Of a stretch of 64,000 bases of DNA, positions 1 through 64,000 are shown one piece after another. The notes beneath the pieces are model-generated. The model worked only from the letters and a program-made list of their open reading frames with translations. It did not search any database and had not been told where the DNA came from. Made by a program: the position numbers and the translations under genes. The number at the start of each line of letters is the position of its first letter. The stretch's first letter is position 1. The DNA is from Clostridia bacterium (GTDB taxonomy: Bacteria > Bacillota > Clostridia > Lachnospirales > Anaerotignaceae): positions 1-64,000 of the forward strand of contig JALCQR010000010.1 of the NCBI GenBank assembly GCA_022651385.1, given 5' to 3'.

Positions 1-30
1 CCCGGCCCCTCTCGAGGCCAGCGAATACTT

Positions 31-58
31 ATTATACTCGTTTCTTTTCGTTTGTCAA
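31..58 (-). promoter_or_regulatory. Promoter P2 of a probable rRNA operon leaving the window
   Basis: On the minus strand a perfect -35 TTGACA (53-58) is followed after 16 bases by a perfect -10 TATAAT (31-36). Transcription would start near position 24 and run left, out of the window. The first 20 bases are GC-rich, unlike the surrounding DNA. No minus-strand gene lies between here and the edge, so the product is off-window. A second, very similar promoter sits 101 bp upstream. Tandem perfect promoters of this kind are typical of rRNA operons; the rRNA assignment is inference. Confidence 0.75.
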
Positions 59-131
59 TACCTTTTTTTGTTTTTCTTTTTTCTCGTAAATCGGTATTGA
101 ACGCGTCCGCTGTTTTCCGCAGCGATTCTTG

Positions 132-159
132 ATTATACTCTTTTTATTCGTTTTGTCAA
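132..159 (-). promoter_or_regulatory. Promoter P1 of a probable rRNA operon (tandem to 31-58)
   Basis: Minus-strand TTGACA (154-159), 16-base spacer, TATAAT (132-137). Discriminator and flanks resemble the promoter at 31-58: both are followed by an AAG..TTCGCTG-like stretch. The short arms cgctg/cagcg (about 109-125) just downstream could form a hairpin in the leader RNA. Confidence 0.72.
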
Positions 160-316
160 TATGTTTTTTGAAAGTTTTTGTTTTGAATTAGAAATAAAAT
201 TTTAAATCAATTTTTTTACGTTAAATATAATTACAATAAAGGATAGACGTTTTATTGATTTTTCATCATGTGGGTGATAAAATTTATTTATCATAAAAAA
301 CACGGAGGCATAATAA

Positions 317-1126
317 ATGAAAAAAACTCTCACAATAGCTGGTTCTGATACATGCGGAGGTGCCGGAATACAAGCCGACCTCAAAACTTTCGCGGCGCAC
401 GGCACATACGGTATGAGTGTAATAACTGCTGTAACCGTTCAAAACACAATGGGTGTATTCGGCTGCCAAGATATCGAGCCGGAAATAATCGCAGGGCAGA
501 TAGATGCCATATTTACAGATATAGATAAGGTAGACGCTGTTAAAATAGGAATGGTTTCAAAAATAGAAACAATAAATGTAATAGCTGATAAACTTGAGTT
601 TTATAAACCTCAAAATATTGTTATTGATCCGGTAATGGTTTCAAAAAGCGGGTTTGACCTTATGAAACCAGAAAGCAAAGATACCTTAATTAAACGCCTT
701 ATACCTCTTGCAACGGTCCTTACGCCAAACCTTCCTGAGGCTGAAGTAATAACGGGAATGAAAATTGATAATATAGATGCAATGAGGGAAGCTGCAAAAA
801 AGATATCCGATATGGGTGCCAAAAACGTATTTGTAAAAGGCGGACACTTGACTGATGATGCAACCGATGTTTTGTGTGACGGTAAAAAAACAGTGCTTTT
901 TAGCGGAAAACGTATAAATACCAAAAACACCCATGGCACAGGATGCACTATTTCATCAGCAATCGCCTCCAATCTGGCAAATGGCATGAACGTAGAAGAG
1001 GCCGTGAGAGCCGCAAAGGAATATACAACTATTGCAATCAAACATTCATTTGCCATCGGAAAAGGAGTTGGGCCTACAAATCATTTTTATATATTATATA
1101 AAAAGGCCGGAATGGAAACTGATTAA
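317..1126 (+). CDS. thiD: Hydroxymethylpyrimidine / phosphomethylpyrimidine kinase (ThiD family)
   Basis: 269-residue PfkB/ribokinase-fold kinase, the usual length for ThiD, which phosphorylates 4-amino-5-hydroxymethyl-2-methylpyrimidine twice in thiamin biosynthesis. Visible hallmarks are the N-terminal [20 protein letters not shown] substrate/nucleotide segment, the [11 protein letters not shown] stretch (about residues 97-108), TPNLPEAE (about 137-144) and the C-terminal anion-hole motif [13 protein letters not shown] (about 206-218). The start has a good site (GGAGG at 303-307). The gene stands alone; no TPP riboswitch is visible in its leader, unlike the transporter at 13.8-15.4 kb. Some ThiD-like proteins also act on pyridoxal, so a pyridoxine-kinase role cannot be excluded. 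Confidence 0.88.
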
Positions 1127-1228
1127 GTAAAATTATATATAAATAAAATGTAGCTATAATTTTGAATAAAATATATAAATAACTGCATGAATTTTGTAAG
1201 AATAGCTTAATTTTTTTCAAATTGATTT

Positions 1229-1292
1229 AAAAGCTTGAAATTGGTTGACCTTGTATGTATAATTCTAACTAATATTTCAAGCTTTTTTTATA
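1229..1292 (+). promoter_or_regulatory. Inverted repeat enclosing the lysR-type gene promoter
   Basis: A 13-bp perfect inverted repeat, AAAAGCTTGAAAT (1229-1241) and ATTTCAAGCTTTT (1274-1286), is followed by more T. Read alone it resembles a terminator for thiD with an unusually long 32-base loop. It also encloses a plus-strand promoter: TTGAAA (1235-1240), 17 bases, TATAAT (1258-1263). The two arms overlap the -35 and the transcription start. It could therefore be a terminator, an operator for the regulator downstream, or both. Confidence 0.55.
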
Positions 1293-1322
1293 AGCATACT
1301 ATATATGAAAGATCGTGATAAA

Positions 1323-2246
1323 ATGGATAAAAATATACCTCTGGATTTGTACAGGATATTCTGTGTCGTAGTCCGAACAGGCAATATGTCTGCTGCGGCA
1401 AAAGAGCTTTTTATATCTCAGCCAGCAGTAAGCATGTCAATCCGTCAGCTTGAAGACAGAATGGGTTCTCCTCTTCTTGTAAGAACAACTAAGGGAGTAC
1501 GTACAACACCTGAGGGCAAAGTTCTTTTTGAGTATCTTGATCAGGCGCTTAAATTGATAAGTACAGCCGAGGGAAAATTTCTGGAAATGGTCAACTTAAA
1601 AACCGGCGAAATTAAAATAGGTGCAAGCGATACGGTTATACATAATTTTCTTATGCCGTATCTGGAAAAGTTTAACACCCAAAACTCAAACATCAATATA
1701 AAGGTAACAAATAAGACTACATACGAATCTTTGAAGCTTTTAAAAAGCGGAGCCGTTGATTTGTGTTTTATAAACCTTCCTATTAAGGAAGATTCTGATT
1801 TTGAGATAATACCATGTATGACTGTGCATGACTGTCTTATAGGCGGCACAAAATACAAAGACCTTGCAACTAGCGGCATAAAACTTAAAAATATAAATAA
1901 ATATCCCCTTTTGCTTCTTGAGGATTTAAGTAATTCACGCAGATATATTGACTCGTATGCTCAAAAAAACGGTGTGGTGTTAAAACCTATAATTGAACTT
2001 GCAAGCAGTGACCTTCTTCTTGAGTTTACAAAAATCAATCTTGGACTCACATATATTATAAAAGAATTTGAGGGTAAGAAAATTGATAATAAAACAGTTT
2101 TTGAAATTCCTGTAACCCCTCCTATTCCTTCAAGAAATATAGGCCTTGTAAAACTTAAAAACGTTCCTCTTTCTCACGCCGCAAAAGGGTTTGAAAGTTT
2201 GCTTCTTGGTGATCTAAAAAATAAACTAACAACAAAAAACGGTTAA
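1323..2246 (+). CDS. LysR-family transcriptional regulator
   Basis: About 307 residues, standard LysR length. The N-terminal winged HTH reads LDLYRIFCVVVRTGNMSAAA then QPAVSMSIRQLEDRMG; an effector-binding fold follows from about residue 90 (KIGASDTVIHNFLMPYLEKF). The effector is unknown. An ATG at 1305 exists but has no ribosome binding site; the ATG at 1323 is preceded by GTGATAA, so I use it. The gene has its own promoter inside the inverted repeat at 1229-1286 and ends in a terminator shared with the convergent GNAT gene. Its target is not obvious: both neighbours are transcribed as separate units. Confidence 0.85.
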   Translation: MDKNIPLDLYRIFCVVVRTGNMSAAAKELFISQPAVSMSIRQLEDRMGSPLLVRTTKGVRTTPEGKVLFEYLDQALKLISTAEGKFLEMVNLKTGEIKIGASDTVIHNFLMPYLEKFNTQNSNINIKVTNKTTYESLKLLKSGAVDLCFINLPIKEDSDFEIIPCMTVHDCLIGGTKYKDLATSGIKLKNINKYPLLLLEDLSNSRRYIDSYAQKNGVVLKPIIELASSDLLLEFTKINLGLTYIIKEFEGKKIDNKTVFEIPVTPPIPSRNIGLVKLKNVPLSHAAKGFESLLLGDLKNKLTTKNG

Positions 2247-2267
2247 ATTACCGTTTTTTTGTTGTTT
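2228..2267. terminator. Bidirectional terminator between lysR-type and GNAT genes
   Basis: Perfect 16-bp stem (2228-2243 with 2250-2265), 6-base loop, A-tract on the left arm and T-tract on the right. It serves both convergent genes; their stop codons fall inside it. Confidence 0.85.
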
Positions 2268-2791
2268 TTAAAACCAGATTCAAGGATACTGTAACATTCA
2301 TTATCAAAAGTTTCACCATTATAAAGAATTTCACATTTTCTAAGCTTTCCCTCATATTCAAATCCACATTTATTTAATACTTTTTTTGAACGTGTATTAT
2401 GAGGATAACAATAAGCAGAAATAATTTCAATATTAAGATTTTCAAAACCAAATTTCAAAATCTCTTTTGCTGCCTCTGTCATAAAACCATGTCTCCAATA
2501 TTTTTTTGATAAAGAATATCCCAGCATTCTTGCTTTTGTATTTAGGCGTTTTGGGTCCTTCATAAATCCTATTGAACCAATCATTTTGCCTGTGTTTTTT
2601 AAAACAATACCGAATATTTCATCCTGCCCAACAAAAATATCTTCCATTATATTAATTGTTTCTTTAATGTTTTCATGAGGCTTCCATCCTGCATTTGGAC
2701 CGACATCCGGGTCTTTGCTGTATTCAAATATATCATTTGCGTCACTTATCATTATAGGCCGCAAAATCAAGCGTTCTGTTTTCAGAATCAT
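2243..2791 (-). CDS. GNAT-family N-acetyltransferase (RimJ/RimL type)
   Basis: 182 residues, one GNAT domain. It opens with the RimJ/RimL signature LKTERLILRP, has the central LGYSLSKKYWRHGFMTEAA acetyl-CoA-binding segment (about residues 90-108), and ends with the typical NTRSKKVLNKCGFEYEG stretch. Relatives acetylate ribosomal-protein N-termini, amino-acid derivatives or antibiotics; the substrate cannot be read from sequence. A GTG six bases further out is in frame but overlaps the AGAGGTG ribosome site, so the ATG at 2791 is preferred. It lies downstream of the DUF1292 gene on the same strand, with a terminator between them. Confidence 0.85.
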   Translation of the reverse strand: MILKTERLILRPIMISDANDIFEYSKDPDVGPNAGWKPHENIKETINIMEDIFVGQDEIFGIVLKNTGKMIGSIGFMKDPKRLNTKARMLGYSLSKKYWRHGFMTEAAKEILKFGFENLNIEIISAYCYPHNTRSKKVLNKCGFEYEGKLRKCEILYNGETFDNECYSILESGFKNNKKTVI

Positions 2792-2808
2792 TTTCACACC
2801 TCTAATTT

Positions 2809-2840
2809 AAAAAAAACGGCGGTTTTGATACCGTCGTTTT
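2809..2840 (-). terminator. Intrinsic terminator of the DUF1292 gene
   Basis: Minus-strand stem AACGACGGT / ACCGCCGTT with a 6-base loop followed by eight T. Confidence 0.8.
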
Positions 2841-2873
2841 AATTGTTCCTCTTTCAGTTATCCTGCGTCTGCT

Positions 2874-3194
2874 TTATTCCTCGTCTTCTTCTTCATCAAA
2901 AAGCTGATTAAAGGTTTCGCTTACTTTCTCAAAAGTATCGTCATCTTCGATAAGCTCAAGACGTACGTCATCGCCTTCTTCATAATATTCATAAATCAAT
3001 ACTGTGTCGTCATCTTTAGGCAAAAGTGCGATGTACTGCTGGCCTTCTACCTCAAAAACACCTATTATGCTGCATTCAAGCTCTGTATCATCATCAAGAG
3101 TAAGAGTCATTGTGTCCATAACCTCTTCGCAGCATTCATCATCTTGGTCATGGTCATGACCGCATCCGCAGGTGCATTTTTCTTCTTCGCTCAT
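2874..3194 (-). CDS. DUF1292 family small acidic protein
   Basis: 106 residues. The N-terminus carries a His/Cys-rich tract (CTCGCGHDHDQDDECCEE) that could bind metal, followed by a DUF1292 beta domain (MTLTLDDDTELECSIIGVF to about LIYEYYEEGDD) and an acidic tail. DUF1292 proteins are widespread in Clostridia and have no established function. A longer frame reaches 3251 but has no ribosome site; GGAAGGAGA directly precedes the ATG at 3194. It sits alone between the helicase gene and the GNAT gene. In many Firmicutes related genes neighbour the alaS/ruvX cluster, but those partners are absent here. Confidence 0.82.
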   Translation of the reverse strand: MSEEEKCTCGCGHDHDQDDECCEEVMDTMTLTLDDDTELECSIIGVFEVEGQQYIALLPKDDDTVLIYEYYEEGDDVRLELIEDDDTFEKVSETFNQLFDEEEDEE

Positions 3195-3335
3195 TGTATA
3201 TTCTCCTTCCCAAAAGCAAATATGCTTAATAAAAAAGTTCCCTATAATCATGATATACTAAATTTGACTGATACACAATTATTTTTTTGCATTTTCGAAT
3301 TATTTATCCCTTTTTGCTGTTTTTGCTTATTTTTT

Positions 3336-4487
3336 TTAAATTTTATCGTGTTTTTTAACAACATCTGTAAGTTTCCCATATATCATTTCCTTTTCAGCAA
3401 ATGATATACCAAGCTTATTGGCATATTGTGAAATCCATTTTTTCTCATTTCGTGTTACAAAAGAAATCACTAAGCCATGTTTTCCGCCTCTTCCGGTTCT
3501 GCCGGCTCTGTGCTGATAAAAGACAGGGTCTTCGGGAATATCAATATTTATAACTATTTCTACATTGTCAAAATCAAGTCCTCTTGCACCTATATCGGAA
3601 GCAACAAGTATATTTATCCTGCCTTCTCTGAATGCATCCATAACGGTTTTTCGCTCAAATTTGTGGGCCTTTCCGTAAATTCCGCCTGCTTTAAGACCAT
3701 GATATCTAAGTTTTTCAGCAAGCACCTCAATGTCCATAGGGTTGTTTACAAAAACAATCATTTTCTGCGGCTTAAGTCCGGCCATTATTTTTCTTATAAG
3801 CACTAAACTCTCACGTTTTTCGCATGTAATAAAGCAATGTTCAATGGTTTCAGGCATAATATTGGTGTCACCTATAACGTTTTCCGGTTCTTTCATAAAC
3901 ATCTGTGCTCTTTGAATTGCCTTTTTGGTCATCGAAGCCGAAAGTATAACCATCTGGCGTTCTTTTAAAGTTGTCTTTACAACATCTTCAACAGACTGAA
4001 TATTTGCATCGTCAAGCATTCTGTCGGCTTCATCTATAACAATTGTTTTAACAGTATATGCCTTAATCTTGCGCTTTTTTATAAGTTCCAATATTCTTCC
4101 TGACGAACCTATAACTATTTGAGGCTTTTCTTTAAGTTTGTCAATTTGACGTGTAATGTTTGCGCCTCCTATTATAAGTATGCTTTTTACACCAATGTTT
4201 GATTTTTCAGCAAGTTTTTTAGCCTCATGATAAACCTGCGCCGCAAGCTCATGAGTTGGTGTAAGCACAATAGCCTGTGTACTTTTTAAATTGCAGTCAA
4301 CTTTCATAAAAAGAGGACAAAGATATGCTAAAGTTTTCCCGGAGCCTGTCTGAGACTGTGCAATTATGTCTTTCCCCTCAAGCATCTGTGGAATAACCGA
4401 ACTCTGTATTTCCGTCGGGTTAGTAATTCCTTCCTTTAAAAGACCGTTTTCTATTTCTTTTGATATGCCAATATCTGTAAAATTCAT
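3336..4487 (-). CDS. DEAD-box ATP-dependent RNA helicase
   Basis: 383 residues comprising only the two RecA-like helicase domains, without the C-terminal RNA-binding extension of CshA or DbpA. In order: Q-motif (TEIQSSVIPQ), motif I SQTGSGKT, motif II VIDEADRML, motif III SAS (usually SAT), motif V ASDIGARGLD, motif VI HRAGRTGRGG. It probably remodels rRNA or mRNA, perhaps as a cold-shock or ribosome-assembly factor. The start is placed at the ATG five codons inside the longest frame because GAGGGT precedes it at proper spacing. A cwlD-like gene lies 47 bases upstream on the same strand with no terminator visible between, so they may be co-transcribed. Confidence 0.92.
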   Translation of the reverse strand: MNFTDIGISKEIENGLLKEGITNPTEIQSSVIPQMLEGKDIIAQSQTGSGKTLAYLCPLFMKVDCNLKSTQAIVLTPTHELAAQVYHEAKKLAEKSNIGVKSILIIGGANITRQIDKLKEKPQIVIGSSGRILELIKKRKIKAYTVKTIVIDEADRMLDDANIQSVEDVVKTTLKERQMVILSASMTKKAIQRAQMFMKEPENVIGDTNIMPETIEHCFITCEKRESLVLIRKIMAGLKPQKMIVFVNNPMDIEVLAEKLRYHGLKAGGIYGKAHKFERKTVMDAFREGRINILVASDIGARGLDFDNVEIVINIDIPEDPVFYQHRAGRTGRGGKHGLVISFVTRNEKKWISQYANKLGISFAEKEMIYGKLTDVVKKHDKI

Positions 4488-4533
4488 CGTTTGTACCCTC
4501 ATTTCTCAGTTATTTAAACTTATGTAAATATAA

Positions 4534-5214
4534 TTACACACCCTTGTCAGAGTCAAAATAGTCTACTATACCGCAGTATATTGCCCATGCAGTTTTATTT
4601 TGATACTCATTGCTGTTTAGCTTTATTTCTTCATCCGGGTTTGACAGAAATCCACATTCAACAATAACAGCCGGAATATCTACTTTCCGCAGTATGTAAT
4701 AGCTTTCATTTGATTTTTCCACACGTTCGTTTGAATTGTCAAGTATTTCGCTTAATTTTTTTTGGATAAAGCCAGCAAGTTCTTTGCCTTCATCCGACGA
4801 CCCATGATAAAAAACCTGAGCTCCTTTTATTTCTTCCGACGGAAACGAGTTTTGATGGATGCTTACAAGAATGTCGGCTCCGGAAGTGTCAACGATATTT
4901 TTTCTTCCTCTCATGTCTTCCGATTTTGAATTTCCAAGGGCTTCATCGTCGTTTCTTACAGTGTAAACAACAGCGCCGCCGCTTTCAAGAAGCATTGTTA
5001 ATTTTTTAGCTATGGCAAGATTAATATCTTTCTCATTTTCGCCTTTTAAACCTGTTTTGCCCGGGTCCCAGCCACCGTGTCCGGCATCAATAACTACAAT
5101 TTTTTTATCAAGCGGCATAAACGCTGTCTTAGTAGCCATTTGCTTATATCCAATATTGGCAAGCCCTAAAACAAATACCGCTGTAAAAATTATAATTCCT
5201 ACTTTTTTTCTCAT
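4534..5214 (-). CDS. cwlD: N-acetylmuramoyl-L-alanine amidase, CwlD-like
   Basis: 226 residues: a single N-terminal membrane/signal segment (about residues 5-25) and an Amidase_3 domain. Zinc ligands and catalytic residues are in place: DAGHGG (His), GENEKD (Glu), VSIHQNSF (His) and the catalytic Glu in VECGFLSN. Length and single-domain layout match CwlD, which in spore formers removes peptide side chains from muramic acid so that muramic-delta-lactam can form in spore cortex, a mark recognised at germination. The specific CwlD call is inference from size and host; a general cell-wall amidase is possible. It is transcribed from the 5.2-5.3 kb intergenic region toward the helicase. Confidence 0.82.
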   Translation of the reverse strand: MRKKVGIIIFTAVFVLGLANIGYKQMATKTAFMPLDKKIVVIDAGHGGWDPGKTGLKGENEKDINLAIAKKLTMLLESGGAVVYTVRNDDEALGNSKSEDMRGRKNIVDTSGADILVSIHQNSFPSEEIKGAQVFYHGSSDEGKELAGFIQKKLSEILDNSNERVEKSNESYYILRKVDIPAVIVECGFLSNPDEEIKLNSNEYQNKTAWAIYCGIVDYFDSDKGV

Positions 5215-5335
5215 GCCATCACGCTCCCATATATGATATGGTATTCAAAAAAAAGTAATAGTATTAATCATTGAAACAAAAAATATGATTTCATGTAATA
5301 TAAATTGCAGTTTAATAAATAATTATTTATAATAA

Positions 5336-5366
5336 AAAAAGACACAGCCAAATAAGCCGTGTCTTA
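5336..5366 (-). terminator. Terminator of the DUF1858 gene
   Basis: Minus-strand hairpin with arms TAAGACAC / GTGTCTT plus an inner GGC/GCC pairing, followed by seven T. Confidence 0.85.
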
Positions 5367-5374
5367 ACGGTGAA

Positions 5375-5584
5375 TTACTCCTGTTTTTCAAGGTAATCAT
5401 TTATTGCATCAACGAGCTTTCCTGAATCCATGCCATGTACCATACTTGCTTCATCAATTGTTTCATCAGCGGAAGAAGGACAACCAACGCAGTGCATACC
5501 TGCCTGCATAAGAAGAACTGCAATCTTTCTGTCTATCATAAGAAGTTCACCAATTTTTGTATCTTTAGTTACTTTTTCAGCCAT
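5375..5584 (-). CDS. DUF1858 small redox-disulfide protein
   Basis: 69 residues, essentially one DUF1858 domain, a fold often attached to hybrid-cluster proteins and other redox enzymes. The hallmark is a conserved Cys pair, here in AGMHCVGCPSS (CxxC), preceded by a helix (GELLMIDRKIAVLLMQ). It probably acts as a thiol/disulfide or metal-binding accessory protein in the cytoplasm; the partner is unknown. The longest frame begins at 5599, but that first codon lies inside the GGAGG ribosome site, which fixes the start at 5584. It is divergent from the cyclase-family gene and has its own terminator. Confidence 0.85.
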   Translation of the reverse strand: MAEKVTKDTKIGELLMIDRKIAVLLMQAGMHCVGCPSSADETIDEASMVHGMDSGKLVDAINDYLEKQE

Positions 5585-5655
5585 TTTTTTCGCCTCCATA
5601 TTATTTTGAAGTTAGTATACCATATTTTTTTGTTATTATAAAGGAGAATTTATCA

Positions 5656-6231
5656 ATGTTAATTGACATAAGTAAAAATATAGATAAAAATGTCGCCGTT
5701 TATCCGGGAGATCCTGCATACAAAATAGAAAAAGTATGTACACTCCAAAATGAAGGATATGAAGTAAGTAAAATAACATTAGGCTCTCATTTTTCAACAC
5801 ATATTGACTCACCGCGTCACTTTTATGCCGACGGTAAAGACATTGCCTCAGAACCTCTTGACGTTTTCTGCGGAATGGCAAAAGTGGTAAGTGTTACCGA
5901 AATCAATTCGGATTTTTTAAAAAATATAATGTCTGACAAATTTGAAATACTTTTATTTAAAACAAATAATAAAAACTTCGGTTTGTCTTGTAATGCAGCA
6001 AAAGTAATTTCCGCTTCACATATAAAGATGTGTGGTACAGAAAACGATGATATAGAGTCATGTTTAAATAATGACTTCCCTGTACACCGTATACTACTTG
6101 CAAAAAATATACTGATACTTGAAAACATAGACCTAAAAAATGTACCGGAAGGAATTTATAAGCTGTATTGTTTTCCGCTGAAAATAACCGGATGTGACGC
6201 ATCTCCGGTACGAGCTGTACTTGAAGTATAA
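5656..6231 (+). CDS. Cyclase-family metal hydrolase (kynurenine-formamidase-like)
   Basis: 191 residues, matching the cyclase/arylformamidase family (PF04199). The metal-binding motif HxxTHxDxPxH is clear as HFSTHIDSPRHF (about residues 46-57), preceded by VAVYPGDPAYK near the N-terminus as in family members. Members hydrolyse N-formylkynurenine, isatin or other amides and lactones with a divalent metal. No tryptophan-degradation genes are nearby, so the substrate is open. Start codon has AAAGGAG at good spacing. It is a single-gene unit, divergent from the DUF1858 gene. Confidence 0.82.
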   Translation: MLIDISKNIDKNVAVYPGDPAYKIEKVCTLQNEGYEVSKITLGSHFSTHIDSPRHFYADGKDIASEPLDVFCGMAKVVSVTEINSDFLKNIMSDKFEILLFKTNNKNFGLSCNAAKVISASHIKMCGTENDDIESCLNNDFPVHRILLAKNILILENIDLKNVPEGIYKLYCFPLKITGCDASPVRAVLEV

Positions 6232-6460
6232 TCTATAATAATAATAGTATTGTACACGTTTTGAATTTTACAAGTTGTTTGTCTTTTTATGTCATTGAAA
6301 AAATTATTTTGTCATTTTGTCATTTTTCATGTAAATTTATACTCCAAAATATGGAAAAAGTCATATTTATTTCATTCTTTATTCACACAAAAGTCACAAT
6401 ACGAATATATACTAAATTCGTTAATAGGTAATTTAAACTTTGAAAAGAGGTTATGCAAAA

Positions 6461-7138
6461 GTGAAAAGGAAATTTCTGTATATTGCTGTTTGTGCAATGA
6501 TTATGACTGGAACTGGATGTGCAAATACAGCTGCCAGCAGCAAGGCTACATCTGCCGTAACATCTCAAGCTTCATCTTCAGCATCCGAAGCGACAAAGTC
6601 GTCTGATGAAAGTCAAAAGCCAGCTGAAAATATGCTCACTGGAAAAGTTACATCTGTAGCAGACGGAGCACTTACTCTTGAAACAATGGGCGGTCCTAAT
6701 GGAGGACAAGAGCCTGCCGGAAACAATGATTCAGCAGTTTCTCCTGAAAAATCCGAAGATAATAATGCTGCTGGTACCGCAAGCTCATCACAGGAACCAG
6801 AAAAAGACAAGAACGGTACAGATGCTTCGGTACTGAAATCTGACAGCAGTGAAGCAGCTGCTCCTTCCGAAGAACATCCATCAGATGAAAAAACCATAGC
6901 TCTCACTGACAATACTCAGTATTACAAGGAATCAGACGGAGCAAAGACCGACGCATCAGAAAGTGATGTTGCAGAAGGTTCCATGGTACGCATTGAATAT
7001 GAAAAAGATGAATCCAGTGATGAATTAACAGCAGTCAGTGTTACAATTATGGACTCATCAAAGATGAACAATGAATCAGGACAAACTTCGGATAATAACC
7101 AAAAACCATCAGATGCTGCAAGTTCATCTCAAAAATAA
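6461..7138 (+). CDS. Secreted or lipoprotein-like Ser/Glu-rich protein, one repeat unit
   Basis: 225 residues starting at a GTG. An upstream ATG (6440) is in frame, but AAAGAGG at 6441-6447 and alignment with the paralogue at 7352 place the start here: both genes share the leader TTTGAAAAGAGGTTATGCAA-like. A hydrophobic signal segment (about residues 4-19) ends in TGTGC, an imperfect lipobox. One repeat unit of the type GKVTSVADGALTLETM...LTDNTQYYKESDGAKTDAS...GSMVRIEYEK follows, interrupted by a roughly 70-residue Ser/Glu/Ala-rich low-complexity insert. The unit resembles beta-barrel DUF5666-like domains. Function unknown; probably exported. Confidence 0.72.
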   Translation: MKRKFLYIAVCAMIMTGTGCANTAASSKATSAVTSQASSSASEATKSSDESQKPAENMLTGKVTSVADGALTLETMGGPNGGQEPAGNNDSAVSPEKSEDNNAAGTASSSQEPEKDKNGTDASVLKSDSSEAAAPSEEHPSDEKTIALTDNTQYYKESDGAKTDASESDVAEGSMVRIEYEKDESSDELTAVSVTIMDSSKMNNESGQTSDNNQKPSDAASSSQK

Positions 7139-7197
7139 TTATAAATGATTATACTATATTATTAAGTAAATAAGTATATACATATTTACAGACGCTT

Positions 7198-7234
7198 AAA
7201 TAGGCATGCCTTTAAAAGTATGCCTATTTTTTTT
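7198..7234 (+). terminator. Terminator of the 6461 gene
   Basis: Stem AAATAGGCATGC / GTATGCCTATTT with an 8-base loop, followed by a T-run. Confidence 0.88.
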
Positions 7235-7351
7235 AATTGTATAATAAATTTTCAATTACATGTCATTTTCTCTTCACATAAAAATCATATTGCTAAATTA
7301 TACTAAATCCTGTAAAATATAATAAAAATCTATGAAAAGAGGTTATGCAAA

Positions 7352-8479
7352 ATGAAAAAGAAAATTATATGTATTGTTGTTTCCGCTATGCTCATAACTG
7401 GGGTAACCTGTTCAAGTGTATTTGCCGGAAACTCAAAAAATGCCAAATTTCATGCAGCAGTTTCAACTTCAACATGCGATAAAAATTGTGAAAACCCAAA
7501 TGAAAAAATGCTAATTGGAAAAGTAACCGCTGTGTCGGATGATTCTCTCACTATTGAGATTATGAGCGGAAACCATATGAAGCATAACTCCGGCAAAACC
7601 AACAATACGAATTCTTCTTCTGATAAATTCCAAACAGAAGAAAAGACCGTAAATCTTACCGACAGCACTGAATATTACAAAGTTTCTGACGGAGCTAAAA
7701 CCGAAATATCTCTAAGCGATATTTCCGAGGATTCAATGGTTAGTATCAATTGTGATGATACTTCTTCCGACGATTTAACTGCTGATACCGTTATGATTAT
7801 GGATAATAAAAACGTCAATGCAAACGGTCTTATGGGAAAAGTTATTTCTGTATCGGATGACTCTCTCAATATCGCGGCTGTGAGCGGAAACCATATGTTT
7901 AAAAATAATGCCAATAAATCAGATGACACGAGTTCTTCTTCTGATGAATCCCAAGCAGTTGAAAGGACCGTAAATCTTACCGACAGCACTGAATATTACA
8001 AAGTTTCTGACGGAGCTAAAACCGAAATATCTTTAAGTGACATTACGGAAGATTCAATTGTAAACATAAAGTATGATAAAGACGATTCCGGTGACCTTAC
8101 TGCCGATACCGTTATGATTATGGATAATAAAAATGCCTATGTACATGGTCTTGTAGGAAAAGTAACTTCTGTATCTGATGATTCTCTTACTATTGAAACT
8201 ATGAACGGAAATCATATGAAACATAATGCAAACAAAACCGATGATACGAGTTCTGATGAATCCCAAACAGTTGAAAAAACTGTAAATCTTACCGACAGCA
8301 CTAAATATTACAAAGTTTCTGATGGAACTAAAACAGAAATTTCTTTAAGCGATATTACTGAGGATTCAATGGTTAGCATCAAGTGTGATGATACTTCTTC
8401 TGACGATTTAACTGCTGATACAGTTACAATCATGGATAAAACAATAATGAGTACAACAAATTCATCAGACGACGAATAA
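7352..8479 (+). CDS. Secreted protein with three tandem ~107-residue repeats
   Basis: 375 residues. Signal peptide about residues 1-25 (cleavage after SSVFA likely; a Cys at 20 in TGVTC could alternatively be a lipobox). Three near-identical repeats start at about residues 54, 160 and 267. Each contains GKVxSVSDDSLxIE, a GNHMKHN segment, a short Ser/Asp-rich stretch, VNLTDSTEYYKVSDGAKTEI, SLSDITEDSMV and DLTADTVMIMD. Repeats 1-3 differ mostly in the Ser-rich linker. It is a paralogue of the gene just upstream, which has one copy of the unit. The repeats are likely extracellular beta domains; no enzymatic motif is seen. High repeat identity suggests recent internal duplication. Confidence 0.8.
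   Translation: MKKKIICIVVSAMLITGVTCSSVFAGNSKNAKFHAAVSTSTCDKNCENPNEKMLIGKVTAVSDDSLTIEIMSGNHMKHNSGKTNNTNSSSDKFQTEEKTVNLTDSTEYYKVSDGAKTEISLSDISEDSMVSINCDDTSSDDLTADTVMIMDNKNVNANGLMGKVISVSDDSLNIAAVSGNHMFKNNANKSDDTSSSSDESQAVERTVNLTDSTEYYKVSDGAKTEISLSDITEDSIVNIKYDKDDSGDLTADTVMIMDNKNAYVHGLVGKVTSVSDDSLTIETMNGNHMKHNANKTDDTSSDESQTVEKTVNLTDSTKYYKVSDGTKTEISLSDITEDSMVSIKCDDTSSDDLTADTVTIMDKTIMSTTNSSDDE
7511..8435 (+). repeat. Three in-frame tandem repeats within the 7352 gene
   Basis: Copies at about 7511-7804, 7829-8125 and 8150-8435, period about 320 bp. Blocks such as AATCTTACCGACAGCACT and TACAAAGTTTCTGA are identical in all three copies. Confidence 0.85.
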
Positions 8480-8512
8480 CAGACAATAATAAATACATAT
8501 CCTTATAGCACT

Positions 8513-8555
8513 AAAAAGACAAACCGTAAAAGCATATTTCCGATTTGTCTTTTTT
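8513..8555. terminator. Bidirectional terminator between 7352 and 8564 genes
   Basis: Inverted repeat AAAAAGACAAA (8513-8523) / TTTGTCTTTTT (8544-8554) with A and T tails, between convergent genes. Confidence 0.8.
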
Positions 8556-8563
8556 AATTCAAA

Positions 8564-8866
8564 TTAGTTGTAAAATCCATTTTCACATAAAACCTGCAAA
8601 CAGTAATTTACATCACTATCAGAAAACAGTCCGCCGTATTTTTTCTCAGTTACCAAGGTTTCTGCCGAAAGTTCCAGATGTCCGGCTTTTTTCAAAGCAT
8701 AAAATCCGTCTGAAATTCTGTTCTTTCTTATTATCTCTTTTATTGTTTCAACAGCTCCGTATCTGTCAATATCAGACAGCAGTTTCTTTTGCAAACATCC
8801 ATACTCTTTTTCGGCTTTTGCACAGTTTTCTAATAATTCCGTTTTAAATTCATCAGCTTCTGTCAT
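8564..8866 (-). CDS. Conserved hypothetical protein, 100 residues
   Basis: I do not recognise the function. The protein is soluble, mixed charge and mostly helical in appearance. Its C-terminal half (RISDGFYALKKAGHLELSAE ... YGGLFSDSDVNYCLQVLCENGFY) resembles a small domain I have seen in stand-alone hypothetical proteins that cannot be named with confidence. A strong AGGAGG site precedes the ATG, supporting real expression. It lies 14 bases downstream of the CocE-like hydrolase stop... more exactly, its start is 14 bases before that gene's end on the same strand, so the two are probably co-transcribed. Confidence 0.7.
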   Translation of the reverse strand: MTEADEFKTELLENCAKAEKEYGCLQKKLLSDIDRYGAVETIKEIIRKNRISDGFYALKKAGHLELSAETLVTEKKYGGLFSDSDVNYCLQVLCENGFYN

Positions 8867-8880
8867 ATATTCCTCCTAAA

Positions 8881-10566
8881 TTAAAACTCTATTCTTCCTC
8901 CGAAAATTACCTGCTCAGCCGTTACGGGATTTTCTTCCCTGCTCCATATATTGTCTGTGTTGGGATGTATATGAAAAGCCGGAAAATCCGAGCTTGAAAT
9001 ATCGGCTCTTATTCTCATACCCTTTTTAATTTTGGCAAATACACGCACCAGTTTATAGTGCAGTGTTATTTTTTCATTTGGAATATAAATGTTTTTCCCC
9101 TCGTTTTGGCTTATTATTGTCATTATGCCCTGACGCAGAAAATATGCCTGTCCGTTTTCATTTACAATGCTTATTTTCACTGAAAACGCTGTGTCCTTGG
9201 CACTGCTTGCCACATCAAGCCATATTTCAATTGGTTTTTCTATATAAACGTCATATTTAAAAGACTCCGATAAAAATGTAATTACGTCTTTTCTGTAATC
9301 AGGCTTAGGCTGCAATCTTCGGCCCTCAGTTGTTTTTTTATCCTTGTGGTACATGTAATCAGTCATTATTACTTCACTTCCGCATGTAGGAACAGGAAAT
9401 TTCGGATTATAAAGATATTTAATAATATTCATGTTTAAATGTTTTTTGCAGAGCATTTTATTATCGGTATCAAAAAACAAAGTACACTTTTTATTATCTT
9501 CAAAAGGATATGAAAAATCCATATAATTGTTTTTTCCGTAAACATAAGCTCTTATTTTTCCAAGAGGAGTTTCCTGAAAAAAGTCACGCCCCTTAAGAAA
9601 ATGTCCGAACCAGTTAAGTTTGCTTTTTATAAATTTCTTTCCTGTAAAGCTGAAAGCATTAGGAGTATCTATATCAGCACAAAGCTGCTGCTTGTGATTT
9701 GTAGGAGTAATTATCATAAGGCTCTTTTCCCGTGTGGCCTCAGGCAGATTTTCCCACGAATGAAACATGCCGTCAAAATGCGGGTCATACCATCCGGCAT
9801 GCATAAGAACAGGCACTTTTATTTTTTTGGAAATATCGGGAAGTATTCCATATGCGCCACTGTTCCAGATATCAGCTGTGTGGTCAACACTTGTAATCCA
9901 GTCACGATACCAGTCTATTTTCTGCCCGAAAACGGCCTCGTCTGCCCTTATAGCAGGAGAAAAATGAAGCATTTTGTTATATGCCTCGTCACCTTTATCT
10001 TCAAACCCCTTTACGCCGCTGTTGTAAGCAAGCCAGCCTGCGTAAGCCTCAAAATGAAACATCCTGCCGCTGTACATAAGCGGATATCTGTAAGGAGAAT
10101 ATACTTCAATATTAAGTGTCTTTACCTCAGGGGGAAGGATATCTGCCAAAAGATATTGGTTCATAGACAAATAGCTTGTGCCTGTAAGAGCTATGTTTCC
10201 GTCACACCAAGGCTGATTTTTAAGCCAGTTTAAAGTATCCTCGCCGTCGTCTCTTTCATGCTTTGCCGGCACCCATTCTCCTTCGCTTTCAAAACATCCG
10301 CGGCAGTCCTGTGCTATACATATATATCCGTAAAACGACATTTCGTGAAAAAATCTCAGGCTGCTCATGCCATAAGGTGTGCGCATAAGTATGCATGGAA
10401 GACTCTTATAATCACCGATTGGAAAAGAAACATGACACATAAGCTTACATCCGTCACGCATATGTACATTAAAGTCTTTAATTTTTATATCTTTGTAATA
10501 AGGCTTTTCAAGCCCGTTTGTAATTTCTTTAAAATATGGTTTTTTTAACTCTTCTTCAAAATTCAT
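8881..10566 (-). CDS. CocE/NonD-family hydrolase (X-Pro dipeptidyl-peptidase S15 fold)
   Basis: 561 residues. N-terminal alpha/beta-hydrolase domain with nucleophile elbow GTSYLS (Ser), followed by the acid-bearing loop GWYDPHFDGM and the catalytic His region TPTNHKQ. The oxyanion-side motif RTPYG (about residue 62) and the DCRGCFESEGEW stretch are typical of CocE-like enzymes. The C-terminal part is a jelly-roll beta domain (for example the ITLHYKLVR and MRIRADISSSDFPAF segments). Family members are serine esterases or amidases such as cocaine esterase and glutaryl-7-ACA acylase; the substrate here is unknown. The start is taken six codons inside the longest frame because GGAAGG precedes that ATG. 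No signal peptide, so cytoplasmic. Confidence 0.88.
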   Translation of the reverse strand: MNFEEELKKPYFKEITNGLEKPYYKDIKIKDFNVHMRDGCKLMCHVSFPIGDYKSLPCILMRTPYGMSSLRFFHEMSFYGYICIAQDCRGCFESEGEWVPAKHERDDGEDTLNWLKNQPWCDGNIALTGTSYLSMNQYLLADILPPEVKTLNIEVYSPYRYPLMYSGRMFHFEAYAGWLAYNSGVKGFEDKGDEAYNKMLHFSPAIRADEAVFGQKIDWYRDWITSVDHTADIWNSGAYGILPDISKKIKVPVLMHAGWYDPHFDGMFHSWENLPEATREKSLMIITPTNHKQQLCADIDTPNAFSFTGKKFIKSKLNWFGHFLKGRDFFQETPLGKIRAYVYGKNNYMDFSYPFEDNKKCTLFFDTDNKMLCKKHLNMNIIKYLYNPKFPVPTCGSEVIMTDYMYHKDKKTTEGRRLQPKPDYRKDVITFLSESFKYDVYIEKPIEIWLDVASSAKDTAFSVKISIVNENGQAYFLRQGIMTIISQNEGKNIYIPNEKITLHYKLVRVFAKIKKGMRIRADISSSDFPAFHIHPNTDNIWSREENPVTAEQVIFGGRIEF

Positions 10567-10611
10567 TTTTATTTGACCTTCCATCTTAAATACATTAAAA
10601 ACATATATATA

Positions 10612-10839
10612 TTATATCGTTTTTTCGGTATGGCTGCAATTGCATATAAAAAAGACATGCCTATATCGCATGCCATGATAAGTTGTTGCAGTAGTAGCTT
10701 TTGTATCTCTAAATTCTAATTTTACATTTTCATTTTTATCAAACTTTAAATATTTTAAACCAGTAAAAATATTAAAAGAAATATTTAAAATTAAATATAA
10801 TGTTAAAAATATACTTATCAACTTTCTTAAAATTTTCAA
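10612..10839 (-). CDS. Doubtful small ORF, possibly a membrane peptide
   Basis: 75 codons from a TTG start with only a weak upstream purine stretch. A hydrophobic N-terminus (about residues 8-27) is followed by charged sequence and no recognisable motif. It occupies the space between the 10910 gene and the CocE-like gene. It may be random open frame in AT-rich DNA; I list it only because nothing else explains the gap. Confidence 0.2.
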   Translation of the reverse strand: MKILRKLISIFLTLYLILNISFNIFTGLKYLKFDKNENVKLEFRDTKATTATTYHGMRYRHVFFICNCSHTEKTI

Positions 10840-10867
10840 ATAAATCTTTCTTTCATATATTAACTTT

Positions 10868-10899
10868 AAAGACTGTCAACATTAAATTGACAGTCTTTA
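10868..10899 (-). terminator. Terminator of the 10910 gene
   Basis: Perfect 12-bp stem AAAGACTGTCAA / TTGACAGTCTTT with an 8-base loop. A diverged copy lies after the paralogue at 12450-12479. Confidence 0.78.
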
Positions 10900-10909
10900 T
10901 AAATTCTAA

Positions 10910-12037
10910 TTAATTTTCTGCAGTAATTGAACCAAAATCCAAGTAATCTGCGTCTATTGTCATATCTGAACCATCTGAATCCCTACTCGCAGTGTCACAT
11001 TCTAAGTCAGCATATCCTGAATACCAAGTATTAGTTTTTAATGATGAATCCACCCCATCATAAAGTTTTGCAGTTGACACTTTATCTGAATTTATTCTAA
11101 ATCTTACCCAACATCTCATGCTATATGTTCCAACAGACATATAAGTAGTAGATGGCTCAAGATAATAATCACCCTCGATTATTAAATGATTATCTTTAAG
11201 ATATTGAGCATATGTATCTAATTCTTTTGAATAATCTGAGACATAATTGTCATCCTTATCTCCCCAAAATCCTGTAGGATATGTTTGCGTTAAACTGTAA
11301 ACCCATGAATCTGTAACAGTTCTGTAATCAACATTAAGCCTTAACTCAAGATTCTTCTCAAAAAGCTTTTTCCATGTTTCAATATTTGCAGGTGTTGCCA
11401 AACGGTCTGAACTAATTTTATTTGGATATAAATAATTTATTCCTTCAACTGGTGTTTTGTGCCAAGTAGTCGTATCTTGATAAAACTCTATACAGGAATA
11501 CATTGAGTTCGGTACAGAGTTTAAGATATATGAGAACTTAGATGCGTTAGATGGAAGATTTGTTGTTCTCTCAAGACGTCCATAGGCATCGTATTTCTGC
11601 CCACTGTCTGTTGGCAACGCTAAAGTAATAAATATTTTATTGTCTTTTTCGTCATAAATTACACTTGCACCAAGTGCATCTTTAATGAATCTTACTGGAA
11701 CATAAGCTACACCATCATTTAAAATAGGTGCTTCCTCAAGATTTACTGATGATGAATTAATATGTATCTCCGGATTATTAATTTTAATCTTAATTGTCTT
11801 AGTTTCATAAACCATTGTAAATGTAGAATCTGATTGGTTCCACGTTAAAGTTGCACCTATGTTATTTGCAAGTGCTCCTAACGGAATATAGTTGTAACCG
11901 TCTTTGTTAAATGGTGAATTCTGTAATAACATCTTATTATTGTTTAAATAAACTCTCGGTATTGTATTTGCATATGTGCTGAAAGCACATCCAAACGTTA
12001 AAACAACTGATAACACTAACCCCAAAATTTTCTTCAT
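10910..12037 (-). CDS. Secreted protein with copper-amine-oxidase-N-like domain (copy 2 of tandem pair)
   Basis: 375 residues. Signal peptide about 1-23 (cleavage after STYA). Residues about 26-138 form a copper amine oxidase N-terminal-like domain, recognised by NNKMLLQNSPF, GYNYIPLGALANNIGA, ILNDGVAYVPVRFIKDALGA and KIFITLALP. In other Firmicutes this domain is a cell-surface module and does not imply amine-oxidase activity. The remaining 230 residues (from YGRLERTTNLPSNASKFSYI) are an unrecognised domain rich in Tyr, Trp and Ser. Excellent ribosome site (AGGAGG). It is about three-quarters identical to the neighbour at 12490, and the duplicated unit includes promoter and terminators. Confidence 0.82.
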   Translation of the reverse strand: MKKILGLVLSVVLTFGCAFSTYANTIPRVYLNNNKMLLQNSPFNKDGYNYIPLGALANNIGATLTWNQSDSTFTMVYETKTIKIKINNPEIHINSSSVNLEEAPILNDGVAYVPVRFIKDALGASVIYDEKDNKIFITLALPTDSGQKYDAYGRLERTTNLPSNASKFSYILNSVPNSMYSCIEFYQDTTTWHKTPVEGINYLYPNKISSDRLATPANIETWKKLFEKNLELRLNVDYRTVTDSWVYSLTQTYPTGFWGDKDDNYVSDYSKELDTYAQYLKDNHLIIEGDYYLEPSTTYMSVGTYSMRCWVRFRINSDKVSTAKLYDGVDSSLKTNTWYSGYADLECDTASRDSDGSDMTIDADYLDFGSITAEN

Positions 12038-12086
12038 AAATCATTCCTCCTGATTTTTCTTTATATGTCATATATCGGCATAATAA

Positions 12087-12114
12087 ATTATAAACTTAGC
12101 CTTTATATAAACAA
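12087..12114 (-). promoter_or_regulatory. Promoter of the 10910 gene
   Basis: Minus-strand TTGTTT (12109-12114), 16 bases, TATAAT (12087-12092). The same block precedes the paralogue near 13679-13706. Confidence 0.55.
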
Positions 12115-12123
12115 AACACTATA

Positions 12124-12157
12124 AAAACGGCAGCCTCTTTTAACAGAAACTGCCGGT
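12124..12157 (-). terminator. Duplicated copy of the transporter-operon terminator
   Basis: Minus-strand stem CCGGCAGTTTCT / AGAGGCTGCCG followed by TTTTTA. It is nearly identical to the terminator at 13726-13761 and marks the upstream edge of the duplicated unit. Confidence 0.65.
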
Positions 12158-12159
12158 TC

Positions 12160-12448
12160 AGACTGTCGAAATAATTATTGTCAAAAGTAATTCTGAACAA
12201 AAATAATTATTTGGGCAAAGCCTATCAAAGTAGCTCAAACCTTCACTTTCAGTAATTTTGCTAAAGCAAAATCCGCCTGCGGCGTCCGCATATCTTTGCG
12301 GTACTAAAAGGCTTGCAAGGTCAGAATCCTGTCGGGTTTAACTACTTTCAAGTACATTTTTAAAGGTTTAGGGAAGCTTTTTGCAAGTGAAAAAGCTCCC
12401 CATAAATTATTCTTTTGTATAATTTAAATATAGGTTTTTCTACACGCT
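12160..12448. repeat. Probable dispersed intergenic repeat between the paralogues
   Basis: This stretch is absent from the upstream side of the other copy and has mixed composition with three hairpins: attttgcTaaagcaaaat (about 12257), the cgcctgcggcg/tgcgg block (about 12281-12301) and gggaagcttttt/aaaaagctccc (about 12371-12401). No gene-like frame is present. The arrangement resembles an inserted non-coding repeat. That it occurs elsewhere in the genome is inference. Confidence 0.45.
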
Positions 12449-12449
12449 G

Positions 12450-12479
12450 AGACTGTCAATGTTAAATTGGCAGTCTTTA
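12450..12479 (-). terminator. Terminator of the 12490 gene
   Basis: AGACTGTCAA / TTGGCAGTCT stem with one wobble; copy of the hairpin at 10868-10899. Confidence 0.7.
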
Positions 12480-12489
12480 TAAATTCTAA

Positions 12490-13629
12490 TTAATTTTCTG
12501 CAGTAATTGAACCGAAATACATGTAATCGTGTTCCATAGTAATATCTGAACCATCTGAATACATACTATCATCGAAACATGATAAGTCAGTATATCCTGA
12601 ATACCAAGTATTAGTATCTAATGATACATCCTGCACTCCATCATAAAGTTTTGCAGTTGACACTTTATCTGAATTTATTCTGAATCTTACCCAACATCTC
12701 ATGCTATATGTTCCAACAGACATATTAGCAGTAGATGGCTCAACATAGTAATCACCCTCGATTGCTAAATGATTATCTTTAAGATATTGAACATATTTTT
12801 TTAATTCTTTTGGATATTTTGAGGAATAATTACCATCCTTATACTTCCAGCCTTCCCACCATCCTGTAGGGTATGTTTGCGTTAAATTGTTAATCCATGA
12901 ATCCGTAACAGTTCTGTAACTAACATTAAGTCTTAACTCAAGATTCTTCTCAAAAAGCTTTTTACATGATTCAATATTTGAAGGTGTTGCCCAAGGGTCT
13001 GAACTGATTTTATTTGGATATAAATAATTTATTCCCTCAACTGGCGTTATTTCCCAAGAATGTTTATCTTGATAAAACTCTATATCTGAATACATTGAAT
13101 TCGGTACAGAGTTTAAGATATATGAAAACTTAGATGCATTTGATGGAAGATTTGTTGTACGTTCTAAACGCCCATAAGAGTCATAAACTTGACCATCTTC
13201 TTTAGGCAAGTCTAAAGAAATATATATTTGATTATCCGGTGCATAGTAAGTAACATCTGCACCTAAGGCGTCTTTAATGAAACTAACTGGAGCATAAGCA
13301 ACACCATCTTTAAGTATTGGTGGTTCTTCAAGATTTGTTATAGAAGAGTTAATGTGAATCTCTGCATCATTAATTCTCATTTCAATATTGTTTGTTCCGT
13401 AAGTCATAGTAATAGTTGAATCTGATGAACCCCATTTGAGAGTTGCACCGATGTTGTCAGCCAAGGCTCTAAGTGGAATATAATTACATCCATTTTGACT
13501 GAACGGAGAGTTCTGTAAGAGCATCTTATTATTGTTTAAATAAACTCTCGGTATTGTATTTGCATATGTGCTGAAAGCACATCCAAGCGTTAAAACAACT
13601 GATAACACTAGCCCCCAAATTTTCTTCAT
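12490..13629 (-). CDS. Secreted protein with copper-amine-oxidase-N-like domain (copy 1 of tandem pair)
   Basis: 379 residues, same architecture as the 10910 gene: signal peptide to about residue 23, copper-amine-oxidase-N-like module (about 26-138; CNYIPLRALADNIGA, VAYAPVSFIKDALGA) and a 240-residue unknown domain. Differences cluster in the stalk domain and in a short insertion (the WWEGWKYKDGNY region) of the C-terminal domain, while the signal peptide and the segment NMSVGTYSMRCWVRFRINSD are almost unchanged. It has its own promoter, ribosome site (AGGAGG) and terminator. Probably cell-surface or secreted; no enzymatic residues identified. Confidence 0.82.
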   Translation of the reverse strand: MKKIWGLVLSVVLTLGCAFSTYANTIPRVYLNNNKMLLQNSPFSQNGCNYIPLRALADNIGATLKWGSSDSTITMTYGTNNIEMRINDAEIHINSSITNLEEPPILKDGVAYAPVSFIKDALGADVTYYAPDNQIYISLDLPKEDGQVYDSYGRLERTTNLPSNASKFSYILNSVPNSMYSDIEFYQDKHSWEITPVEGINYLYPNKISSDPWATPSNIESCKKLFEKNLELRLNVSYRTVTDSWINNLTQTYPTGWWEGWKYKDGNYSSKYPKELKKYVQYLKDNHLAIEGDYYVEPSTANMSVGTYSMRCWVRFRINSDKVSTAKLYDGVQDVSLDTNTWYSGYTDLSCFDDSMYSDGSDITMEHDYMYFGSITAEN

Positions 13630-13725
13630 AAATCATTCCTCCTGATTTTTCTTTATATGTCATATATCGGCATAATAAATTATAAACTTAGCCTTTATAT
13701 AAACAATAAACAAAATAAATCACTA

Positions 13726-13761
13726 TAAAAACAGCAGCCTCTTTTAACAGAAACCGCCGTT
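13726..13761 (-). terminator. Terminator of the TPP-regulated transporter operon
   Basis: Minus-strand 13-bp stem with several G-T wobbles (AACGGCGGTTTCT / AGAGGCTGCTGTT) followed by TTTTTATAG, 10 bases after the permease stop. Confidence 0.75.
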
Positions 13762-13771
13762 TATTTTTAAC

Positions 13772-14515
13772 TCAAATTTCTTTTCTCCACTTTACAAATT
13801 TTTCCTCAAGCAGCTGAATTATTCCAACGCTTATCATGGCAACAGCCGAAAGAAGAACAATAGGAGCAAACACTCCGGCTCCGTCAAGCTGGCTCATCAT
13901 TCTTTTGCTGAAATATCCAAGCCCGCTTTGAGCTCCCAACCATTCCGCTATTGCAGCACCTATAATGCTTAAAGGTATTGCCATTTTTATAGCGGAGAAG
14001 AAATACGGCAGTGCCGAAGGCAGTTTAAGTTTAAGAAAAATATCTTTTTTGGAAGCACCGTATGTAATAAGCAGTTCTTCCATTTCACGTTTGCTTGATT
14101 TAAAACCGTCATACACTGTTATAGTTATAGGAAAGAAAGTAATTAAAATAGTAACAAGTACTTTGCTCCATATACTGTAGCCGAACCATAAAACAAAAAG
14201 CGGAGCAATTGCCGTTGTAGGTATTGTCTGCGACGCTATAACTATCGGATAAAGGGCGTCGGCGATTTTTTGATTCAGGTCCATAACTATTGCAATTCCA
14301 AGTCCCAATGCAACTGAGATAAGAAGCCCCAAAAATGTAACATTCATCGTAGCCGGAAGCTGTACCAAAAACAGTGTTTTTCTAAGTACCCAAATTTTTA
14401 TAATAATCTGTACAGGCGACGGTAATATATATGCCGCATTTATAATTTTTGCTATTATCTGCCAGAAAATAATAATTAGTATTGTAAGTAAAACAGCAGG
14501 TGTATTTTTTTTCAT
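13772..14515 (-). CDS. ABC transporter permease, probable thiamin-precursor uptake (ThiX-like)
   Basis: 247 residues with about six membrane helices and the binding-protein-dependent transport domain; the cytoplasmic EAA loop is visible as EELLITYGASKKDIFLKLKL (about residues 145-164). It belongs to the SsuC/TauC/ThiX permease group. The start overlaps the stop of the ATPase gene by 4 bases, so the two are translationally coupled. The TPP riboswitch upstream argues for a thiamin-related substrate such as hydroxymethylpyrimidine or formylaminopyrimidine. No substrate-binding protein gene is adjacent, which is unusual for this class. Confidence 0.85.
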   Translation of the reverse strand: MKKNTPAVLLTILIIIFWQIIAKIINAAYILPSPVQIIIKIWVLRKTLFLVQLPATMNVTFLGLLISVALGLGIAIVMDLNQKIADALYPIVIASQTIPTTAIAPLFVLWFGYSIWSKVLVTILITFFPITITVYDGFKSSKREMEELLITYGASKKDIFLKLKLPSALPYFFSAIKMAIPLSIIGAAIAEWLGAQSGLGYFSKRMMSQLDGAGVFAPIVLLSAVAMISVGIIQLLEEKFVKWRKEI

Positions 14516-15264
14516 ACTGCCGCCTCCTGTCTGAGTTTCTTTATAAGCATTGCCTTCATATCTCCGATATCACTGCGTTTCATATCGTCTCTGTTTCTCG
14601 GATATGAGAGCGGAACTTTGCATTCCTCGAAATGCGAAACCGGTCTGTCAGTTATAATAAAAATTTTCTTTGACAGAAAAATAGCTTCCTCAACATCATG
14701 TGTTACAAAAAGCACAGTTTTTTTATGTTTCTGCCATTCATCAAGCAGCCATTCCTGAAGCCCCATTCTCGTAATCGAGTCCAGAGCGGAAAACGGCTCG
14801 TCAAGCAGCATAAGGTCGGCTCCCGAAAGCAAAGTTCTTGCAAAAGATGCTCTTTGTTTCATTCCTCCAGAAAGGTCTTTCGGGTATTTGTCACGGTACT
14901 CATAAAGCCCTACTTCTTTTAACACTTCACATGCTTTCTCATGCATTTCAGTCTTGTTTATTTTTTGTATTTCCATTGGCATACATATATTTTTTTCAAT
15001 TGTCCTCCATGGAAAAAGTAAATCTTTCTGCGGCATATAAGCACTGTAGTTTTTAATATCGGCAATATTTTTTCCGTCAACGCTTATGCTTCCTCTCTGT
15101 GCTTTCTCAAGACCGTTTATAAGCCTGAAAACCGTACTTTTTCCGCATCCGCTGGCACCTATAACGGAAATAAAATCCCCGTCGTCCACCTCAAAACTAA
15201 GGCCATCTATCATAGGCTCGTTATCTTCATCATATTTAAAGTATACATTGTCAAATTTAAGCAT
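14512..15264 (-). CDS. ABC transporter ATPase, probable thiamin-precursor uptake (ThiZ-like)
   Basis: 250 residues. Walker A GASGCGKST (about 36-44), Q-loop YMPQKDLLFPW, signature LSGGMKQR, Walker B LMLLDEPFSALD, switch His FVTHDVEEA. It closely follows the nitrate/sulfonate/taurine-type ATPase family, to which ThiZ belongs. It is the first gene after the TPP riboswitch and its terminator; the ribosome site AGGAG is just downstream of that terminator. It energises the permease encoded by the overlapping downstream gene. Confidence 0.88.
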   Translation of the reverse strand: MLKFDNVYFKYDEDNEPMIDGLSFEVDDGDFISVIGASGCGKSTVFRLINGLEKAQRGSISVDGKNIADIKNYSAYMPQKDLLFPWRTIEKNICMPMEIQKINKTEMHEKACEVLKEVGLYEYRDKYPKDLSGGMKQRASFARTLLSGADLMLLDEPFSALDSITRMGLQEWLLDEWQKHKKTVLFVTHDVEEAIFLSKKIFIITDRPVSHFEECKVPLSYPRNRDDMKRSDIGDMKAMLIKKLRQEAAV

Positions 15265-15282
15265 ATCTCTACTCCTTTATAT

Positions 15283-15311
15283 AAAAAAAACTTCCTCTGC
15301 ATAAGGAAGTT
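15283..15311 (-). terminator. Riboswitch-controlled terminator
   Basis: Minus-strand stem AACTTCC / GGAAGTT, 9-base loop, then eight T, between the TPP aptamer and the ATPase ribosome site. This is the expression platform of the riboswitch: TPP binding should favour this hairpin. Confidence 0.85.
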
Positions 15312-15330
15312 TAAAAAGCAAAATTTTAAG

Positions 15331-15402
15331 CAAATCCCTACGATGGTTCTAACCATATCAGGTTCTACGGGTATTTCTCAGCATGTATCATGCACCCCAA
15401 TG
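15331..15402 (-). promoter_or_regulatory. TPP riboswitch (THI element)
   Basis: Minus strand shows the conserved aptamer blocks in order: GGGGTGC, CTGAGA, ATACCC, GAACCTGAT, GGTTAGAACCATCGTAGGGA. All canonical TPP-riboswitch elements are present, with a compact P3. It precedes the ABC ATPase/permease pair with a terminator between, so transport is repressed when TPP is abundant. Confidence 0.95.
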
Positions 15403-15668
15403 CAATTAGTATTATATAACAAAATAATAAAAAAGTACATATTGTTTAAATTTTTACTATATTTAATTTAATTGTATAATTTTTTTACAAATTCCATTAA
15501 TTACGTAAAAATGTATATTTTTTAACATTCATTTTTCTGTTAATCTCTATACTTATTTGCGTAATAAAAGATTATATATACTATATAAAATACATATTTC
15601 ATATATTGTGTCTTATATTTAATATTTATATGCTTTTTGGCATATAATTAAAAAGTGCAATTTATATA

Positions 15669-15697
15669 TTGCAATTTATATAAAAATGTAATATAAT
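15669..15697 (+). promoter_or_regulatory. Promoter of the candidate small RNA
   Basis: TTGCAA (15669-15674), 17 bases, perfect TATAAT (15692-15697). No plus-strand gene follows before the terminator at 15767-15802. Confidence 0.5.
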
Positions 15698-15703
15698 GTT
15701 AAA

Positions 15704-15802
15704 CAAAAGTCAAACAATCTTTTAAATATGCCAACCTAATACCTTATATATACCACATATAAGAGGCAGAATCGAAAATCCCATTTCGGTTCTGTTTTTT
15801 TT
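15704..15802 (+). ncRNA. Candidate small RNA of about 100 nt
   Basis: A plus-strand promoter (15669-15697) is followed 70 bases later by an orphan but very good intrinsic terminator: 11-12 bp stem (15767-15777 with 15784-15794), then eight T (15795-15802). No plus-strand coding frame ends at this terminator. A second hairpin, CTTATAT/ATATAAG (15743-15763), lies between. The interval lies between the TPP riboswitch and a small hypothetical gene, both on the other strand. Function and targets unknown. Confidence 0.45.
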
Positions 15803-15862
15803 ACATATAAATTCATGTCAGTATATCCACTTTTTGAATATGCAGTATGCCAAAAAAGCATA

Positions 15863-16123
15863 TCAGCAGGCAATATACCATTTTCCGCTGTCGGTATCCA
15901 CAACTATGTAATATTTTTTAGCTCCATTAAATTTAAACCTGTCATAATTATACATGCTTTGACATACAATGCCAAACATATCGGTAAGTTTAACACATAG
16001 TTCATTTATGTTTTCCGATAAAAGTCTCTGTATATCAGCCGCTTTAAAAAACTTAGGCGGCATAATATTCAATCCCCATTCTTCTGACGTAATAATATAG
16101 TTTTCCAAATCAAAATCGGTCAA
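15863..16123 (-). CDS. Small hypothetical protein, 86 residues
   Basis: Not recognised. A longer frame starts at an ATG at 16162 but without a ribosome site; AAAGAGGTG sits six bases before a TTG at 16123, which I take as the start. The product contains several aromatic residues (DRFKFNGAKKYYIVVDTDSGKWYIAC at the C-terminus, written here in part as KYYIVVDTDSGKWYIAC) that suggest a small beta-sheet domain. It is the last gene after the Na/Pi cotransporter but is separated from it by a hairpin, so probably its own unit. Confidence 0.6.
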   Translation of the reverse strand: MTDFDLENYIITSEEWGLNIMPPKFFKAADIQRLLSENINELCVKLTDMFGIVCQSMYNYDRFKFNGAKKYYIVVDTDSGKWYIAC

Positions 16124-16175
16124 ATTAATCACCTCTTTATTAATTATAAACGGGAAATTCATTTTCGTATACTAT

Positions 16176-16212
16176 AAAAGACCGTATAAACTTTTTCGTC
16201 CAAACGGCCTTT
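16176..16212 (-). terminator. Probable terminator of the Na/Pi cotransporter gene
   Basis: Minus-strand AAAGGCCGT / ACGGTCTTTT stem with an 18-base loop and a short T tail; moderate quality. Confidence 0.55.
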
Positions 16213-16216
16213 ATAA

Positions 16217-17962
16217 TTATAAATGAAATACATCTGAAAATTCTTTAAAACGTTCATTGAATTCCTCATCTCCCGAATATTTAATTCTGTTAAGGTATTC
16301 ATGTGTGTCAAAAGAACCGCTGTTTGTCTCAATTATCGCTACTGCAATGTTTGAACAGTGGTCTGAAACCCTTTCATAGTTTGTAAGCACGTCTGAAAGC
16401 ACAAAACCCATTTGTATAGTACAGATACCGTTTTGAAGCCTGTCTATGTGATGTGACTTTATATCGCCAATAAGTCCGTCTATTACCTGTTCAAGAGGCT
16501 CAACTTCTTTTGCCAAAACCGTATCATTATTTTTGAAAGCCTTAAATGTAATATCTAAAATTTCTTTTAATGCCTTTGTCAGCACATTAAGTTCCTTTTG
16601 AGCAGCTTTAGAAAAAACTATATCTTTTTGGTATATTTCTTTTGCAGAGCCGCGAAGATTAACAGCATGATCGCCAAGACGCTCAAAATCACTTATAGTA
16701 TGCAGCATTTTCGATACATGCTTTGTATCTGAATATGATATTGCTTTTCCGGAAAGTTTTACAAGATAAGTTCCCAGCTTGTCCTCATAGTTATCAAGGG
16801 CATCCTCATTCTCAATTATTTTCGCAGCTTTTTTTTCATCATATTTATTAAATAAACTTATTGCATCAAGTAAATTTGCCATTGCCAAAGCAGCCATATC
16901 AATAGTAAGATTATTGCTTTCAGATACGGCAACAGCCGGTGTGTTTAAAAGACGGTCATCAATAAATGTATATTTCACTTCTGTATTGTCTTCTTTTATA
17001 ACAAAATATGCTATCTTTTCAAGCACTTTTGTAAATGGCAGAAGCAAAAGCGTTGTAACAATATTAAATATGCTGTGAACAGCAGCAATACCGATAGGTG
17101 TAATAGAACTTTCAATAAAAGTAAAATCAAAAATGTTTTTTAAGATGTAAAATACAATAAGACAAAAAACGGTACCGATAACATTAAATGAAATATGAAC
17201 AACAGCAACTCTTTTGGCATTTCTGTTAACACCTATACTTGAAAGCAAAGATGTTATGCAGGTACCGATGTTAAGTCCCATTATAATAGGTACAGCCATA
17301 CTGTAAGTGATACTGCCGGTCATCGAAAGGGCTTGCAGTATGCCTACGGAAGCAGCTGATGATTGAATAATTCCTGTAAAAACAGCTCCGATTATTACAC
17401 CGAAAAACGGGTTTTTGAAAGCTGTGAGCATTCCTGAAAACTGAGGCATATCAGCAAGTGGACTTACTGCCTGTCCCATAATAACCATGCCGTACATAAG
17501 TACCGAAAACCCAACAAGAATAGAACCTATATCTTTCTTTTTCAAAGATTTAGATGACATTATCATTATTATGCCTATAAATGCCGCAATAGGTGCAAAA
17601 TTTTCAGGTTTAAGCAATTTTATCCATACAACACTGCTGTTTATTCCTGCAAGAGAAAGAAGCCATGCCGTAAGAGTGGTGCCTATATTCGAACCCATAA
17701 TTACGCCTATAGTCTGTCCAAGCTGCATTATTCCTGAATTTACAAGACCTACAAGCATAACTGTCATTGCCGAAGATGACTGAATTGCTACCGTTATACC
17801 AGCCCCAAGCATAAGACTTTTTATGGGGTTTGATGTCATTTGCCTCAAAATGCCTTCAAGCTTACCGCCTGATATTTTTTCAAGTCCGCCTGACATAACG
17901 TGCATTCCGTAAAGAAAGAACGCCAATCCTCCTAAAAGAGCAATTACAGAAAATATGTCCAT
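16217..17962 (-). CDS. Na+/phosphate cotransporter with PhoU-like domain
   Basis: 581 residues. Two inverted Na/Pi-cotransporter repeats carry the paired signatures AIQSSSAMTVMLVG (about residues 59-72) and IIQSSAASVGILQ (about 195-207), within eight or more hydrophobic helices in residues 1-330. The C-terminal 230 residues are helical and PhoU-like (for example DFERLGDHAVNLRG and YERVSDHCSNIAV). This fusion is common in Firmicutes and is thought to import inorganic phosphate with sodium, the PhoU part providing regulation. It stands alone after a 650-bp intergenic region. Confidence 0.9.
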   Translation of the reverse strand: MDIFSVIALLGGLAFFLYGMHVMSGGLEKISGGKLEGILRQMTSNPIKSLMLGAGITVAIQSSSAMTVMLVGLVNSGIMQLGQTIGVIMGSNIGTTLTAWLLSLAGINSSVVWIKLLKPENFAPIAAFIGIIMIMSSKSLKKKDIGSILVGFSVLMYGMVIMGQAVSPLADMPQFSGMLTAFKNPFFGVIIGAVFTGIIQSSAASVGILQALSMTGSITYSMAVPIIMGLNIGTCITSLLSSIGVNRNAKRVAVVHISFNVIGTVFCLIVFYILKNIFDFTFIESSITPIGIAAVHSIFNIVTTLLLLPFTKVLEKIAYFVIKEDNTEVKYTFIDDRLLNTPAVAVSESNNLTIDMAALAMANLLDAISLFNKYDEKKAAKIIENEDALDNYEDKLGTYLVKLSGKAISYSDTKHVSKMLHTISDFERLGDHAVNLRGSAKEIYQKDIVFSKAAQKELNVLTKALKEILDITFKAFKNNDTVLAKEVEPLEQVIDGLIGDIKSHHIDRLQNGICTIQMGFVLSDVLTNYERVSDHCSNIAVAIIETNSGSFDTHEYLNRIKYSGDEEFNERFKEFSDVFHL

Positions 17963-17999
17963 TGATTTTTCATCCTTTTTACGTATATTTTTTATTTGT

Positions 18000-18224
18000 A
18001 GTATATATATAAATATAACATGTTTTTGTAAAAAACGCCATATCTGTAATGTAAAATCTGTGTAAAATTTAAGCTATGTATTTATTTTACAATTATGTAA
18101 ATATTTAATGCATATTAATTTATTTTGCAATAATAATTTATATCTGTTTAATATAAACTGCTTTTAAAACAAAATTTCCGTCATTTTTTTGTGCTTTATA
18201 TAAAGCATATTATTCCCTTTTTTA
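18000..18224. other. AT-rich intergenic stretch, nothing recognised
   Basis: Very AT-rich DNA upstream of the Na/Pi cotransporter. It contains only a short palindrome (TGCTTTATATAAAGCA, 18192-18207) and no coding frame or aptamer that I can recognise. Confidence 0.5.
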
Positions 18225-18340
18225 GATTGTCGACTCATCAACAGCCTTTTGTCAAAATCATGATGACAAATACTGTATGTATTAACAGATAAGTTCCAGT
18301 GGCACAAATCCTTGAAACTCACTGTTTTCCTCGACGAAAA
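18225..18340. other. GC-richer island with nested inverted repeats
   Basis: This block has visibly higher GC than its flanks. Arms include GTCGA (18229-18233)/TCGAC (18331-18335), AACAG (18240-18244)/CTGTT (18322-18326), TTTGTCA (18248-18254)/TGACAAA (18264-18270) and CAGTG (18297-18301)/CACTG (18320-18324). It could be a structured RNA or the end of a decayed mobile element: on the minus strand a short frame ends QGFVPLELIC-stop. No firm identity. Confidence 0.35.
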
Positions 18341-18520
18341 TTATTCCGATATCAAAAATAATTTTGATTTTAACTTTTGGGTATAAAAATAATAATTCTC
18401 ATAGAAACTACCTATATGTCAAAAAGCGGGACAATTTTGAAAATATTGTAAAAAAATCCATGCTTAAAGTTCATTACCGCATTTAATTTAGAAATTATTT
18501 GAAAAATTTCAAATTATAAC

Positions 18521-18549
18521 TTGACAGCCGTGTTAGCAAGCGATATACT
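18521..18549 (+). promoter_or_regulatory. Promoter of the hrcA-grpE-dnaK-dnaJ operon
   Basis: TTGACA (18521-18526), 17-base spacer, TATACT (18544-18549): a near-consensus vegetative promoter directly upstream of the CIRCE operator. Confidence 0.9.
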
Positions 18550-18561
18550 CTAACCATGGAA

Positions 18562-18588
18562 TTAGCACTCAAGCTAAGTGAGTGCTAA
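18562..18588 (+). promoter_or_regulatory. CIRCE operator (HrcA binding site)
   Basis: Exact consensus TTAGCACTC, 9 bases, GAGTGCTAA. It lies at the transcription start and just before hrcA, so HrcA represses its own operon. Confidence 0.97.
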
Positions 18589-18609
18589 CAGGCTAAGGGG
18601 GTGGCAATA

Positions 18610-19656
18610 ATGTCATTGGACGAACGGAAACTAAAAATACTCCAAGCCATAATAAACGACTATATTGCAACCGCTGAACCTGTAGGCTCGAGGACAATAG
18701 CCAAAAAATATGATTTAGGCGTTAGTTCTGCAACAATCAGAAACGAAATGAGCGATCTTGAGGAAATGGGTTTTATAATTCAGCCTCATGCATCTGCGGG
18801 AAGGATACCGTCAGATATGGGCTACAGGCTCTACGTTGATAATATAATGAAAAGGCATAAACTTGGAGAAAGAGAAAAAAGGCTTGCAGTTTCGCTTATA
18901 AGCAAGAATATTAATCAAATCCAATATCTTATGGATGAAACAGCAAGACTTATTTCGAAATTAACTAATTACGCTACTATATTTTCAGATCCTATTGTAA
19001 AAAACACAAGGATACAGAAAATACAGCTTATGTCTCTTGAAGGCAACAAACTTATGATTCTGATAGCAACTGACGGCAATATTGTAAAACACAAGATAGT
19101 TGAAGTAAGATATCTTCCTGAAGATGACAGGCTATATGAAATTTCAACAGTAATAACAGAAATGCTTAAAAACCAGCTTATGGAAAATATTGATGAAAAT
19201 TGCAAAGACACACTCTATCAGGAACTTACAGGATATGATGAAATAGTTTCATTGGTATTTGATACAATTGAGCAGTTTGTGGCATCTGTAGAAAAAGAAA
19301 AATTTCATATAAGTGGAACAAATAATATGCTTGCATATCCTGAATTTAGTGATGTTGAAAAAGCTAAAAATCTTTTTCAGACGCTTGAAAAAAAAGATGC
19401 CCTTTCAAAGCTTCTCTCAGAGCCTAAAAACAATAATGACGTTCAGATTTATATCGGCAACGAAAGCGGCATTGAGGAAATGAAGGACTGCAGCATAATA
19501 ACCACAACCTATGAATTCGGCAATAATATCACGGGAACAATAGGTATATTGGGACCCACCAGAATGAACTATTCACAGGTAGTGTCGGTGTTAAACGGTA
19601 TGGTAGAAAATATAGAAGATGTTTTAAACAATTTGCATAATAAAAAAGGCGATTAG
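18610..19656 (+). CDS. hrcA: Heat-inducible transcription repressor HrcA
   Basis: 348 residues, normal HrcA length. N-terminal winged helix (RKLKILQAIINDYIATAEPV, then VGSRTIAKKYDLGVSSATIR and the signature SAGRIPSDMGYRLYVD), followed by the GAF-like and dimerisation regions and the C-terminal GTIGILGPTRMNY motif. It binds the CIRCE site 22 bases upstream. A GTG at 18601 is in frame but lies within the ribosome site (AAGGGGGTG), so the ATG at 18610 is used. First gene of the operon. Confidence 0.97.
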   Translation: MSLDERKLKILQAIINDYIATAEPVGSRTIAKKYDLGVSSATIRNEMSDLEEMGFIIQPHASAGRIPSDMGYRLYVDNIMKRHKLGEREKRLAVSLISKNINQIQYLMDETARLISKLTNYATIFSDPIVKNTRIQKIQLMSLEGNKLMILIATDGNIVKHKIVEVRYLPEDDRLYEISTVITEMLKNQLMENIDENCKDTLYQELTGYDEIVSLVFDTIEQFVASVEKEKFHISGTNNMLAYPEFSDVEKAKNLFQTLEKKDALSKLLSEPKNNNDVQIYIGNESGIEEMKDCSIITTTYEFGNNITGTIGILGPTRMNYSQVVSVLNGMVENIEDVLNNLHNKKGD

Positions 19657-19673
19657 AAGAAGGGAATATAGAA

Positions 19674-20357
19674 ATGGAAGATAACAAAAAAGCTGAAGAA
19701 TCTGTTAGGGAAAATCTTTCAGAAAAAAACATAGATAAAGAAAAAGAGGCAGTAAAAACCGAAACCATTAAAGATAAAACTGTCAGTGAAGAAAAAGCTG
19801 AAAATACAGTCCCGGAAAATAAAGATTCTAAAAAGGAAAAAGTCGAAAATAAAGCAGCTGAAAAAGAATCTGAAGATAGCAAGACCGGCAGCCAAGCAAA
19901 CGTAAATGACGAGCTTGAAAAAACAAAGGCAAAAGCTGATGAATATATTGATAAATATCAAAGGCTTATGGCAGAGTTTTATAACTTCAGAGAAAGAACA
20001 ACAAAGGAAAAATCAGGTATGTATAATGACGGCTTAAGAGATACCGTTGAAAAAATATTGCCTGTCGTGGATAATCTTGAAAGAGCAGTAAATGCTCAAA
20101 GAGACAAAGCAACAGATGATGATGCATTTTTTAAAGGCGTTGATATGATACTTAAGCAGTTTAAGGAAATACTAAATGGTATTGGTGTTGAAGAAATACC
20201 TGCCGTGGGAGAAAAGTTTGATCCAAAGCTTCACAGTGCCGTAAGCCATATCGAAGATGAGAATTTCGGTGAAAACACTGTAAGCATTGAAATGCAAAAG
20301 GGCTATAAAATGGGTGAAAAAGTCATCAGACACAGTATGGTGCAGGTAGCCAACTAA
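19674..20357 (+). CDS. grpE: Nucleotide exchange factor GrpE
   Basis: 227 residues, longer than many GrpE because of an 85-residue Lys/Glu-rich, probably disordered N-terminal extension. The conserved part starts near the coiled coil (DELEKTKAKADEYIDKYQRL), continues with AEFYNFRERTTKEKSGMYND, LPVVDNLERAV and ends with the beta-wing GYKMGEKVIRHSMVQVAN. It releases ADP from DnaK. The gene follows hrcA by 17 bases with an AAGGG site. Confidence 0.96.
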   Translation: MEDNKKAEESVRENLSEKNIDKEKEAVKTETIKDKTVSEEKAENTVPENKDSKKEKVENKAAEKESEDSKTGSQANVNDELEKTKAKADEYIDKYQRLMAEFYNFRERTTKEKSGMYNDGLRDTVEKILPVVDNLERAVNAQRDKATDDDAFFKGVDMILKQFKEILNGIGVEEIPAVGEKFDPKLHSAVSHIEDENFGENTVSIEMQKGYKMGEKVIRHSMVQVAN

Positions 20358-20414
20358 TATTAATAAAGTTAAATAAGTTAAATTTTATATATAAATTTTC
20401 AGGAGGAATTAATC

Positions 20415-22283
20415 ATGGGAAAAATCATTGGTATAGACTTAGGAACAACAAACTCATGTGTATCTGTTATGGAAGGCGGACAGCCTCAGGTAATAGTAAA
20501 TGCCGACGGAGCCAGAACAACTCCTTCAGTTGTAGGTTTTACAAAGACAGGTGAAAGACTTGTAGGAGATGCAGCAAAGAGACAGGCAATTACAAATCCT
20601 GATAATACAATATCTTCAATAAAGCGTCATATGGGTGAAAATTATAAGGTAACCATTAACGGTAAAAACTATTCACCTCAGGAAATATCAGCAATGATAC
20701 TTCAAAAACTTAAAGGTGATGCTGAAAGATATTTAGGTGAGACTGTAACAGAGGCTGTAATCACAGTTCCTGCTTATTTCTCAGACTCACAGAGACAGGC
20801 AACAAAGGATGCAGGTAAGATTGCAGGCCTTGAAGTAAAACGTATTATAAACGAGCCTACGGCTGCAGCTCTCGCATATGGTCTTGATAACGAGCATGAA
20901 CAGAAAATACTTGTTTACGACCTCGGCGGAGGTACATTTGATGTTTCAGTAATCGAGATTGGCGACGGTGTTATCGAAGTTCTTGCAACAAGCGGTGATA
21001 CACATCTTGGCGGAGATGACTTCGACCAGAGAATAATGGATTATCTTGTTTCCGAATTTAAGAAAGCAGAAGGCATGGACTTAAGCAAGGATAAAATGGC
21101 TATGCAGAGAATTAAGGAAGCAGCAGAGAAAGCAAAGAAAGAGCTTTCTACAGTAACCTCTACAAATGTCAACCTTCCTTTCATTACAATGAATCAGGAC
21201 GGGCCAAAACATCTTGATATAACTCTTACAAGAGCAAAATTTGATGAACTTACAGCAGATCTTGTTGATAAGACTCTCGGCCCTGTAAGAACAGCTTTAA
21301 GTGACGCAGGGCTTCAGGCATCTGAGCTTGATAAAATTCTTCTTGTAGGAGGTTCAACAAGAGTAATAGCTGTTCAGGAAGCCGTTAAGAAGATAACAGG
21401 CAAAGAGGCTTTCAAGGGCATCAACCCTGATGAGTGCGTATCTGTAGGTGCTGCTATACAGGGCGGCAAACTTTCAGGCGATTCATCTGCAAGCGATATT
21501 ATGCTTCTTGATGTAACACCGCTTTCACTTTCAATTGAGACTCTCGGCGGAGTAGCAACAAAGATAGTTGAAAAGAATACAGCCATTCCTACAACAAAGA
21601 AACAGATATTCTCAACAGCCGAGGATAACCAGTCGGCAGTTGATATAAGAGTTGTACAGGGCGAAAGACCTCTTGCAAAAGATAATAAAGAGCTTGGTAT
21701 GTTCCGTCTTGACGGTATTGCCCCTGCAAGACGTGGCATTCCTCAGATAGAGGTAACATTTGATATAGATGCAAACGGTATCGTTCATGTTTCTGCAAAA
21801 GACCTCGGCACAGGCAAGGAACAGTCAATTACTATTACGGCAAGCACAAACCTTAGTGATTCTGAAATAGATAAAGCTGTTAAGGAAGCTGAGCAGTATG
21901 CCGAAGCAGATAAGAAACGTAAAGAGGCAATTGATGCTAAAAACGGTGCTGACTCACTTATTTTCCAGACAGAAAAGACACTTTCCGACCTTGAAGGAAA
22001 AATTGATGCTTCAGAAAAAGCAGATGTTGAAGCAGACCTTAACAAACTTAAAGACCTTGTTAAGGATATGAAGCCGGAAACAATGTCTGATTCAGACGTT
22101 GAAAACATTAAGAAAGCAACTGATGAACTTACACAGAAATTCTATAAGATTTCAGAAAAACTTTATAAGTCACAGCAGGCAGCAGGTCAATCAGCAGGTC
22201 AGGATCAAGGCAACACTCAGAGTAACGCCCAAAGCAGTAATCCTAATGACAATGTTGTAAACGGCGACGCAAAAGAAATCTAA
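20415..22283 (+). CDS. dnaK: Chaperone protein DnaK (Hsp70)
   Basis: 622 residues. ATPase domain: [36 protein letters not shown] and [16 protein letters not shown]. Linker and substrate-binding domain: [16 protein letters not shown], followed by an alpha lid and a Gln/Asn/Ser-rich C-terminal tail. As usual for Gram-positive DnaK, the 20-plus-residue insertion of the E. coli ATPase domain appears to be missing. Strong AGGAGG ribosome site. It works with GrpE and DnaJ encoded on either side. Confidence 0.98.
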
Positions 22284-22310
22284 GAGCAGTATTATAGATT
22301 TAAATGTAAT

Positions 22311-22336
22311 GGGGCAGAGATGTATGTCTTTGCCCC
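22311..22336 (+). other. Hairpin between dnaK and dnaJ
   Basis: GGGGCA (22311-22316) / TGCCCC (22331-22336) plus inner AGA/TCT pairing, not followed by T. Probably an mRNA-stabilising or processing stem rather than a terminator. Confidence 0.5.
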
Positions 22337-22383
22337 GTTGAATGTTAGAGTGAAGCACTTTGAGAAACAGGCGGTGAATTGTT

Positions 22384-23568
22384 TTGGCTGAAAAAAGAGA
22401 TTATTATGAAGTGCTTGGATTACAAAAAGGTGCTTCGGAAAGTGATATAAAAAGAGCATACAGAAAAATGGCCAAGAAATACCATCCCGATAATAACCCG
22501 GGAAACGAAAAACAGGCCGAAGAAAAAATGAAGGAAGTAAATGAAGCCTATGAGGTATTGAGCAACGCCGATAAGAAAGCGGCATATGATCAATACGGCC
22601 ATGCGGCATTTGAGCAAGGCGGAATGGGCGGAGCCGGCGGATTTAACGGCGGATTCAGCACTGGTGATTTCAGTGATATTTTTGGTGATATATTCGGCAG
22701 CGGTTTTGGCGGTTTCGGTGGTTTTAGCGGTTTTGGCGGCGGTAATTCTTCAAGAAGAAGTGGTCCGCAAAAGGGTAATGATGTTGCTGTAAATATACAG
22801 ATATCTTTTGAAGAAGCAATTTTTGGATGCAAGAAAGAGATACAGATAAATATAACAGATATATGTGATGAATGTCACGGCACAGGTGCAAAATCGGCAT
22901 CAGGTGTTGAGACATGTCCAAAATGCGGCGGCACCGGACGTGAAAGAGTTGTAAAACAGTCACTTTTCGGTACGGTAGCCACAGAAAGAACATGTTCGGC
23001 TTGTCATGGTACAGGCAAGGTTATAAAAGATCCATGTCCTAAATGCCATGGCTCCGGCAGAGTTAAAAAATCTAAGAAATTTGAAGTCACTATACCAAAG
23101 GGCATTGATAACGGCCAGACAATACGTCTTGGCGGTAAAGGCGAAGCCGGCTTAAACGGAGGCCCTTACGGTGATCTTATGGTAACAGTATATGTAAAGA
23201 CTGACAGTTATTTTGTAAGAAAAGGTACGGATATATACTGCGATGTTCCAATAACATTTGTACAGGCAATACTTGGTGATGAAATCACCGTAAAAACTGT
23301 AGACGGAGAACAAAATCTGACCATAAAACCCGGCACTCAGCCTGATACAGTAATGACTTTAAGAGGCGAGGGTGTTCCTAATCTCAGAAATCCAAATGTT
23401 CGAGGCAATCAAATAATGAATATCAAAGTAAATATTCCTACAAGTGTTACTGAAAAACAAAAGGAAATTCTAAGAGATTTTTACGGCGGCAGTTCTGAAA
23501 AAGGCAGTAGTTCCGAAAAAAAAGAAGGGTTTTTTGATAAGCTTAAAAAAGATTTCAAAGGTGATTAA
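22384..23568 (+). CDS. dnaJ: Chaperone protein DnaJ
   Basis: 394 residues from a TTG start (AGGCGGTGA is well placed; no ATG fits). J-domain with HPD in [10 protein letters not shown] (about residue 33), a long Gly/Phe-rich linker (about 75-125), four CxxCxGxG zinc repeats ([32 protein letters not shown]) and the C-terminal client-binding domains. All type-I DnaJ elements are intact. Last gene of the HrcA-controlled operon, followed by a strong terminator. Confidence 0.97.
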
Positions 23569-23569
23569 C

Positions 23570-23606
23570 AAAAACCCCTGTATCATAATGATACGGGGGT
23601 TTTTAT
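23570..23606 (+). terminator. Terminator of the hrcA operon
   Basis: Stem AAAACCCCTGTATCAT / ATGATACGGGGGTTTT with a tight loop and a T tail. Confidence 0.92.
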
Positions 23607-23618
23607 TATGTCTAAATT

Positions 23619-23649
23619 AATATTAATTAATATTAATTAATATTAATTT
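23619..23649. repeat. Short tandem repeat TTAATATTAA
   Basis: Three to four copies of a TTAATATTAA-type unit in tandem between the dnaJ terminator and the SLH remnant. Confidence 0.6.
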
Positions 23650-23973
23650 GATTTATTTTTTTCTATAAATACCGAAATTACAGAGTTTGCATATTCCTGT
23701 GTTATACAGCTTTGAGGCTTATATAAAGCATACGCTATCTGTTTTACTGCCTGTCATTAAACCTGAGTACAGCGACCATGCAACGGCACGCAAAGCCCAT
23801 GGAGAAATATCATTGTAATCTGCAAACTCTCTTATTGCCATTCCGCCTTGGGTAGTATCATAATTTTTATATACAGCGTATTTGTATAAAATCATGGCAA
23901 ACTGCTCTTTCGTTATATTCTCGTCCGGTTTAAAAGTACTATCTATTGTTTTATATAAAACTTTTAAATCTGT
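23643..23973 (-). pseudogene. Remnant of an S-layer-homology (SLH) domain protein
   Basis: Minus-strand translation gives NITKEQFAMILYKYAVY, then AIREFADYNDISPWALRAVA and WSLYSGLMTGS: the core of one SLH repeat. A stop follows (CFI-stop), but a one-base frameshift restores the next SLH start, CITQEYANSVISVFIEKN. There is no start codon and the upstream side abuts the NUDIX stop codon. This is the decayed 3' end of a surface-layer-anchored protein gene whose body has been lost. Confidence 0.75.
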
Positions 23974-23974
23974 T

Positions 23975-24463
23975 TTATTTCATATTATTTAAATCCGTTT
24001 TTATTGCTTTTCCGTTTAATATACATTCAGTCAGCTTTTCCCCAACGTAAACTAATTTCAGTGAAAAAAACGGTATTTTGTCAGCCATCAGTTTAAGAAA
24101 AACCTTGTCTCCTTCCCAAATAGAAAGATTTTTTACATTTTCTTTTTTAACCCATTCAAGCATACCTTCATCACATTCATGGATATCGCCTTCAAATTTA
24201 TCAGATGTAAAAAGGTGCATGTATTCCGTTCCCCAAATATCGGAAACAAATGTAACTATTCCGCAGTATCTGTAATTTTTTATTATTAGCCCTGTTTCTT
24301 CATACACTTCTCTTTTCATACATTCTTCAGGTGTTTCGCCATATTCAAATTTTCCGCCTATTCCAACCCATTTATCTTTGTTAATATCGTTTTTCTTTTT
24401 AATGCGGTGAAGCATAAGAAAATTGCCCTCATTTTCAATATAGCACAGACTTGTGTTTTTCAT
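23975..24463 (-). CDS. NUDIX hydrolase, MutT-like
   Basis: 162 residues. The Nudix box is complete: GGKFEYGETPEECMKREVYE then ETGL (consensus GX5EX7REUXEEXGU). N-terminal CYIENEGNFLMLHR and tryptophan-rich VGIGGK context resemble 8-oxo-dGTP diphosphatases of the MutT/YtkD group, which sanitise oxidised nucleotides; substrate unproven. Good ribosome site (AGGAGAG). It is separated from the isocitrate dehydrogenase gene upstream by a strong terminator, so it needs its own promoter or readthrough. Confidence 0.88.
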   Translation of the reverse strand: MKNTSLCYIENEGNFLMLHRIKKKNDINKDKWVGIGGKFEYGETPEECMKREVYEETGLIIKNYRYCGIVTFVSDIWGTEYMHLFTSDKFEGDIHECDEGMLEWVKKENVKNLSIWEGDKVFLKLMADKIPFFSLKLVYVGEKLTECILNGKAIKTDLNNMK

Positions 24464-24474
24464 TTTTGCTCTCC

Positions 24475-24502
24475 TAAAAAAGCCGCCGTAAATACGGCAG
24501 CT
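24475..24502 (-). terminator. Terminator of the isocitrate dehydrogenase gene
   Basis: Minus-strand stem GCTGCCGTA / TACGGCGGC with a short AT loop followed by six T. Confidence 0.88.
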
Positions 24503-24506
24503 TCAT

Positions 24507-25712
24507 TTACATACTTTCAAATGTATCTTTAATAGCCTTTATAAATTGCATGCTGTTTAAAACAGTCGGGTTTTTAATTTCAGTAATAAGAGCAAGGTCT
24601 TTTGTCATTTTTCCGTCTTCTATTGTCTTTATGCAGGCTTTTTCAAGCTTGTCTGCATAAGTACAAAGCTCAGGAATATTATCAAGTTCTCCTCTTTTTC
24701 TGAGTGCGCCTGTCCAGGCAAAAATAGTTGCAACGGAGTTTGTGGATGTTTCCTCGCCCTTTAAATACTTATAATAATGGCGCTGAACAGTACCGTGTGC
24801 CGCCTCATATTCATATATTCCGGAAGGCGAAACAAGGACAGATGTCATCATTGCAAGTGAGCCAAAAGCAGATGAAATCATGTCGCTGAAAACATCGCCG
24901 TCATAGTTTTTGCATGCCCATATAAAACCGCCCTCTGATTTCATAACTCTTGCTACGGCATCATCAATAAGTGTGTAAAAATATTCAATTCCTGCATTGC
25001 TGAATTTTTCTTTATATTCTTTTTCATATATTTCATTAAATATGTCTTTAAATGTATGGTCGTATTTTTTAGAAATTGTATCTTTTGTGGCAAACCAAAG
25101 TGTTTGTTTAAGGTCAAGAGCATAACTAAAACAGCTTCTTGCAAAACTTTTAATTGAAGAACATATATTATGCTGTCCCTGTATAATGCCGGCTCCCGTA
25201 AAGTTATGTATAAGCTCTCTGCTTTCGTTGCCGTTTTCGTCCGTAAACACGAGCTCGGCTTTGCCTGCTGAAGGTATTTTCATTTCTACTGCCTTGTATA
25301 CATCGCCATATGCGTGACGGGCAATAATTATAGGCTTTTTCCAATTTTTTACTACAGGCTCAATGCCTTTTACAACTATTGGAGCTCTGAATACAGTTCC
25401 GTCAAGCATAGCTCTGATTGTACCGTTTGGGCTTTTCCACATTTCTTTAAGATTGTATTCCTTAACTCTGGCGGCATTCGGAGTTATTGTGGCACATTTA
25501 ACGGCAACACCGTATTTTTTTGTTGCCTCGGCCGACTCAACTGTAATTTTATCGTCTGTTTCATTCCTATTTTTAAGCCCTAAATCATAATATACTGTCT
25601 TAAGGTCAATATATGGAAGTATAAGCTCGTCTTTTATCATTTTCCACAGTATTCTTGTCATTTCATCTCCGTCCATTTCAACAAGCGGAGTTTTCATAAC
25701 TATTTTGTCCAT
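24507..25712 (-). CDS. icd: NADP-dependent isocitrate dehydrogenase, type II (eukaryote-like)
   Basis: 401 residues, the size of the homodimeric type II enzymes found in animals and some bacteria, not the E. coli type. Signatures: [38 protein letters not shown] (substrate loop), [13 protein letters not shown] (the Arg equivalent to human IDH1 R132) and the C-terminal [18 protein letters not shown]. It oxidatively decarboxylates isocitrate to 2-oxoglutarate with NADP+. With the Re-citrate synthase at 36.1-37.5 kb it would supply glutamate carbon; aconitase is not in the window. Strong AGGAGG site and its own terminator. Confidence 0.94.
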
Positions 25713-25857
25713 GTTTTATTTGTCCTCCTAATAATGATTACTTATACATTATTATACAAAAAAAGTGCATATGCAAGCATTATTTTATAAATCACTTTCA
25801 AATCGGCGTCTCACGTCCCCAATAAAAGAAAAAATACGTAAGGCAAATTTAGTTTTT

Positions 25858-26178
25858 TTAAAACCTGTCTCCTGTCCAAGTGCCCTTTCCCATTTTTATA
25901 AGCTGTTTAACATGTTCGGTTTCAGGCGCATTATTCTGAACACTGTACAGCTCAATCATTTTAAAAAGATTTTCTTCAGTATAATCCCTGCATGTGTAAT
26001 TTGTCTTTGATTTAAGAACATGCTCTCTCAATTTTTCCAAATCTTCTTCCGGCTCAATATTCATTAATCTTGAAGCATAACCGCAGGCATATGCCAGCTC
26101 ATAATCGGAAATTATATCCGGATTGCGTTTGTTTTTCATTTTGATTTTTATTGCTTCTTCAATAAGCATAGGTATCAT
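25858..26178 (-). CDS. Hypothetical protein coupled to thioesterase
   Basis: 106 residues, unrecognised. Helical, charged, with a possible motif DYELAYACGYASRLM (about residues 25-39). The start overlaps the stop of the thioesterase gene by four bases (ATGA), so it is translationally coupled to it and likely functionally linked. No signal peptide or membrane segment. Confidence 0.72.
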   Translation of the reverse strand: MIPMLIEEAIKIKMKNKRNPDIISDYELAYACGYASRLMNIEPEEDLEKLREHVLKSKTNYTCRDYTEENLFKMIELYSVQNNAPETEHVKQLIKMGKGTWTGDRF

Positions 26179-26609
26179 TTAAAAAGCTCCTCTTTATACA
26201 TATTTTTATATTCTTCAAACATATTATAAAAATCCGGATTTTGCTTTTTTAAATTTATAAGTTTGCCGCTTTTGTCAAGAAAACAATGTTTGCTTTCCCC
26301 AATGGCACATATTTTCCCGGTATCCCTGTTTCTCATTTTATAACCGACTGTTAAACGTATACCGTTAAATTCAGGTATAAAAGTATAGATTTCTATGTAA
26401 TCATCAAAGTGCACCATGTCTTTATAATCACATTTGATATTAAGCACAGGGCTGATTATTCCAAGCTTTTCCATTAATTTATAGCTCATACCCAATTCTT
26501 CCATCATATATACGCGTGCTTCTTCCATCCATCTTATAAAATTTGAATGGTGAATTATTCCCATTTGGTCTGTTTCATAATACTGGGCATGATGTACAAA
26601 AAATTCCAT
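26175..26609 (-). CDS. Acyl-CoA thioesterase, 4HBT/YbgC hotdog family
   Basis: 144 residues, single hotdog fold. The catalytic-helix motif YYETDQMGIIHHSNFIRWME is characteristic: Asp in TDxMGxxHHxxY/F acts in catalysis. Family enzymes hydrolyse short acyl-CoA or 4-hydroxybenzoyl-CoA thioesters. The longest frame starts five codons upstream at a TTG that lies inside the GGGAGGA ribosome site; the ATG at 26609 is the real start. Confidence 0.85.
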   Translation of the reverse strand: MEFFVHHAQYYETDQMGIIHHSNFIRWMEEARVYMMEELGMSYKLMEKLGIISPVLNIKCDYKDMVHFDDYIEIYTFIPEFNGIRLTVGYKMRNRDTGKICAIGESKHCFLDKSGKLINLKKQNPDFYNMFEEYKNMYKEELFK

Positions 26610-26638
26610 TTTAAATCCTCCCAAAAAAACAAATAATA

Positions 26639-27478
26639 CTATTTAACAGTTAAATTTATACCGTCACTGTGTACAATAACGTTTTTGGTATCCGCTTCAT
26701 AAACTTCGGCACCAAGTTTTTTAAGTGTTTTTAATACAGCTTCATCAGCAGGATGCTCTTTTGAGCATGTTATAACAGCAATCTTAGGCTTTACTGTTTT
26801 AAAAAAATCGTCGCTGTTTTCTGCTTCTCTGCCGTGATGAGGCACTTTTAGGTAGTCATACTGCCCCAATCCGTCTTTAAGAAGCTCTTTTATCCTTTTC
26901 TTTTCGGCATCTCCGGCAAACAAGAACGATTTTTCACCGTAATATACTGACGTGACAAGCGAAAAATCATTGTCGCCGTTTTTTTCAAAATCATGTTTAG
27001 GCACAGATATTACCAATTTCATGTCGCCTATAGTAATTTTTGTGTCTTTTGTAAGCTTGTCGCTTTTTATGCCTTTTTCATTCATTGCCTGTATATATTG
27101 TTTGTAGTCTTTGTTGCTTCCCTCATAATTCGGCTGTATTATTTTTTTAACATCAATATTTTTTATTATTCCGTCGGCACCTCCAACATGGTCTTTGTCA
27201 AAATGAGTAATTATAAGACAGTCCAAAGATGTAATATTATATTTATTAAGATAATTCAATATTGTTTTGGTATCTTCATCCATACCTGTATCAATCATAA
27301 CAGCATTTGAGCCGTTTCGCAATAAAATGCAGTCTGCCTTTCCTATTCCGAGTACCGACACATCAAGGCCGTCTGTTTTTGATTTCTCTGTTTGTTCAAG
27401 CTGATTTTTTTTAGCTCCTGAACATCCGGTAAAAGCAGATACTAAAGCCAAGAACATACATAAAAAAACTTTTCTCAT
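26639..27478 (-). CDS. MBL-fold lipoprotein (ComEC C-terminal-like)
   Basis: 279 residues. Signal peptide ending in a lipobox (SAFTGC, Cys about residue 19), so anchored outside the membrane. The metallo-beta-lactamase domain shows HFDKDHVGGADG (HxxxDH) and VPHHGRE, plus LFAGD, matching ComEC/Rec2-type secreted hydrolases that may act on nucleotides or cell-wall phosphodiesters. A longer frame (to 27550) has no ribosome site; GGAGG precedes the ATG at 27478. Confidence 0.85.
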   Translation of the reverse strand: MRKVFLCMFLALVSAFTGCSGAKKNQLEQTEKSKTDGLDVSVLGIGKADCILLRNGSNAVMIDTGMDEDTKTILNYLNKYNITSLDCLIITHFDKDHVGGADGIIKNIDVKKIIQPNYEGSNKDYKQYIQAMNEKGIKSDKLTKDTKITIGDMKLVISVPKHDFEKNGDNDFSLVTSVYYGEKSFLFAGDAEKKRIKELLKDGLGQYDYLKVPHHGREAENSDDFFKTVKPKIAVITCSKEHPADEAVLKTLKKLGAEVYEADTKNVIVHSDGINLTVK

Positions 27479-27631
27479 TTTTTCCTCCGAATTGCTTTTT
27501 ATCATTTTTAAACATTGATATAAGATTTTGAATTTTATAATATCACACATATATGATAAAACTGTGAAAAAATATAAGTTTAATGTTTTAATTTTAGGGC
27601 CTCAGCTGCACAGTACACAAATATGTAAACG

Positions 27632-27976
27632 TTATTTTTCCTCAATTTTAGTTACTTTTATATCCGCAAGCTCCGCAATAGCTTCAATCTCGCTTTCTTC
27701 TATATCTCTTTTGGCAATTAGGGCCAAAATGCCTTTACTGTAATCACATTTTACAAATATTCCGTCGTTATCGTTAAAATAATGTTCCACTCTTTCGGCA
27801 TCCATTTTGTTTTCTATGCCGTCGGCATATATCTTAAAACAATGTTTTATGTCATCGTTTATATTATTCTTATGTATATTCTTTTTGCCTGTTAATTCTG
27901 TATTCCTGCTGTAGCAGTTTCTCGTTACAATAATTATTAAAACCACAAAAACAAAAGCAAGAATTTTTATTGTCAT
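27632..27976 (-). CDS. Small membrane-anchored hypothetical protein
   Basis: 114 residues: one N-terminal transmembrane segment (about residues 3-20, ILAFVFVVLIIIV) and a polar extracytoplasmic or cytoplasmic tail ending DIKVTKIEEK. Not recognised. AAAGGA precedes the ATG at 27976; a longer frame would run into the terminator of the next gene at 28003-28043, so the shorter start is preferred. Confidence 0.6.
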   Translation of the reverse strand: MTIKILAFVFVVLIIIVTRNCYSRNTELTGKKNIHKNNINDDIKHCFKIYADGIENKMDAERVEHYFNDNDGIFVKCDYSKGILALIAKRDIEESEIEAIAELADIKVTKIEEK

Positions 27977-28002
27977 CTGCTTCAATCCTTTCATATAATA
28001 CA

Positions 28003-28043
28003 AAAAGGCCCGATACAAATTTAAAATTTAGTATCGGGCTTTT
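28003..28043 (-). terminator. Terminator after the siroheme-reductase-like frame
   Basis: Minus-strand 12-bp stem AAAAGCCCGATAC / GTATCGGGCCTTTT with T tail. Confidence 0.88.
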
Positions 28044-28057
28044 ATTTTATGTTTTAA

Positions 28058-29062
28058 TCAGCAGGTAGCGCCTCCGACAAGGTGAAGCTGAGCCCCTAAT
28101 ATTTCAGCCTTCCTTTTAAGTATATCATCACTTAAAAGCTGAGATTGCACATTCTCAAATCCAAGCCTCTCAATTGTATCTGCAAAACGCTCGCCTGTCT
28201 TTCCCTGTTCTCTGAAAAGAAGAATAGCTTTTTCAACTGCTAAAAGGGCTTCGGTTTCAGATGCAAATATTTTTTCAAGTGCTTTCCCCTGTTTTACTTT
28301 TTTGCCCCAGCGGCCTCCAATGTATATCTTATATCCCTTTTGTCCGCTTTCAATGGCATTAAAAGTACATTTACCTATACATCTTCCGCAGTTATTGCAT
28401 TTTTCTTTGTCGATTACAAGTTTTCCGTTTTCAACTTTAGCTATATTAATAGGACATGCTTCTTCTACTTTACAGTCTTTGCATCCTCTGCACATATTGG
28501 AATTATATACAGGTATTCGCTGACCAATAATGCCAACATCGTTTAGATTTGGCTTTACGCAGTTATTCGGACACCCGCCAACGGCAATCTTGAATTTATG
28601 CGGAAGTTTAACGTCAGAATAGCCCTTATAGAACATCTCGTGTACTTTCAGCGAAAGCGCAAATGTATCTATAAGCCCATACTGACATGTAGTTCCTTTG
28701 CATGATACCACAGGACGCACTTTTGAACCTGTACCGCCTGTTTCAAGTCCGGCCTTTGAGAGGAAATCCATAATTTCGTCTATCTTTTCATATGGCACGC
28801 CCAGAATCTCAATTGTCTGACGGCTCGTCATTGCAATTTCGCCGCTTCCGAATTTTTCAGCAGCTTCCGCAATACACTTGCTTTCAGAAGCTGTTATTTT
28901 ACCGTTTCTCGTAATTACACGGCAGCTGAAATTATTTGTACCTCTGTTGTTTAAAAAACCAAATGCTTTTACTCTTTTAATATTTTCAGGTAAAACTGTC
29001 GTTTGGCTTTTTTCAGCTGCAACAATGTCAAAGTCTGCGCATTTATTTTCAGGATTATTTAT
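28058..29062 (-). CDS. Siroheme/ferredoxin reductase-like frame without a start codon (NirA/AsrC-type)
   Basis: The frame is open from 29074 to the stop at 28058 but has no ATG, GTG or TTG until codon 28831, which falls inside a conserved motif (EIAMTSRQTIEILG). Translation upstream of it is clearly homologous in style: TVLPENIKRVKAFGF, NNFSCRVITRNGKI, IAEAAEKFGSGEIAM, the nitrite/sulfite reductase ferredoxin-like half domain. The siroheme/4Fe-4S Cys set (SCKGTTCQYG; GGCPNNCVK) and two 4Fe-4S motifs (CRGCKDCKVEEACP; CNNCGRCIGKC) follow. The frame starts in the A11 run that ends the upstream gene, in the -1 frame, so it is probably made as an extension of it or disrupted by a one-base error. 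Confidence 0.72.
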   Translation of the reverse strand: MNNPENKCADFDIVAAEKSQTTVLPENIKRVKAFGFLNNRGTNNFSCRVITRNGKITASESKCIAEAAEKFGSGEIAMTSRQTIEILGVPYEKIDEIMDFLSKAGLETGGTGSKVRPVVSCKGTTCQYGLIDTFALSLKVHEMFYKGYSDVKLPHKFKIAVGGCPNNCVKPNLNDVGIIGQRIPVYNSNMCRGCKDCKVEEACPINIAKVENGKLVIDKEKCNNCGRCIGKCTFNAIESGQKGYKIYIGGRWGKKVKQGKALEKIFASETEALLAVEKAILLFREQGKTGERFADTIERLGFENVQSQLLSDDILKRKAEILGAQLHLVGGATC

Positions 29063-30705
29063 TTTTTTTTTTCGTCAACCACAACATCATTAAAGAATGA
29101 AGCACCTTCAAGAACAACTGTATTCTTGTATCCGAAAGCCTTTAATCTAAGCTGTAGAAGATAAGCAAGTCTTGCTCTCTTGCAGACAAGAAGAATCTTA
29201 TCGTCTTTTTCAAGACCTTCAACAGGGCCGTTTGTCTCGCTTAAAACCACATGCAAAGCACCCTGAATGGTCGGTACATTCTGAGCGTCTACAATCTTGT
29301 ATCCTTTTGCAGCTCCTGCAAGGAATTCAGAAGGTGTCATGCTTACAAGTACGCCGTTTATCTTGTTAAGAATTACATTTACAGCCAAAACAACAGGATG
29401 AATAGCTGTTGAGAAAGGAGGAGCATAAGCAAGGTCAAGGTCTTCCAAATTCTCCAAAGTAGCACCCATAGAAATTGCCGTAGCGCCGATATCAATCATT
29501 TTATCAACTTCTCCGGCACCGACAGCCTGCATTCCAAGAAGCTTATGAGTTTTTCTGTCGGCAGTAAGTTTAATTGAAACAAAAGCCGAACCCGGATAAT
29601 AATGTGCCTTGTCATCGGTAACAGTAAGAGCAGTTACAACATCATAGCCCATTTCTTTTGCGGCTTTTTCGCTAAGTCCTGTCCTTGCGGCATTTACTTC
29701 AGGAAGCTTAACTATAGCTGTTCCCAATACGCCCTTGTAATGCTTGTCTATTCCGCATATAACCTGTGCAAGCACACGTCCTTCCATGTTCGCGGCAGAG
29801 CCCATAGGTGCCCACTGCGGTTTTCCTGTCTGGAAATTTCTTGTTGTAACACAGTCGCCGGCAGCATATACGTCAGGAATGCTTGTTTTCATTTGGTCGT
29901 CAATCTTTAATGTGCCGTTTGGCATCATTTCAATTCCTGTATCTTTGAGGAAAGCCGTGTTTGCCCTTATTCCAAGTGAAAGCACAACAATATCAGCCTC
30001 AAGAAGTCCTTTGTCTGTCTTGACGCCTTCGGCTTTGTCTGTGCCTGCTATTGACTCCATCTTTGTTGAAACAAGAACTTTTATTCCGTTTCTCTTTAAA
30101 ACACGTTCGCAGTATTCGGATATTTCAGGGTCAAAATTTGTAATCACATGGTCTGCAAGGTCAATTACAGTTACATCAAGTCCCTGCTTTTTAAGATTCT
30201 GAGCAACTTCAAGACCAATAAATCCTCCGCCTGCAACAACTGCTTTTTTAGCATTTGTGTTTACCATGTATTCTCTTAAATCAATTGCATCGTCAGGCGT
30301 ACGCATTTTAAATACTCCCGGAAGCTGTACGCCCGGCATTTTCGGTACAATTGAAGATGCACCTGTCGAAATTACACATTTATCATAATCATATACTTCT
30401 TCTGCACCTGTATTGACATTTTTTGCATAAACTTTTTTTGCCTTAGCATCAAGTTTATATGCATCTCTTCCTACAAGCACATCGGCACCTGTAAGCCCTT
30501 TGAATTTTTCCGGTGTATTTACAATAAGGCCGCTTTTGTCTGCAATAACGTTTCCTACATAGTACGGTAAACCGCAGCCTGCATATGATATATCCATGCC
30601 TTTTGTTATTATGAGTACATCTGCGTCACGGTTAATACGTTTAATTTTTGCCGCTGTTTTAGTACCTGCAGCAACTCCACCTATTATTAGTACTTTCACA
30701 TTCAA
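29059..30705 (-). CDS. CoA-disulfide reductase-like flavoprotein with C-terminal rhodanese
   Basis: 548 residues. FAD domain with GGVAAGTKTAAKIKR at the N-terminus, the redox Cys in YAGCGLPYYVGN (about residue 44), NADH-binding VVAGGGFIGLEVAQNLKKQ, FAD loop AAGDCVTTRNFQ, dimerisation domain to about residue 450, then a rhodanese domain with the active Cys in LLVCKRARLAYLLQLR. CoADR-Rhd proteins reduce CoA-disulfide, CoA-persulfide or polysulfide with NADH. The stop lies directly after an 11-A run (29062-29072 on the plus strand as T); see the finding on the downstream frame. Strong GGAGG site. Confidence 0.88.
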   Translation of the reverse strand: MNVKVLIIGGVAAGTKTAAKIKRINRDADVLIITKGMDISYAGCGLPYYVGNVIADKSGLIVNTPEKFKGLTGADVLVGRDAYKLDAKAKKVYAKNVNTGAEEVYDYDKCVISTGASSIVPKMPGVQLPGVFKMRTPDDAIDLREYMVNTNAKKAVVAGGGFIGLEVAQNLKKQGLDVTVIDLADHVITNFDPEISEYCERVLKRNGIKVLVSTKMESIAGTDKAEGVKTDKGLLEADIVVLSLGIRANTAFLKDTGIEMMPNGTLKIDDQMKTSIPDVYAAGDCVTTRNFQTGKPQWAPMGSAANMEGRVLAQVICGIDKHYKGVLGTAIVKLPEVNAARTGLSEKAAKEMGYDVVTALTVTDDKAHYYPGSAFVSIKLTADRKTHKLLGMQAVGAGEVDKMIDIGATAISMGATLENLEDLDLAYAPPFSTAIHPVVLAVNVILNKINGVLVSMTPSEFLAGAAKGYKIVDAQNVPTIQGALHVVLSETNGPVEGLEKDDKILLVCKRARLAYLLQLRLKAFGYKNTVVLEGASFFNDVVVDEKKK

Positions 30706-30880
30706 CGCCTCCTAATGTATTTATACTTTTCAATTTTCATGCTTTTTATGACATTATAACACCAATATTATTATTAATATACTGTTTTTTTGTTATATAA
30801 ACCATAACCATTTTGATATGTATTTCTAAAACATTGCTAAAAACAAAGCATTGTTTTATAATTATTTTGGAGGTGTAGAA

Positions 30881-31537
30881 ATGAAAAACAGTGAAAGAAT
30901 ATTTGCTTTGGCAAACCCAATATGGGAAAAATGCTTTGAGCATCCCTTTGTAAAGGGAATAGCCGACGGCACTTTAAATATAGAAAGATTCAGGTTTTAT
31001 ATGGTACAGGATCATCTTTATCTAATGCAGTATGCAAAGCTTTTTGCTCTCGGGCTTATAAAAAGCCAGAAAGAAAAAGATATACGTCTTTTTGCATCAT
31101 TAATAAGCGACACTCTTGATACCGAAAACGCCGTACATAGAGAATACCTTAAAACTTTAGGTATTACACGTGAAATGATAGACCAGACAAAAACGGCTCT
31201 CGTAACCGAAAGCTACACAAATTATATGCTGTCGGTCGGATTCTCTCAGGGAGTGGCCGAAATATCGGCGGCAGTTCTTGCCTGCTCATGGAGTTATAAA
31301 ATTATAGGAGACTGGTGTCTTGCAAATTCAAAGAACAAAAATAAGTTTTTCTCACCATGGATAGATGAGTACACATCAGAAAGCTATAATCACAGTAATG
31401 ACGTTATAATTGATTTTATTGACAAATTAACCGAAAAATATACGGAAGAACAAATGCTTAATATTGAAAATATAGTCACAAATTGCAGCCGTTATGAACT
31501 GCAGTTTTGGGATATGGCATGGAATATGGAGTATTAA
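30881..31537 (+). CDS. tenA: Aminopyrimidine aminohydrolase / thiaminase II (TenA)
   Basis: 218 residues, TenA length and fold. The nucleophilic Cys is in AAVLACSWSYKIIG (about residue 128), and the catalytic Glu near the C-terminus in RYELQFWDMAW. N-terminal FRFYMVQDHLYLMQYAKLF is the usual first helix pair. TenA salvages hydroxymethylpyrimidine from degraded thiamin. The frame opens ten codons earlier, but GGAGGTG fixes the ATG at 30881. It is far from thiD in this window but fits the same pathway as the TPP-regulated transporter. Confidence 0.92.
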   Translation: MKNSERIFALANPIWEKCFEHPFVKGIADGTLNIERFRFYMVQDHLYLMQYAKLFALGLIKSQKEKDIRLFASLISDTLDTENAVHREYLKTLGITREMIDQTKTALVTESYTNYMLSVGFSQGVAEISAAVLACSWSYKIIGDWCLANSKNKNKFFSPWIDEYTSESYNHSNDVIIDFIDKLTEKYTEEQMLNIENIVTNCSRYELQFWDMAWNMEY

Positions 31538-31569
31538 ACAAAAAGCGTACCATATAATTTATGGTACGC
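31538..31569 (-). terminator. Terminator of the NCS2 permease gene
   Basis: Minus-strand stem GCGTACCAT / ATGGTACGC, then TTTTTGTTT. Confidence 0.85.
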
Positions 31570-31583
31570 CTACTTGCATATAT

Positions 31584-32918
31584 TTAAAGAATTAGCTTAA
31601 GGAAGAACAATATAGCAACAATTATAATAACAGGGTTAAGCTCTTTGCTTCTGCCTGAAATAACTTTAAGTAATACATATGAAAGTGTACCGAATACAAG
31701 ACCGTCGGATATACTGTAAGCCACAACCATCATTATTATTGTAATGAAAGCAGGGAAACCTTCAGTGTAATCTTTAAAGTCTATTTTAACAACCGATTCC
31801 ATCATAAATAAACCTACAGTTATGAGTGCCGGAGTTGTGGCAAATGACGGTATAGATGTAATAATCGGAGATAAGAACAATGCCAAAAGAAAAAGTATCC
31901 CTACCACAACCGATGTAAGGCCTGTCCTTCCGCCGTCTGAGACACCAGATGCACTTTCTACAAAAGTAGTAACTGTTGATGTACCCAAAACTGCGCCTGC
32001 CGTAGTGGCAACGGCATCAGCCATAAGAGCACCTTTTATTTTCGGAAGCTTTCCGTTTTTATCAATATATCCCGCTTTTTCAGATACACCTATAAGTGTT
32101 CCAATTGTATCAAATACGTCAACAAACAAAAATGAGAATATAACAGTTGCAAACTCAAATGAGAAAATATTGTGTAAATCTATTTTAAAGAATACAGGAG
32201 CAAGACTTGGCGGAGCTGATACTATTCCTGAAGGAATAAGAGAGTACATTCCGGCGTCGGCATTTACAACATATATTCCTGTAAGCTGACAAATTATACC
32301 CAATCCGTAAGTTATAAGTATACCCCATAAAAGAGCACCCTTTACTTTTCTTATTACTAATGATACAGTAATTATAGTGCCTATAAGAGCAAGAGCAACA
32401 GGAACGCTCCTTACGCTTCCAAGACCAACAAGCGTAGCTCCATCATCAACAATTATTCCCGCGTTCTGCATACCTATAAACGCTATAAAAAGACCTATGC
32501 CTACACTTGTAGCAGTCTTAAGGTTTTTCGGTATGCAGTTGAATATTGCCTCACGTACATTGACAGCCGAAAGAAGTATAAATATTATGCCTTCAATAAA
32601 TACAGCGCTTAAAGCCGTCTGCCATGAATATCCGTATTTTAATACAACTGTGTATGTAAAATACGCATTCAGGCCCATTCCCGGAGCAAGTGCAAATGGA
32701 TAATTTGCAAAAGCCGCCATTGCAAAAGTACCTATAGCCGAGGCAATGGCAGTTGCAGTAAGTAATGCGCCGGTATCCATTCCTGTTGCACTTAAAATGT
32801 TCGGGTTTACAATAAGGATATATGCCATAGTCATAAATGTAGTAAAACCGGCATAAACTTCAGTCCTTACTGTAGTGTTGTTTTCTTTGAGTTTAAAAAG
32901 ATTCTCAATAAAACCCAT
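31584..32918 (-). CDS. NCS2-family purine/pyrimidine permease
   Basis: 444 residues with about twelve to fourteen hydrophobic segments. The AzgA/PbuG-like subfamily hallmarks are visible: YAGFTTFMTMAYILIVNPNI, NAYFTYTVVL, TSVGIGLFIAFIGMQNAGI and SASGVSDGGRTGLTSV. It probably imports adenine, guanine or hypoxanthine with protons. No purine riboswitch sequence is visible in the 33.0 kb leader. The gene is monocistronic with its own terminator. Confidence 0.88.
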   Translation of the reverse strand: MGFIENLFKLKENNTTVRTEVYAGFTTFMTMAYILIVNPNILSATGMDTGALLTATAIASAIGTFAMAAFANYPFALAPGMGLNAYFTYTVVLKYGYSWQTALSAVFIEGIIFILLSAVNVREAIFNCIPKNLKTATSVGIGLFIAFIGMQNAGIIVDDGATLVGLGSVRSVPVALALIGTIITVSLVIRKVKGALLWGILITYGLGIICQLTGIYVVNADAGMYSLIPSGIVSAPPSLAPVFFKIDLHNIFSFEFATVIFSFLFVDVFDTIGTLIGVSEKAGYIDKNGKLPKIKGALMADAVATTAGAVLGTSTVTTFVESASGVSDGGRTGLTSVVVGILFLLALFLSPIITSIPSFATTPALITVGLFMMESVVKIDFKDYTEGFPAFITIIMMVVAYSISDGLVFGTLSYVLLKVISGRSKELNPVIIIVAILFFLKLIL

Positions 32919-33140
32919 GTTTTCTCCTCCTAAAAAAATAATATATAAAATTATGAAATATTCTTTAATATTAGCAAATATTCAAAATTCTGTCAATTTT
33001 GGTAACGAAAAATTGCGGGCTCATTTGAAAATCAAATCTGTTTTCTTATAAATTTAAAATACAGCAATTTAAAAAAATTTGAAATACTATCATTAATATG
33101 GTAAAATTGATTTAATTATCTATTTGAAAGGGTGATACTT

Positions 33141-33500
33141 GTGGCATTACATGAATCAGGCGAAAATTATCTTGAAACAATACTGATACTTGAAAAACGA
33201 AATGGAATCGCACGTTCCGTTGATGTCGCAAATGAGCTCAATTTTTCAAAACCAAGTGTAAGCCGTGCAGTATCCGTATTAAAAAACTCTGGGCTTGTTA
33301 CCATAGGCAATATCAATCAGCTTGTGCTGACTGACGAAGGCCGAAAAATTGCCGAAAGGATATATGACCGTCACTGCACGATCAAGTCATTTTTAATGAA
33401 AATGGGAGTATGTGAAAAAACCGCTTCCGAAGATGCATGCATGATGGAGCATGATATAAGCGAGGAAACATTCGACTGCATAAAAAAATCTTTAAAATAA
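33141..33500 (+). CDS. Short DtxR/MntR-family metal-dependent regulator
   Basis: 119 residues: winged HTH (GENYLETILILEKRNG, VDVANELNFSKPSVSRAVSV) plus metal-binding dimer helices, without the C-terminal SH3-like domain of DtxR. The metal-site segment reads DACMMEHDIS, with Cys-x-x-Glu-His as in iron-type DtxR/IdeR rather than the Glu-x-x-Glu-His of manganese MntR. Regulates metal uptake; target not adjacent. The GTG at 33141 has AAAGGGTGA well placed; the earlier GTG at 33132 overlaps it. Confidence 0.82.
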   Translation: MALHESGENYLETILILEKRNGIARSVDVANELNFSKPSVSRAVSVLKNSGLVTIGNINQLVLTDEGRKIAERIYDRHCTIKSFLMKMGVCEKTASEDACMMEHDISEETFDCIKKSLK

Positions 33501-33504
33501 TAAT

Positions 33505-33546
33505 AAAAAGCGTATGAGAGAACATTTAATCTTTCATACGCTTTTG
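33505..33546. terminator. Bidirectional terminator, DtxR-like / M23 genes
   Basis: AAAAGCGTATGA / TCATACGCTTTT stem with A and T tails, between convergent genes. Confidence 0.85.
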
Positions 33547-33552
33547 CTTTTC

Positions 33553-34389
33553 TTATTTGGCAAGTGCAGTTTTCGGGTCTATGCTTTCCCCGTTTTGAGT
33601 TACTCCGAAATCCATGTGGTATCCAAGCATTACGCTGTATTTTGACGGTTCGCCTACTACTCCAATTAAATCTCCCTTGTTAACGATGTCGCCTTCCTTA
33701 ACGGCCAGATTTTTGTCAAGCTGACCGTATGTAGTGCGCCATCCGTTGCCGTGGAATACCGTAACCACATATCCGTTTTCATCATCATTTGAAATACTTT
33801 CAACAGTTCCCGCTGCTGCTGCTAAAATTTTTTCGCCTTTGTCGGCTGCTATTGAAATACAGTTGTTTGTTCTGTACTGTTCAAGAGTCTGGTCAAAAAC
33901 AGGTACATCCTCACTGTAATCCATTACTATTTTTCCATTTACAGGCAATGCAAATTCAGGATTCATGCCTGTGTCTTCAGCCTTTGCCGCAGCTTCCTCA
34001 TCAAAGTTTGCATCAGCAGAACTGCCCTTTGTATTTTCTTTTTGCTGTGACTTTGTATTGGTTTCTGGTTTTTCACCTGTCACTTTCTGGTTTTTCTTTT
34101 CAGTGTCTTTGTTATCTGTTTTTTTCTCTTCTGTATTTTTCTTTTCTGTTACTGCACTATTTTTTTGACTACTGCTATTGTTTTCCTCTATTACTTTTTC
34201 TTGTTTGCTGTTTTTGTTTGCAGATACAGGGGCTGTCTGTTCATTTTGTGCGGTTATATTTTGTCTTTCTCTTACATTTTCCCTTTTTGCACTTTTACTG
34301 CCCCATATTCCGGCGCCTACGGCCACTGCAAGTACTAAACATGAAATACCGGCCACAAACGCTTTTTTGCTGTTTGTATTATTTTTCAT
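33553..34389 (-). CDS. spoIIQ: SpoIIQ-like M23/LytM-domain protein with degenerate active site
   Basis: 278 residues. One N-terminal transmembrane helix (about 10-28), a 110-residue Lys/Glu/Asn-rich linker, and a LytM (M23) domain from about residue 145 (PVNGKIVMDYSEDV). The metal-ligand positions of active enzymes are changed: NNCISIAA where a His-x-x-x-Asp is expected, TTYGQLD instead of YxHL, and YHMDFGV instead of HLHFE. This degeneration, the single TM and the neighbour spoIID all fit SpoIIQ, the forespore partner of SpoIIIAH in engulfment. The gene name is inference. Start fixed by GGAGGTG. Confidence 0.75.
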   Translation of the reverse strand: MKNNTNSKKAFVAGISCLVLAVAVGAGIWGSKSAKRENVRERQNITAQNEQTAPVSANKNSKQEKVIEENNSSSQKNSAVTEKKNTEEKKTDNKDTEKKNQKVTGEKPETNTKSQQKENTKGSSADANFDEEAAAKAEDTGMNPEFALPVNGKIVMDYSEDVPVFDQTLEQYRTNNCISIAADKGEKILAAAAGTVESISNDDENGYVVTVFHGNGWRTTYGQLDKNLAVKEGDIVNKGDLIGVVGEPSKYSVMLGYHMDFGVTQNGESIDPKTALAK

Positions 34390-34444
34390 TTTATAAAACA
34401 CCTCCGTCGATAGTAGTATTATTGACGGAAGTGTGACAGCTTAT

Positions 34445-35473
34445 TCACTGCTGATTTAATTTTGAAAATGAAATACCTGTATAATAATATTTTAAAATAT
34501 CTTTATAGTTTTTGCCTTCTTGTGCAAGACAGTTTGCACCGTATTGGCTCATTCCGGCTCCATGCCCATAGCCTTTTGTTGTAAAAACAAGGTTATCGCC
34601 GTCTTCTTTTACAGTAAAGTCACTGCTTCTTAAACCCAATATTTGTCTAATCTCAGGACCTGTAAAAACAAGGTTTCCTATCTGCATTGTTTTTATGTAT
34701 CCGGCGTCGGTCCTCCCAAGCACCTGCATTTGAGCTTTTAAGCCTCCTGAATTAAGAATAAGTCCCCTTTTAGCCTGTTCAAGTTTTGAAGCCACAGTTT
34801 TTGACGGAATCTTTACTTCTTCCTCATATTGGCTTGATGTCTTATCCATCGATGAGTCAACACTTTTTAAATACGGTTCATCTTTTTGCCAAACATTAGC
34901 GGCGCTTTCCGTTTTGCCGCAGCTAATGGCATGAAACGCCGCCAAAATAGGTTCGCCGTCATAAACCATTATTTCTCCTTTTGTATCATATACTGCAGAG
35001 CGCACTTTTTCATAATATTTGTTAAAATTACTGCCCCATTTTTTTTTCATACCTGATTTTGAAACGTAAGCCTGACCGCCGTTCTTTTCAAGTTCAGCTA
35101 TTGTAACACCGTTTTTGATTTTCCTATCGGCATATGTACGGGCGGCAACGGCCTGTGCTTTAAGTGCATCCTGCTCAAAAAGAGCCGGCATCTCGGCCGC
35201 TACAACCCCAACTATATAATCTTCAAATTTATCACTGTCTGATGTTGATTGTACAGCACTTCCACTTTCCGAGCTTGAAGGCTGCGAGTCGTCAGAGTTT
35301 ACATCATTTCCCTCGTCTTCTGTAAAAGTAGTATTATCGTTGTTGTCATTATCTGTATTTTCTAAAATAAGAGATGTTTTCTCAACTTTTCCAAGCATTG
35401 CCGTTATCGCTACCGGCATAAAAATCATGGAAAAAATTTCAATTATTACAAGTATAACAATCATCTTTTTCAT
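34445..35473 (-). CDS. spoIID: Stage II sporulation protein D (SpoIID)
   Basis: 342 residues. N-terminal transmembrane helix (about 3-25), a Ser/Asp-rich linker, and the SpoIID/LytB domain: EDYIVGVVAAEMPALFEQDA, LKAQAVAARTYADRK, the AAFHAISCGKT segment and the C-terminal GYGHGAGMSQYGAN. It is a lytic transglycosylase used during engulfment with SpoIIM/SpoIIP. The gene is 55 bases upstream of the SpoIIQ-like gene and probably co-transcribed. ATG at 35473 has AAGGTGA. Confidence 0.92.
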   Translation of the reverse strand: MKKMIVILVIIEIFSMIFMPVAITAMLGKVEKTSLILENTDNDNNDNTTFTEDEGNDVNSDDSQPSSSESGSAVQSTSDSDKFEDYIVGVVAAEMPALFEQDALKAQAVAARTYADRKIKNGVTIAELEKNGGQAYVSKSGMKKKWGSNFNKYYEKVRSAVYDTKGEIMVYDGEPILAAFHAISCGKTESAANVWQKDEPYLKSVDSSMDKTSSQYEEEVKIPSKTVASKLEQAKRGLILNSGGLKAQMQVLGRTDAGYIKTMQIGNLVFTGPEIRQILGLRSSDFTVKEDGDNLVFTTKGYGHGAGMSQYGANCLAQEGKNYKDILKYYYTGISFSKLNQQ

Positions 35474-35518
35474 ATATATCACCTTTATCAGTATATGAAA
35501 AAGATGTTCCTATAATAC

Positions 35519-35548
35519 AAAAAAACCGGACAAATTGTCCGGCTTTAA
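35519..35548 (-). terminator. Terminator of luxS
   Basis: CCGGACAA / TTGTCCGG stem; on the minus strand followed by TTTTTTTG. Confidence 0.85.
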
Positions 35549-35559
35549 AAAAATAAATT

Positions 35560-36072
35560 TTAATCAACAAAATGATATTTATGAAAATCTTTCTGCTGCT
35601 TCATTTCATCAACAAGCACAAGCATGTCTCTTGCCGATTTCTTTGCATCATCAACTGTACCGAGAGAATAGCAGTTTCCGCACTGAAGCTCATTTTTAGC
35701 AGGCACCTCAGTCATGCCAAGTACATAATTGCAGGCTTTTTCCAACAGATTGCAGAATACATTGTAATACTGTGAATCGTCAATATCAGTGTTTACAACA
35801 AGATAATATCCTGTCTGACAACCCATAGGTCCAAAGTATGATATCTGAACATTATCCATGTCTTCCGTAACATCTCTTACAGCAGTAGCAAAACAGTGCT
35901 CAAATGTATGAAGCTCCATATTTGAAATAACTTCTTCTTTGTATGGTACTCTCATTCTTAAATCAAAAGTTATTGTTTTTACACCATTAAAAGTGTCAAT
36001 TTTTGAAAGGTAAATTCCTCTTTTAAGTTTACTATGGTCTACATTAAACGAAACACTGTTTTTAATTTTCAT
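35560..36072 (-). CDS. luxS: S-ribosylhomocysteine lyase LuxS
   Basis: 170 residues. Zinc ligands HTFEH (about residues 55-59) and the Cys in QCGNCYS (about 131), catalytic Cys in GPMGCQTGYY (about 85). SFNVDHSKLKRGIYLSK is the typical N-terminus. LuxS converts S-ribosylhomocysteine to homocysteine and DPD, the precursor of AI-2, as part of the activated methyl cycle. The sequence is diverged from the classic DHxxLxPGxY form but keeps all active residues. Monocistronic, with a terminator. Confidence 0.92.
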   Translation of the reverse strand: MKIKNSVSFNVDHSKLKRGIYLSKIDTFNGVKTITFDLRMRVPYKEEVISNMELHTFEHCFATAVRDVTEDMDNVQISYFGPMGCQTGYYLVVNTDIDDSQYYNVFCNLLEKACNYVLGMTEVPAKNELQCGNCYSLGTVDDAKKSARDMLVLVDEMKQQKDFHKYHFVD

Positions 36073-36097
36073 TTCACTGCCTCCAAATCATAACATA

Positions 36098-37489
36098 TCA
36101 ATCTTCATTATCTTCAAAATCTCCGTCAAGCTTTTTCATTGTGTCAAGAGTGACTTTTTCAAGCTCGTTGTCGGTTATAATCGTAACTCGGCCTTCATTA
36201 TACTGCTCATTTACCCAATTGTAAACTATTCCAACAACTTTGTCTGTTTTGCTTACGGCAGCTTCGCCTTTAAGATGGAAATAAGAATTTATCCAATGTG
36301 CAATTCCGCTTGTGCCCGAAGTATTGCTTATGGCAATCTTAACAGGTCTGTTAAGCAGCTTTTCAGTATTGAAAATATTGTATATTTCCTCATTTTTAAG
36401 CAACCCGTCGGCATGTATTCCGGCTCTTGTAACATTAAAGTTCCTTCCTACAAACGGAGTCATAGGCGGTATCTGATAATGAAGTTCTTTTTCATAATAT
36501 TCGGCAATTTCCGTAATAACTTTCGTATCCATTCCGTCAAGAGTTCCTCTAAGCTGAGCATATTCAAATACCATTGCCTCAAGAGGAGTGTTTCCTGTTC
36601 TTTCTCCTATGCCCAGAAGTGAACAGTTTACACTGCATGCGCCGTAAAGCCAAGCATACGTGGCATTATTTACGGCTCTGTAAAAATCGTTATGTCCGTG
36701 CCATTCAATAAGTTCGTTAGGCACACCGGCATGATGATTAAGACCATAAATTATGCCGGGAACGCTTCTCGGAAGCACTGAGCCGGGATATGTAACACCG
36801 TATCCCAATGTATCGCAAGCTCTTATTTTAATCGGCACACCTGTGTCTCTTGAAAGGTCCATTAAAGCAGAAGCAAACGGAACAACAAAGCCATAGAAAT
36901 CCGCTCTTGTTATGTCCTCAAAATGACATCTCGGCTTAACACCGGTTTCAATACATTCACGCACAACTCCAAGATAATGGTCAACTGCCTGATGTCTTGT
37001 CATGTGCATTTTATGAAAAATATGATAATCAGAACAGCTTACAAGTATTCCAGTTTCTTTAAGCCCTATGTCTTTAACCAACTGGAAGTCCTTTTTAGAA
37101 GCTCTAATCCAGCTTGTAACCTCAGGATATTTGTATCCCTTTTCGAGGCACTTATATACAGCCTCCCTGTCTTTTTTCGTGTAAAGGAAAAACTCACTCA
37201 TTCTTATTTTTCCCTTAGGACCTGAAAGCTTGTGAAGAAGGTCGAAAATGTGAGTCATCTGCTTTACGGTGTAAGGCTCCCTCGATTGCTGTCCGTCTCT
37301 GAATGTCGTATCAGTTATCCAAAATTCACTTGGAACATCCATAGGAACAAGTCGCCTGTTGAATACTACCTTAGGCACTTCATCATATGAAAAAAAGTCC
37401 CTGTACAAATTCGGTTCTCTAACATCAACAAGAGGATAAGACTGTACCGTACTTTCCAAAAGATTAGTTTTATTATTAAATTCAAACAT
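36098..37489 (-). CDS. Re-citrate synthase-type HMGL/isopropylmalate-synthase-family enzyme
   Basis: 463 residues. TIM-barrel synthase opening with WITDTTFRDGQQSREPYTV and containing the metal ligands ELIEWHGHNDFYRAV and LLGIGERTGNTPLEA. The PNLYRDFFSYDEVPKVVFN preface and overall length match the clostridial Re-citrate synthases (related to homocitrate and isopropylmalate synthases, not to Si-citrate synthase). It would condense acetyl-CoA with oxaloacetate. Isopropylmalate or citramalate synthesis is possible, but the leu genes are absent and an NADP-IDH is in the window. AGGAGG precedes ATG 37489; a longer frame has no ribosome site. Confidence 0.78.
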   Translation of the reverse strand: MFEFNNKTNLLESTVQSYPLVDVREPNLYRDFFSYDEVPKVVFNRRLVPMDVPSEFWITDTTFRDGQQSREPYTVKQMTHIFDLLHKLSGPKGKIRMSEFFLYTKKDREAVYKCLEKGYKYPEVTSWIRASKKDFQLVKDIGLKETGILVSCSDYHIFHKMHMTRHQAVDHYLGVVRECIETGVKPRCHFEDITRADFYGFVVPFASALMDLSRDTGVPIKIRACDTLGYGVTYPGSVLPRSVPGIIYGLNHHAGVPNELIEWHGHNDFYRAVNNATYAWLYGACSVNCSLLGIGERTGNTPLEAMVFEYAQLRGTLDGMDTKVITEIAEYYEKELHYQIPPMTPFVGRNFNVTRAGIHADGLLKNEEIYNIFNTEKLLNRPVKIAISNTSGTSGIAHWINSYFHLKGEAAVSKTDKVVGIVYNWVNEQYNEGRVTIITDNELEKVTLDTMKKLDGDFEDNED

Positions 37490-37863
37490 ATTATTCCTCC
37501 TGTATCTATTTTTACATATAGTGTTTTTAAATAACACTGATAAAAATTATATCAGATTAATATATTTTTTTATATATCTATTAAAATCATTAGATACTAT
37601 AGTCACATCGTATTATGTATATTTTACAATAAATAATATGTTTTAGTCAAGTTGGAAGAATATATTTAGCATTTGCAACAACAAAATGCAAAAGACACAT
37701 GTACGTAAATCAATGATGCACAAATATAATGTTCCTCATTACATACAGTTTACATTATATACGTAAATAATTATATAAATCATCACAAAAAAGATATAAA
37801 AAAGTAAAATTTTGTCTGAATGCGCAGTTAAACCGTCATAATAATACTTATTACGAAACATAA
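37490..37863. other. AT-rich intergenic stretch, nothing recognised
   Basis: About 370 bases between the synthase start and the next terminator. Low-complexity AT-rich DNA without a plausible coding frame; a minus-strand TATAAT near 37550 could be the synthase -10, but no good -35 goes with it. Confidence 0.45.
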
Positions 37864-37897
37864 AAAAATCCGCCGTAAATATGCGGCAGATTTTTAA
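37864..37897 (-). terminator. Terminator of the 37899-40195 minus-strand genes
   Basis: Minus-strand AATCTGCCGCA / TGCGG-type stem (GCCGCATATTTACGGC core) followed by seven T. Confidence 0.82.
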
Positions 37898-37898
37898 T

Positions 37899-38144
37899 TT
37901 ATTCATCCGACATAAAACCCATTATTGTTTCTACCATAGACTGAGTCCGCTCGTCAAGGTCGCCTCCAAGCATCATTTCGGAAATAATTTCCGAAGCCCG
38001 GGTGCTGTCGAGGCCTTCTTTTTTAAGCATCGGTATGTAAGTCATAGCAATCTCATATACTTCCAAAGGCCCTTTATCATGAGCTTTGCCGGCAAACTCT
38101 TTAATTATTGCTTTTTGCCTTTCGGTAAATTTATCAGTGTTCAT
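37899..38144 (-). CDS. Hypothetical protein, coupled pair member 1
   Basis: 81 residues, helical, unrecognised (TERQKAIIKEFAGKAHD; MVETIMGFMSDE). Starts inside the stop of the upstream gene (38141-38144 ATGA overlap), so it is translationally coupled to the 38141 gene. No signal peptide. Confidence 0.7.
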   Translation of the reverse strand: MNTDKFTERQKAIIKEFAGKAHDKGPLEVYEIAMTYIPMLKKEGLDSTRASEIISEMMLGGDLDERTQSMVETIMGFMSDE

Positions 38145-38515
38145 TTTGCTCCCCCTTGATTGAAGAATCCATTCTTATTCATCTGCATAAGAGCGCATAT
38201 CATTTCAAATTGACGTCTTTCCTGACTGTTAAGACATTTACATACAGCTTTTATAAGTCCGTGCTGTCTTTCCTCAGTGCTGCTTTTTACGTTAGCAGCT
38301 GAAATAATTGCATCCTCATACTGAAATTCTCTGATTTCAAGCATTTTTACAGCAAGAAAAATAATTTTTCTAGTTTCCGTATCCACAAACGGCATAGCAC
38401 TTGAAAAAGCATTTATCTGTCTTTTTAAAATGTCTTTGTCGGACTCTTTTTTTCCTGAAATACGCTGAGCTTCTTCCAACAGTCTGTCGGATGCAGCCGT
38501 ATTGTTGTTTTCCAT
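38141..38515 (-). CDS. Hypothetical protein, coupled pair member 2
   Basis: 124 residues, helical and charged, with a Cys-containing segment KAVCKCLNSQERRQFEMICA near the C-terminus. Unrecognised. Start has AAAGGAG. Together with the coupled 81-residue gene it forms a small two-gene unit; both look cytoplasmic. Confidence 0.72.
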   Translation of the reverse strand: MENNNTAASDRLLEEAQRISGKKESDKDILKRQINAFSSAMPFVDTETRKIIFLAVKMLEIREFQYEDAIISAANVKSSTEERQHGLIKAVCKCLNSQERRQFEMICALMQMNKNGFFNQGGAK

Positions 38516-38550
38516 CTGCTATCACTCCTTTATAAATATGCTATGCTTAT

Positions 38551-38919
38551 TCAAAGTGAGCCATGATAGAAAAGTGAAATATATTTTTCTGAAATTTCAA
38601 TAATATCCCTCATTATTTTCTCACATCCCCCGTCGCTGTCACGAAATAAGCCTAATCCCGAACAATTCAGGGTTTTAAAACTTGAGGAAAAATCATTCAT
38701 TATGCAAAGTCTTGCTTTTTCAAAATCATCGCCGCATAAATAACCTGCGGCAATAATTCCTGCAAGAAGTGCACCGCATATCCCGCCTATTCCAAGGCCG
38801 CTTCCAAGACTTGTGCACATTTTTTTCATTTCATCACTCACTTGTACTCCATAATGATTCATTATTTCCACAAAAACACATAAACAGCAGTTGTCGCCGC
38901 AATTAGTTAAATTATCCAT
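38551..38919 (-). CDS. C_GCAxxG_C_C family redox-active small protein
   Basis: 122 residues. The family pattern is visible: GLGIGGICGALLAGIIAAG (the C-GCxxxG core), CGDDFEKARLC and the later conserved Cys in TLNCSGLGLF and GGCEKI. Members are small Cys-rich proteins of unknown redox role, often near electron-transfer genes. The neighbouring RseC gene fits that theme. Strong AGGGGGG ribosome site. Confidence 0.78.
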   Translation of the reverse strand: MDNLTNCGDNCCLCVFVEIMNHYGVQVSDEMKKMCTSLGSGLGIGGICGALLAGIIAAGYLCGDDFEKARLCIMNDFSSSFKTLNCSGLGLFRDSDGGCEKIMRDIIEISEKYISLFYHGSL

Positions 38920-38967
38920 AAAAATACACCCCCTGATATGATATTCAGAGAGTGTACAAATTGTTTA

Positions 38968-39402
38968 TTATTCAGCTTCAGTTGTAAGTCTTACGGCTAT
39001 TGGTCTGTATTTTTTCTTATTCCAGCGTTCTTTCTGACTTCTAATCCAGCCGAAAGCAATAAGAGCACCTAAAATACCAACAAGACATGTTGCCAAGTCT
39101 CTGTTCATAAAACTTGCAACAAGAGGAGCTACAACGACATACCCTAATGCAACGCCAATCATAAAGCCTACAAAAGGTATACCGTACATTACAAGAACGG
39201 CAGTCATAAACCCTCGCGGCGTAAGCTCAACTTCAACCCAGTCGTCAACTTCTGCATTGCAGGCATTTTCAGCCTCAATAAACATTGATTTGCCTTCCAT
39301 ACCGGCTATGCAGGCACGGCACTTTGCACATGCTTCAAGTCTTTTCATCTCTATAATTGCAAGATCACCTTTAAAACCTATTACTTTTCCTATCTCAGCC
39401 AT
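38968..39402 (-). CDS. RseC/SoxR-reducing-system-like membrane protein
   Basis: 144 residues. N-terminal Cys-rich part (EACAKCRACIAGME, CxxCxxC) followed by two transmembrane helices (about residues 65-87 and 95-117). This is the RseC/MucC pattern: in E. coli RseC helps reduce SoxR, in Clostridia homologues sit near Rnf complexes. The start overlaps the end of the TcdA-like gene by eight bases, so it is co-translated with it. Confidence 0.85.
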   Translation of the reverse strand: MAEIGKVIGFKGDLAIIEMKRLEACAKCRACIAGMEGKSMFIEAENACNAEVDDWVEVELTPRGFMTAVLVMYGIPFVGFMIGVALGYVVVAPLVASFMNRDLATCLVGILGALIAFGWIRSQKERWNKKKYRPIAVRLTTEAE

Positions 39403-40117
39403 TGTTGTTCGCCTCCAATAAATCTCTAATTACCTGTGACGCTATTAAAAGTCCGGCAGCAGGCGGTACAAAAGACGAACTTGCCGGGGTGCGTTTTCTT
39501 TCACCTTCCTTATCAATAGTAAACACAGGCTTAATAGCTTTTTCGGTAGAATATACTACCTTAAGCTTTTTAACATTTCTGTCACGCAGTTCTTTTCTCA
39601 TTACTTTTGCCAAAGGGCATCCGCTTGTCTTATAAATATCTGTAACTTCAAGGCATGACGGGTCGAGCCTGTAGGCAGTGCCCATAGAAGAAATAACAGG
39701 TATGTTTTTTTCCTGAGCCTGCATAATGATTTCGATTTTTCCTGTGACAGTATCTATAGCATCAACAATATAATCTATTTTTCCCCTTTTTATTATATCA
39801 TTATTCCCTGGTAAAAAAAAGCAATTATACAATTTAATGTCAATTTCCGGATTAATGTCTTTAAGCCGCCTTTCGCATACTTTGGTTTTAGGCATCCCAA
39901 CTGTGCTGTTTAAAGCAATTACCTGTCTGTTTATATTAGATACACTTACTGTATCGTTATCTACAAGTATCATATGTCCTACGCCGCTTCTTGCTATTGC
40001 CTCCGCGGCATTTCCTCCAACGCCGCCAAGTCCGAAAATCAAAACAGTGCTGTTTTTAAGTTTTTCTATATTGCCATTGCCTATAAGCATTGCCGTTCTT
40101 ATAAGTCTTTCTTCCAT
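39395..40117 (-). CDS. tcdA: tRNA threonylcarbamoyladenosine dehydratase (TcdA/ThiF-MoeB family)
   Basis: 240 residues. E1-like fold: ATP-binding GLGGVGGNAAEAIARSG (about residue 25), DNDTVSVSNINRQ, and the AIDTVTGKIEII segment. Members adenylate a carboxylate; TcdA cyclises t6A37 to ct6A in tRNA. MoeB/ThiF-like roles are less likely because of the ~240-residue length and lack of partner sulfur-carrier genes. A 26-codon N-terminal extension is open but lacks a ribosome site and would overlap the previous gene; the ATG at 40117 has GGGTGA. Confidence 0.85.
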   Translation of the reverse strand: MEERLIRTAMLIGNGNIEKLKNSTVLIFGLGGVGGNAAEAIARSGVGHMILVDNDTVSVSNINRQVIALNSTVGMPKTKVCERRLKDINPEIDIKLYNCFFLPGNNDIIKRGKIDYIVDAIDTVTGKIEIIMQAQEKNIPVISSMGTAYRLDPSCLEVTDIYKTSGCPLAKVMRKELRDRNVKKLKVVYSTEKAIKPVFTIDKEGERKRTPASSSFVPPAAGLLIASQVIRDLLEANNNG

Positions 40118-40154
40118 ATATATCACCCAGCATATTATAAGCAATAATAAAACG

Positions 40155-41300
40155 TTAATCAATACCGTCTTTTTTCTTTTTATATAATCTGTCAAAATTA
40201 AGTTTCAGCAAAGCGGCAATAGGCACTGCAAATACCATTCCGATTATGCCGAACATGCTGCCTGCAATTGACAGTGACAATAACACTATAACGGGATGAA
40301 GGCGCACTCTTTTTCCAACTATTTTTGGTACTATGACAGCAGCGTCAATCTGCTGGAGGATTAATATAATTACAGCGGCATATATGGCCTTTGTAATATT
40401 TCCCGAAACAGCCGAAGCAAGAACCGCAAGTATAAAAGCAGCAACTGCTCCCAGATATGGTATCAGGTTTGAAAATCCCGAAATTAAACCTATTATCAAA
40501 AAATACTTAACTCCCAGCACCCAAAGTGACACGCTTACAAGAATCGCCATAACAACCGCATCCATTATTTGCCCTGCGATATATCCTGAAAACACAACAT
40601 TTATGTCTGAAAACAAATTTTCAAGCGGAGTCAATATTTTAGGAGGAATAAATACCTCTGCGGTGTTTTTTACCCTCTCCAGCATTCTTTCCTTATCCAT
40701 AAGAAAATAAAAAGCAGCAACAAGTCCAATTCCAAGTTTTAAAAGCGCCGAGCCTACATTTTGCATATTTGCTGCTGCGGAAAAAAGCCAGTTTTGAGAA
40801 TCATAATTTATTTTACTCTCTATTGCCTGAAAAACACGGTCTGAATCTCCGAAAAGACCTGTATTTTTTACAAGAACCTTTATGCCTTCAACAAGGTCTT
40901 TTAAATCACTGCCGAAATTAGCCGCTGTTTCCGATACTTGGCCCAATCCTTCTCCAAAACTCTTAAAAAGCAATGAAAAAAGCCAAAGAACAAGCAAGGC
41001 TATGACAATATATGTCACAGCCGTCCCTCTTATACGTTTTTTATACTTGCCCTGTTTTGTTTTTTTCGAAAAAAAAGCAGTTTCGTTCTGAAAAAAATCC
41101 ACAACCGGGTCTAATATGAAGGCTGCTGCAATAGCAATAAAAAGCGGTGAAAAAAGATTTAATATAAATCCCAAAGCTCTTAACACAGTGCGGAATACGT
41201 CTCCTATATGCGCCATGATAAGAACCGCTGTACATACCGATACGGCGGTAAGAGCAGAATACAGACAAATATTAAAAAGTCTTTTATTGTATGCCTTCAT
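40155..41300 (-). CDS. AI-2E-family (YdiK/TqsA-type) membrane transporter
   Basis: 381 residues with about eight transmembrane segments. Conserved blocks include FSPLFIAIAAAFILDPVVDF and IGLISGFSNLIPYLGAVAAF, and DAAVIVPKIVGKRVRLHPV near the C-terminus. The family was named after TqsA, an AI-2 exporter, but many members have other roles (for example Na+/H+ exchange). A luxS gene lies 4 kb away; a link is possible but unproven. Ribosome site AGAGGGTG. Confidence 0.85.
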   Translation of the reverse strand: MKAYNKRLFNICLYSALTAVSVCTAVLIMAHIGDVFRTVLRALGFILNLFSPLFIAIAAAFILDPVVDFFQNETAFFSKKTKQGKYKKRIRGTAVTYIVIALLVLWLFSLLFKSFGEGLGQVSETAANFGSDLKDLVEGIKVLVKNTGLFGDSDRVFQAIESKINYDSQNWLFSAAANMQNVGSALLKLGIGLVAAFYFLMDKERMLERVKNTAEVFIPPKILTPLENLFSDINVVFSGYIAGQIMDAVVMAILVSVSLWVLGVKYFLIIGLISGFSNLIPYLGAVAAFILAVLASAVSGNITKAIYAAVIILILQQIDAAVIVPKIVGKRVRLHPVIVLLSLSIAGSMFGIIGMVFAVPIAALLKLNFDRLYKKKKDGID

Positions 41301-41321
41301 ATATTACACCCTCTGTATTTT

Positions 41322-42755
41322 TTATTTTAATCTTTTAAGCACCTCAAGTACAAAATTCCATGTACGTTCTACAGAACTTATTGAAATTTTTTCTTCGGTA
41401 GTATGGATTCCGTACATCTGCGGGCCTATTGACACCATGTCGGCCCCCATAAGGTTATCGGAAAATATACCGCATTCAAGTCCGGCATGTATAGTTGTCA
41501 CTTTTGCTTCTTTTTTAAACATTTCTCTATAAACCGAAAGAAGCGTATCTCTAAGCGGCGAATCCTGGCGGAATTCCCACGCCGGGTATCTGCCCTTTAT
41601 GTTAAGTCTTGCTCCTGTAAGCAGAGCTAAGCTCTTAAACTGTTCAGACGTAAGTTCTTTTTTAGTGCCCACAGCACTTCTGGCTGCTGAAACAAAAATC
41701 ATCTCATCATCTTTTGTCTCAACAATTCCGAGATTGTTTGATGTTTCCACAAGCCCTTTTATGTCAAGGCTCATATCTATAACACCGTAAGGAATCAGAA
41801 TCAAAAGCGACACTGCGTTTTCAGCAGTCTTTTTATCAAGAGCAAATTCATAGTTTTTTGTTTTTTCAAACTTTATTTTAATTCCGCTGTCAGATATGTG
41901 AAATTCATTTTTAAATATTTTTTCACATTTTTCTATTGTTCTTTCAATAACCTGAGGTTTGTCCGTTGAAATTACAGCTTTGCAGCTTCGAGGTATGGCA
42001 TTATCCATTTTTCCTCCGTCAACGCTTATGAGAAAACATAGGTCCTCTATTCTGTTAAGCACTCTGCCCATTAGTTTTACAGCAGAAGCTCTCTGCAAAT
42101 GAATGTCTGATCCGGAGTGACCGCCCTTAAGTCCGTATATTGTAATCTCAAAACAATCTTTGTCATTTTCTTTTTTTTCAATAGGAAGTATTATTTCAGC
42201 TTTAAGTCCGCCGGCACATCCAGCAAGAACATATCCCTCTTCCTCTGAATCGAGATTAAGTACCTTTCTTCCCTCAAGCAATGAAAAATCGAGGTTTCTG
42301 GCTCCGTTCATGCCTACTTCCTCATCGGTTGTCAAAACAAGCTCTATAGGAGGATGAGAAATACTTTCGTCATCAATTAAAGCAAGTCCCATTGCAACGG
42401 CTATTCCGTCATCTCCGCCAAGCGTAGTTCCGTCGGCAGTAATAAAGTCTCCGTCTTTTATTAGCTTTATGCCGTCTTTAAAAAAATCATGATTACTTTC
42501 AGGAGTTTTCTCACATACCATATCCATATGTCCCTGAATTATCACTGGCTCGCTGTTTTCGTATCCCGGTGAAGCAGGTTTTTTTATAATAATATTGTTT
42601 GCCTCGTCCTGATTAACCCAGAGTCCCTTTTTTTCTGCATAATTTTTAAGGAAATTGCTGATGCCTTTTTCATTTCCGCTTCCGCGGGGTATAGCACTTA
42701 TTTCTTCAAAAAATTTCCAAACTTTTTCAGGTTTTGTTCCTTCAAGAATGTACAT
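41322..42755 (-). CDS. pepD: Aminoacyl-histidine dipeptidase PepD (M20 family)
   Basis: 477 residues, M20 peptidase. Metal ligands VIIQGHMDMVCEK (about residue 76), TLGGDDGIAVAMG and catalytic Glu in LTTDEEVGMNGA; lid domain in the middle; C-terminal IHAGLECGIFSD. PepD hydrolyses carnosine-like and other dipeptides in the cytoplasm. A 32-codon upstream extension lacks a ribosome site; AAGGAGG precedes ATG 42755. Downstream of the UPF0210 gene but separated by a terminator. Confidence 0.93.
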   Translation of the reverse strand: MYILEGTKPEKVWKFFEEISAIPRGSGNEKGISNFLKNYAEKKGLWVNQDEANNIIIKKPASPGYENSEPVIIQGHMDMVCEKTPESNHDFFKDGIKLIKDGDFITADGTTLGGDDGIAVAMGLALIDDESISHPPIELVLTTDEEVGMNGARNLDFSLLEGRKVLNLDSEEEGYVLAGCAGGLKAEIILPIEKKENDKDCFEITIYGLKGGHSGSDIHLQRASAVKLMGRVLNRIEDLCFLISVDGGKMDNAIPRSCKAVISTDKPQVIERTIEKCEKIFKNEFHISDSGIKIKFEKTKNYEFALDKKTAENAVSLLILIPYGVIDMSLDIKGLVETSNNLGIVETKDDEMIFVSAARSAVGTKKELTSEQFKSLALLTGARLNIKGRYPAWEFRQDSPLRDTLLSVYREMFKKEAKVTTIHAGLECGIFSDNLMGADMVSIGPQMYGIHTTEEKISISSVERTWNFVLEVLKRLK

Positions 42756-42835
42756 GTTTTGTTTCCTCCTTGTAATATTGTATGCGAATGATTTAAAAAT
42801 TAACCAAAATAAAAAATTGTAATTTTCTGTAATTT

Positions 42836-42861
42836 TAAAAAAGGCGGCCATTAAGGCCGCA
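42836..42861 (-). terminator. Terminator after UPF0210 gene
   Basis: Minus-strand GCGGCC / GGCCGC stem with a 5-base loop, then CTTTTTT. Confidence 0.82.
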
Positions 42862-42968
42862 TCAGAATGTCGATAAATCTATATCTAAAATATAATTGCA
42901 CTTGAACAAATTTCGATGTGTTTTTCTGCCTGCGAAAAGCATGAACCTCTTAAATGCCCTTATAAAAA

Positions 42969-44315
42969 TCAGTTTTTAAAACTATGGATAGGCGCCGGTA
43001 TTCTTCCGCCCCTATTTATAAAATTATCGCATTTGAATCTGTTTACAGGCATTATCGGAGCATATCCCAAAAGTCCGCCGAACTCAACAAAATCTCCAAC
43101 ACTTTTTCCCGGTACAGGTATAAGCCTTACAGCAGTTGTTTTGCTGTTTATCATTCCTATTGCGGCTTCATCGGCAATTATTCCTGAAATAGTTGCAGAA
43201 GATGTATCTCCCGGTATGGCTATCATATCAAGCCCAACCGAACATACACATGTCATTGCTTCAAGTTTTTCAATAGTAAGAGCTCCCATTTTAGCAGCTT
43301 CAATCATTCCGCTGTCTTCGCTTACAGGTATAAAAGCGCCGCTTAGACCACCAACATAAGAGCTTGCCATAACGCCGCCTTTTTTTACATTGTCGTTTAG
43401 CATTGCAAGAGCGGCTGTAGTGCCCGGAGCTCCGGCTTCCTGAAGTCCCATTTCTTGGAATATTTCGGCAATGCTGTCACCAACAGCAGGAGTAGGTGCA
43501 AGAGAAAGGTCAATTATGCCGAAAGGTACATTAAGTCTTCTTGAAGCTTCCTGAGCCACAAGTTGTCCGACTCTTGTAATTTTAAATGCTGTTTTCTTTA
43601 TAGTCTCGCAAAGTGTCTCAAAATCTCTGCCTCTTACGTGCTCAAGTGCCTTTTTAACAACCCCGGGACCGCTTACGCCGACATTTATGACGCAGTCTTT
43701 TTCTCCAACGCCATGAAATGCCCCGGCCATAAAAGGGTTGTCCTCAACAGCATTGCAGAATACAACAAGCTTTGCGCATCCCAATACAGAGCTTTCCGAT
43801 GTTTCCCTTATTATTTGGCCCATTCTTTTTACTACATCCATATCAATACCGTTTCTTGATGTTCCCACATTTACCGATGAACAGACAAGGTCAGTCTGTG
43901 CCAAAGCCTGTGGAATTGAGTCTATAAGCTTTTTGTCACTTGGCGTACATCCTTTATGAACAAGGGCCGAAAAGCCTCCCAAAAAATTAACTCCGACATC
44001 TTTAGCTGCTCTGTCAAGTGTTTTTGCAACCGAAATATAATCCTTCGTATCACATCCGGCAGCCGCAATAGCTATAGGTGTTACTGAAATTCTTTTGTTT
44101 ACAATAGGTATACCAAGTTCAAACTCAAGGTCTTTTCCTACTTTAACTAAGTCTTTGGCTTTAGTAGTAATTTTATTATATATTTTTTCGTTAAACTTAT
44201 CTATGTCCGCGTCGGCGCAGTCTAAAAGGCTTATACCCATAGTAATAGTACGCACATCAAGGTTTGCGTTTTGAATCATAGAATTTGTTTCCAATATTTC
44301 ACCTGTTGAAATCAT
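42969..44315 (-). CDS. UPF0210 (PFL/DUF711) family protein
   Basis: 448 residues, matching the length of this highly conserved but functionally uncharacterised family. Typical segments: [10 protein letters not shown] at the start, [16 protein letters not shown] and [30 protein letters not shown], and [17 protein letters not shown] near the end. Always paired with the small ACT protein encoded 17 bases upstream, suggesting it responds to an amino acid. Cytoplasmic. Confidence 0.92.
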
Positions 44316-44332
44316 TGCTCAGCCTCCCAAAA

Positions 44333-44602
44333 TCAAATCCTGTGCATGCAGTCGAAAATACTTTCAAGCTGTATTCTTATTTCCACATCAATTTCTTTTC
44401 CTGCCTCACTGAGGCTTTTGGCAAGCTGATGGAAATTCTCAGCGCTGTTTGATATATCCACTATCATTATCATATTTAAATAATCTTTTATTATTGTTTC
44501 TGAAATATCCAATATATTTACATTTTTTTCAGAAAGCAGCGTGCATACTTTGCCAATGATGCCCATTTTATCTTTTCCAAGAACAGTAATGATACAATTC
44601 AT
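44333..44602 (-). CDS. UPF0237 ACT-domain protein
   Basis: 89 residues, a single ACT domain (ITVLGKDKMGIIGKVCTLLS, NILDISETIIKDYLNMIMIV). Such small ACT proteins bind amino acids and are conserved neighbours of UPF0210. The frame extends to 44641 but CAGGAGG precedes ATG 44602. Confidence 0.9.
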   Translation of the reverse strand: MNCIITVLGKDKMGIIGKVCTLLSEKNVNILDISETIIKDYLNMIMIVDISNSAENFHQLAKSLSEAGKEIDVEIRIQLESIFDCMHRI

Positions 44603-44706
44603 TTTTCTTCCTCCTGCTTGTATATTAAAGTAAAAAGCCACATGTTTTTAAATATAATAAAACATAATAGTTGAAACGTCAATGATAAAAAAAACACATA
44701 CTAACA

Positions 44707-44745
44707 AAAAAAGGCCTGAAATTACATGGATTTCAGGTCTTTTTG
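44707..44745 (-). terminator. Terminator of the amidohydrolase gene
   Basis: Minus-strand GACCTGAAAT / ATTTCAGGCC stem followed by seven T. Confidence 0.85.
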
Positions 44746-44756
44746 GTTACTTTGTA

Positions 44757-45485
44757 TTATAATCCTAAAAGCTTGGCTGCATTATTGTAAAAAACGTCAT
44801 GCTGGGCTTTTTCATCAAGTCCGCTTGTAATTACTTTTTGCATCTCTACTGTTGGATGATGGAAAGGCACGTCGGTGCCAAACATTATACGGTCTTTTCC
44901 AACTTTTTCATATGCTTCTTTTATTTTGCTGCCCATAGGCATGCCGCTCATTTCAAGATAAATGTTAGAAAAACGCTTTGCCATTTTTAAAGCAGCGTCA
45001 ATATAAACACCATGACCATGGCCCATGTGAATCATAACTGTTTTTACATTAGGATGCCTTTCAGCAAGCAATGCAATGCTCCAAGGCAGAGAATATGGAG
45101 GATGTCCGCTGTGTATAAAAACAGGTACATTGTATTTTTCGGCAAGGTCCATAAACGGATCTACAATTTCCTCATCGGCAACATAAGCATGCTGAAGCGG
45201 ATGAAGTTTTATACCCTTAAAATTTTCGTCTTTCAAATAGTGCTCCGCCATATCAAGAGATTTTTTCGCGTCAATAGGATTTGCAAAAACAGTAGGTATT
45301 ATCCTGTCCGGATATTTTTTATACGCGTCAAGCACATCCTCATTTGTAAGATGGTCAACACTGCATAGAACCGTTTTAACTATTTCATATTCATCCATTT
45401 GCTTTATAAGCTCTTCGATATTTATTCTAACATCTGCCCAGCCTCCAAACTCGCCTACATGGCAGTGAGCGTCTATTTTCTTCAT
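44757..45485 (-). CDS. Amidohydrolase-family (TIM-barrel) metal-dependent hydrolase
   Basis: 242 residues. Metal ligands: DAHCHVGEFG (HxH, residues 6-8), KLHPLQH (about 93-99), VFIHSGHPPYS (about 123), VMIHMGHGHG, and Asp in MFGTDVPFHHP. The subfamily resembles amidohydrolase_2 / ORF-like hydrolases of unknown substrate, such as TatD-like or 4-oxalomesaconate hydratase-type enzymes. It lies 15 bases downstream of an ECF transporter S component, in the same operon, so the transported compound may be the substrate. Confidence 0.82.
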   Translation of the reverse strand: MKKIDAHCHVGEFGGWADVRINIEELIKQMDEYEIVKTVLCSVDHLTNEDVLDAYKKYPDRIIPTVFANPIDAKKSLDMAEHYLKDENFKGIKLHPLQHAYVADEEIVDPFMDLAEKYNVPVFIHSGHPPYSLPWSIALLAERHPNVKTVMIHMGHGHGVYIDAALKMAKRFSNIYLEMSGMPMGSKIKEAYEKVGKDRIMFGTDVPFHHPTVEMQKVITSGLDEKAQHDVFYNNAAKLLGL

Positions 45486-45500
45486 ATTGCATTCGTCCTT

Positions 45501-46010
45501 TCACATTGTTTTAACTTTGCCGAGTATTCCGCTTGCGCCGAGAATAGCAACAAATATTGCTGCAATTACTATACCCGAAGCCGTCTGCAGGAGAAGCGGC
45601 GGAATATTAACTATAGCATTTGCTCTGCCGTAATAGAACCACTGAACCGCAGTATATCCTATTATCTGCATTATACCGCCGGCAACAGAGCCGACAATAT
45701 AGTTGTATTTAAATTTAGGCATTAATTTTTCAATGAAAATACCCATTGTAAAAGCCATAATAAATTTTATTATAAATGTAGGAAGTATCCATTGAGGATA
45801 GCCTCCGGCAAGGTCGGCCAAAGCAGCCCCAACACCGCCGGCAAACGCACCTCTTTTGCTGCCGAGTATTATTACTCCAATGAAAATCATACAGTCCCCA
45901 AGGTGAGTATATCCAAATAAGAGCGGTATTTTCAGAACATATGTGGCAAGAAAAACAAGTGCCGCCATTAGAGCTGTCTTAGTAATAATTTTAATATTCG
46001 CCTTTCCCAT
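45501..46010 (-). CDS. ECF transporter S component
   Basis: 169 residues, about five transmembrane helices. The family fingerprint is YTHLGDCMIFIGVIILGSKR (about residues 34-53) followed by GAALADLAGGYPQW. It captures a vitamin or precursor and works with energising EcfAA'T encoded elsewhere. The exact substrate cannot be read; relatives carry riboflavin, hydroxymethylpyrimidine or other small compounds. Strong AAGGAGAGGG ribosome site. Upstream region carries a palindrome at 46115-46136. Confidence 0.82.
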   Translation of the reverse strand: MGKANIKIITKTALMAALVFLATYVLKIPLLFGYTHLGDCMIFIGVIILGSKRGAFAGGVGAALADLAGGYPQWILPTFIIKFIMAFTMGIFIEKLMPKFKYNYIVGSVAGGIMQIIGYTAVQWFYYGRANAIVNIPPLLLQTASGIVIAAIFVAILGASGILGKVKTM

Positions 46011-46114
46011 AGAAACCCTCTCCTTGTTTTATAAAATACCTTTTCTCTTTTTTTGTTATGAACAAATGATAACATCGGCTATAATGAAAATCTATACGGA
46101 TACGGAAAAAACAT

Positions 46115-46136
46115 AGTATTGTACCCATACAATACT
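46115..46136. promoter_or_regulatory. Palindromic operator candidate between ECF S and EFR1 genes
   Basis: Perfect inverted repeat AGTATTGT, 6 bases, ACAATACT in the divergent promoter region. Another short palindrome, TGTTAT-9-ATAACA (46054-46074), lies before the ECF gene. Likely bound by a repressor or MerR-type activator; which protein is unknown. Confidence 0.5.
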
Positions 46137-46254
46137 GTTGTATATAATCATATCACTGTTAAAGATATGTTTATTTAATAGCAAAAAAAATAAATATATG
46201 ATATAATCATATTGTCGAAAAAATCATCATATTTTACGAAATGAGGGACAGAAA

Positions 46255-47067
46255 ATGAAAAATGTTTGTACGTTTTACTTTAGTGCTACAGGAACAACAG
46301 AGAAAATAGTAAATGCCATTGCCGACACAATTGCCGAAAAACTTGGTACAAATGTTGTTCCATATGATTTTACACTTCCAAAAGCAAGAAAAGAGCCGAA
46401 AACATTCACTGAAAACGATATAGTTATATGCGCCACCCCTACATATGCCGGACGTGTTCCAAATGTACTGCTTAAATATCTTGACACAGTTAAAGGAAAC
46501 GGTGCTCTTGCAGTGCCTGTAGTACTTTACGGCAACAGAAATTACGACGACTCACTTATTGAACTTAGAAACATTCTCGAAAAAGATGGTTTTCATACAA
46601 TAGCCGGAGGTGCCTTTGTAGGAGAGCATTCATTTTCATATACTCTTGCTGCCGGAAGACCTGACGAAAAAGATATAGCAGTTGCCAAAGAATTTGCGGC
46701 AAAAATAGCCGATAGAATACTTAACAACAATATACCTTCGTCTCCTTGCTATGTAAAAGGCAATGATCCTATAAGGCCGTATTATACGCCAAGAGACCGT
46801 AAAGGAAATCCTGTAAATATACTTAAAGTAAAGCCTCTTACAAGCGATAAATGCACTAATTGCGGTACCTGTGCAGCAGTATGTCCAATGGGTTCGATAA
46901 ATCCAGAAAATGTACGTGAATTTATAGGAATATGTATCAAATGCGGAGCATGTGTTAAAAAATGTCCTAAAGGCGCAAAATATTATGATGATCCAAAATA
47001 TTTATATCATAAAGAGGAATTGGAATTGGGATATACAAGAAGGGCCGAGCCTGAATATTTTATTTAA
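46255..47067 (+). CDS. EFR1-family flavodoxin-ferredoxin fusion protein
   Basis: 270 residues. N-terminal flavodoxin-like domain (FYFSATGTTEKIVNAIAD, TPTYAGRVPNVLLKYL) and C-terminal two-cluster ferredoxin: CTNCGTCAAVCPMG and CIKCGACVKKCPKG. EFR1 proteins are soluble electron-transfer proteins of clostridia with unknown partners. Ribosome site GAGGGA. It is divergent from the ECF S component gene, sharing the intergenic region with two palindromes. Confidence 0.9.
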   Translation: MKNVCTFYFSATGTTEKIVNAIADTIAEKLGTNVVPYDFTLPKARKEPKTFTENDIVICATPTYAGRVPNVLLKYLDTVKGNGALAVPVVLYGNRNYDDSLIELRNILEKDGFHTIAGGAFVGEHSFSYTLAAGRPDEKDIAVAKEFAAKIADRILNNNIPSSPCYVKGNDPIRPYYTPRDRKGNPVNILKVKPLTSDKCTNCGTCAAVCPMGSINPENVREFIGICIKCGACVKKCPKGAKYYDDPKYLYHKEELELGYTRRAEPEYFI

Positions 47068-47085
47068 AATAATTTAATACATATT

Positions 47086-47116
47086 GGCATGGGATTTTAT
47101 ATCCTGTGCCTTTTTT
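47086..47116 (+). terminator. Terminator of the EFR1 gene
   Basis: GGCATGGGAT / ATCCTGTGCC stem with a short AT loop followed by six T. Confidence 0.82.
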
Positions 47117-47282
47117 ATGTCAGTTATTAAATCCAAATCTAATGTGAAAAGATTAGTTTTTTTATAATCAATATTTTAAATTGTGATATTAATTCTTTAT
47201 TTATCTGTTTTGTTGTCGATAGGACATTATATAGATTATTGTATGTTATTATGGATTGCTATTTAGAGAGGGTGTGATTTTT

Positions 47283-47969
47283 ATGTCGATTTCCACAAAT
47301 TATGCGGATTCTTTACCTTTGTCATGGCAAAACAGCAGTGTTGCAAGTACAGGAATTTCAGCTTCAGATGATGTGGAAAAAATAGAAAAACAAATACAGG
47401 CAATAGAAAATGAAATTCTTGAAATTGAAAGCTCAAGTGATACCGACGGTTCCGCAGGCAGCCCAAGCAGCATAAGCGGGAGTTCGTCCGGTGACGACTC
47501 AATATTAAAATCTCTTGAAAAACAATTGGAAACGTTAAATGATGAGCTTAAAGTAGCTAAAACCAAAGCTTCGTCTTCTTCAAAAGCAAGTTCGGTTTCC
47601 AGTTCTCAGCAAAATTTCGACCAGTATATAAAAGGAACAGAAGAAGAATCAGCAGGAGTATATTCAGTTAAATCGAACGGTAAAGATGGCTATAATATTT
47701 CTTTTAAGCCTTACTCAGACAATACAAAAGAAGATACTTCTGCTGACAGTGTAAAGGAAAATGCTTCCGATAATGAAGAAATAAATAATGTTAAGTACAC
47801 AACGGATACTGATGATTCTGAAATTAAAACATTGAAAAATGAAAAGAAAGAACTTGAACAGCAGATTTCTCAGGCATCATCAAGCGGAAAAAGCGAAGAT
47901 GAAATAGAACAGCTTCAAAAACAGCTGTCTACAATTGAATCTGAATTAAACACAAAAGAAAGTGATTAA
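47283..47969 (+). CDS. Coiled-coil, Ser/Glu-rich hypothetical protein
   Basis: 228 residues. Two predicted coiled coils (EKIEKQIQAIENEILEIES; EIEQLQKQLSTIESELNT) flank Ser/Asp-rich low-complexity linkers. The start SISTNYADSLPLS is unlike a signal peptide; the protein may be cytoplasmic or secreted without a classical signal. It resembles FlxA-like coiled-coil proteins only in general character; function not recognised. AGAGGGTG precedes the ATG at 47283; a longer frame begins at 47256 without a ribosome site. Confidence 0.72.
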   Translation: MSISTNYADSLPLSWQNSSVASTGISASDDVEKIEKQIQAIENEILEIESSSDTDGSAGSPSSISGSSSGDDSILKSLEKQLETLNDELKVAKTKASSSSKASSVSSSQQNFDQYIKGTEEESAGVYSVKSNGKDGYNISFKPYSDNTKEDTSADSVKENASDNEEINNVKYTTDTDDSEIKTLKNEKKELEQQISQASSSGKSEDEIEQLQKQLSTIESELNTKESD

Positions 47970-48009
47970 TTTTTTTATGCCAAGAAACAAAAAAAGTATG
48001 ATTTTTATA

Positions 48010-48066
48010 TTAATTCTATAAAACAGCAGGTAATGATTATCATTGCCTGCTGTTTTATAGAATTAA
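48010..48066. terminator. 57-bp near-perfect palindrome, bidirectional terminator
   Basis: Arms of 28 bases (48010-48037 and 48039-48066) match at 27 positions around one central base. GC core GCAGG/CCTGC, AT outer part. It lies between convergent genes and can fold identically on either strand. Confidence 0.78.
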
Positions 48067-48093
48067 TAGTTTAAAATAAAAAAGCTTTATAAA

Positions 48094-49563
48094 TTATGCT
48101 TCTTCTGCATGGAAGAAATTGTTTATTAAATCTATAATCTCAATTGTCTTTCCTACAGGTTTTGTTACAAGGCTTACAATAACAAATACTACTAAGGCAA
48201 CCGCAAGCCCCCAAAAGCCGCCCATAAAACCAAGTGGGCTTTTAACAACGAATGTTGTAATTAACATTGTTGCCTCGCCTATAAGTATGCTGCTTAAAGC
48301 AGCCTGCGGCGTAGATTTTTTCCAGTAAACACCGCCAATCATAGCCGGGGCAAGAGCCGCAACGCCTCCGTTTGCCAAAGCAAGAATGTTGCTTATCATT
48401 CCCGGCTTCATAAGAGCAACCACAACCGATAAAAGGCCGAAAATAAGAGTTGCAATTTTTGCTACTTTATACTGTTCATAATCTGAGGCATCTTTTTTAA
48501 TGTATGTTTTGTAAACATCCGTTGATACCATAGAGCTTACAGCATGAAGCTGCGAATCGCCTGTTGACATTGAAGCGGCCAATGCTCCCGATATAATAAG
48601 CGCTGCAAACACAACAGGTGTATATTTAAGAAGCATTTCAGGAAAAACCGTATCAGGTGATGCCATATTCGGCATAAGAATATTTCCTATCATTCCAATT
48701 GCCGGTGTAAACACATAAATTGAGGTCAGATAAATTGCTGAAAATACGGATGACCATTTTAAAACTTTCAGAGATTTTCCAGAGAAAAACCTTAATGTTA
48801 CATGCGGAAACATCATCATGCCTATGGTTATTATAACCCATCTTGAAATCCAGTCCTGAGGTGTAACAACTCCGGCAGGTCCCGGAAGTGTCAAAAGTTT
48901 TGGGAACTGATTAAATACCGCTTCATAAGCAGCATTAACACTTCCGAAATTTTTGTTTATAATGATATATGAGCCTATAACCATACCTATCCACATAAAT
49001 ACGCCTTGAGCAGCATCCGTTATCGCAACGCCTTTCATTCCGCCCAGCCAAACAAGTATAATCATTATTGCAAAAAATACTATCGTACCGAAAGCATAGT
49101 TTAATTGTCCTCCGCTTATAACTTGGAAAATATATCCGGAGCCTATTGCTTGCATTGCAACATAAGGAACCGTAAACATTAGTGCAATTATAGTAACAAT
49201 AAGGCCTATAAATTTATTTTGGTAAACGTCTCCTATATACTGCGCCATTGATATATACCCCTGAGTTTTTCCCAAAAGCCAGAATCTGCGCCCTATTATC
49301 CAAAACAGAACACCTGGGAAAACTGTCCATATACCGTTAACCCACCAGCCGACACCGTTTTTGTAAACAAATCCGGATGCACCAAGAAACGCATATGAAC
49401 TGTGGTATGTAGCACTGAATGTAAGTGTAAGGACAAACACACCAAGCGAACTGCTTGCTGTAGCAAAATCTTTTATATTTTTCTTATCCTGCTTGGAAGC
49501 GTAAAAAGCAATGCCTAAAAGTGACAGTGTATAAAGCCCCAAAATAATAATACCAATATTCAT
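48094..49563 (-). CDS. Sodium:solute symporter (SSS family)
   Basis: 489 residues, about 13 transmembrane segments. SSS hallmarks: FSATYHSSYAFLGASGFVYK early, GGMKGVAITDAAQGVFMWIG (the SSS core motif) and ISGALAASMSTGDSQLHAVS. Similar to pantothenate or proline symporters; the substrate is unknown. It follows a small membrane protein by three bases and, with a creatininase-type hydrolase, forms an operon that probably imports and hydrolyses an amide compound such as creatinine. Confidence 0.9.
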   Translation of the reverse strand: MNIGIIILGLYTLSLLGIAFYASKQDKKNIKDFATASSSLGVFVLTLTFSATYHSSYAFLGASGFVYKNGVGWWVNGIWTVFPGVLFWIIGRRFWLLGKTQGYISMAQYIGDVYQNKFIGLIVTIIALMFTVPYVAMQAIGSGYIFQVISGGQLNYAFGTIVFFAIMIILVWLGGMKGVAITDAAQGVFMWIGMVIGSYIIINKNFGSVNAAYEAVFNQFPKLLTLPGPAGVVTPQDWISRWVIITIGMMMFPHVTLRFFSGKSLKVLKWSSVFSAIYLTSIYVFTPAIGMIGNILMPNMASPDTVFPEMLLKYTPVVFAALIISGALAASMSTGDSQLHAVSSMVSTDVYKTYIKKDASDYEQYKVAKIATLIFGLLSVVVALMKPGMISNILALANGGVAALAPAMIGGVYWKKSTPQAALSSILIGEATMLITTFVVKSPLGFMGGFWGLAVALVVFVIVSLVTKPVGKTIEIIDLINNFFHAEEA

Positions 49564-49566
49564 ATG

Positions 49567-49827
49567 TTACCCCTCCTTTTTGATGTTTTTAAATTGTTTT
49601 TCGTCATAATCTTTTTTCCATGATTTAATTTTTAAAGCACCTATAAGAAAAGCAACAATTGCAACTATATACCATATATTGAGCCAAATAAGCATTGTAG
49701 GCCAGCCTGACATAATAGGATTATTTATACAATAATCATTAACTATGTTTATAACAGGCGGATTAACCATAATAAGCACAAGTATAAAAACACCGCATAA
49801 TATTTTTTCGCCTTTAGATAATTTCAT
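49567..49827 (-). CDS. Small membrane protein, symporter companion
   Basis: 86 residues with two hydrophobic helices (about residues 9-28 and 45-64), resembling the DUF3311-like small partners of SSS transporters. Located directly upstream of the symporter gene (3-base gap), so probably a structural or assembly partner. AGGGGGG ribosome site. Confidence 0.75.
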   Translation of the reverse strand: MKLSKGEKILCGVFILVLIMVNPPVINIVNDYCINNPIMSGWPTMLIWLNIWYIVAIVAFLIGALKIKSWKKDYDEKQFKNIKKEG

Positions 49828-49854
49828 AAAAATCCCCCCTTTGAAGTGAGCACT

Positions 49855-50625
49855 TTATTCCTCTTGAAGATTTTCTATTACTTTTACAAGATTTTTCACA
49901 AGATAATCGTGGTAAATCTTACCTTTTTGTACATCGGCCTTAGTCGGTTCACCTGTTGTTCCTCCGGCAATAGAGGCATTTTTTCTTGCGCTTTCCATAG
50001 AGCTTGGCACATAGCATAAAGTGTCATGGGTAAATGCAGGATCTACGGAATATAATTCCTGTGGTTTTATAGGATTGTCTTTGGCTTTCTCCAGATGAAC
50101 CATTTCCGGAAATTTATACATCATATGGCTTGTCTCAACTTCTTCAGCATGTCCTACTTCACCGAAGCCAAGCTGTCCGACAATGTCCTTAGACATATAT
50201 GCCGGGTCAAAAATTTTTACAACTACATCAAGATTGCTTTGTGCCCTTTGTGCCGCTATCTGCATCCAAATCACATTTACAATACGGTGTCCGTTAAGAA
50301 GAATTACTTTTTTAACACCATGAGCCGCCAAAGATGAAATAATATCATATGTTAAATCAATAAGCACTTCAGGTCTTATTGTAATTGTCCCCGGCAAAAC
50401 CATGTGGTGGGGACTCCAGCCAAACCAAACCGGCGGAACAATTATGGCACCTGTTTCTTTAGCCGCATCTTCCGCAAGTGTAATGGCAACATAAGTGTCA
50501 GTTCCTATCGGGAGATGATATCCATGCTGCTCAACACTTCCTATAGGTATAATAGCTACACCTTTACTGCTTTTAATAAGTTCTTTAGCTTCCTGCCAAC
50601 TTTTTGTCTGTAAATAATTGTCCAT
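49855..50625 (-). CDS. Creatininase-family amidohydrolase
   Basis: 256 residues. The metal site SVEQHGYHLPIGTD (about residues 30-43) and GHAEEVETSHMMYKFPE (about 168-184) are diagnostic for creatinine amidohydrolase and related enzymes (for example MftE-like). It hydrolyses a cyclic amide or peptide bond; the symporter in the same operon suggests uptake of the substrate. First gene of the operon; AGGAGGTG ribosome site. Confidence 0.88.
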   Translation of the reverse strand: MDNYLQTKSWQEAKELIKSSKGVAIIPIGSVEQHGYHLPIGTDTYVAITLAEDAAKETGAIIVPPVWFGWSPHHMVLPGTITIRPEVLIDLTYDIISSLAAHGVKKVILLNGHRIVNVIWMQIAAQRAQSNLDVVVKIFDPAYMSKDIVGQLGFGEVGHAEEVETSHMMYKFPEMVHLEKAKDNPIKPQELYSVDPAFTHDTLCYVPSSMESARKNASIAGGTTGEPTKADVQKGKIYHDYLVKNLVKVIENLQEE

Positions 50626-50683
50626 ACAAGCACCTCCTAAAAAATTAATTTTATAGATTTTAAAAAATTCCGGAATATTAATA

Positions 50684-50719
50684 AAAAAAGTGGCTCAGGC
50701 AAAAAGCCTTCACCACTTT
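50684..50719 (-). terminator. Leader hairpin upstream of the creatininase operon
   Basis: Minus-strand AAAGTGG / CCACTTT stem with inner AAGGC/GCCT pairing, followed by seven T. It lies between the divergent promoter region and the operon start, so it may attenuate transcription. Confidence 0.6.
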
Positions 50720-50757
50720 GTGTTAACGCCATTATATGTCTAAAAATCCAAAATAAC

Positions 50758-50773
50758 TGTGTTACAGAACACA
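50758..50773. promoter_or_regulatory. Crp/Fnr-type operator
   Basis: Perfect 16-bp palindrome TGTGTT-ACAG-AACACA in the divergent region between the Crp/Fnr gene and the creatininase operon. The half sites match the general TGTGnnnnnnCACA shape used by Crp/Fnr regulators, the family encoded by the adjacent gene. Confidence 0.62.
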
Positions 50774-50840
50774 TATTAAAAAATTATATTGAAATTTTTT
50801 GAAAAATATTATATTTTTTTGTTATTGGGAGGTGAAATAT

Positions 50841-51497
50841 ATGGACAAAAGCAGAATTGAAACATACAGAGAAGAAATTTATAAATACTTTTGCGGCAAA
50901 GGCACAACAGTTCATTATAAAAAGCGAAGCATAGTAGACAGCTCACATACGGTTTCACAATATATTTACCTTGTCAAAAGCGGCTGTATAGAACAGAATT
51001 TTATAGATTACAACGGCAATGAAAAAATATTGCTTTTGCTTAAAAAAGGAGATTTGTTCGGCGAAATAACATATTTTAACGGTGACAACAATCAAGTAAT
51101 AACCAAAGCAGTAGCCGACAGCGAGCTTGAAAAAATACCCGTAAACGTTTTCGAACAGATATCGTTTCAAAACCCAATGATTAATTATTATATAAATTTA
51201 ATGCTTTCAAATAAGTTCCGCATAGTTATGGCACAGTTAAAAGACTCGTCATTTTGCGATGCCGAAGACAGGCTTAAAAACCTTCTTATTCGCCTCTCTT
51301 ATCAGCAGGGTGAGAAAGTCAAAAACGGCATAAAAATACCTCACCATTTTACTCATGAAGATTTGGCTCAAATGATTTCATCAACAAGGAGCACTGTAAC
51401 ACGAAAACTCAAAGTTCTTGAAAAAAAGGGAGTCATCGAAATCAAAAAAAATATAATTGTAAAAAATACCGAGCAAAATAAAAACGTGCGGCAATAA
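50841..51497 (+). CDS. Crp/Fnr-family transcriptional regulator
   Basis: 218 residues. cNMP-binding-like beta barrel (FCGKGTTVHYKKRSIVDS, GDLFGEITYFNGDNN) and a winged HTH (HEDLAQMISSTRSTVTRKLK). There is no N-terminal Cys cluster, so it is not an FNR-type Fe-S sensor; it likely binds a small molecule. The ATG at 50841 has GGGAGGTG; an earlier ATG (50799) is in AT-rich sequence without a site. It is divergent from the creatininase operon and probably controls it through the palindrome at 50758-50773. Confidence 0.88.
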   Translation: MDKSRIETYREEIYKYFCGKGTTVHYKKRSIVDSSHTVSQYIYLVKSGCIEQNFIDYNGNEKILLLLKKGDLFGEITYFNGDNNQVITKAVADSELEKIPVNVFEQISFQNPMINYYINLMLSNKFRIVMAQLKDSSFCDAEDRLKNLLIRLSYQQGEKVKNGIKIPHHFTHEDLAQMISSTRSTVTRKLKVLEKKGVIEIKKNIIVKNTEQNKNVRQ

Positions 51498-51513
51498 TGT
51501 CACACGTTTTATT
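51479..51513. terminator. Bidirectional terminator, Crp/Fnr / SPOCS genes
   Basis: AAAACGTG (51481-51488) / CACGTTTT (51503-51510) stem between convergent genes. Confidence 0.75.
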
Positions 51514-51516
51514 TTA

Positions 51517-53067
51517 TTATTTTACCTTTCTCATAATCAGCAGCTTATCACCTGCTTTTATATCTTTGCCTTTTTCAATATCATTAACTGTTTCAATATC
51601 TGCGATTGTAGTCCTGTATTTTTTAGCTATTCCCCACATTGTATCGCCGTTTTGAATCACGTATATAACCGCTGATGAAGTTTTAGGCAAATCACCTTCA
51701 GCTTCCGATATATCCTCAACAACATCTTTCTTGTTTATCCTGAAAACTTCTGCGTCAATTGCAAGATTTATAACCGGCTCAGCTTCTTTTCCTCCTGGAA
51801 GATTTATATATATGCTGTCTATTTCGGTATGCACATCGGCTGTATCATTTTCCTCTGCCCCCAATACTTCTATTTCCTGATGAAACGGCACTGCTGTTAC
51901 CAAAACATCCATAGGCGCATTGTCGTTTTCGGCAATATACATAATTTTTATTTCCGCTATGCCTTCTGTTTCAACTGTGTTTTTGCTAACATATGAGTTT
52001 TCATCAAGTATCTGTCCTTCGGCCGATACAACCTGCATTATATCCTCTTTGTCCTGTGCTGTTACCGGCTGTCCTTTTATCTGCACACGTGCTTTGTTGC
52101 CGCCTATAAATTTCGGCAGCGTAATTTCTGTTTTTTGTGCCAGACAATTTTGATTAACTGAATATGCATCCTCAATAAAAGATATCTTTTCATCTTTGCT
52201 TGCTTCAACAACAGTGCCTATTTTCATATCCAAATCTATAACACGGTTTTTTTCATCGCTGTCCTGAAAAATACCGCTTTTAACTTCATCTATGTACGCA
52301 CGGCATTTTAACTTGCTGTTCTCGTCAATTTCTTCACCTTCGGCAGTCATGTCAAAAGGAATTTCATAATGAACACTTTGAGCCACACTTTCATTTTCGT
52401 CAGTTGAATATGTAAGGTCTGCTTTTATAACCGCCGTTACTCTGTATCCGCTTCTCATAGGCTTCGCGTCGGCGTCTGTTATATAACAAATCTCTTCAAG
52501 TATTTCACCTGCATCAGGTTTTCCTGCCGGCAAAGAGAGGCTATCATGTGTATCAAATGTTGATGTAAAATATGCCTTGTGATTTCTAATATCCTCGTCT
52601 TTCTTAAGAGCTTCTATGCTGTTGTCTTCTATTTGTGAAATTATGTTTTTTCTGTCCATCTTATATGGGTACGCGTATACGGAAGACACAATTTTAGCAC
52701 CTATTTTTCTTTCATTTATACGCCATACATCCACGTTTTCAATTTTTGCCTCAATACTGGCTCCGCTGTCTTTTCTAATATCATCGCAGTTCATAAAATC
52801 TTCAAAAGGAATAGCATTTTTATATGAGTATAAATTTCCGTTTCCAGATACATATATTACGTTTAATCTCACTTTCCCTTTGAAATTAACTCTGCTGTCG
52901 CTTACATTGTAATCCGTCACCACAGCCTGAGCTGAGTCTTTTATAATTCTTTGTATATCGCTTTGGGTTTCAGGAAGCAGCATTTCGCTTTCTGTAAGTA
53001 TCTGCATTCTTGACGGTTCAGTTTTATATTCCGTAATCAAGTCATTTCTTTCAATATCAAATGGCAT
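51517..53067 (-). CDS. SPOCS (DUF3794)/LysM-domain spore protein
   Basis: 516 residues. Several SPOCS repeats (DUF3794) in the first 420 residues, recognisable by segments such as VNFKGKVRLNVIYVSGN, and a C-terminal LysM domain (VIQNGDTMWGIAKKYRTTIADI, written in part, to DIKAGDKLLI). SPOCS/LysM proteins are spore-coat or cortex components of clostridia. The ATG at 53067 has CAGGGAGGG; a longer frame (53094) lacks a site. No signal peptide, consistent with mother-cell expression during sporulation. Confidence 0.85.
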   Translation of the reverse strand: MPFDIERNDLITEYKTEPSRMQILTESEMLLPETQSDIQRIIKDSAQAVVTDYNVSDSRVNFKGKVRLNVIYVSGNGNLYSYKNAIPFEDFMNCDDIRKDSGASIEAKIENVDVWRINERKIGAKIVSSVYAYPYKMDRKNIISQIEDNSIEALKKDEDIRNHKAYFTSTFDTHDSLSLPAGKPDAGEILEEICYITDADAKPMRSGYRVTAVIKADLTYSTDENESVAQSVHYEIPFDMTAEGEEIDENSKLKCRAYIDEVKSGIFQDSDEKNRVIDLDMKIGTVVEASKDEKISFIEDAYSVNQNCLAQKTEITLPKFIGGNKARVQIKGQPVTAQDKEDIMQVVSAEGQILDENSYVSKNTVETEGIAEIKIMYIAENDNAPMDVLVTAVPFHQEIEVLGAEENDTADVHTEIDSIYINLPGGKEAEPVINLAIDAEVFRINKKDVVEDISEAEGDLPKTSSAVIYVIQNGDTMWGIAKKYRTTIADIETVNDIEKGKDIKAGDKLLIMRKVK

Positions 53068-53125
53068 GTAGTATCCCTCCCTGTTCTGTAACAATTATAT
53101 TTAACATATGTCAAGTTTATTACAT

Positions 53126-53161
53126 AAAAAAAAGACATATCCAAAAACGGTATGTCTTTTA
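53126..53161 (-). terminator. Terminator of the lysC-thrB-pheB operon
   Basis: Minus-strand AAAAGACATACCG / ATATGTCTTTT stem followed by eight T. Confidence 0.82.
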
Positions 53162-53176
53162 AAATTACAGAAACAA

Positions 53177-54394
53177 TCAGCTTTTCCTCATGTTTTTTGA
53201 AGCAAGATTAAATTTTTCATGTATAGAATATACAGCATTTTCAACATCTCTTTCATCTACAACAACACTTATTTTTATTTCTGATGTTGAAATCATCTTT
53301 ATATTAACCCCTGCATCGTAAAGCGCCTCAAACATAAGACTTGCAACACCAGGATGTGTAGCCATTCCGGCACCGACAATTGAAACTTTAGCAACTTTAT
53401 CCTCAAACATGATGTTTTTTGCACCAAGAGCAGCCTTATTTTTTTCAAGTACTTCCATAACGCTTGGAACATCAGCCGAAACAACTGTAAATGAAATGTC
53501 TTCTGCTTTATTTGACTGTACTATTATATCAACTGAAATATTTTCTCTTTCAAGCATTGAAAAAAGTTTAAACACTCTGCCAGGAGTATCTGTTATGCCC
53601 TCTATTGTAATTATAGCTTGTTCCTTGTCGGATGCAACGCCGCTTACCAGCATTTTTTCCACACCGTATTCCCCCTTAACAATTGTACCTTCTGCTCTTG
53701 TAAGACTTGAACGAACTACGAGTTCAACATTGTATTTCTGTGCAACTTCCACTGATCTCGTGTGAAGAACTTTAGCTCCGAGGGAAGCAAGCTCTGCCAT
53801 TTCATCATAAGATATCATATCCAGTTTCCTTGCATCCTTTACAATTCTCGGATCTGCCGTATATACGCCGTCAACGTCTGTATATATTTCGCAAAGACCT
53901 GCATTAAGTACTGCCGCTATTGCAACAGCTGATGTATCTGAACCGCCTCTGCCAAGAGTTGTTATGTCATCATATCTGTTTATTCCCTGAAAACCGGTAA
54001 TAAGAACAATGTTTTTTCTTGAAAGTTCTTGCATTATTCTTTCTTTGCCTACGGTTTTTATTTTGGCATTGCCATAAACAGATGTTGTAATTATACCCAC
54101 TTGTGCAGCATTAAGAGAAACTGCATTATAACCCAATTTTTGCAAAGCCATAGCCATAAGCGCAACCGACTGCTGCTCACCTGTTGAAAGGAGCATATCA
54201 AGCTCTCTCTTTGATGGATTTGGATTTATTTCATGTGCTTTTTCTATCAACTCATCTGTTGTGTCGCCCTGAGCTGAAAGTATAACCACAACATCATTGC
54301 CTTTGTTATATGTCTCAATTATCCTGTTTGCAACGTTAAAAATTCTTTCAGCATTAGCAACGGAGCTGCCCCCGAATTTCTGAACAACTAACAA
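53177..54394 (-). CDS. lysC: Aspartate kinase
   Basis: 405 residues, monofunctional. N-terminal VVQKFGGSSVANAERI, catalytic ITGFQGINRYDDITTLGRGG then SDTSAVAIA, and two C-terminal ACT domains (IEGITDTPGRVFKLFSMLER and VSIVGAGMATHPGVA), so allosterically controlled. It phosphorylates aspartate for lysine, threonine and methionine synthesis. The start is TTG, fixed by GGAGGGG. Downstream of thrB in the same operon; no lysine riboswitch is seen upstream. Confidence 0.95.
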   Translation of the reverse strand: MLVVQKFGGSSVANAERIFNVANRIIETYNKGNDVVVILSAQGDTTDELIEKAHEINPNPSKRELDMLLSTGEQQSVALMAMALQKLGYNAVSLNAAQVGIITTSVYGNAKIKTVGKERIMQELSRKNIVLITGFQGINRYDDITTLGRGGSDTSAVAIAAVLNAGLCEIYTDVDGVYTADPRIVKDARKLDMISYDEMAELASLGAKVLHTRSVEVAQKYNVELVVRSSLTRAEGTIVKGEYGVEKMLVSGVASDKEQAIITIEGITDTPGRVFKLFSMLERENISVDIIVQSNKAEDISFTVVSADVPSVMEVLEKNKAALGAKNIMFEDKVAKVSIVGAGMATHPGVASLMFEALYDAGVNIKMISTSEIKISVVVDERDVENAVYSIHEKFNLASKNMRKS

Positions 54395-54416
54395 ATCATT
54401 CCCCTCCTGTCATATA

Positions 54417-55319
54417 TTACCCTTCAACTATCCTAGCACCTTCAAGGTCAGGCTTAAGAATTTCAAGATGCCATTCATTAGGAATACTGGAAAGATATGT
54501 ATTCATCTTTATTGCAAATTCATCTGCCATATCATCAGTTATTACGCTGACAAGTGTAGGACCGGCACCGCTAAGATATGAGCCCTTGGCGCCAAACTTA
54601 TCTGCCGCTTCAAATATATCCGTCATTCCCGGCACAAGTGACATACGGTATGGCTGATGAAGTCTGTCATCCATTGCCATTTTGAGATTGTCTATATTTC
54701 CTGTAATCATAGACGCTACAAGCAAAGCCGCTCTTGATGAGTTAAAAATAGCGTCTTTTCTTAAAACCGTATATGGAAGTATGCCTCTTGATTTTGATGT
54801 TTCAAGCGGAAAATCAGGAACCATTATAGCAAAAGAAAGGTATTCAGGTATATCTATCTTTACATGACGCATTTCCTTATCATCAAGGGCACCTACAACC
54901 ATTCCTCCAAGTATTGCCGGATTTGAATTATCAGGATGTCCCTCAATTTTTGCGGCAATCTGAGCCAGTTTTTCCCTGCTGTAATGACATCCTGAAAGAT
55001 CATTTGCAGCCATAAGTCCAGCTACTATACAAGCTGCGCTGCTTCCAAGTCCTCTTGTATGGGGTATATAATCTTCCTGTATCAGTCTTACGCCGGGCAT
55101 CGGCTTTCCTACCATTTTAAAAAAATTTGCCATTGTTTTATAAATAAGATTTGTCTTATCTACAGGTATTTTTAAATCATGTTTTCTGTTTACCAGTATT
55201 TCAGCGCCGCTTTCCATTTCTACAAACCAAAGGTGGTTGTATTTCTGAAAAGCAATTCCAATACTGTCAAAGCCGGAACCCATATTTGCTGAGGTCGCCG
55301 GAACAATAATGTGCTTCAT
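54417..55319 (-). CDS. thrB: Homoserine kinase
   Basis: 300 residues, GHMP kinase. N-terminal VPATSANMGSGFDSIGIAF, ATP loop PHTRGLGSSAACIVAG and the C-terminal GAKGSYLSGAGPTLVSV. It phosphorylates homoserine in threonine synthesis. Good CGGAGG site. Between pheB and lysC in one operon; homoserine dehydrogenase is not in this cluster. Confidence 0.95.
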   Translation of the reverse strand: MKHIIVPATSANMGSGFDSIGIAFQKYNHLWFVEMESGAEILVNRKHDLKIPVDKTNLIYKTMANFFKMVGKPMPGVRLIQEDYIPHTRGLGSSAACIVAGLMAANDLSGCHYSREKLAQIAAKIEGHPDNSNPAILGGMVVGALDDKEMRHVKIDIPEYLSFAIMVPDFPLETSKSRGILPYTVLRKDAIFNSSRAALLVASMITGNIDNLKMAMDDRLHQPYRMSLVPGMTDIFEAADKFGAKGSYLSGAGPTLVSVITDDMADEFAIKMNTYLSSIPNEWHLEILKPDLEGARIVEG

Positions 55320-55452
55320 TTAACTTTTCCTCCGTAATACTGCCATAGCGATAAATATACAGTCTATTCATTATAATATATGAACACATGTATATGTCCG
55401 TTCACGGTCAAAATTTTTTATAAATCTTACAGCCAAAGTAAAAACAGCCGTA

Positions 55453-55896
55453 TTATTCTCTTGCTATTATTTTTACTGACAAAACACCCTGTATAGACTC
55501 AAGTTCATTAAGCAGACTGCCAATATCAGAACACATAGCATTTGTCTCAATTGTAACAGTAACATTTGCAATTCCGTTTATAGGAATATTCTGATTGATT
55601 GTAAGAATATTAGCTCCGGCAGTTGCAATTTGATTCAGCACACATGAAAGCACGCCTTTTGTATCATCAAGAGTCGCTCCAAATGTAACTGTTTTTCCCC
55701 TTGAGTTTTCATAAAGTGGGAAAATCGCGTCTCTGTACTTATAAAAAGCACTTCTGCTTATACCAACGTTAGCAACTGCATCCTGTACAGTTTTTTCTCT
55801 GCCGCTTTCCAGCAAATTTTTAACTTCCATTACTTTCAAAAATATTTCGGGTAATACGCTTTTGTCCACAATATAAAATTTTTTATCTTCTTTCAT
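55453..55896 (-). CDS. pheB: UPF0735 ACT-domain protein PheB
   Basis: 147 residues: an N-terminal HTH-like helical region (KTVQDAVANVGISRSAFYKY) and a C-terminal ACT domain (ILTINQNIPINGIANVTVTI). PheB is common upstream of aromatic or threonine-pathway genes in Firmicutes and is probably an amino-acid-sensing regulator rather than an enzyme. Start at 55896 (CCGGAGG); promoter at 55944-55972. First gene of the pheB-thrB-lysC operon. Confidence 0.87.
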   Translation of the reverse strand: MKEDKKFYIVDKSVLPEIFLKVMEVKNLLESGREKTVQDAVANVGISRSAFYKYRDAIFPLYENSRGKTVTFGATLDDTKGVLSCVLNQIATAGANILTINQNIPINGIANVTVTIETNAMCSDIGSLLNELESIQGVLSVKIIARE

Positions 55897-55943
55897 ATGA
55901 ACCTCCGGTTTTTCTATAGCGTACATTTGTGTTTATGTTGTAG

Positions 55944-55972
55944 AATATACCATGAATTTCATACAAATTCAA
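55944..55972 (-). promoter_or_regulatory. Promoter of the pheB-thrB-lysC operon
   Basis: Minus-strand TTGAAT (55967-55972), 17 bases, TATATT (55944-55949). Leader of about 40 bases without T-box or riboswitch. Confidence 0.7.
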
Positions 55973-55979
55973 GCATTTT

Positions 55980-56400
55980 TTGTCTCTAAACACAAAATTG
56001 TGTATTTCAGATAAAGACACTAAATTTTATTTTTTTTCTATACTCTTTATTAACAAATTGCCCTCAAATAAAAATTAAACAAATGCGATTCATGTTTTTG
56101 AGAAATCTATATTATGGACTTTGCTTACTAAACTTATTATATTATATCTATTAGGTTTAACTTTTTATTTGACAAATTTTTTTGAATTTTTCTGATTTAT
56201 ACGTTTCTGTTTTTTGCTCATACCTGCTTATTATAATAAAAACTTGAAAAAAAAGAAATACATTTTATAAAAAAACTATAATATTTATTATAGTGTCGAA
56301 ACAGTTATTTTAATTCAGAGAAATAATTTGAGGAAGAATGAAATACGGCAAAAGGTCGGCGTTTTTAACGAAAACCTTATAAATATTTGTTTATGTTTTC
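55980..56400. other. AT-rich intergenic stretch, nothing recognised
   Basis: About 420 bases between the operon promoter and the TRAP operon terminator. Low complexity and AT-rich, without a plausible frame, aptamer or repeat. Confidence 0.5.
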
Positions 56401-56406
56401 TTTCAT

Positions 56407-56437
56407 AAAAAAAGAGTACGGATAAAATCCGTACTCC
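56407..56437 (-). terminator. Terminator of the TRAP transporter operon
   Basis: Perfect 10-bp stem GAGTACGGAT / ATCCGTACTC, then seven T on the minus strand. Confidence 0.9.
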
Positions 56438-56451
56438 AAAATAAATTATTT

Positions 56452-57738
56452 TTATTTAATTCCCATTGCGTTTGGTATAGCCATTGAAATAGCTGGTATA
56501 TATGTGATGAGTAACAATGCAATGATGTTAGCAACAAGAAGCCATACAATAGCTTTTGTAATTTTCTCCAAAGAAATTTTTGCAATACCACATGCAACAA
56601 AAAGGTTAACACCAAGTGGAGGTGTTGACATACCAATTGCAAGGTTAACTACCATTATAACACCAAAGTGAACAGGATTTACTCCAAGTGCTGTTGTTAT
56701 AGGCAGGAATATTGGTGTAAGAATAATGATAGCTGCTGTTGTTTCCATAAGACATCCAACGATAAGAAGAAGGATATTGATAAGAAGAAGAATAGCAATC
56801 TTACTTGATGTAAGACTAAGTATTCCGGCTGCGATAGCATCAGGAATACGTGCTGATGTAAGAATCCAGCCGAACCCGGAAGCTGCTGCAACAATCATCA
56901 TAACCATAGCTGTTGATTTACCTGCAGACATGAACATGCTAGGTATCTTCTTAATAGGAAGCTCTCTGTATATTAAAAGACCAACTACGAAACCATAAAT
57001 AACTGATACTGCGGCTGCTTCTGTCGGTGTAAATATGCCGCCGTAGATACCACCAAGTATAACGACAGGCATTAAAAGAGCCCAGAAAGCGTGGAAAAAC
57101 TCTTTAATGACATTTTTAATAGAGAACTTTTGAACATTTTTAAGTCCGTATCCGTATTTCTTTGCTGTAACAAAGCATACAAGCATAAGAAAAAGACCAA
57201 CTAAAATACCAGGACCAAAACCTGCTGCGAACAATGTTGAAATTGAAACTGAACCAACAACACCGAAGTTAACCATTGGGATTGAAGGTGGAATGATAAC
57301 ACCTATGGCACCAGCAACTGCCATTACAGCCGCTGAAAATGCCTTGTCATATCCTGCTCTTTCCATTTCAGGAATCATAATACCACCAATGGCAGCAACT
57401 GTTGCAGGACCTGAACCTGAAATAGCTGCAAAGAACATACATGTAAGTACAGCTGCCATTGCAAGACCGCCAGGAAGTGATCCAAGAATTGCATTACAGA
57501 ATTTGATAAGACGTCTTGAAATACCGCCTGTTTCCATAAGGTTGCCGGCAACCATGAAAAGAGGCACGGCAAGCAACGGGAAAGAGTCAGTAGCTGTAAA
57601 AAGCCTTTGTACAACAACTACAATAGGTGTAGATGATGCAAAAGTAAGCGCTGTAAAACTTGATATTGCGAGAACTGCCCAAATTGGGAAACCAAGAATG
57701 GCAGTAATAGCAAAGGTAACAAAAATATACGTTGCCAT
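56452..57738 (-). CDS. dctM: TRAP transporter large membrane subunit (DctM)
   Basis: 428 residues, about 12 transmembrane segments. DctM blocks: FPLLAVPLFMVAGNLMETGG, FFAAISGSGPATVAAIGGIM and TPPLGVNLFVACGIAKISLE. It is the main sodium-driven channel of a TRAP system, taking an organic acid or amino-acid derivative delivered by DctP. The start overlaps the dctQ stop by one base (TAATG). Confidence 0.94.
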   Translation of the reverse strand: MATYIFVTFAITAILGFPIWAVLAISSFTALTFASSTPIVVVVQRLFTATDSFPLLAVPLFMVAGNLMETGGISRRLIKFCNAILGSLPGGLAMAAVLTCMFFAAISGSGPATVAAIGGIMIPEMERAGYDKAFSAAVMAVAGAIGVIIPPSIPMVNFGVVGSVSISTLFAAGFGPGILVGLFLMLVCFVTAKKYGYGLKNVQKFSIKNVIKEFFHAFWALLMPVVILGGIYGGIFTPTEAAAVSVIYGFVVGLLIYRELPIKKIPSMFMSAGKSTAMVMMIVAAASGFGWILTSARIPDAIAAGILSLTSSKIAILLLINILLLIVGCLMETTAAIIILTPIFLPITTALGVNPVHFGVIMVVNLAIGMSTPPLGVNLFVACGIAKISLEKITKAIVWLLVANIIALLLITYIPAISMAIPNAMGIK

Positions 57739-58229
57739 TATTTAGCTTCCTCCTTTTTTCCTACATTTTTTAAATCTTTAATTGCTTCAACAATGCTCTG
57801 GATATATCTAATTACAAAAAATACCATACCAATAGGAATAGCTGAATACATATAACCCATAGGAATACGCATAGCTGGAGAAAGCTGATGTTTAGCCATC
57901 TGTGTAGCCACTATATTACAACCAAATTTAAATATAAGTACGCAAAGTAACGCACAACAAATCATAACAATAATATGAAGTATTGCTTGTACTTTTTTAG
58001 GTAAAAGAAGCGTAAATGCCTCTACACCTATATGAGCGCCAAGACGAACACCATAAGCGCCACCAAGAAAAGTTGTCCAAACAAGAAGATATCTTGCCAT
58101 TTCCTCTGACCATGGGAGTGATGAATGTAACACATATCGGCATACAACTCCCCAGAAGATTACGACTGACATTACAAGAAGTGTAACAATACATGCATAA
58201 CCTTCAATCTCATTTAATACCTTTTTCAA
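57738..58229 (-). CDS. dctQ: TRAP transporter small membrane subunit (DctQ)
   Basis: 163 residues, four transmembrane helices, with the DctQ motif CRYVLHSSLPWSEEMARYLL (about residues 40-59) and GVRLGAHIGVEAF. The longest frame reaches 58307, but AGGAGGGG lies just before an in-frame TTG at 58229, which I take as start. Works with DctM and the periplasmic DctP-type binding protein. Confidence 0.9.
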   Translation of the reverse strand: MKKVLNEIEGYACIVTLLVMSVVIFWGVVCRYVLHSSLPWSEEMARYLLVWTTFLGGAYGVRLGAHIGVEAFTLLLPKKVQAILHIIVMICCALLCVLIFKFGCNIVATQMAKHQLSPAMRIPMGYMYSAIPIGMVFFVIRYIQSIVEAIKDLKNVGKKEEAK

Positions 58230-58580
58230 AATGCCCCTCCTAACCCTTTTCAACACATAAAAGTCCCTTTTTTTAGTGCCAAAAAGATAATCGAAATAAA
58301 ATTGCAAAAATAATTGCTGTGTATAAAATTATACCCAATTTTTCTGCTTTTAAAATAAAGCAGAACAGAAAAGAAGCACACTTCTTCTTTTCTGTAAAAA
58401 TATTTTATTCTCATAATTTGCAATTACAAATAACACTTTAAGAAAATATTTCCTTAAAAAGACTGCCTGAATGAGAAACATTCCCTTTCAGGCAACCCAA
58501 TACCTCAAATCCAAATTGTTACTCACATGAAAATTTGAACCTTTAGTCTAAAAATTAATATCTTTAAATCAATAACTTGC
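58230..58580 (-). other. Intergenic region between dctP and dctQ with two hairpins
   Basis: A 12-bp perfect stem ACAGAAAAGAAG / CTTCTTTTCTGT (58365-58395) and the terminator-like hairpin at 58456-58494. No coding frame. It likely sets lower expression of the membrane subunits relative to the binding protein, as in many TRAP operons. Confidence 0.6.
58456..58494 (-). terminator. Partial terminator between dctP and dctQ
   Basis: Minus-strand TGCCTGA / TCAGGCA stem with a 17-base loop, followed by CTTTTT. Confidence 0.65.
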
Positions 58581-59699
58581 TTACTTAGCTGAGCTTGAAG
58601 AATCAATTACTTCTTTAACTCTGTTATAGATATCAGGTGATACCATACCAGAGCCTTCTTTGATGTACTGATCATAGATAGGAGCTGTAGCCTTCTGGAA
58701 TGGAGCCTTTTCAGGGTCATTGTCTTGCATACCGCCCTGTCTGAGTTCTTCAAGACCTGATACATTTTGCTCATCGATTTGCTCTCTCTGGTAAGGAGAA
58801 GCCTCAGTTGCTGCTTCCTGAAGAGCTTTCTGATAATCTTCAGGCATTGAGTCGTAGTAATCTTTAGCAATAAATACAGGTGTAGGACTAAATATATGAC
58901 CTGTTAAAGATATGTATTTCTGAACTTCTTCAAAATGGTTTGTAGCAACTATAGGAATAGGATTTTCCTCTGCGTCTATTGTTCCCTGCTGAAGAGCTGT
59001 AAAAACGTCGCCCATTGCCATAGGTGTAGGGTCAGCACCCATGATTTGGAATGCAGCCATATGCATCTGATTTTCCATTGTTCTTATCTTAATTCCTTTA
59101 AGATCATCAGGAGCTGTAATTGGGCGAACATTGTTTGTTACATTTCTAAAGCCATTTTCAAACCATGTAAGACCCTTAAGTCCCTGGTCATCTACAGAAT
59201 GAAGGATTTCCATACCAACATCACTGTCAAGAACAGCTCTTGCTGTTTCTGTATCAGAGAAGATAAATGGAAGGTCAAATACAAGGAATGAATCTGTAAA
59301 TCCAGCAAGAGGAGCTGTTGAAACGCAAGTCATCTGAAGAGAACCAAGCTGGAGTCCTTCAATGAGGTCACGTTCGCTTCCGAGCTGTGAATTTCCGAAC
59401 ATGTCAAGAGTTACAGCGCCATTTGTTTTTTGCTTAACTAATTCGCCGATCTTATTCATTCCTAACATATAAGGATGAGTATCAGGTACTGATGTACCGC
59501 CGATCATAGCAAATTCTGCTTTGCCTGAAGCTGCTGCTGAACCCGTTGCTGCTGCCGCTGCTGAGCCTGCTGCCGCTGCCGAGCCTGCTGAGCCTGCTGC
59601 CGGCTTAGTTGCTGTACCTGATGATGTACTACCGCATCCGGCAAATACTCCTACGCAAAGGAGCGTAGCCATTGTAATTGCTAAAACTCTCTTTTTCAT
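58581..59699 (-). CDS. dctP: TRAP transporter substrate-binding lipoprotein (DctP)
   Basis: 372 residues. Lipobox FAGCGS (Cys about residue 22), then an unusual Ala/Gly/Ser-rich linker of about 35 residues (AAAGSAAAAATGSAAASG), then the DctP domain with GTSVPDTHPYMLGMNKIGEL, SELGSERDLIEGLQLG-like (here SQLGSERDLIEGLQLG), LKGIKIRTMENQMHMAAFQI and the ligand-binding Arg/Asn region. It captures a carboxylate-type ligand outside the cell. Strong AGGAGG ribosome site; preceded by a structured leader. Confidence 0.93.
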   Translation of the reverse strand: MKKRVLAITMATLLCVGVFAGCGSTSSGTATKPAAGSAGSAAAAGSAAAAATGSAAASGKAEFAMIGGTSVPDTHPYMLGMNKIGELVKQKTNGAVTLDMFGNSQLGSERDLIEGLQLGSLQMTCVSTAPLAGFTDSFLVFDLPFIFSDTETARAVLDSDVGMEILHSVDDQGLKGLTWFENGFRNVTNNVRPITAPDDLKGIKIRTMENQMHMAAFQIMGADPTPMAMGDVFTALQQGTIDAEENPIPIVATNHFEEVQKYISLTGHIFSPTPVFIAKDYYDSMPEDYQKALQEAATEASPYQREQIDEQNVSGLEELRQGGMQDNDPEKAPFQKATAPIYDQYIKEGSGMVSPDIYNRVKEVIDSSSSAK

Positions 59700-59752
59700 T
59701 TTTAAAAACCTCCTAAAAATTTATTTACCCTTGTTGAAGCCTTGCCTAAAAA

Positions 59753-59779
59753 ATATCACAGCAGTGTGTTCCGTGATAT
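59753..59779 (-). terminator. Terminator in the dctP leader
   Basis: Minus-strand ATATCAC / GTGATAT stem with a 13-base loop, then TTTTTAGG. It sits between the structured RNA at 59880-59954 and the dctP ribosome site, as in riboswitch or attenuator leaders. Confidence 0.7.
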
Positions 59780-59879
59780 ATCGGCAAAAAATAAAAAACT
59801 GTTCAGAGTAAAATTATAGTGCAAATCATTTTCCAAACCTTGTCCATTCACGCTACATAATTTTTATCCAACAGCCTAC

Positions 59880-59954
59880 TGTGAAGTGCTTCCGAAGAAA
59901 TAGGTAAAAACCGTTCTGGCAGGAGCGGCAAGACAGACCTATACTTCCTTCACA
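59880..59954 (-). ncRNA. Structured 5' leader RNA of the TRAP operon (candidate regulatory RNA)
   Basis: A promoter (-35 59989-59994, -10 59966-59971) places the RNA start near 59959. The RNA then folds with outer stem TGTGAAG/CTTCACA (59954-59948 with 59886-59880), inner stem ATAGGT/ACCTAT (59942-59937 with 59905-59900), and a purine-rich asymmetric internal loop; the apical part is GC-rich (TTGCCGCTCCTGCC). A terminator at 59753-59779 follows. I recognise no known riboswitch class. Confidence 0.5.
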
Positions 59955-59965
59955 AATTTAAGCAT

Positions 59966-59994
59966 ATTTTACACTAATTCGCAATGTTTTGCAA
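59966..59994 (-). promoter_or_regulatory. Promoter of the TRAP operon leader
   Basis: Minus-strand TTGCAA (59989-59994), 17 bases, TAAAAT (59966-59971). Confidence 0.5.
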
Positions 59995-60232
59995 GTTAAA
60001 ACTATACAAAATTTCAGTGTTATTTTCTATAACTCTATTGTTGACAATAACGGAGATTGTACAAAAGTTTGACTTTATGCTTACAAATAACCTTCTTTTT
60101 TATGCTTTTATAGCAATTTGTCTGATGTATTATATTTATCCACAAATTATATTTATTTCTGTTTTACTTGTAAAAAACATATATTCTGATAGAATATATA
60201 TAATGTTCATTAAACTTTTAAGGAGTAAAAAT

Positions 60233-61771
60233 ATGTATATTGAACAAAATCCATCAGTCAAGAACATACTCTCGTTGTTTGCGGAACCTTTTGGAAACAA
60301 ATATAATGATTTTTCTGAAGATATGCAGCAGGCTTTAAAGGATATAAGTCCATGTTTATTCAGAAAATGGTATTGCTCGGCAATAATAGACGATACAAAT
60401 CTGTCGCCGGCAAATATTATCGACAGTATGTATTCATCTTCCGAAAATCACAGTGTATTCAGTTCCAGAATAGATATATCTGATTATCCCAAACATGATT
60501 TGAATTTTAAGTTTAAAAAGCAAGAATATCCTGGTTCAGTATTTCTTGATGATTTAAAAGCGTTTATAAAACTTTGTGATCCTGCTGTTGAATTTTCGTA
60601 TGAAACTTTTGCAGACTACAGGAGCTTTGCAAAAACGCAAAATACACTTTTCAATACCGACATGTACTATGTATCGTATATTTCTCTGATTCTTCAGTAT
60701 TTGGGACTTATTAAGAAAATGCCTTCTATACACACTGAAAAATATCAGGCAGTAAAGGAAGAGTGTAAATCTTTCTTCGCCATGTCAAAAGAAGAGTCAA
60801 TGACAAAAATAGTTGACACAGCTCTTGATATCTTTGTAGAAAAGCTTTCTCAGCGCATGGAAGTTCCTATAACCAAAAACACAAAAAACGGTATAAAGGA
60901 TGCTGTATGCTTAAGCTGTGTTACCGATGAGCTTTTTTCATATGTGTTTAAACTTCTCGGCTTAGATTTTGATTCAATAGCTGATCTTCAAAACACACAG
61001 GATGTAAGCGAAGAAGACGAGATGCTTATAACATCGGTAATGTATGCCGGAGTACTTTTTGATAAATGGTTTTTTACCCCGTTAGGATATTACATGGGGC
61101 TTTTCAGGCAAATGTATACCGTACCTTATAATTTAAGGGAAGAACTTGATTTTATTTCTCCAGTGCTTCTAACAGGATGTGATATGTCGGCCGAGTTATT
61201 TTCTCCATGCAATTTATTTTATATGCTTCCCGGCACAGAAAAGATTTGGGGCAAGCCTCAGGAAAACGACAGTCCTAAACTTAAAGAAAGCATACCTGAA
61301 AAAGAGCTTAAAAATATAGTTGAAGCAGGACATCTTTTTGAAATTATGTATTATAATTCACTTATGAACTCATGTTACAGAGGATATATATACCGTTTTA
61401 AAATATATATCAAAAACTCGCCCGAGATGTGGAAAATAATTGATATGCCGGCTGATTCAACACTTTACGAGTTTGGCAATGAAATTAATACTTATTTTGG
61501 ACTGTTTGAAAATGATTTTGCGTTTGAATATAATAAAAATGAATACTCATCGCGTTCACGTCATAGAAAGTTAAACTCACTTAAATCCACACTTTCATCA
61601 TTAAAGTTAAATATGGGAAGCAAATTAACATATATTTCAGACGGTGACAGAGCAAACACATTTATTATAGAATCATCGAAAAAAATTAAGTCGGAACCTG
61701 TTACGATTTACCCGCGTCTTTTCAGACAAAGCCGTGAAATCACTTTGTCTGAGCGAAACGACGAATTTTAA
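60233..61771 (+). CDS. Protein with C-terminal plasmid pRiA4b ORF-3-like domain
   Basis: 512 residues. The frame opens 83 codons earlier (59984), but that part is AT-rich, hydrophobic by chance and without a ribosome site; AAGGAG precedes ATG 60233 and an overlapping TATAAT near 60198 is a possible promoter. The N-terminal 380 residues are unrecognised and helical with scattered Cys. The C-terminal part (YRFKIYIKNSPEMWKIIDMP, DSTLYEFGNEINTYFGLFEN) matches the pRiA4b ORF-3-like domain, which is found in plasmid and chromosomal proteins of unknown function. The gene precedes cobD-like gene by 36 bases and may be co-transcribed with it. Confidence 0.72.
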   Translation: MYIEQNPSVKNILSLFAEPFGNKYNDFSEDMQQALKDISPCLFRKWYCSAIIDDTNLSPANIIDSMYSSSENHSVFSSRIDISDYPKHDLNFKFKKQEYPGSVFLDDLKAFIKLCDPAVEFSYETFADYRSFAKTQNTLFNTDMYYVSYISLILQYLGLIKKMPSIHTEKYQAVKEECKSFFAMSKEESMTKIVDTALDIFVEKLSQRMEVPITKNTKNGIKDAVCLSCVTDELFSYVFKLLGLDFDSIADLQNTQDVSEEDEMLITSVMYAGVLFDKWFFTPLGYYMGLFRQMYTVPYNLREELDFISPVLLTGCDMSAELFSPCNLFYMLPGTEKIWGKPQENDSPKLKESIPEKELKNIVEAGHLFEIMYYNSLMNSCYRGYIYRFKIYIKNSPEMWKIIDMPADSTLYEFGNEINTYFGLFENDFAFEYNKNEYSSRSRHRKLNSLKSTLSSLKLNMGSKLTYISDGDRANTFIIESSKKIKSEPVTIYPRLFRQSREITLSERNDEF

Positions 61772-61807
61772 ACACAAAAGAGACAAACACAAAGGAAGGT
61801 AATGGCA

Positions 61808-62908
61808 ATGAAAAACGAACATCTTGTACACATGCATGGCGGAGACCTTGATGCCATAGAAAAAAAGTTCGGTATACCAAAAAAAGAGATTATTGATTTC
61901 AGCGGAAATATAAATCCTCTCGGTTTTCCCGAAAGTGTAAAAAAAGCTCTTGCTGAAAATCTCGACATAGTATCGGTGTATCCTGACAAAGAATATACGA
62001 AATTAAGGCAAAGCATAGCCGATTATACGGGAGCCGATTATAAAAATATAAGAGTCGGTAACGGTTCAACGGAACTTATTTCAATATTCATTAAATCTGC
62101 AAACGCAAAAAAATCAGTAATACTCGGCCCTGCGTATTCAGAATATGAGCATGAGCTTTTGGTTGCGGGAAGCAAGTTCGAGTATTTTCCTCTTGAGGAA
62201 AAAAATAATTTTGTTGCTGACGTAGATAAACTTATAGATTTTTTGAAGCCGGATATCGACTTATTTATAATGTGCAATCCCAATAACCCAACAGGCACTG
62301 CAATAACCGTTCCGAATATTGAAAGAATTCTTGAGCACTGTAAAAAGAATAAAACATCGGTGATGGTAGATGAAACATATATAGAATTTAGCGACAATCT
62401 TAAAGAAATATGCGCAATACCTCTTACAAATAAGTATGACAATCTTTTCGTAATACGCGGAACCGCAAAGTTTTTTGCCGCTCCCGGGTTGAGGCTCGGA
62501 TATGGCATAACATCAAGCAGCAAGTTTCATGAGCTGATATTAAAATATCAAAATCCATGGTCTGTAAATATTCTTGCCGAATTTGCCGGAGAAAGAATGT
62601 TCAGCGACAAAGAGTTTATGAAAAAGTCGTCAAAGTTAATATCCGACGAAAGACGAAAGGCTCTTTGCGAGCTTGGAACATGGAAAAACATAAAAGCGTA
62701 TGACTCAAACTCTAACTTTATATTGATTAAGCTTTTAACAGATAAAGTTGATGCCTCAGAGATATTTGAAAAGCTTATATATAAAAAAATGCTTATAAGA
62801 GATGCCTCAAGTTTTGCATTTCTTGATGAAACATACCTGCGTTTTTGTATTCAGACTCCTGAACACAACAAAATGCTTCTTGACGAGCTTAAAAAAATTG
62901 TGGAGTAA
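61808..62908 (+). CDS. cobD: PLP aminotransferase-fold decarboxylase, CobD/HisC-like
   Basis: 366 residues, fold-type I. N-terminal EHLVHMHGGDLDAIEKKFGI, DFSGNINPLGFP, the substrate loop NPNNPTGTAI (about residue 159) and the PLP Lys in RGTAKFFAAPGLRLGYG (about 218). This set fits L-threonine-O-3-phosphate decarboxylase, which makes aminopropanol phosphate for cobamide, more than histidinol-phosphate aminotransferase; no other cobalamin genes are in the window. ATG 61808 has AAGGAAGG; the ATG six bases earlier overlaps it too closely. Confidence 0.82.
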   Translation: MKNEHLVHMHGGDLDAIEKKFGIPKKEIIDFSGNINPLGFPESVKKALAENLDIVSVYPDKEYTKLRQSIADYTGADYKNIRVGNGSTELISIFIKSANAKKSVILGPAYSEYEHELLVAGSKFEYFPLEEKNNFVADVDKLIDFLKPDIDLFIMCNPNNPTGTAITVPNIERILEHCKKNKTSVMVDETYIEFSDNLKEICAIPLTNKYDNLFVIRGTAKFFAAPGLRLGYGITSSSKFHELILKYQNPWSVNILAEFAGERMFSDKEFMKKSSKLISDERRKALCELGTWKNIKAYDSNSNFILIKLLTDKVDASEIFEKLIYKKMLIRDASSFAFLDETYLRFCIQTPEHNKMLLDELKKIVE

Positions 62909-62923
62909 TTATAATTACATATA

Positions 62924-62956
62924 ATTAAGGGTGCAGACAATGTCTGCACCCTTAAT
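62924..62956. terminator. Bidirectional terminator, cobD / hydrogenase genes
   Basis: Perfect 16-bp inverted repeat ATTAAGGGTGCAGACA / TGTCTGCACCCTTAAT (62924-62939, 62941-62956) between convergent genes, with a T-rich right flank. Confidence 0.85.
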
Positions 62957-62960
62957 TTAT

Positions 62961-64000
62961 TTATTCTTTTTCAAAAAGCTCCGATGCCAAAGGCATATCC
63001 CAGCCATTATGGTCAGTATGCAGAAGCTTTTCTGCAATCGGCGACAGCGGTTTATCAAGAAAATCATCATATAGCTTTTTTATAAGAGGATTTTCGTGTG
63101 AAAATCTTATATGTGCCGTTTTATCAATATTATAAAGAGCTTTGCTTCTTTCATAAGCAAGTTCAGAACCGTCTTTTATAGGCTGTCCGCCCCCGCCTGA
63201 ACATCCTCCCGGGCAGGCCATTATCTCAACAAAATCATAATGTTTTCTTCCGCTTCTCACATCTTCAATAAGTTTTCTCGCGTTTCCGAGTCCGCTTGCG
63301 GCAGCCACATTTAAAACCGTATTCCCAATTTTAAACTCTGCCTCTCTAATGCCTTCACATCCGCGTATGCTTTTAAATGCATCAGGCTCAGGATTATGTC
63401 CTTCAACTACTGCTGAGGCAGTTCTTAAAGCAGCTTCCATAACACCGCCTGTTGTGCCGAATATTACTCCGGCTCCGGTGCTCACACCTATAGGATCATC
63501 AAACGGGAGTTCTTTAAGTTTATCTACTACAATGTGTTCCTCTTTTACTACCCTTATAAACTCACGTGTTGTAAGCACAAGGTCCACATCCCGGCCTGTT
63601 TCGGCATCATTCATTGTAGGCAGTGTTGCTTCTTTCTTTTTAGCCATACAGGGCATTATTGAAACAAGATATATCTTCTTAGGGTCTATTCCCATAAGTT
63701 TAGCATAATGTGTTTTTATAACAGCGCCAAACATCTGCTGAGGCGACTTTGATGTCGAAAGGCAGTCTACCATGTCCGGATACTGCGATTTCATAAATCT
63801 TACCCAGCCCGGACAGCATGACGTAAACATCGGATAGTTTTCGCCTTTGCCCAAACGTTCCAGCAGCTCGTTGCCTTCTTCCATTATTGTTAAGTCGGCT
63901 GAAAAATCTGTGTCAAAAACATAGTCAACACCAATTCGCTTAAGCGCCGCAACAATTCTTCCTGCTGTTGCTTCTTCAGGTTTAAGGCCGAAAGCCTCGC
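62961..64000 (-). CDS. [FeFe] hydrogenase catalytic subunit, 5' end off the window
   Basis: At least 346 residues; the frame is open through the right edge, so the N-terminal ferredoxin domains and start are missing. All three H-cluster motifs are present: P1 TSCCPGWVRFMKSQYPD, P2 SIMPCMAKKKEA and P3 MACPGGCSGGGGQP. Upstream in the same frame RIVAALKRIGVDYVFDTDFS is the usual preceding segment. It reduces protons to H2, probably as an NAD(P)H- or ferredoxin-linked enzyme typical of fermentative clostridia. An internal ATG near 63884 is not the real start. Confidence 0.95.
   Translation of the reverse strand, partial: EAFGLKPEEATAGRIVAALKRIGVDYVFDTDFSADLTIMEEGNELLERLGKGENYPMFTSCCPGWVRFMKSQYPDMVDCLSTSKSPQQMFGAVIKTHYAKLMGIDPKKIYLVSIMPCMAKKKEATLPTMNDAETGRDVDLVLTTREFIRVVKEEHIVVDKLKELPFDDPIGVSTGAGVIFGTTGGVMEAALRTASAVVEGHNPEPDAFKSIRGCEGIREAEFKIGNTVLNVAAASGLGNARKLIEDVRSGRKHYDFVEIMACPGGCSGGGGQPIKDGSELAYERSKALYNIDKTAHIRFSHENPLIKKLYDDFLDKPLSPIAEKLLHTDHNGWDMPLASELFEKE

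Follow-up and report, generated by a model that had tools for sequence, protein, structure and literature searches.

A CoADR-rhodanese gene that closes on a run of eleven adenines, with an open frame for a siroheme reductase continuing beyond it in the -1 frame, raises the question of whether the locus encodes one protein, two proteins, or one that has been lost. We analyzed this locus in a stretch of 64,000 nucleotides from a Clostridia bacterium (contig JALCQR010000010.1, assembly GCA_022651385.1), referred to here as the window. The best explanation, to which we give a probability of about 0.55, is a single ancestrally fused gene whose frame is broken at the A11 run and from which slippage yields a truncated CoADR-rhodanese protein together with some full-length enzyme. 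The features on which the analysis draws are the following.

30881–31537, plus strand: divergent TenA-like gene, also found next to fused genes of the sister genus (L033, L034, L041)
30708–30713, minus strand: Shine-Dalgarno sequence AGGAGG of the CoADR-rhodanese ORF (direct reading)
29059–30699, minus strand: CoADR-rhodanese ORF, 546 aa, GTG start at 30699 (Pfam and alignment to solved structures)
29062–29072, minus strand: A11 run (T11 on the plus strand), where the frame breaks; candidate site of slippage (direct reading of the letters)
28997–29061, minus strand: linker 3′ of the A-run, read as coding in the fused frame, starting INNPENKCADFDIVAAEKSQTT
28058–29071, minus strand: siroheme/4Fe-4S sulfite-reductase module with an inserted 2x[4Fe-4S] ferredoxin, without a start of its own before 28831 (Pfam, alignment)
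28760–28936, minus strand: NIR_SIR_ferr (Pfam)
28136–28729, minus strand: NIR_SIR (Pfam)
28349–28417, minus strand: Fer4 (Pfam)
28002–28039, minus strand: intrinsic terminator, GCCCGATAC...GTATCGGGC and then a T-run, -17.2 kcal/mol, z = -5.45, directly 3′ of the reductase stop

The junction between the two reading frames

On direct reading, the upstream ORF ends in GAC-GAA-A11-TAA and its peptide in E-K-K-K, with the stop at 29059 on the minus strand, exactly as an earlier note on this DNA had claimed. The rest of that note's description of the junction was equally accurate: the -1 frame runs on the minus strand from 29074 to 28058 for 338 codons without a stop, its first ATG, GTG, or TTG is the ATG at 28831, which lies within the NIR_SIR_ferr domain, and the two ORFs joined in translation give 880 residues counted from the GTG start, where about 880 had been proposed.

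The linker in the window is about 20 residues longer, compared with 13–16 residues in the fused relatives. Over the 65 bases that follow the A-run (21 codons), the fused frame reaches a coding score of +11 bits, while the other frames score -13 and -26. Since the linker scores as coding in the fused frame only, the implication is that translation in this frame once passed through the insert. The terminator stands directly after the reductase stop, and the CoADR-rhodanese and reductase parts therefore appear to share one transcription unit. A promoter scan at the locus gave no signal above chance.

The upstream half is a CoADR-rhodanese protein by homology

Pfam assigned Pyr_redox_2 and Pyr_redox_dim to the upstream half and made no rhodanese call there. 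The rhodanese part nevertheless aligns to solved CoADR-rhodanese proteins, rhodanese Cys included, and both catalytic Cys of the ORF fall opposite Cys43 and Cys531 of Npsr from Shewanella (3nta) in the alignment; the flavin-side active Cys motif (S-x-x-x-C-G-L-P) and the rhodanese Cys are both present in the window protein. Judged by these alignments, the upstream ORF is an NAD(P)H/FAD CoA-persulfide or persulfide reductase with a C-terminal rhodanese domain. Approximately the full 546-residue half aligns, with both Cys, to the CoADR-RHD and NAD(P)H persulfide reductases (Npsr 3nta, CoAPR 8a56, the B. anthracis protein 3icr, and the A. fulgidus protein 6pfz). However, the chains of these four proteins end at the rhodanese domain, whereas the window and its relatives continue into a sulfite reductase.

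The downstream half is an Fsr-like siroheme reductase module

Among solved structures, the downstream module comes closest to F420-dependent sulfite reductase, Fsr, matching the sulfite reductase half of that protein (E 3e-36). Fsr likewise has a ferredoxin inserted in its reductase domain (PMC10229431; PDB 7np8, 7npa). As in Fsr, a flavin oxidoreductase and a siroheme reductase with an inserted 2x[4Fe-4S] ferredoxin form one chain in the fused arrangement, and the reductase part aligns over almost its entire length. The Arg that Fsr has at position 388 is retained, as is the KxK ahead of the second Cys pair. The electron-donor half differs, as it is an NAD(P)H CoADR-rhodanese here and an F420H2 oxidase with an N-terminal ferredoxin in Fsr. 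The siroheme-4Fe-4S motif CX5CXnCX3C is matched in part: its four Cys align, but the spacing of the first pair is CX4C in place of CX5C. This CX4C (CKGTTC, window 28685–28702) is also present in the aligned relatives, which makes it a family-wide departure from the CX5C of Fsr and of assimilatory sulfite reductases. The reductase also resembles AsrC, but with the AsrC profile (TIGR02912) it scored 116.8 bits, far under the curated cut-off of 324.1 bits.

An AlphaFold model of a fused relative (L031; pLDDT 83.9, pTM 0.64) contains two folded halves and a low-confidence linker at 542–545, which supports a flexible inter-domain linker in this relative. The matches listed by Foldseek are confined to the flavoprotein half, so the reductase assignment rests on sequence.

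The window reductase is the sole NIR_SIR protein of its genome. CysG-N and SUMT-type (siroheme-type) genes were found in the same genome, although they could also have a role in cobalamin synthesis. In another locus (L047, 4959–6775), the fused gene is followed by genes reading as glutamyl-tRNA reductase (hemA) and precorrin-2 dehydrogenase (siroheme synthesis), neighbors that lend support to a siroheme role.

The fusion predates the frame break

Single-chain homologues, which the earlier note had anticipated, exist in the window's own clade. There the same protein is encoded as one open frame of about 860–910 codons, all matches listed for the sister genus are single frames of 866–884 codons, and fused frames turn up repeatedly across Clostridia; one genome (G025, contigs C60 and C22) even carries two distinct fused copies, L031 and L034, of 874 and 872 codons. 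By locus type, 47 of 119 loci are fused, 38 are adjacent gene pairs, and 34 are stand-alone reductases, a count that includes L001, which is the window's own copy, as well as some duplicates. Loci of the adjacent type, which form a sister clade, have a stop after the rhodanese domain followed by a Shine-Dalgarno sequence and a MATLTVSAED-like start.

In the tree of reductase domains, the window sits within the fused clade (SH-aLRT 98; 43 rows, namely 41 fused genes, the window, and the frame-broken fused gene L032) and apart from the adjacent clade. At the hinge between the two halves, 59 of 134 loci are open for at least 300 codons upstream, 72 have a start of their own with a Shine-Dalgarno-like motif, and two have another N-terminal domain, which leaves the window as the only locus that lacks both a long upstream frame and a start. 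Its place inside the fused clade, the TenA-like neighbor it shares with the sister genus, and its lack of a start together mean that the gene was already fused in the ancestor and that a one-base change at the A-run has since put the two halves out of frame.

Slippage at the A11 run could yield both products

The genome is strongly depleted in A/T runs of nine or more. In a 384 kb sample, and relative to the expectation of a second-order Markov model, we counted 5 runs of 9 (75 expected), 0 runs of 10 (29 expected), and 1 run of 11 (17 expected). Five runs of at least 10 occur in the whole genome of 2.6 Mb, and the A11 at the window is the longest of them and the sole run of 11. Depletion of long runs has been described as a sign of slippage at transcription or replication (Baranov and colleagues 2005, PMC1088944).

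A direct precedent comes from tssM1 of Citrobacter rodentium, where an A11 ahead of a premature stop gives rise to mRNAs with 10–15 As and restores the frame in ~20–25% of cases (PMC4256274). In both genes, eleven As stand shortly ahead of a stop and an extra A opens the frame for a conserved C-terminal domain, and the truncated and full-length products of tssM1 have their counterpart in the dual products predicted for the window locus. The gene and the phylum are different, however, and tssM1 slippage is documented by Western blot, mass spectrometry, cDNA masses, and a slipping Yersinia tssM, whereas the window case is known from one genome's DNA. Polymerase slippage, one of the routes put forward in the earlier note, is the best-matching rescue of the frame. 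We infer that RNA polymerase slippage at A11 places both products in the cell, and consider it the likeliest means by which the full protein is still made from this genome.

The ancestral chain of ~880 residues joined an NAD(P)H/FAD CoADR, a rhodanese domain, and a siroheme sulfite reductase that resembles Fsr and carries its own ferredoxin, and in this genome the frame is broken in the inter-domain linker by a one-base difference in length at A11. If RNA polymerase slips there, most mRNAs would give the 546-residue CoADR-rhodanese protein, which ends where its separate-gene relatives end, while the full-length enzyme would come from a minority whose run is one A longer or two As shorter. In this enzyme, the rhodanese domain would take sulfane sulfur, for example from thiosulfate with release of sulfite; the flavoprotein would use NAD(P)H to reduce the persulfide (by homology, CoA-persulfide or polysulfide); and electrons would pass through the ferredoxin to the siroheme, where sulfite would be reduced to sulfide.

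In Halanaerobium, separate rhodanese and Asr proteins take thiosulfate to sulfide (PMC5497025). The order of steps proposed here is the same, with the rhodanese and then the sulfite reductase acting in sequence on thiosulfate, but in one chain instead of two separate proteins; because Halanaerobium carries out the conversion with separate proteins, a one-chain thiosulfate reductase is a reasonable proposal. No described enzyme with the CoADR-rhodanese-sulfite reductase architecture was found among the open-access papers listed in literature searches, and the fused enzyme is apparently undescribed. This fusion of an NAD(P)H persulfide reductase with a siroheme sulfite reductase is widespread, as a single chain in dozens of Clostridia, and with neither DsrAB nor the AsrABC complex it could produce sulfide from thiosulfate or sulfite, a point of importance when sulfide producers are counted in gut communities. 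What appears to be a broken gene would then be a putative case of a metabolic enzyme in gut-type Clostridia being rescued by slippage.

A bolder version, in which the A11 is a slippage site maintained at the boundary between domains that sets the ratio of free CoADR-rhodanese to full enzyme and the fused enzyme is a self-contained thiosulfate-to-sulfide reductase, seems to us doubtful. If it were true, both arrangements known from the relatives, a fused gene and a pair of genes, would be recreated by one gene. However, none of the other 133 loci has an A/T run longer than 8 near the junction, and a run of 9 or more combined with a frame break is conserved at 0 of these 133. Slippage at the junction is not conserved among the homologues, a point against the preferred reading as well, and since no relative shares the A-run, a programmed site lacks the argument from conservation.

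Sequencing error and gene decay

The alternative that survives best is that the run was miscounted, or that the culture was mixed or mutated, and that the natural run of 9 or 12 is in frame and gives one fused protein. Sequencing and replication both slip most commonly at long A-runs. The junction is in frame in the fused relatives, and the linker and reductase look fully constrained. The length of the A11 rests on one assembly, the single genome of the genus covered here, and the accuracy of this assembly at 11 As is uncalibrated because this is the genome's only run of that length. In other respects, however, the assembly is clean, with a completeness of 99.88% and, in a heuristic screen of 398 kb, one other candidate frame break. 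With these points on either side, we regard a miscount as a realistic possibility but not a probable one. The other candidate (L129, about 740–1457) lies at an A5 run, and a frameshift-ridden assembly is ruled out by this single weak case.

If the A11 is real, it could also be a recent inactivating indel, with the reductase module heading for loss and any slipped product irrelevant. This would fit with a break that is confined, among 134 loci, to the window and with a genus represented here by one genome. Yet the module is intact and constrained. Further stops, which the earlier note had named as a mark of decay, are absent from the window reductase, and every cluster Cys and the active-site Arg and Lys are retained. 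The ratio of the terminal branch of the reductase to that of the upstream half is 0.50 for the window, in line with its sisters (0.50 for L031, 0.51 for L042, and 0.61 for L041), and the absence of stops and of any rate increase rules out a long-standing pseudogene. Moreover, the break falls at a domain boundary and leaves the CoADR-rhodanese complete, and the known behavior of RNA polymerase predicts some full-length product at A11. We thus consider inactivation unlikely, and slippage from a fused gene remains the preferred reading.

Ribosomal frameshifting and a separate reductase gene

The earlier note had also considered that a -1 ribosomal frameshift at A_AAA_AAA joins the two parts. The heptamer is indeed present, in the correct phase and immediately ahead of the stop, but the downstream fold is no better than chance (z = -0.03) and direct reading of the 20 bases upstream revealed no Shine-Dalgarno-like sequence. 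Without a stimulatory structure, a ribosomal shift is the less likely mechanism, and the length of the homopolymer favors transcriptional slippage, as was argued for tssM1 (PMC4256274). We rate this route as very improbable.

Two separate genes, in which the reductase would begin at ATG 28831 or use a non-standard start codon, are hardly credible and were ruled out: adjacent pairs with a Shine-Dalgarno sequence and an ATG for the reductase do occur in the sister clade, as the earlier note had allowed for relatives, but the window gene lies outside that clade and inside the fused one, it has neither the start codon nor the Shine-Dalgarno sequence that self-starting reductases carry, and a start at 28831 would cut more than half of the NIR_SIR_ferr domain.

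Other irregular loci among the homologues

The frame-broken member of the fused clade, from Negativibacillus massiliensis (L032, near 3176–3191), is a fused-type gene whose break lies in the CoADR part, at about residue 275–280, at a place without a long homopolymer; it is either a mutation or a sequencing error. Early or internal stops were seen in the reductase ORFs of two loci from other genomes (L085 and L011), possibly pseudogenes or errors. Finally, in L009, L038, L049, and L088 the N-terminal 150–200 residues of the reductase ORF are a different fused domain, which from its sequence looks like a C_GCAxxG_C_C-type protein.
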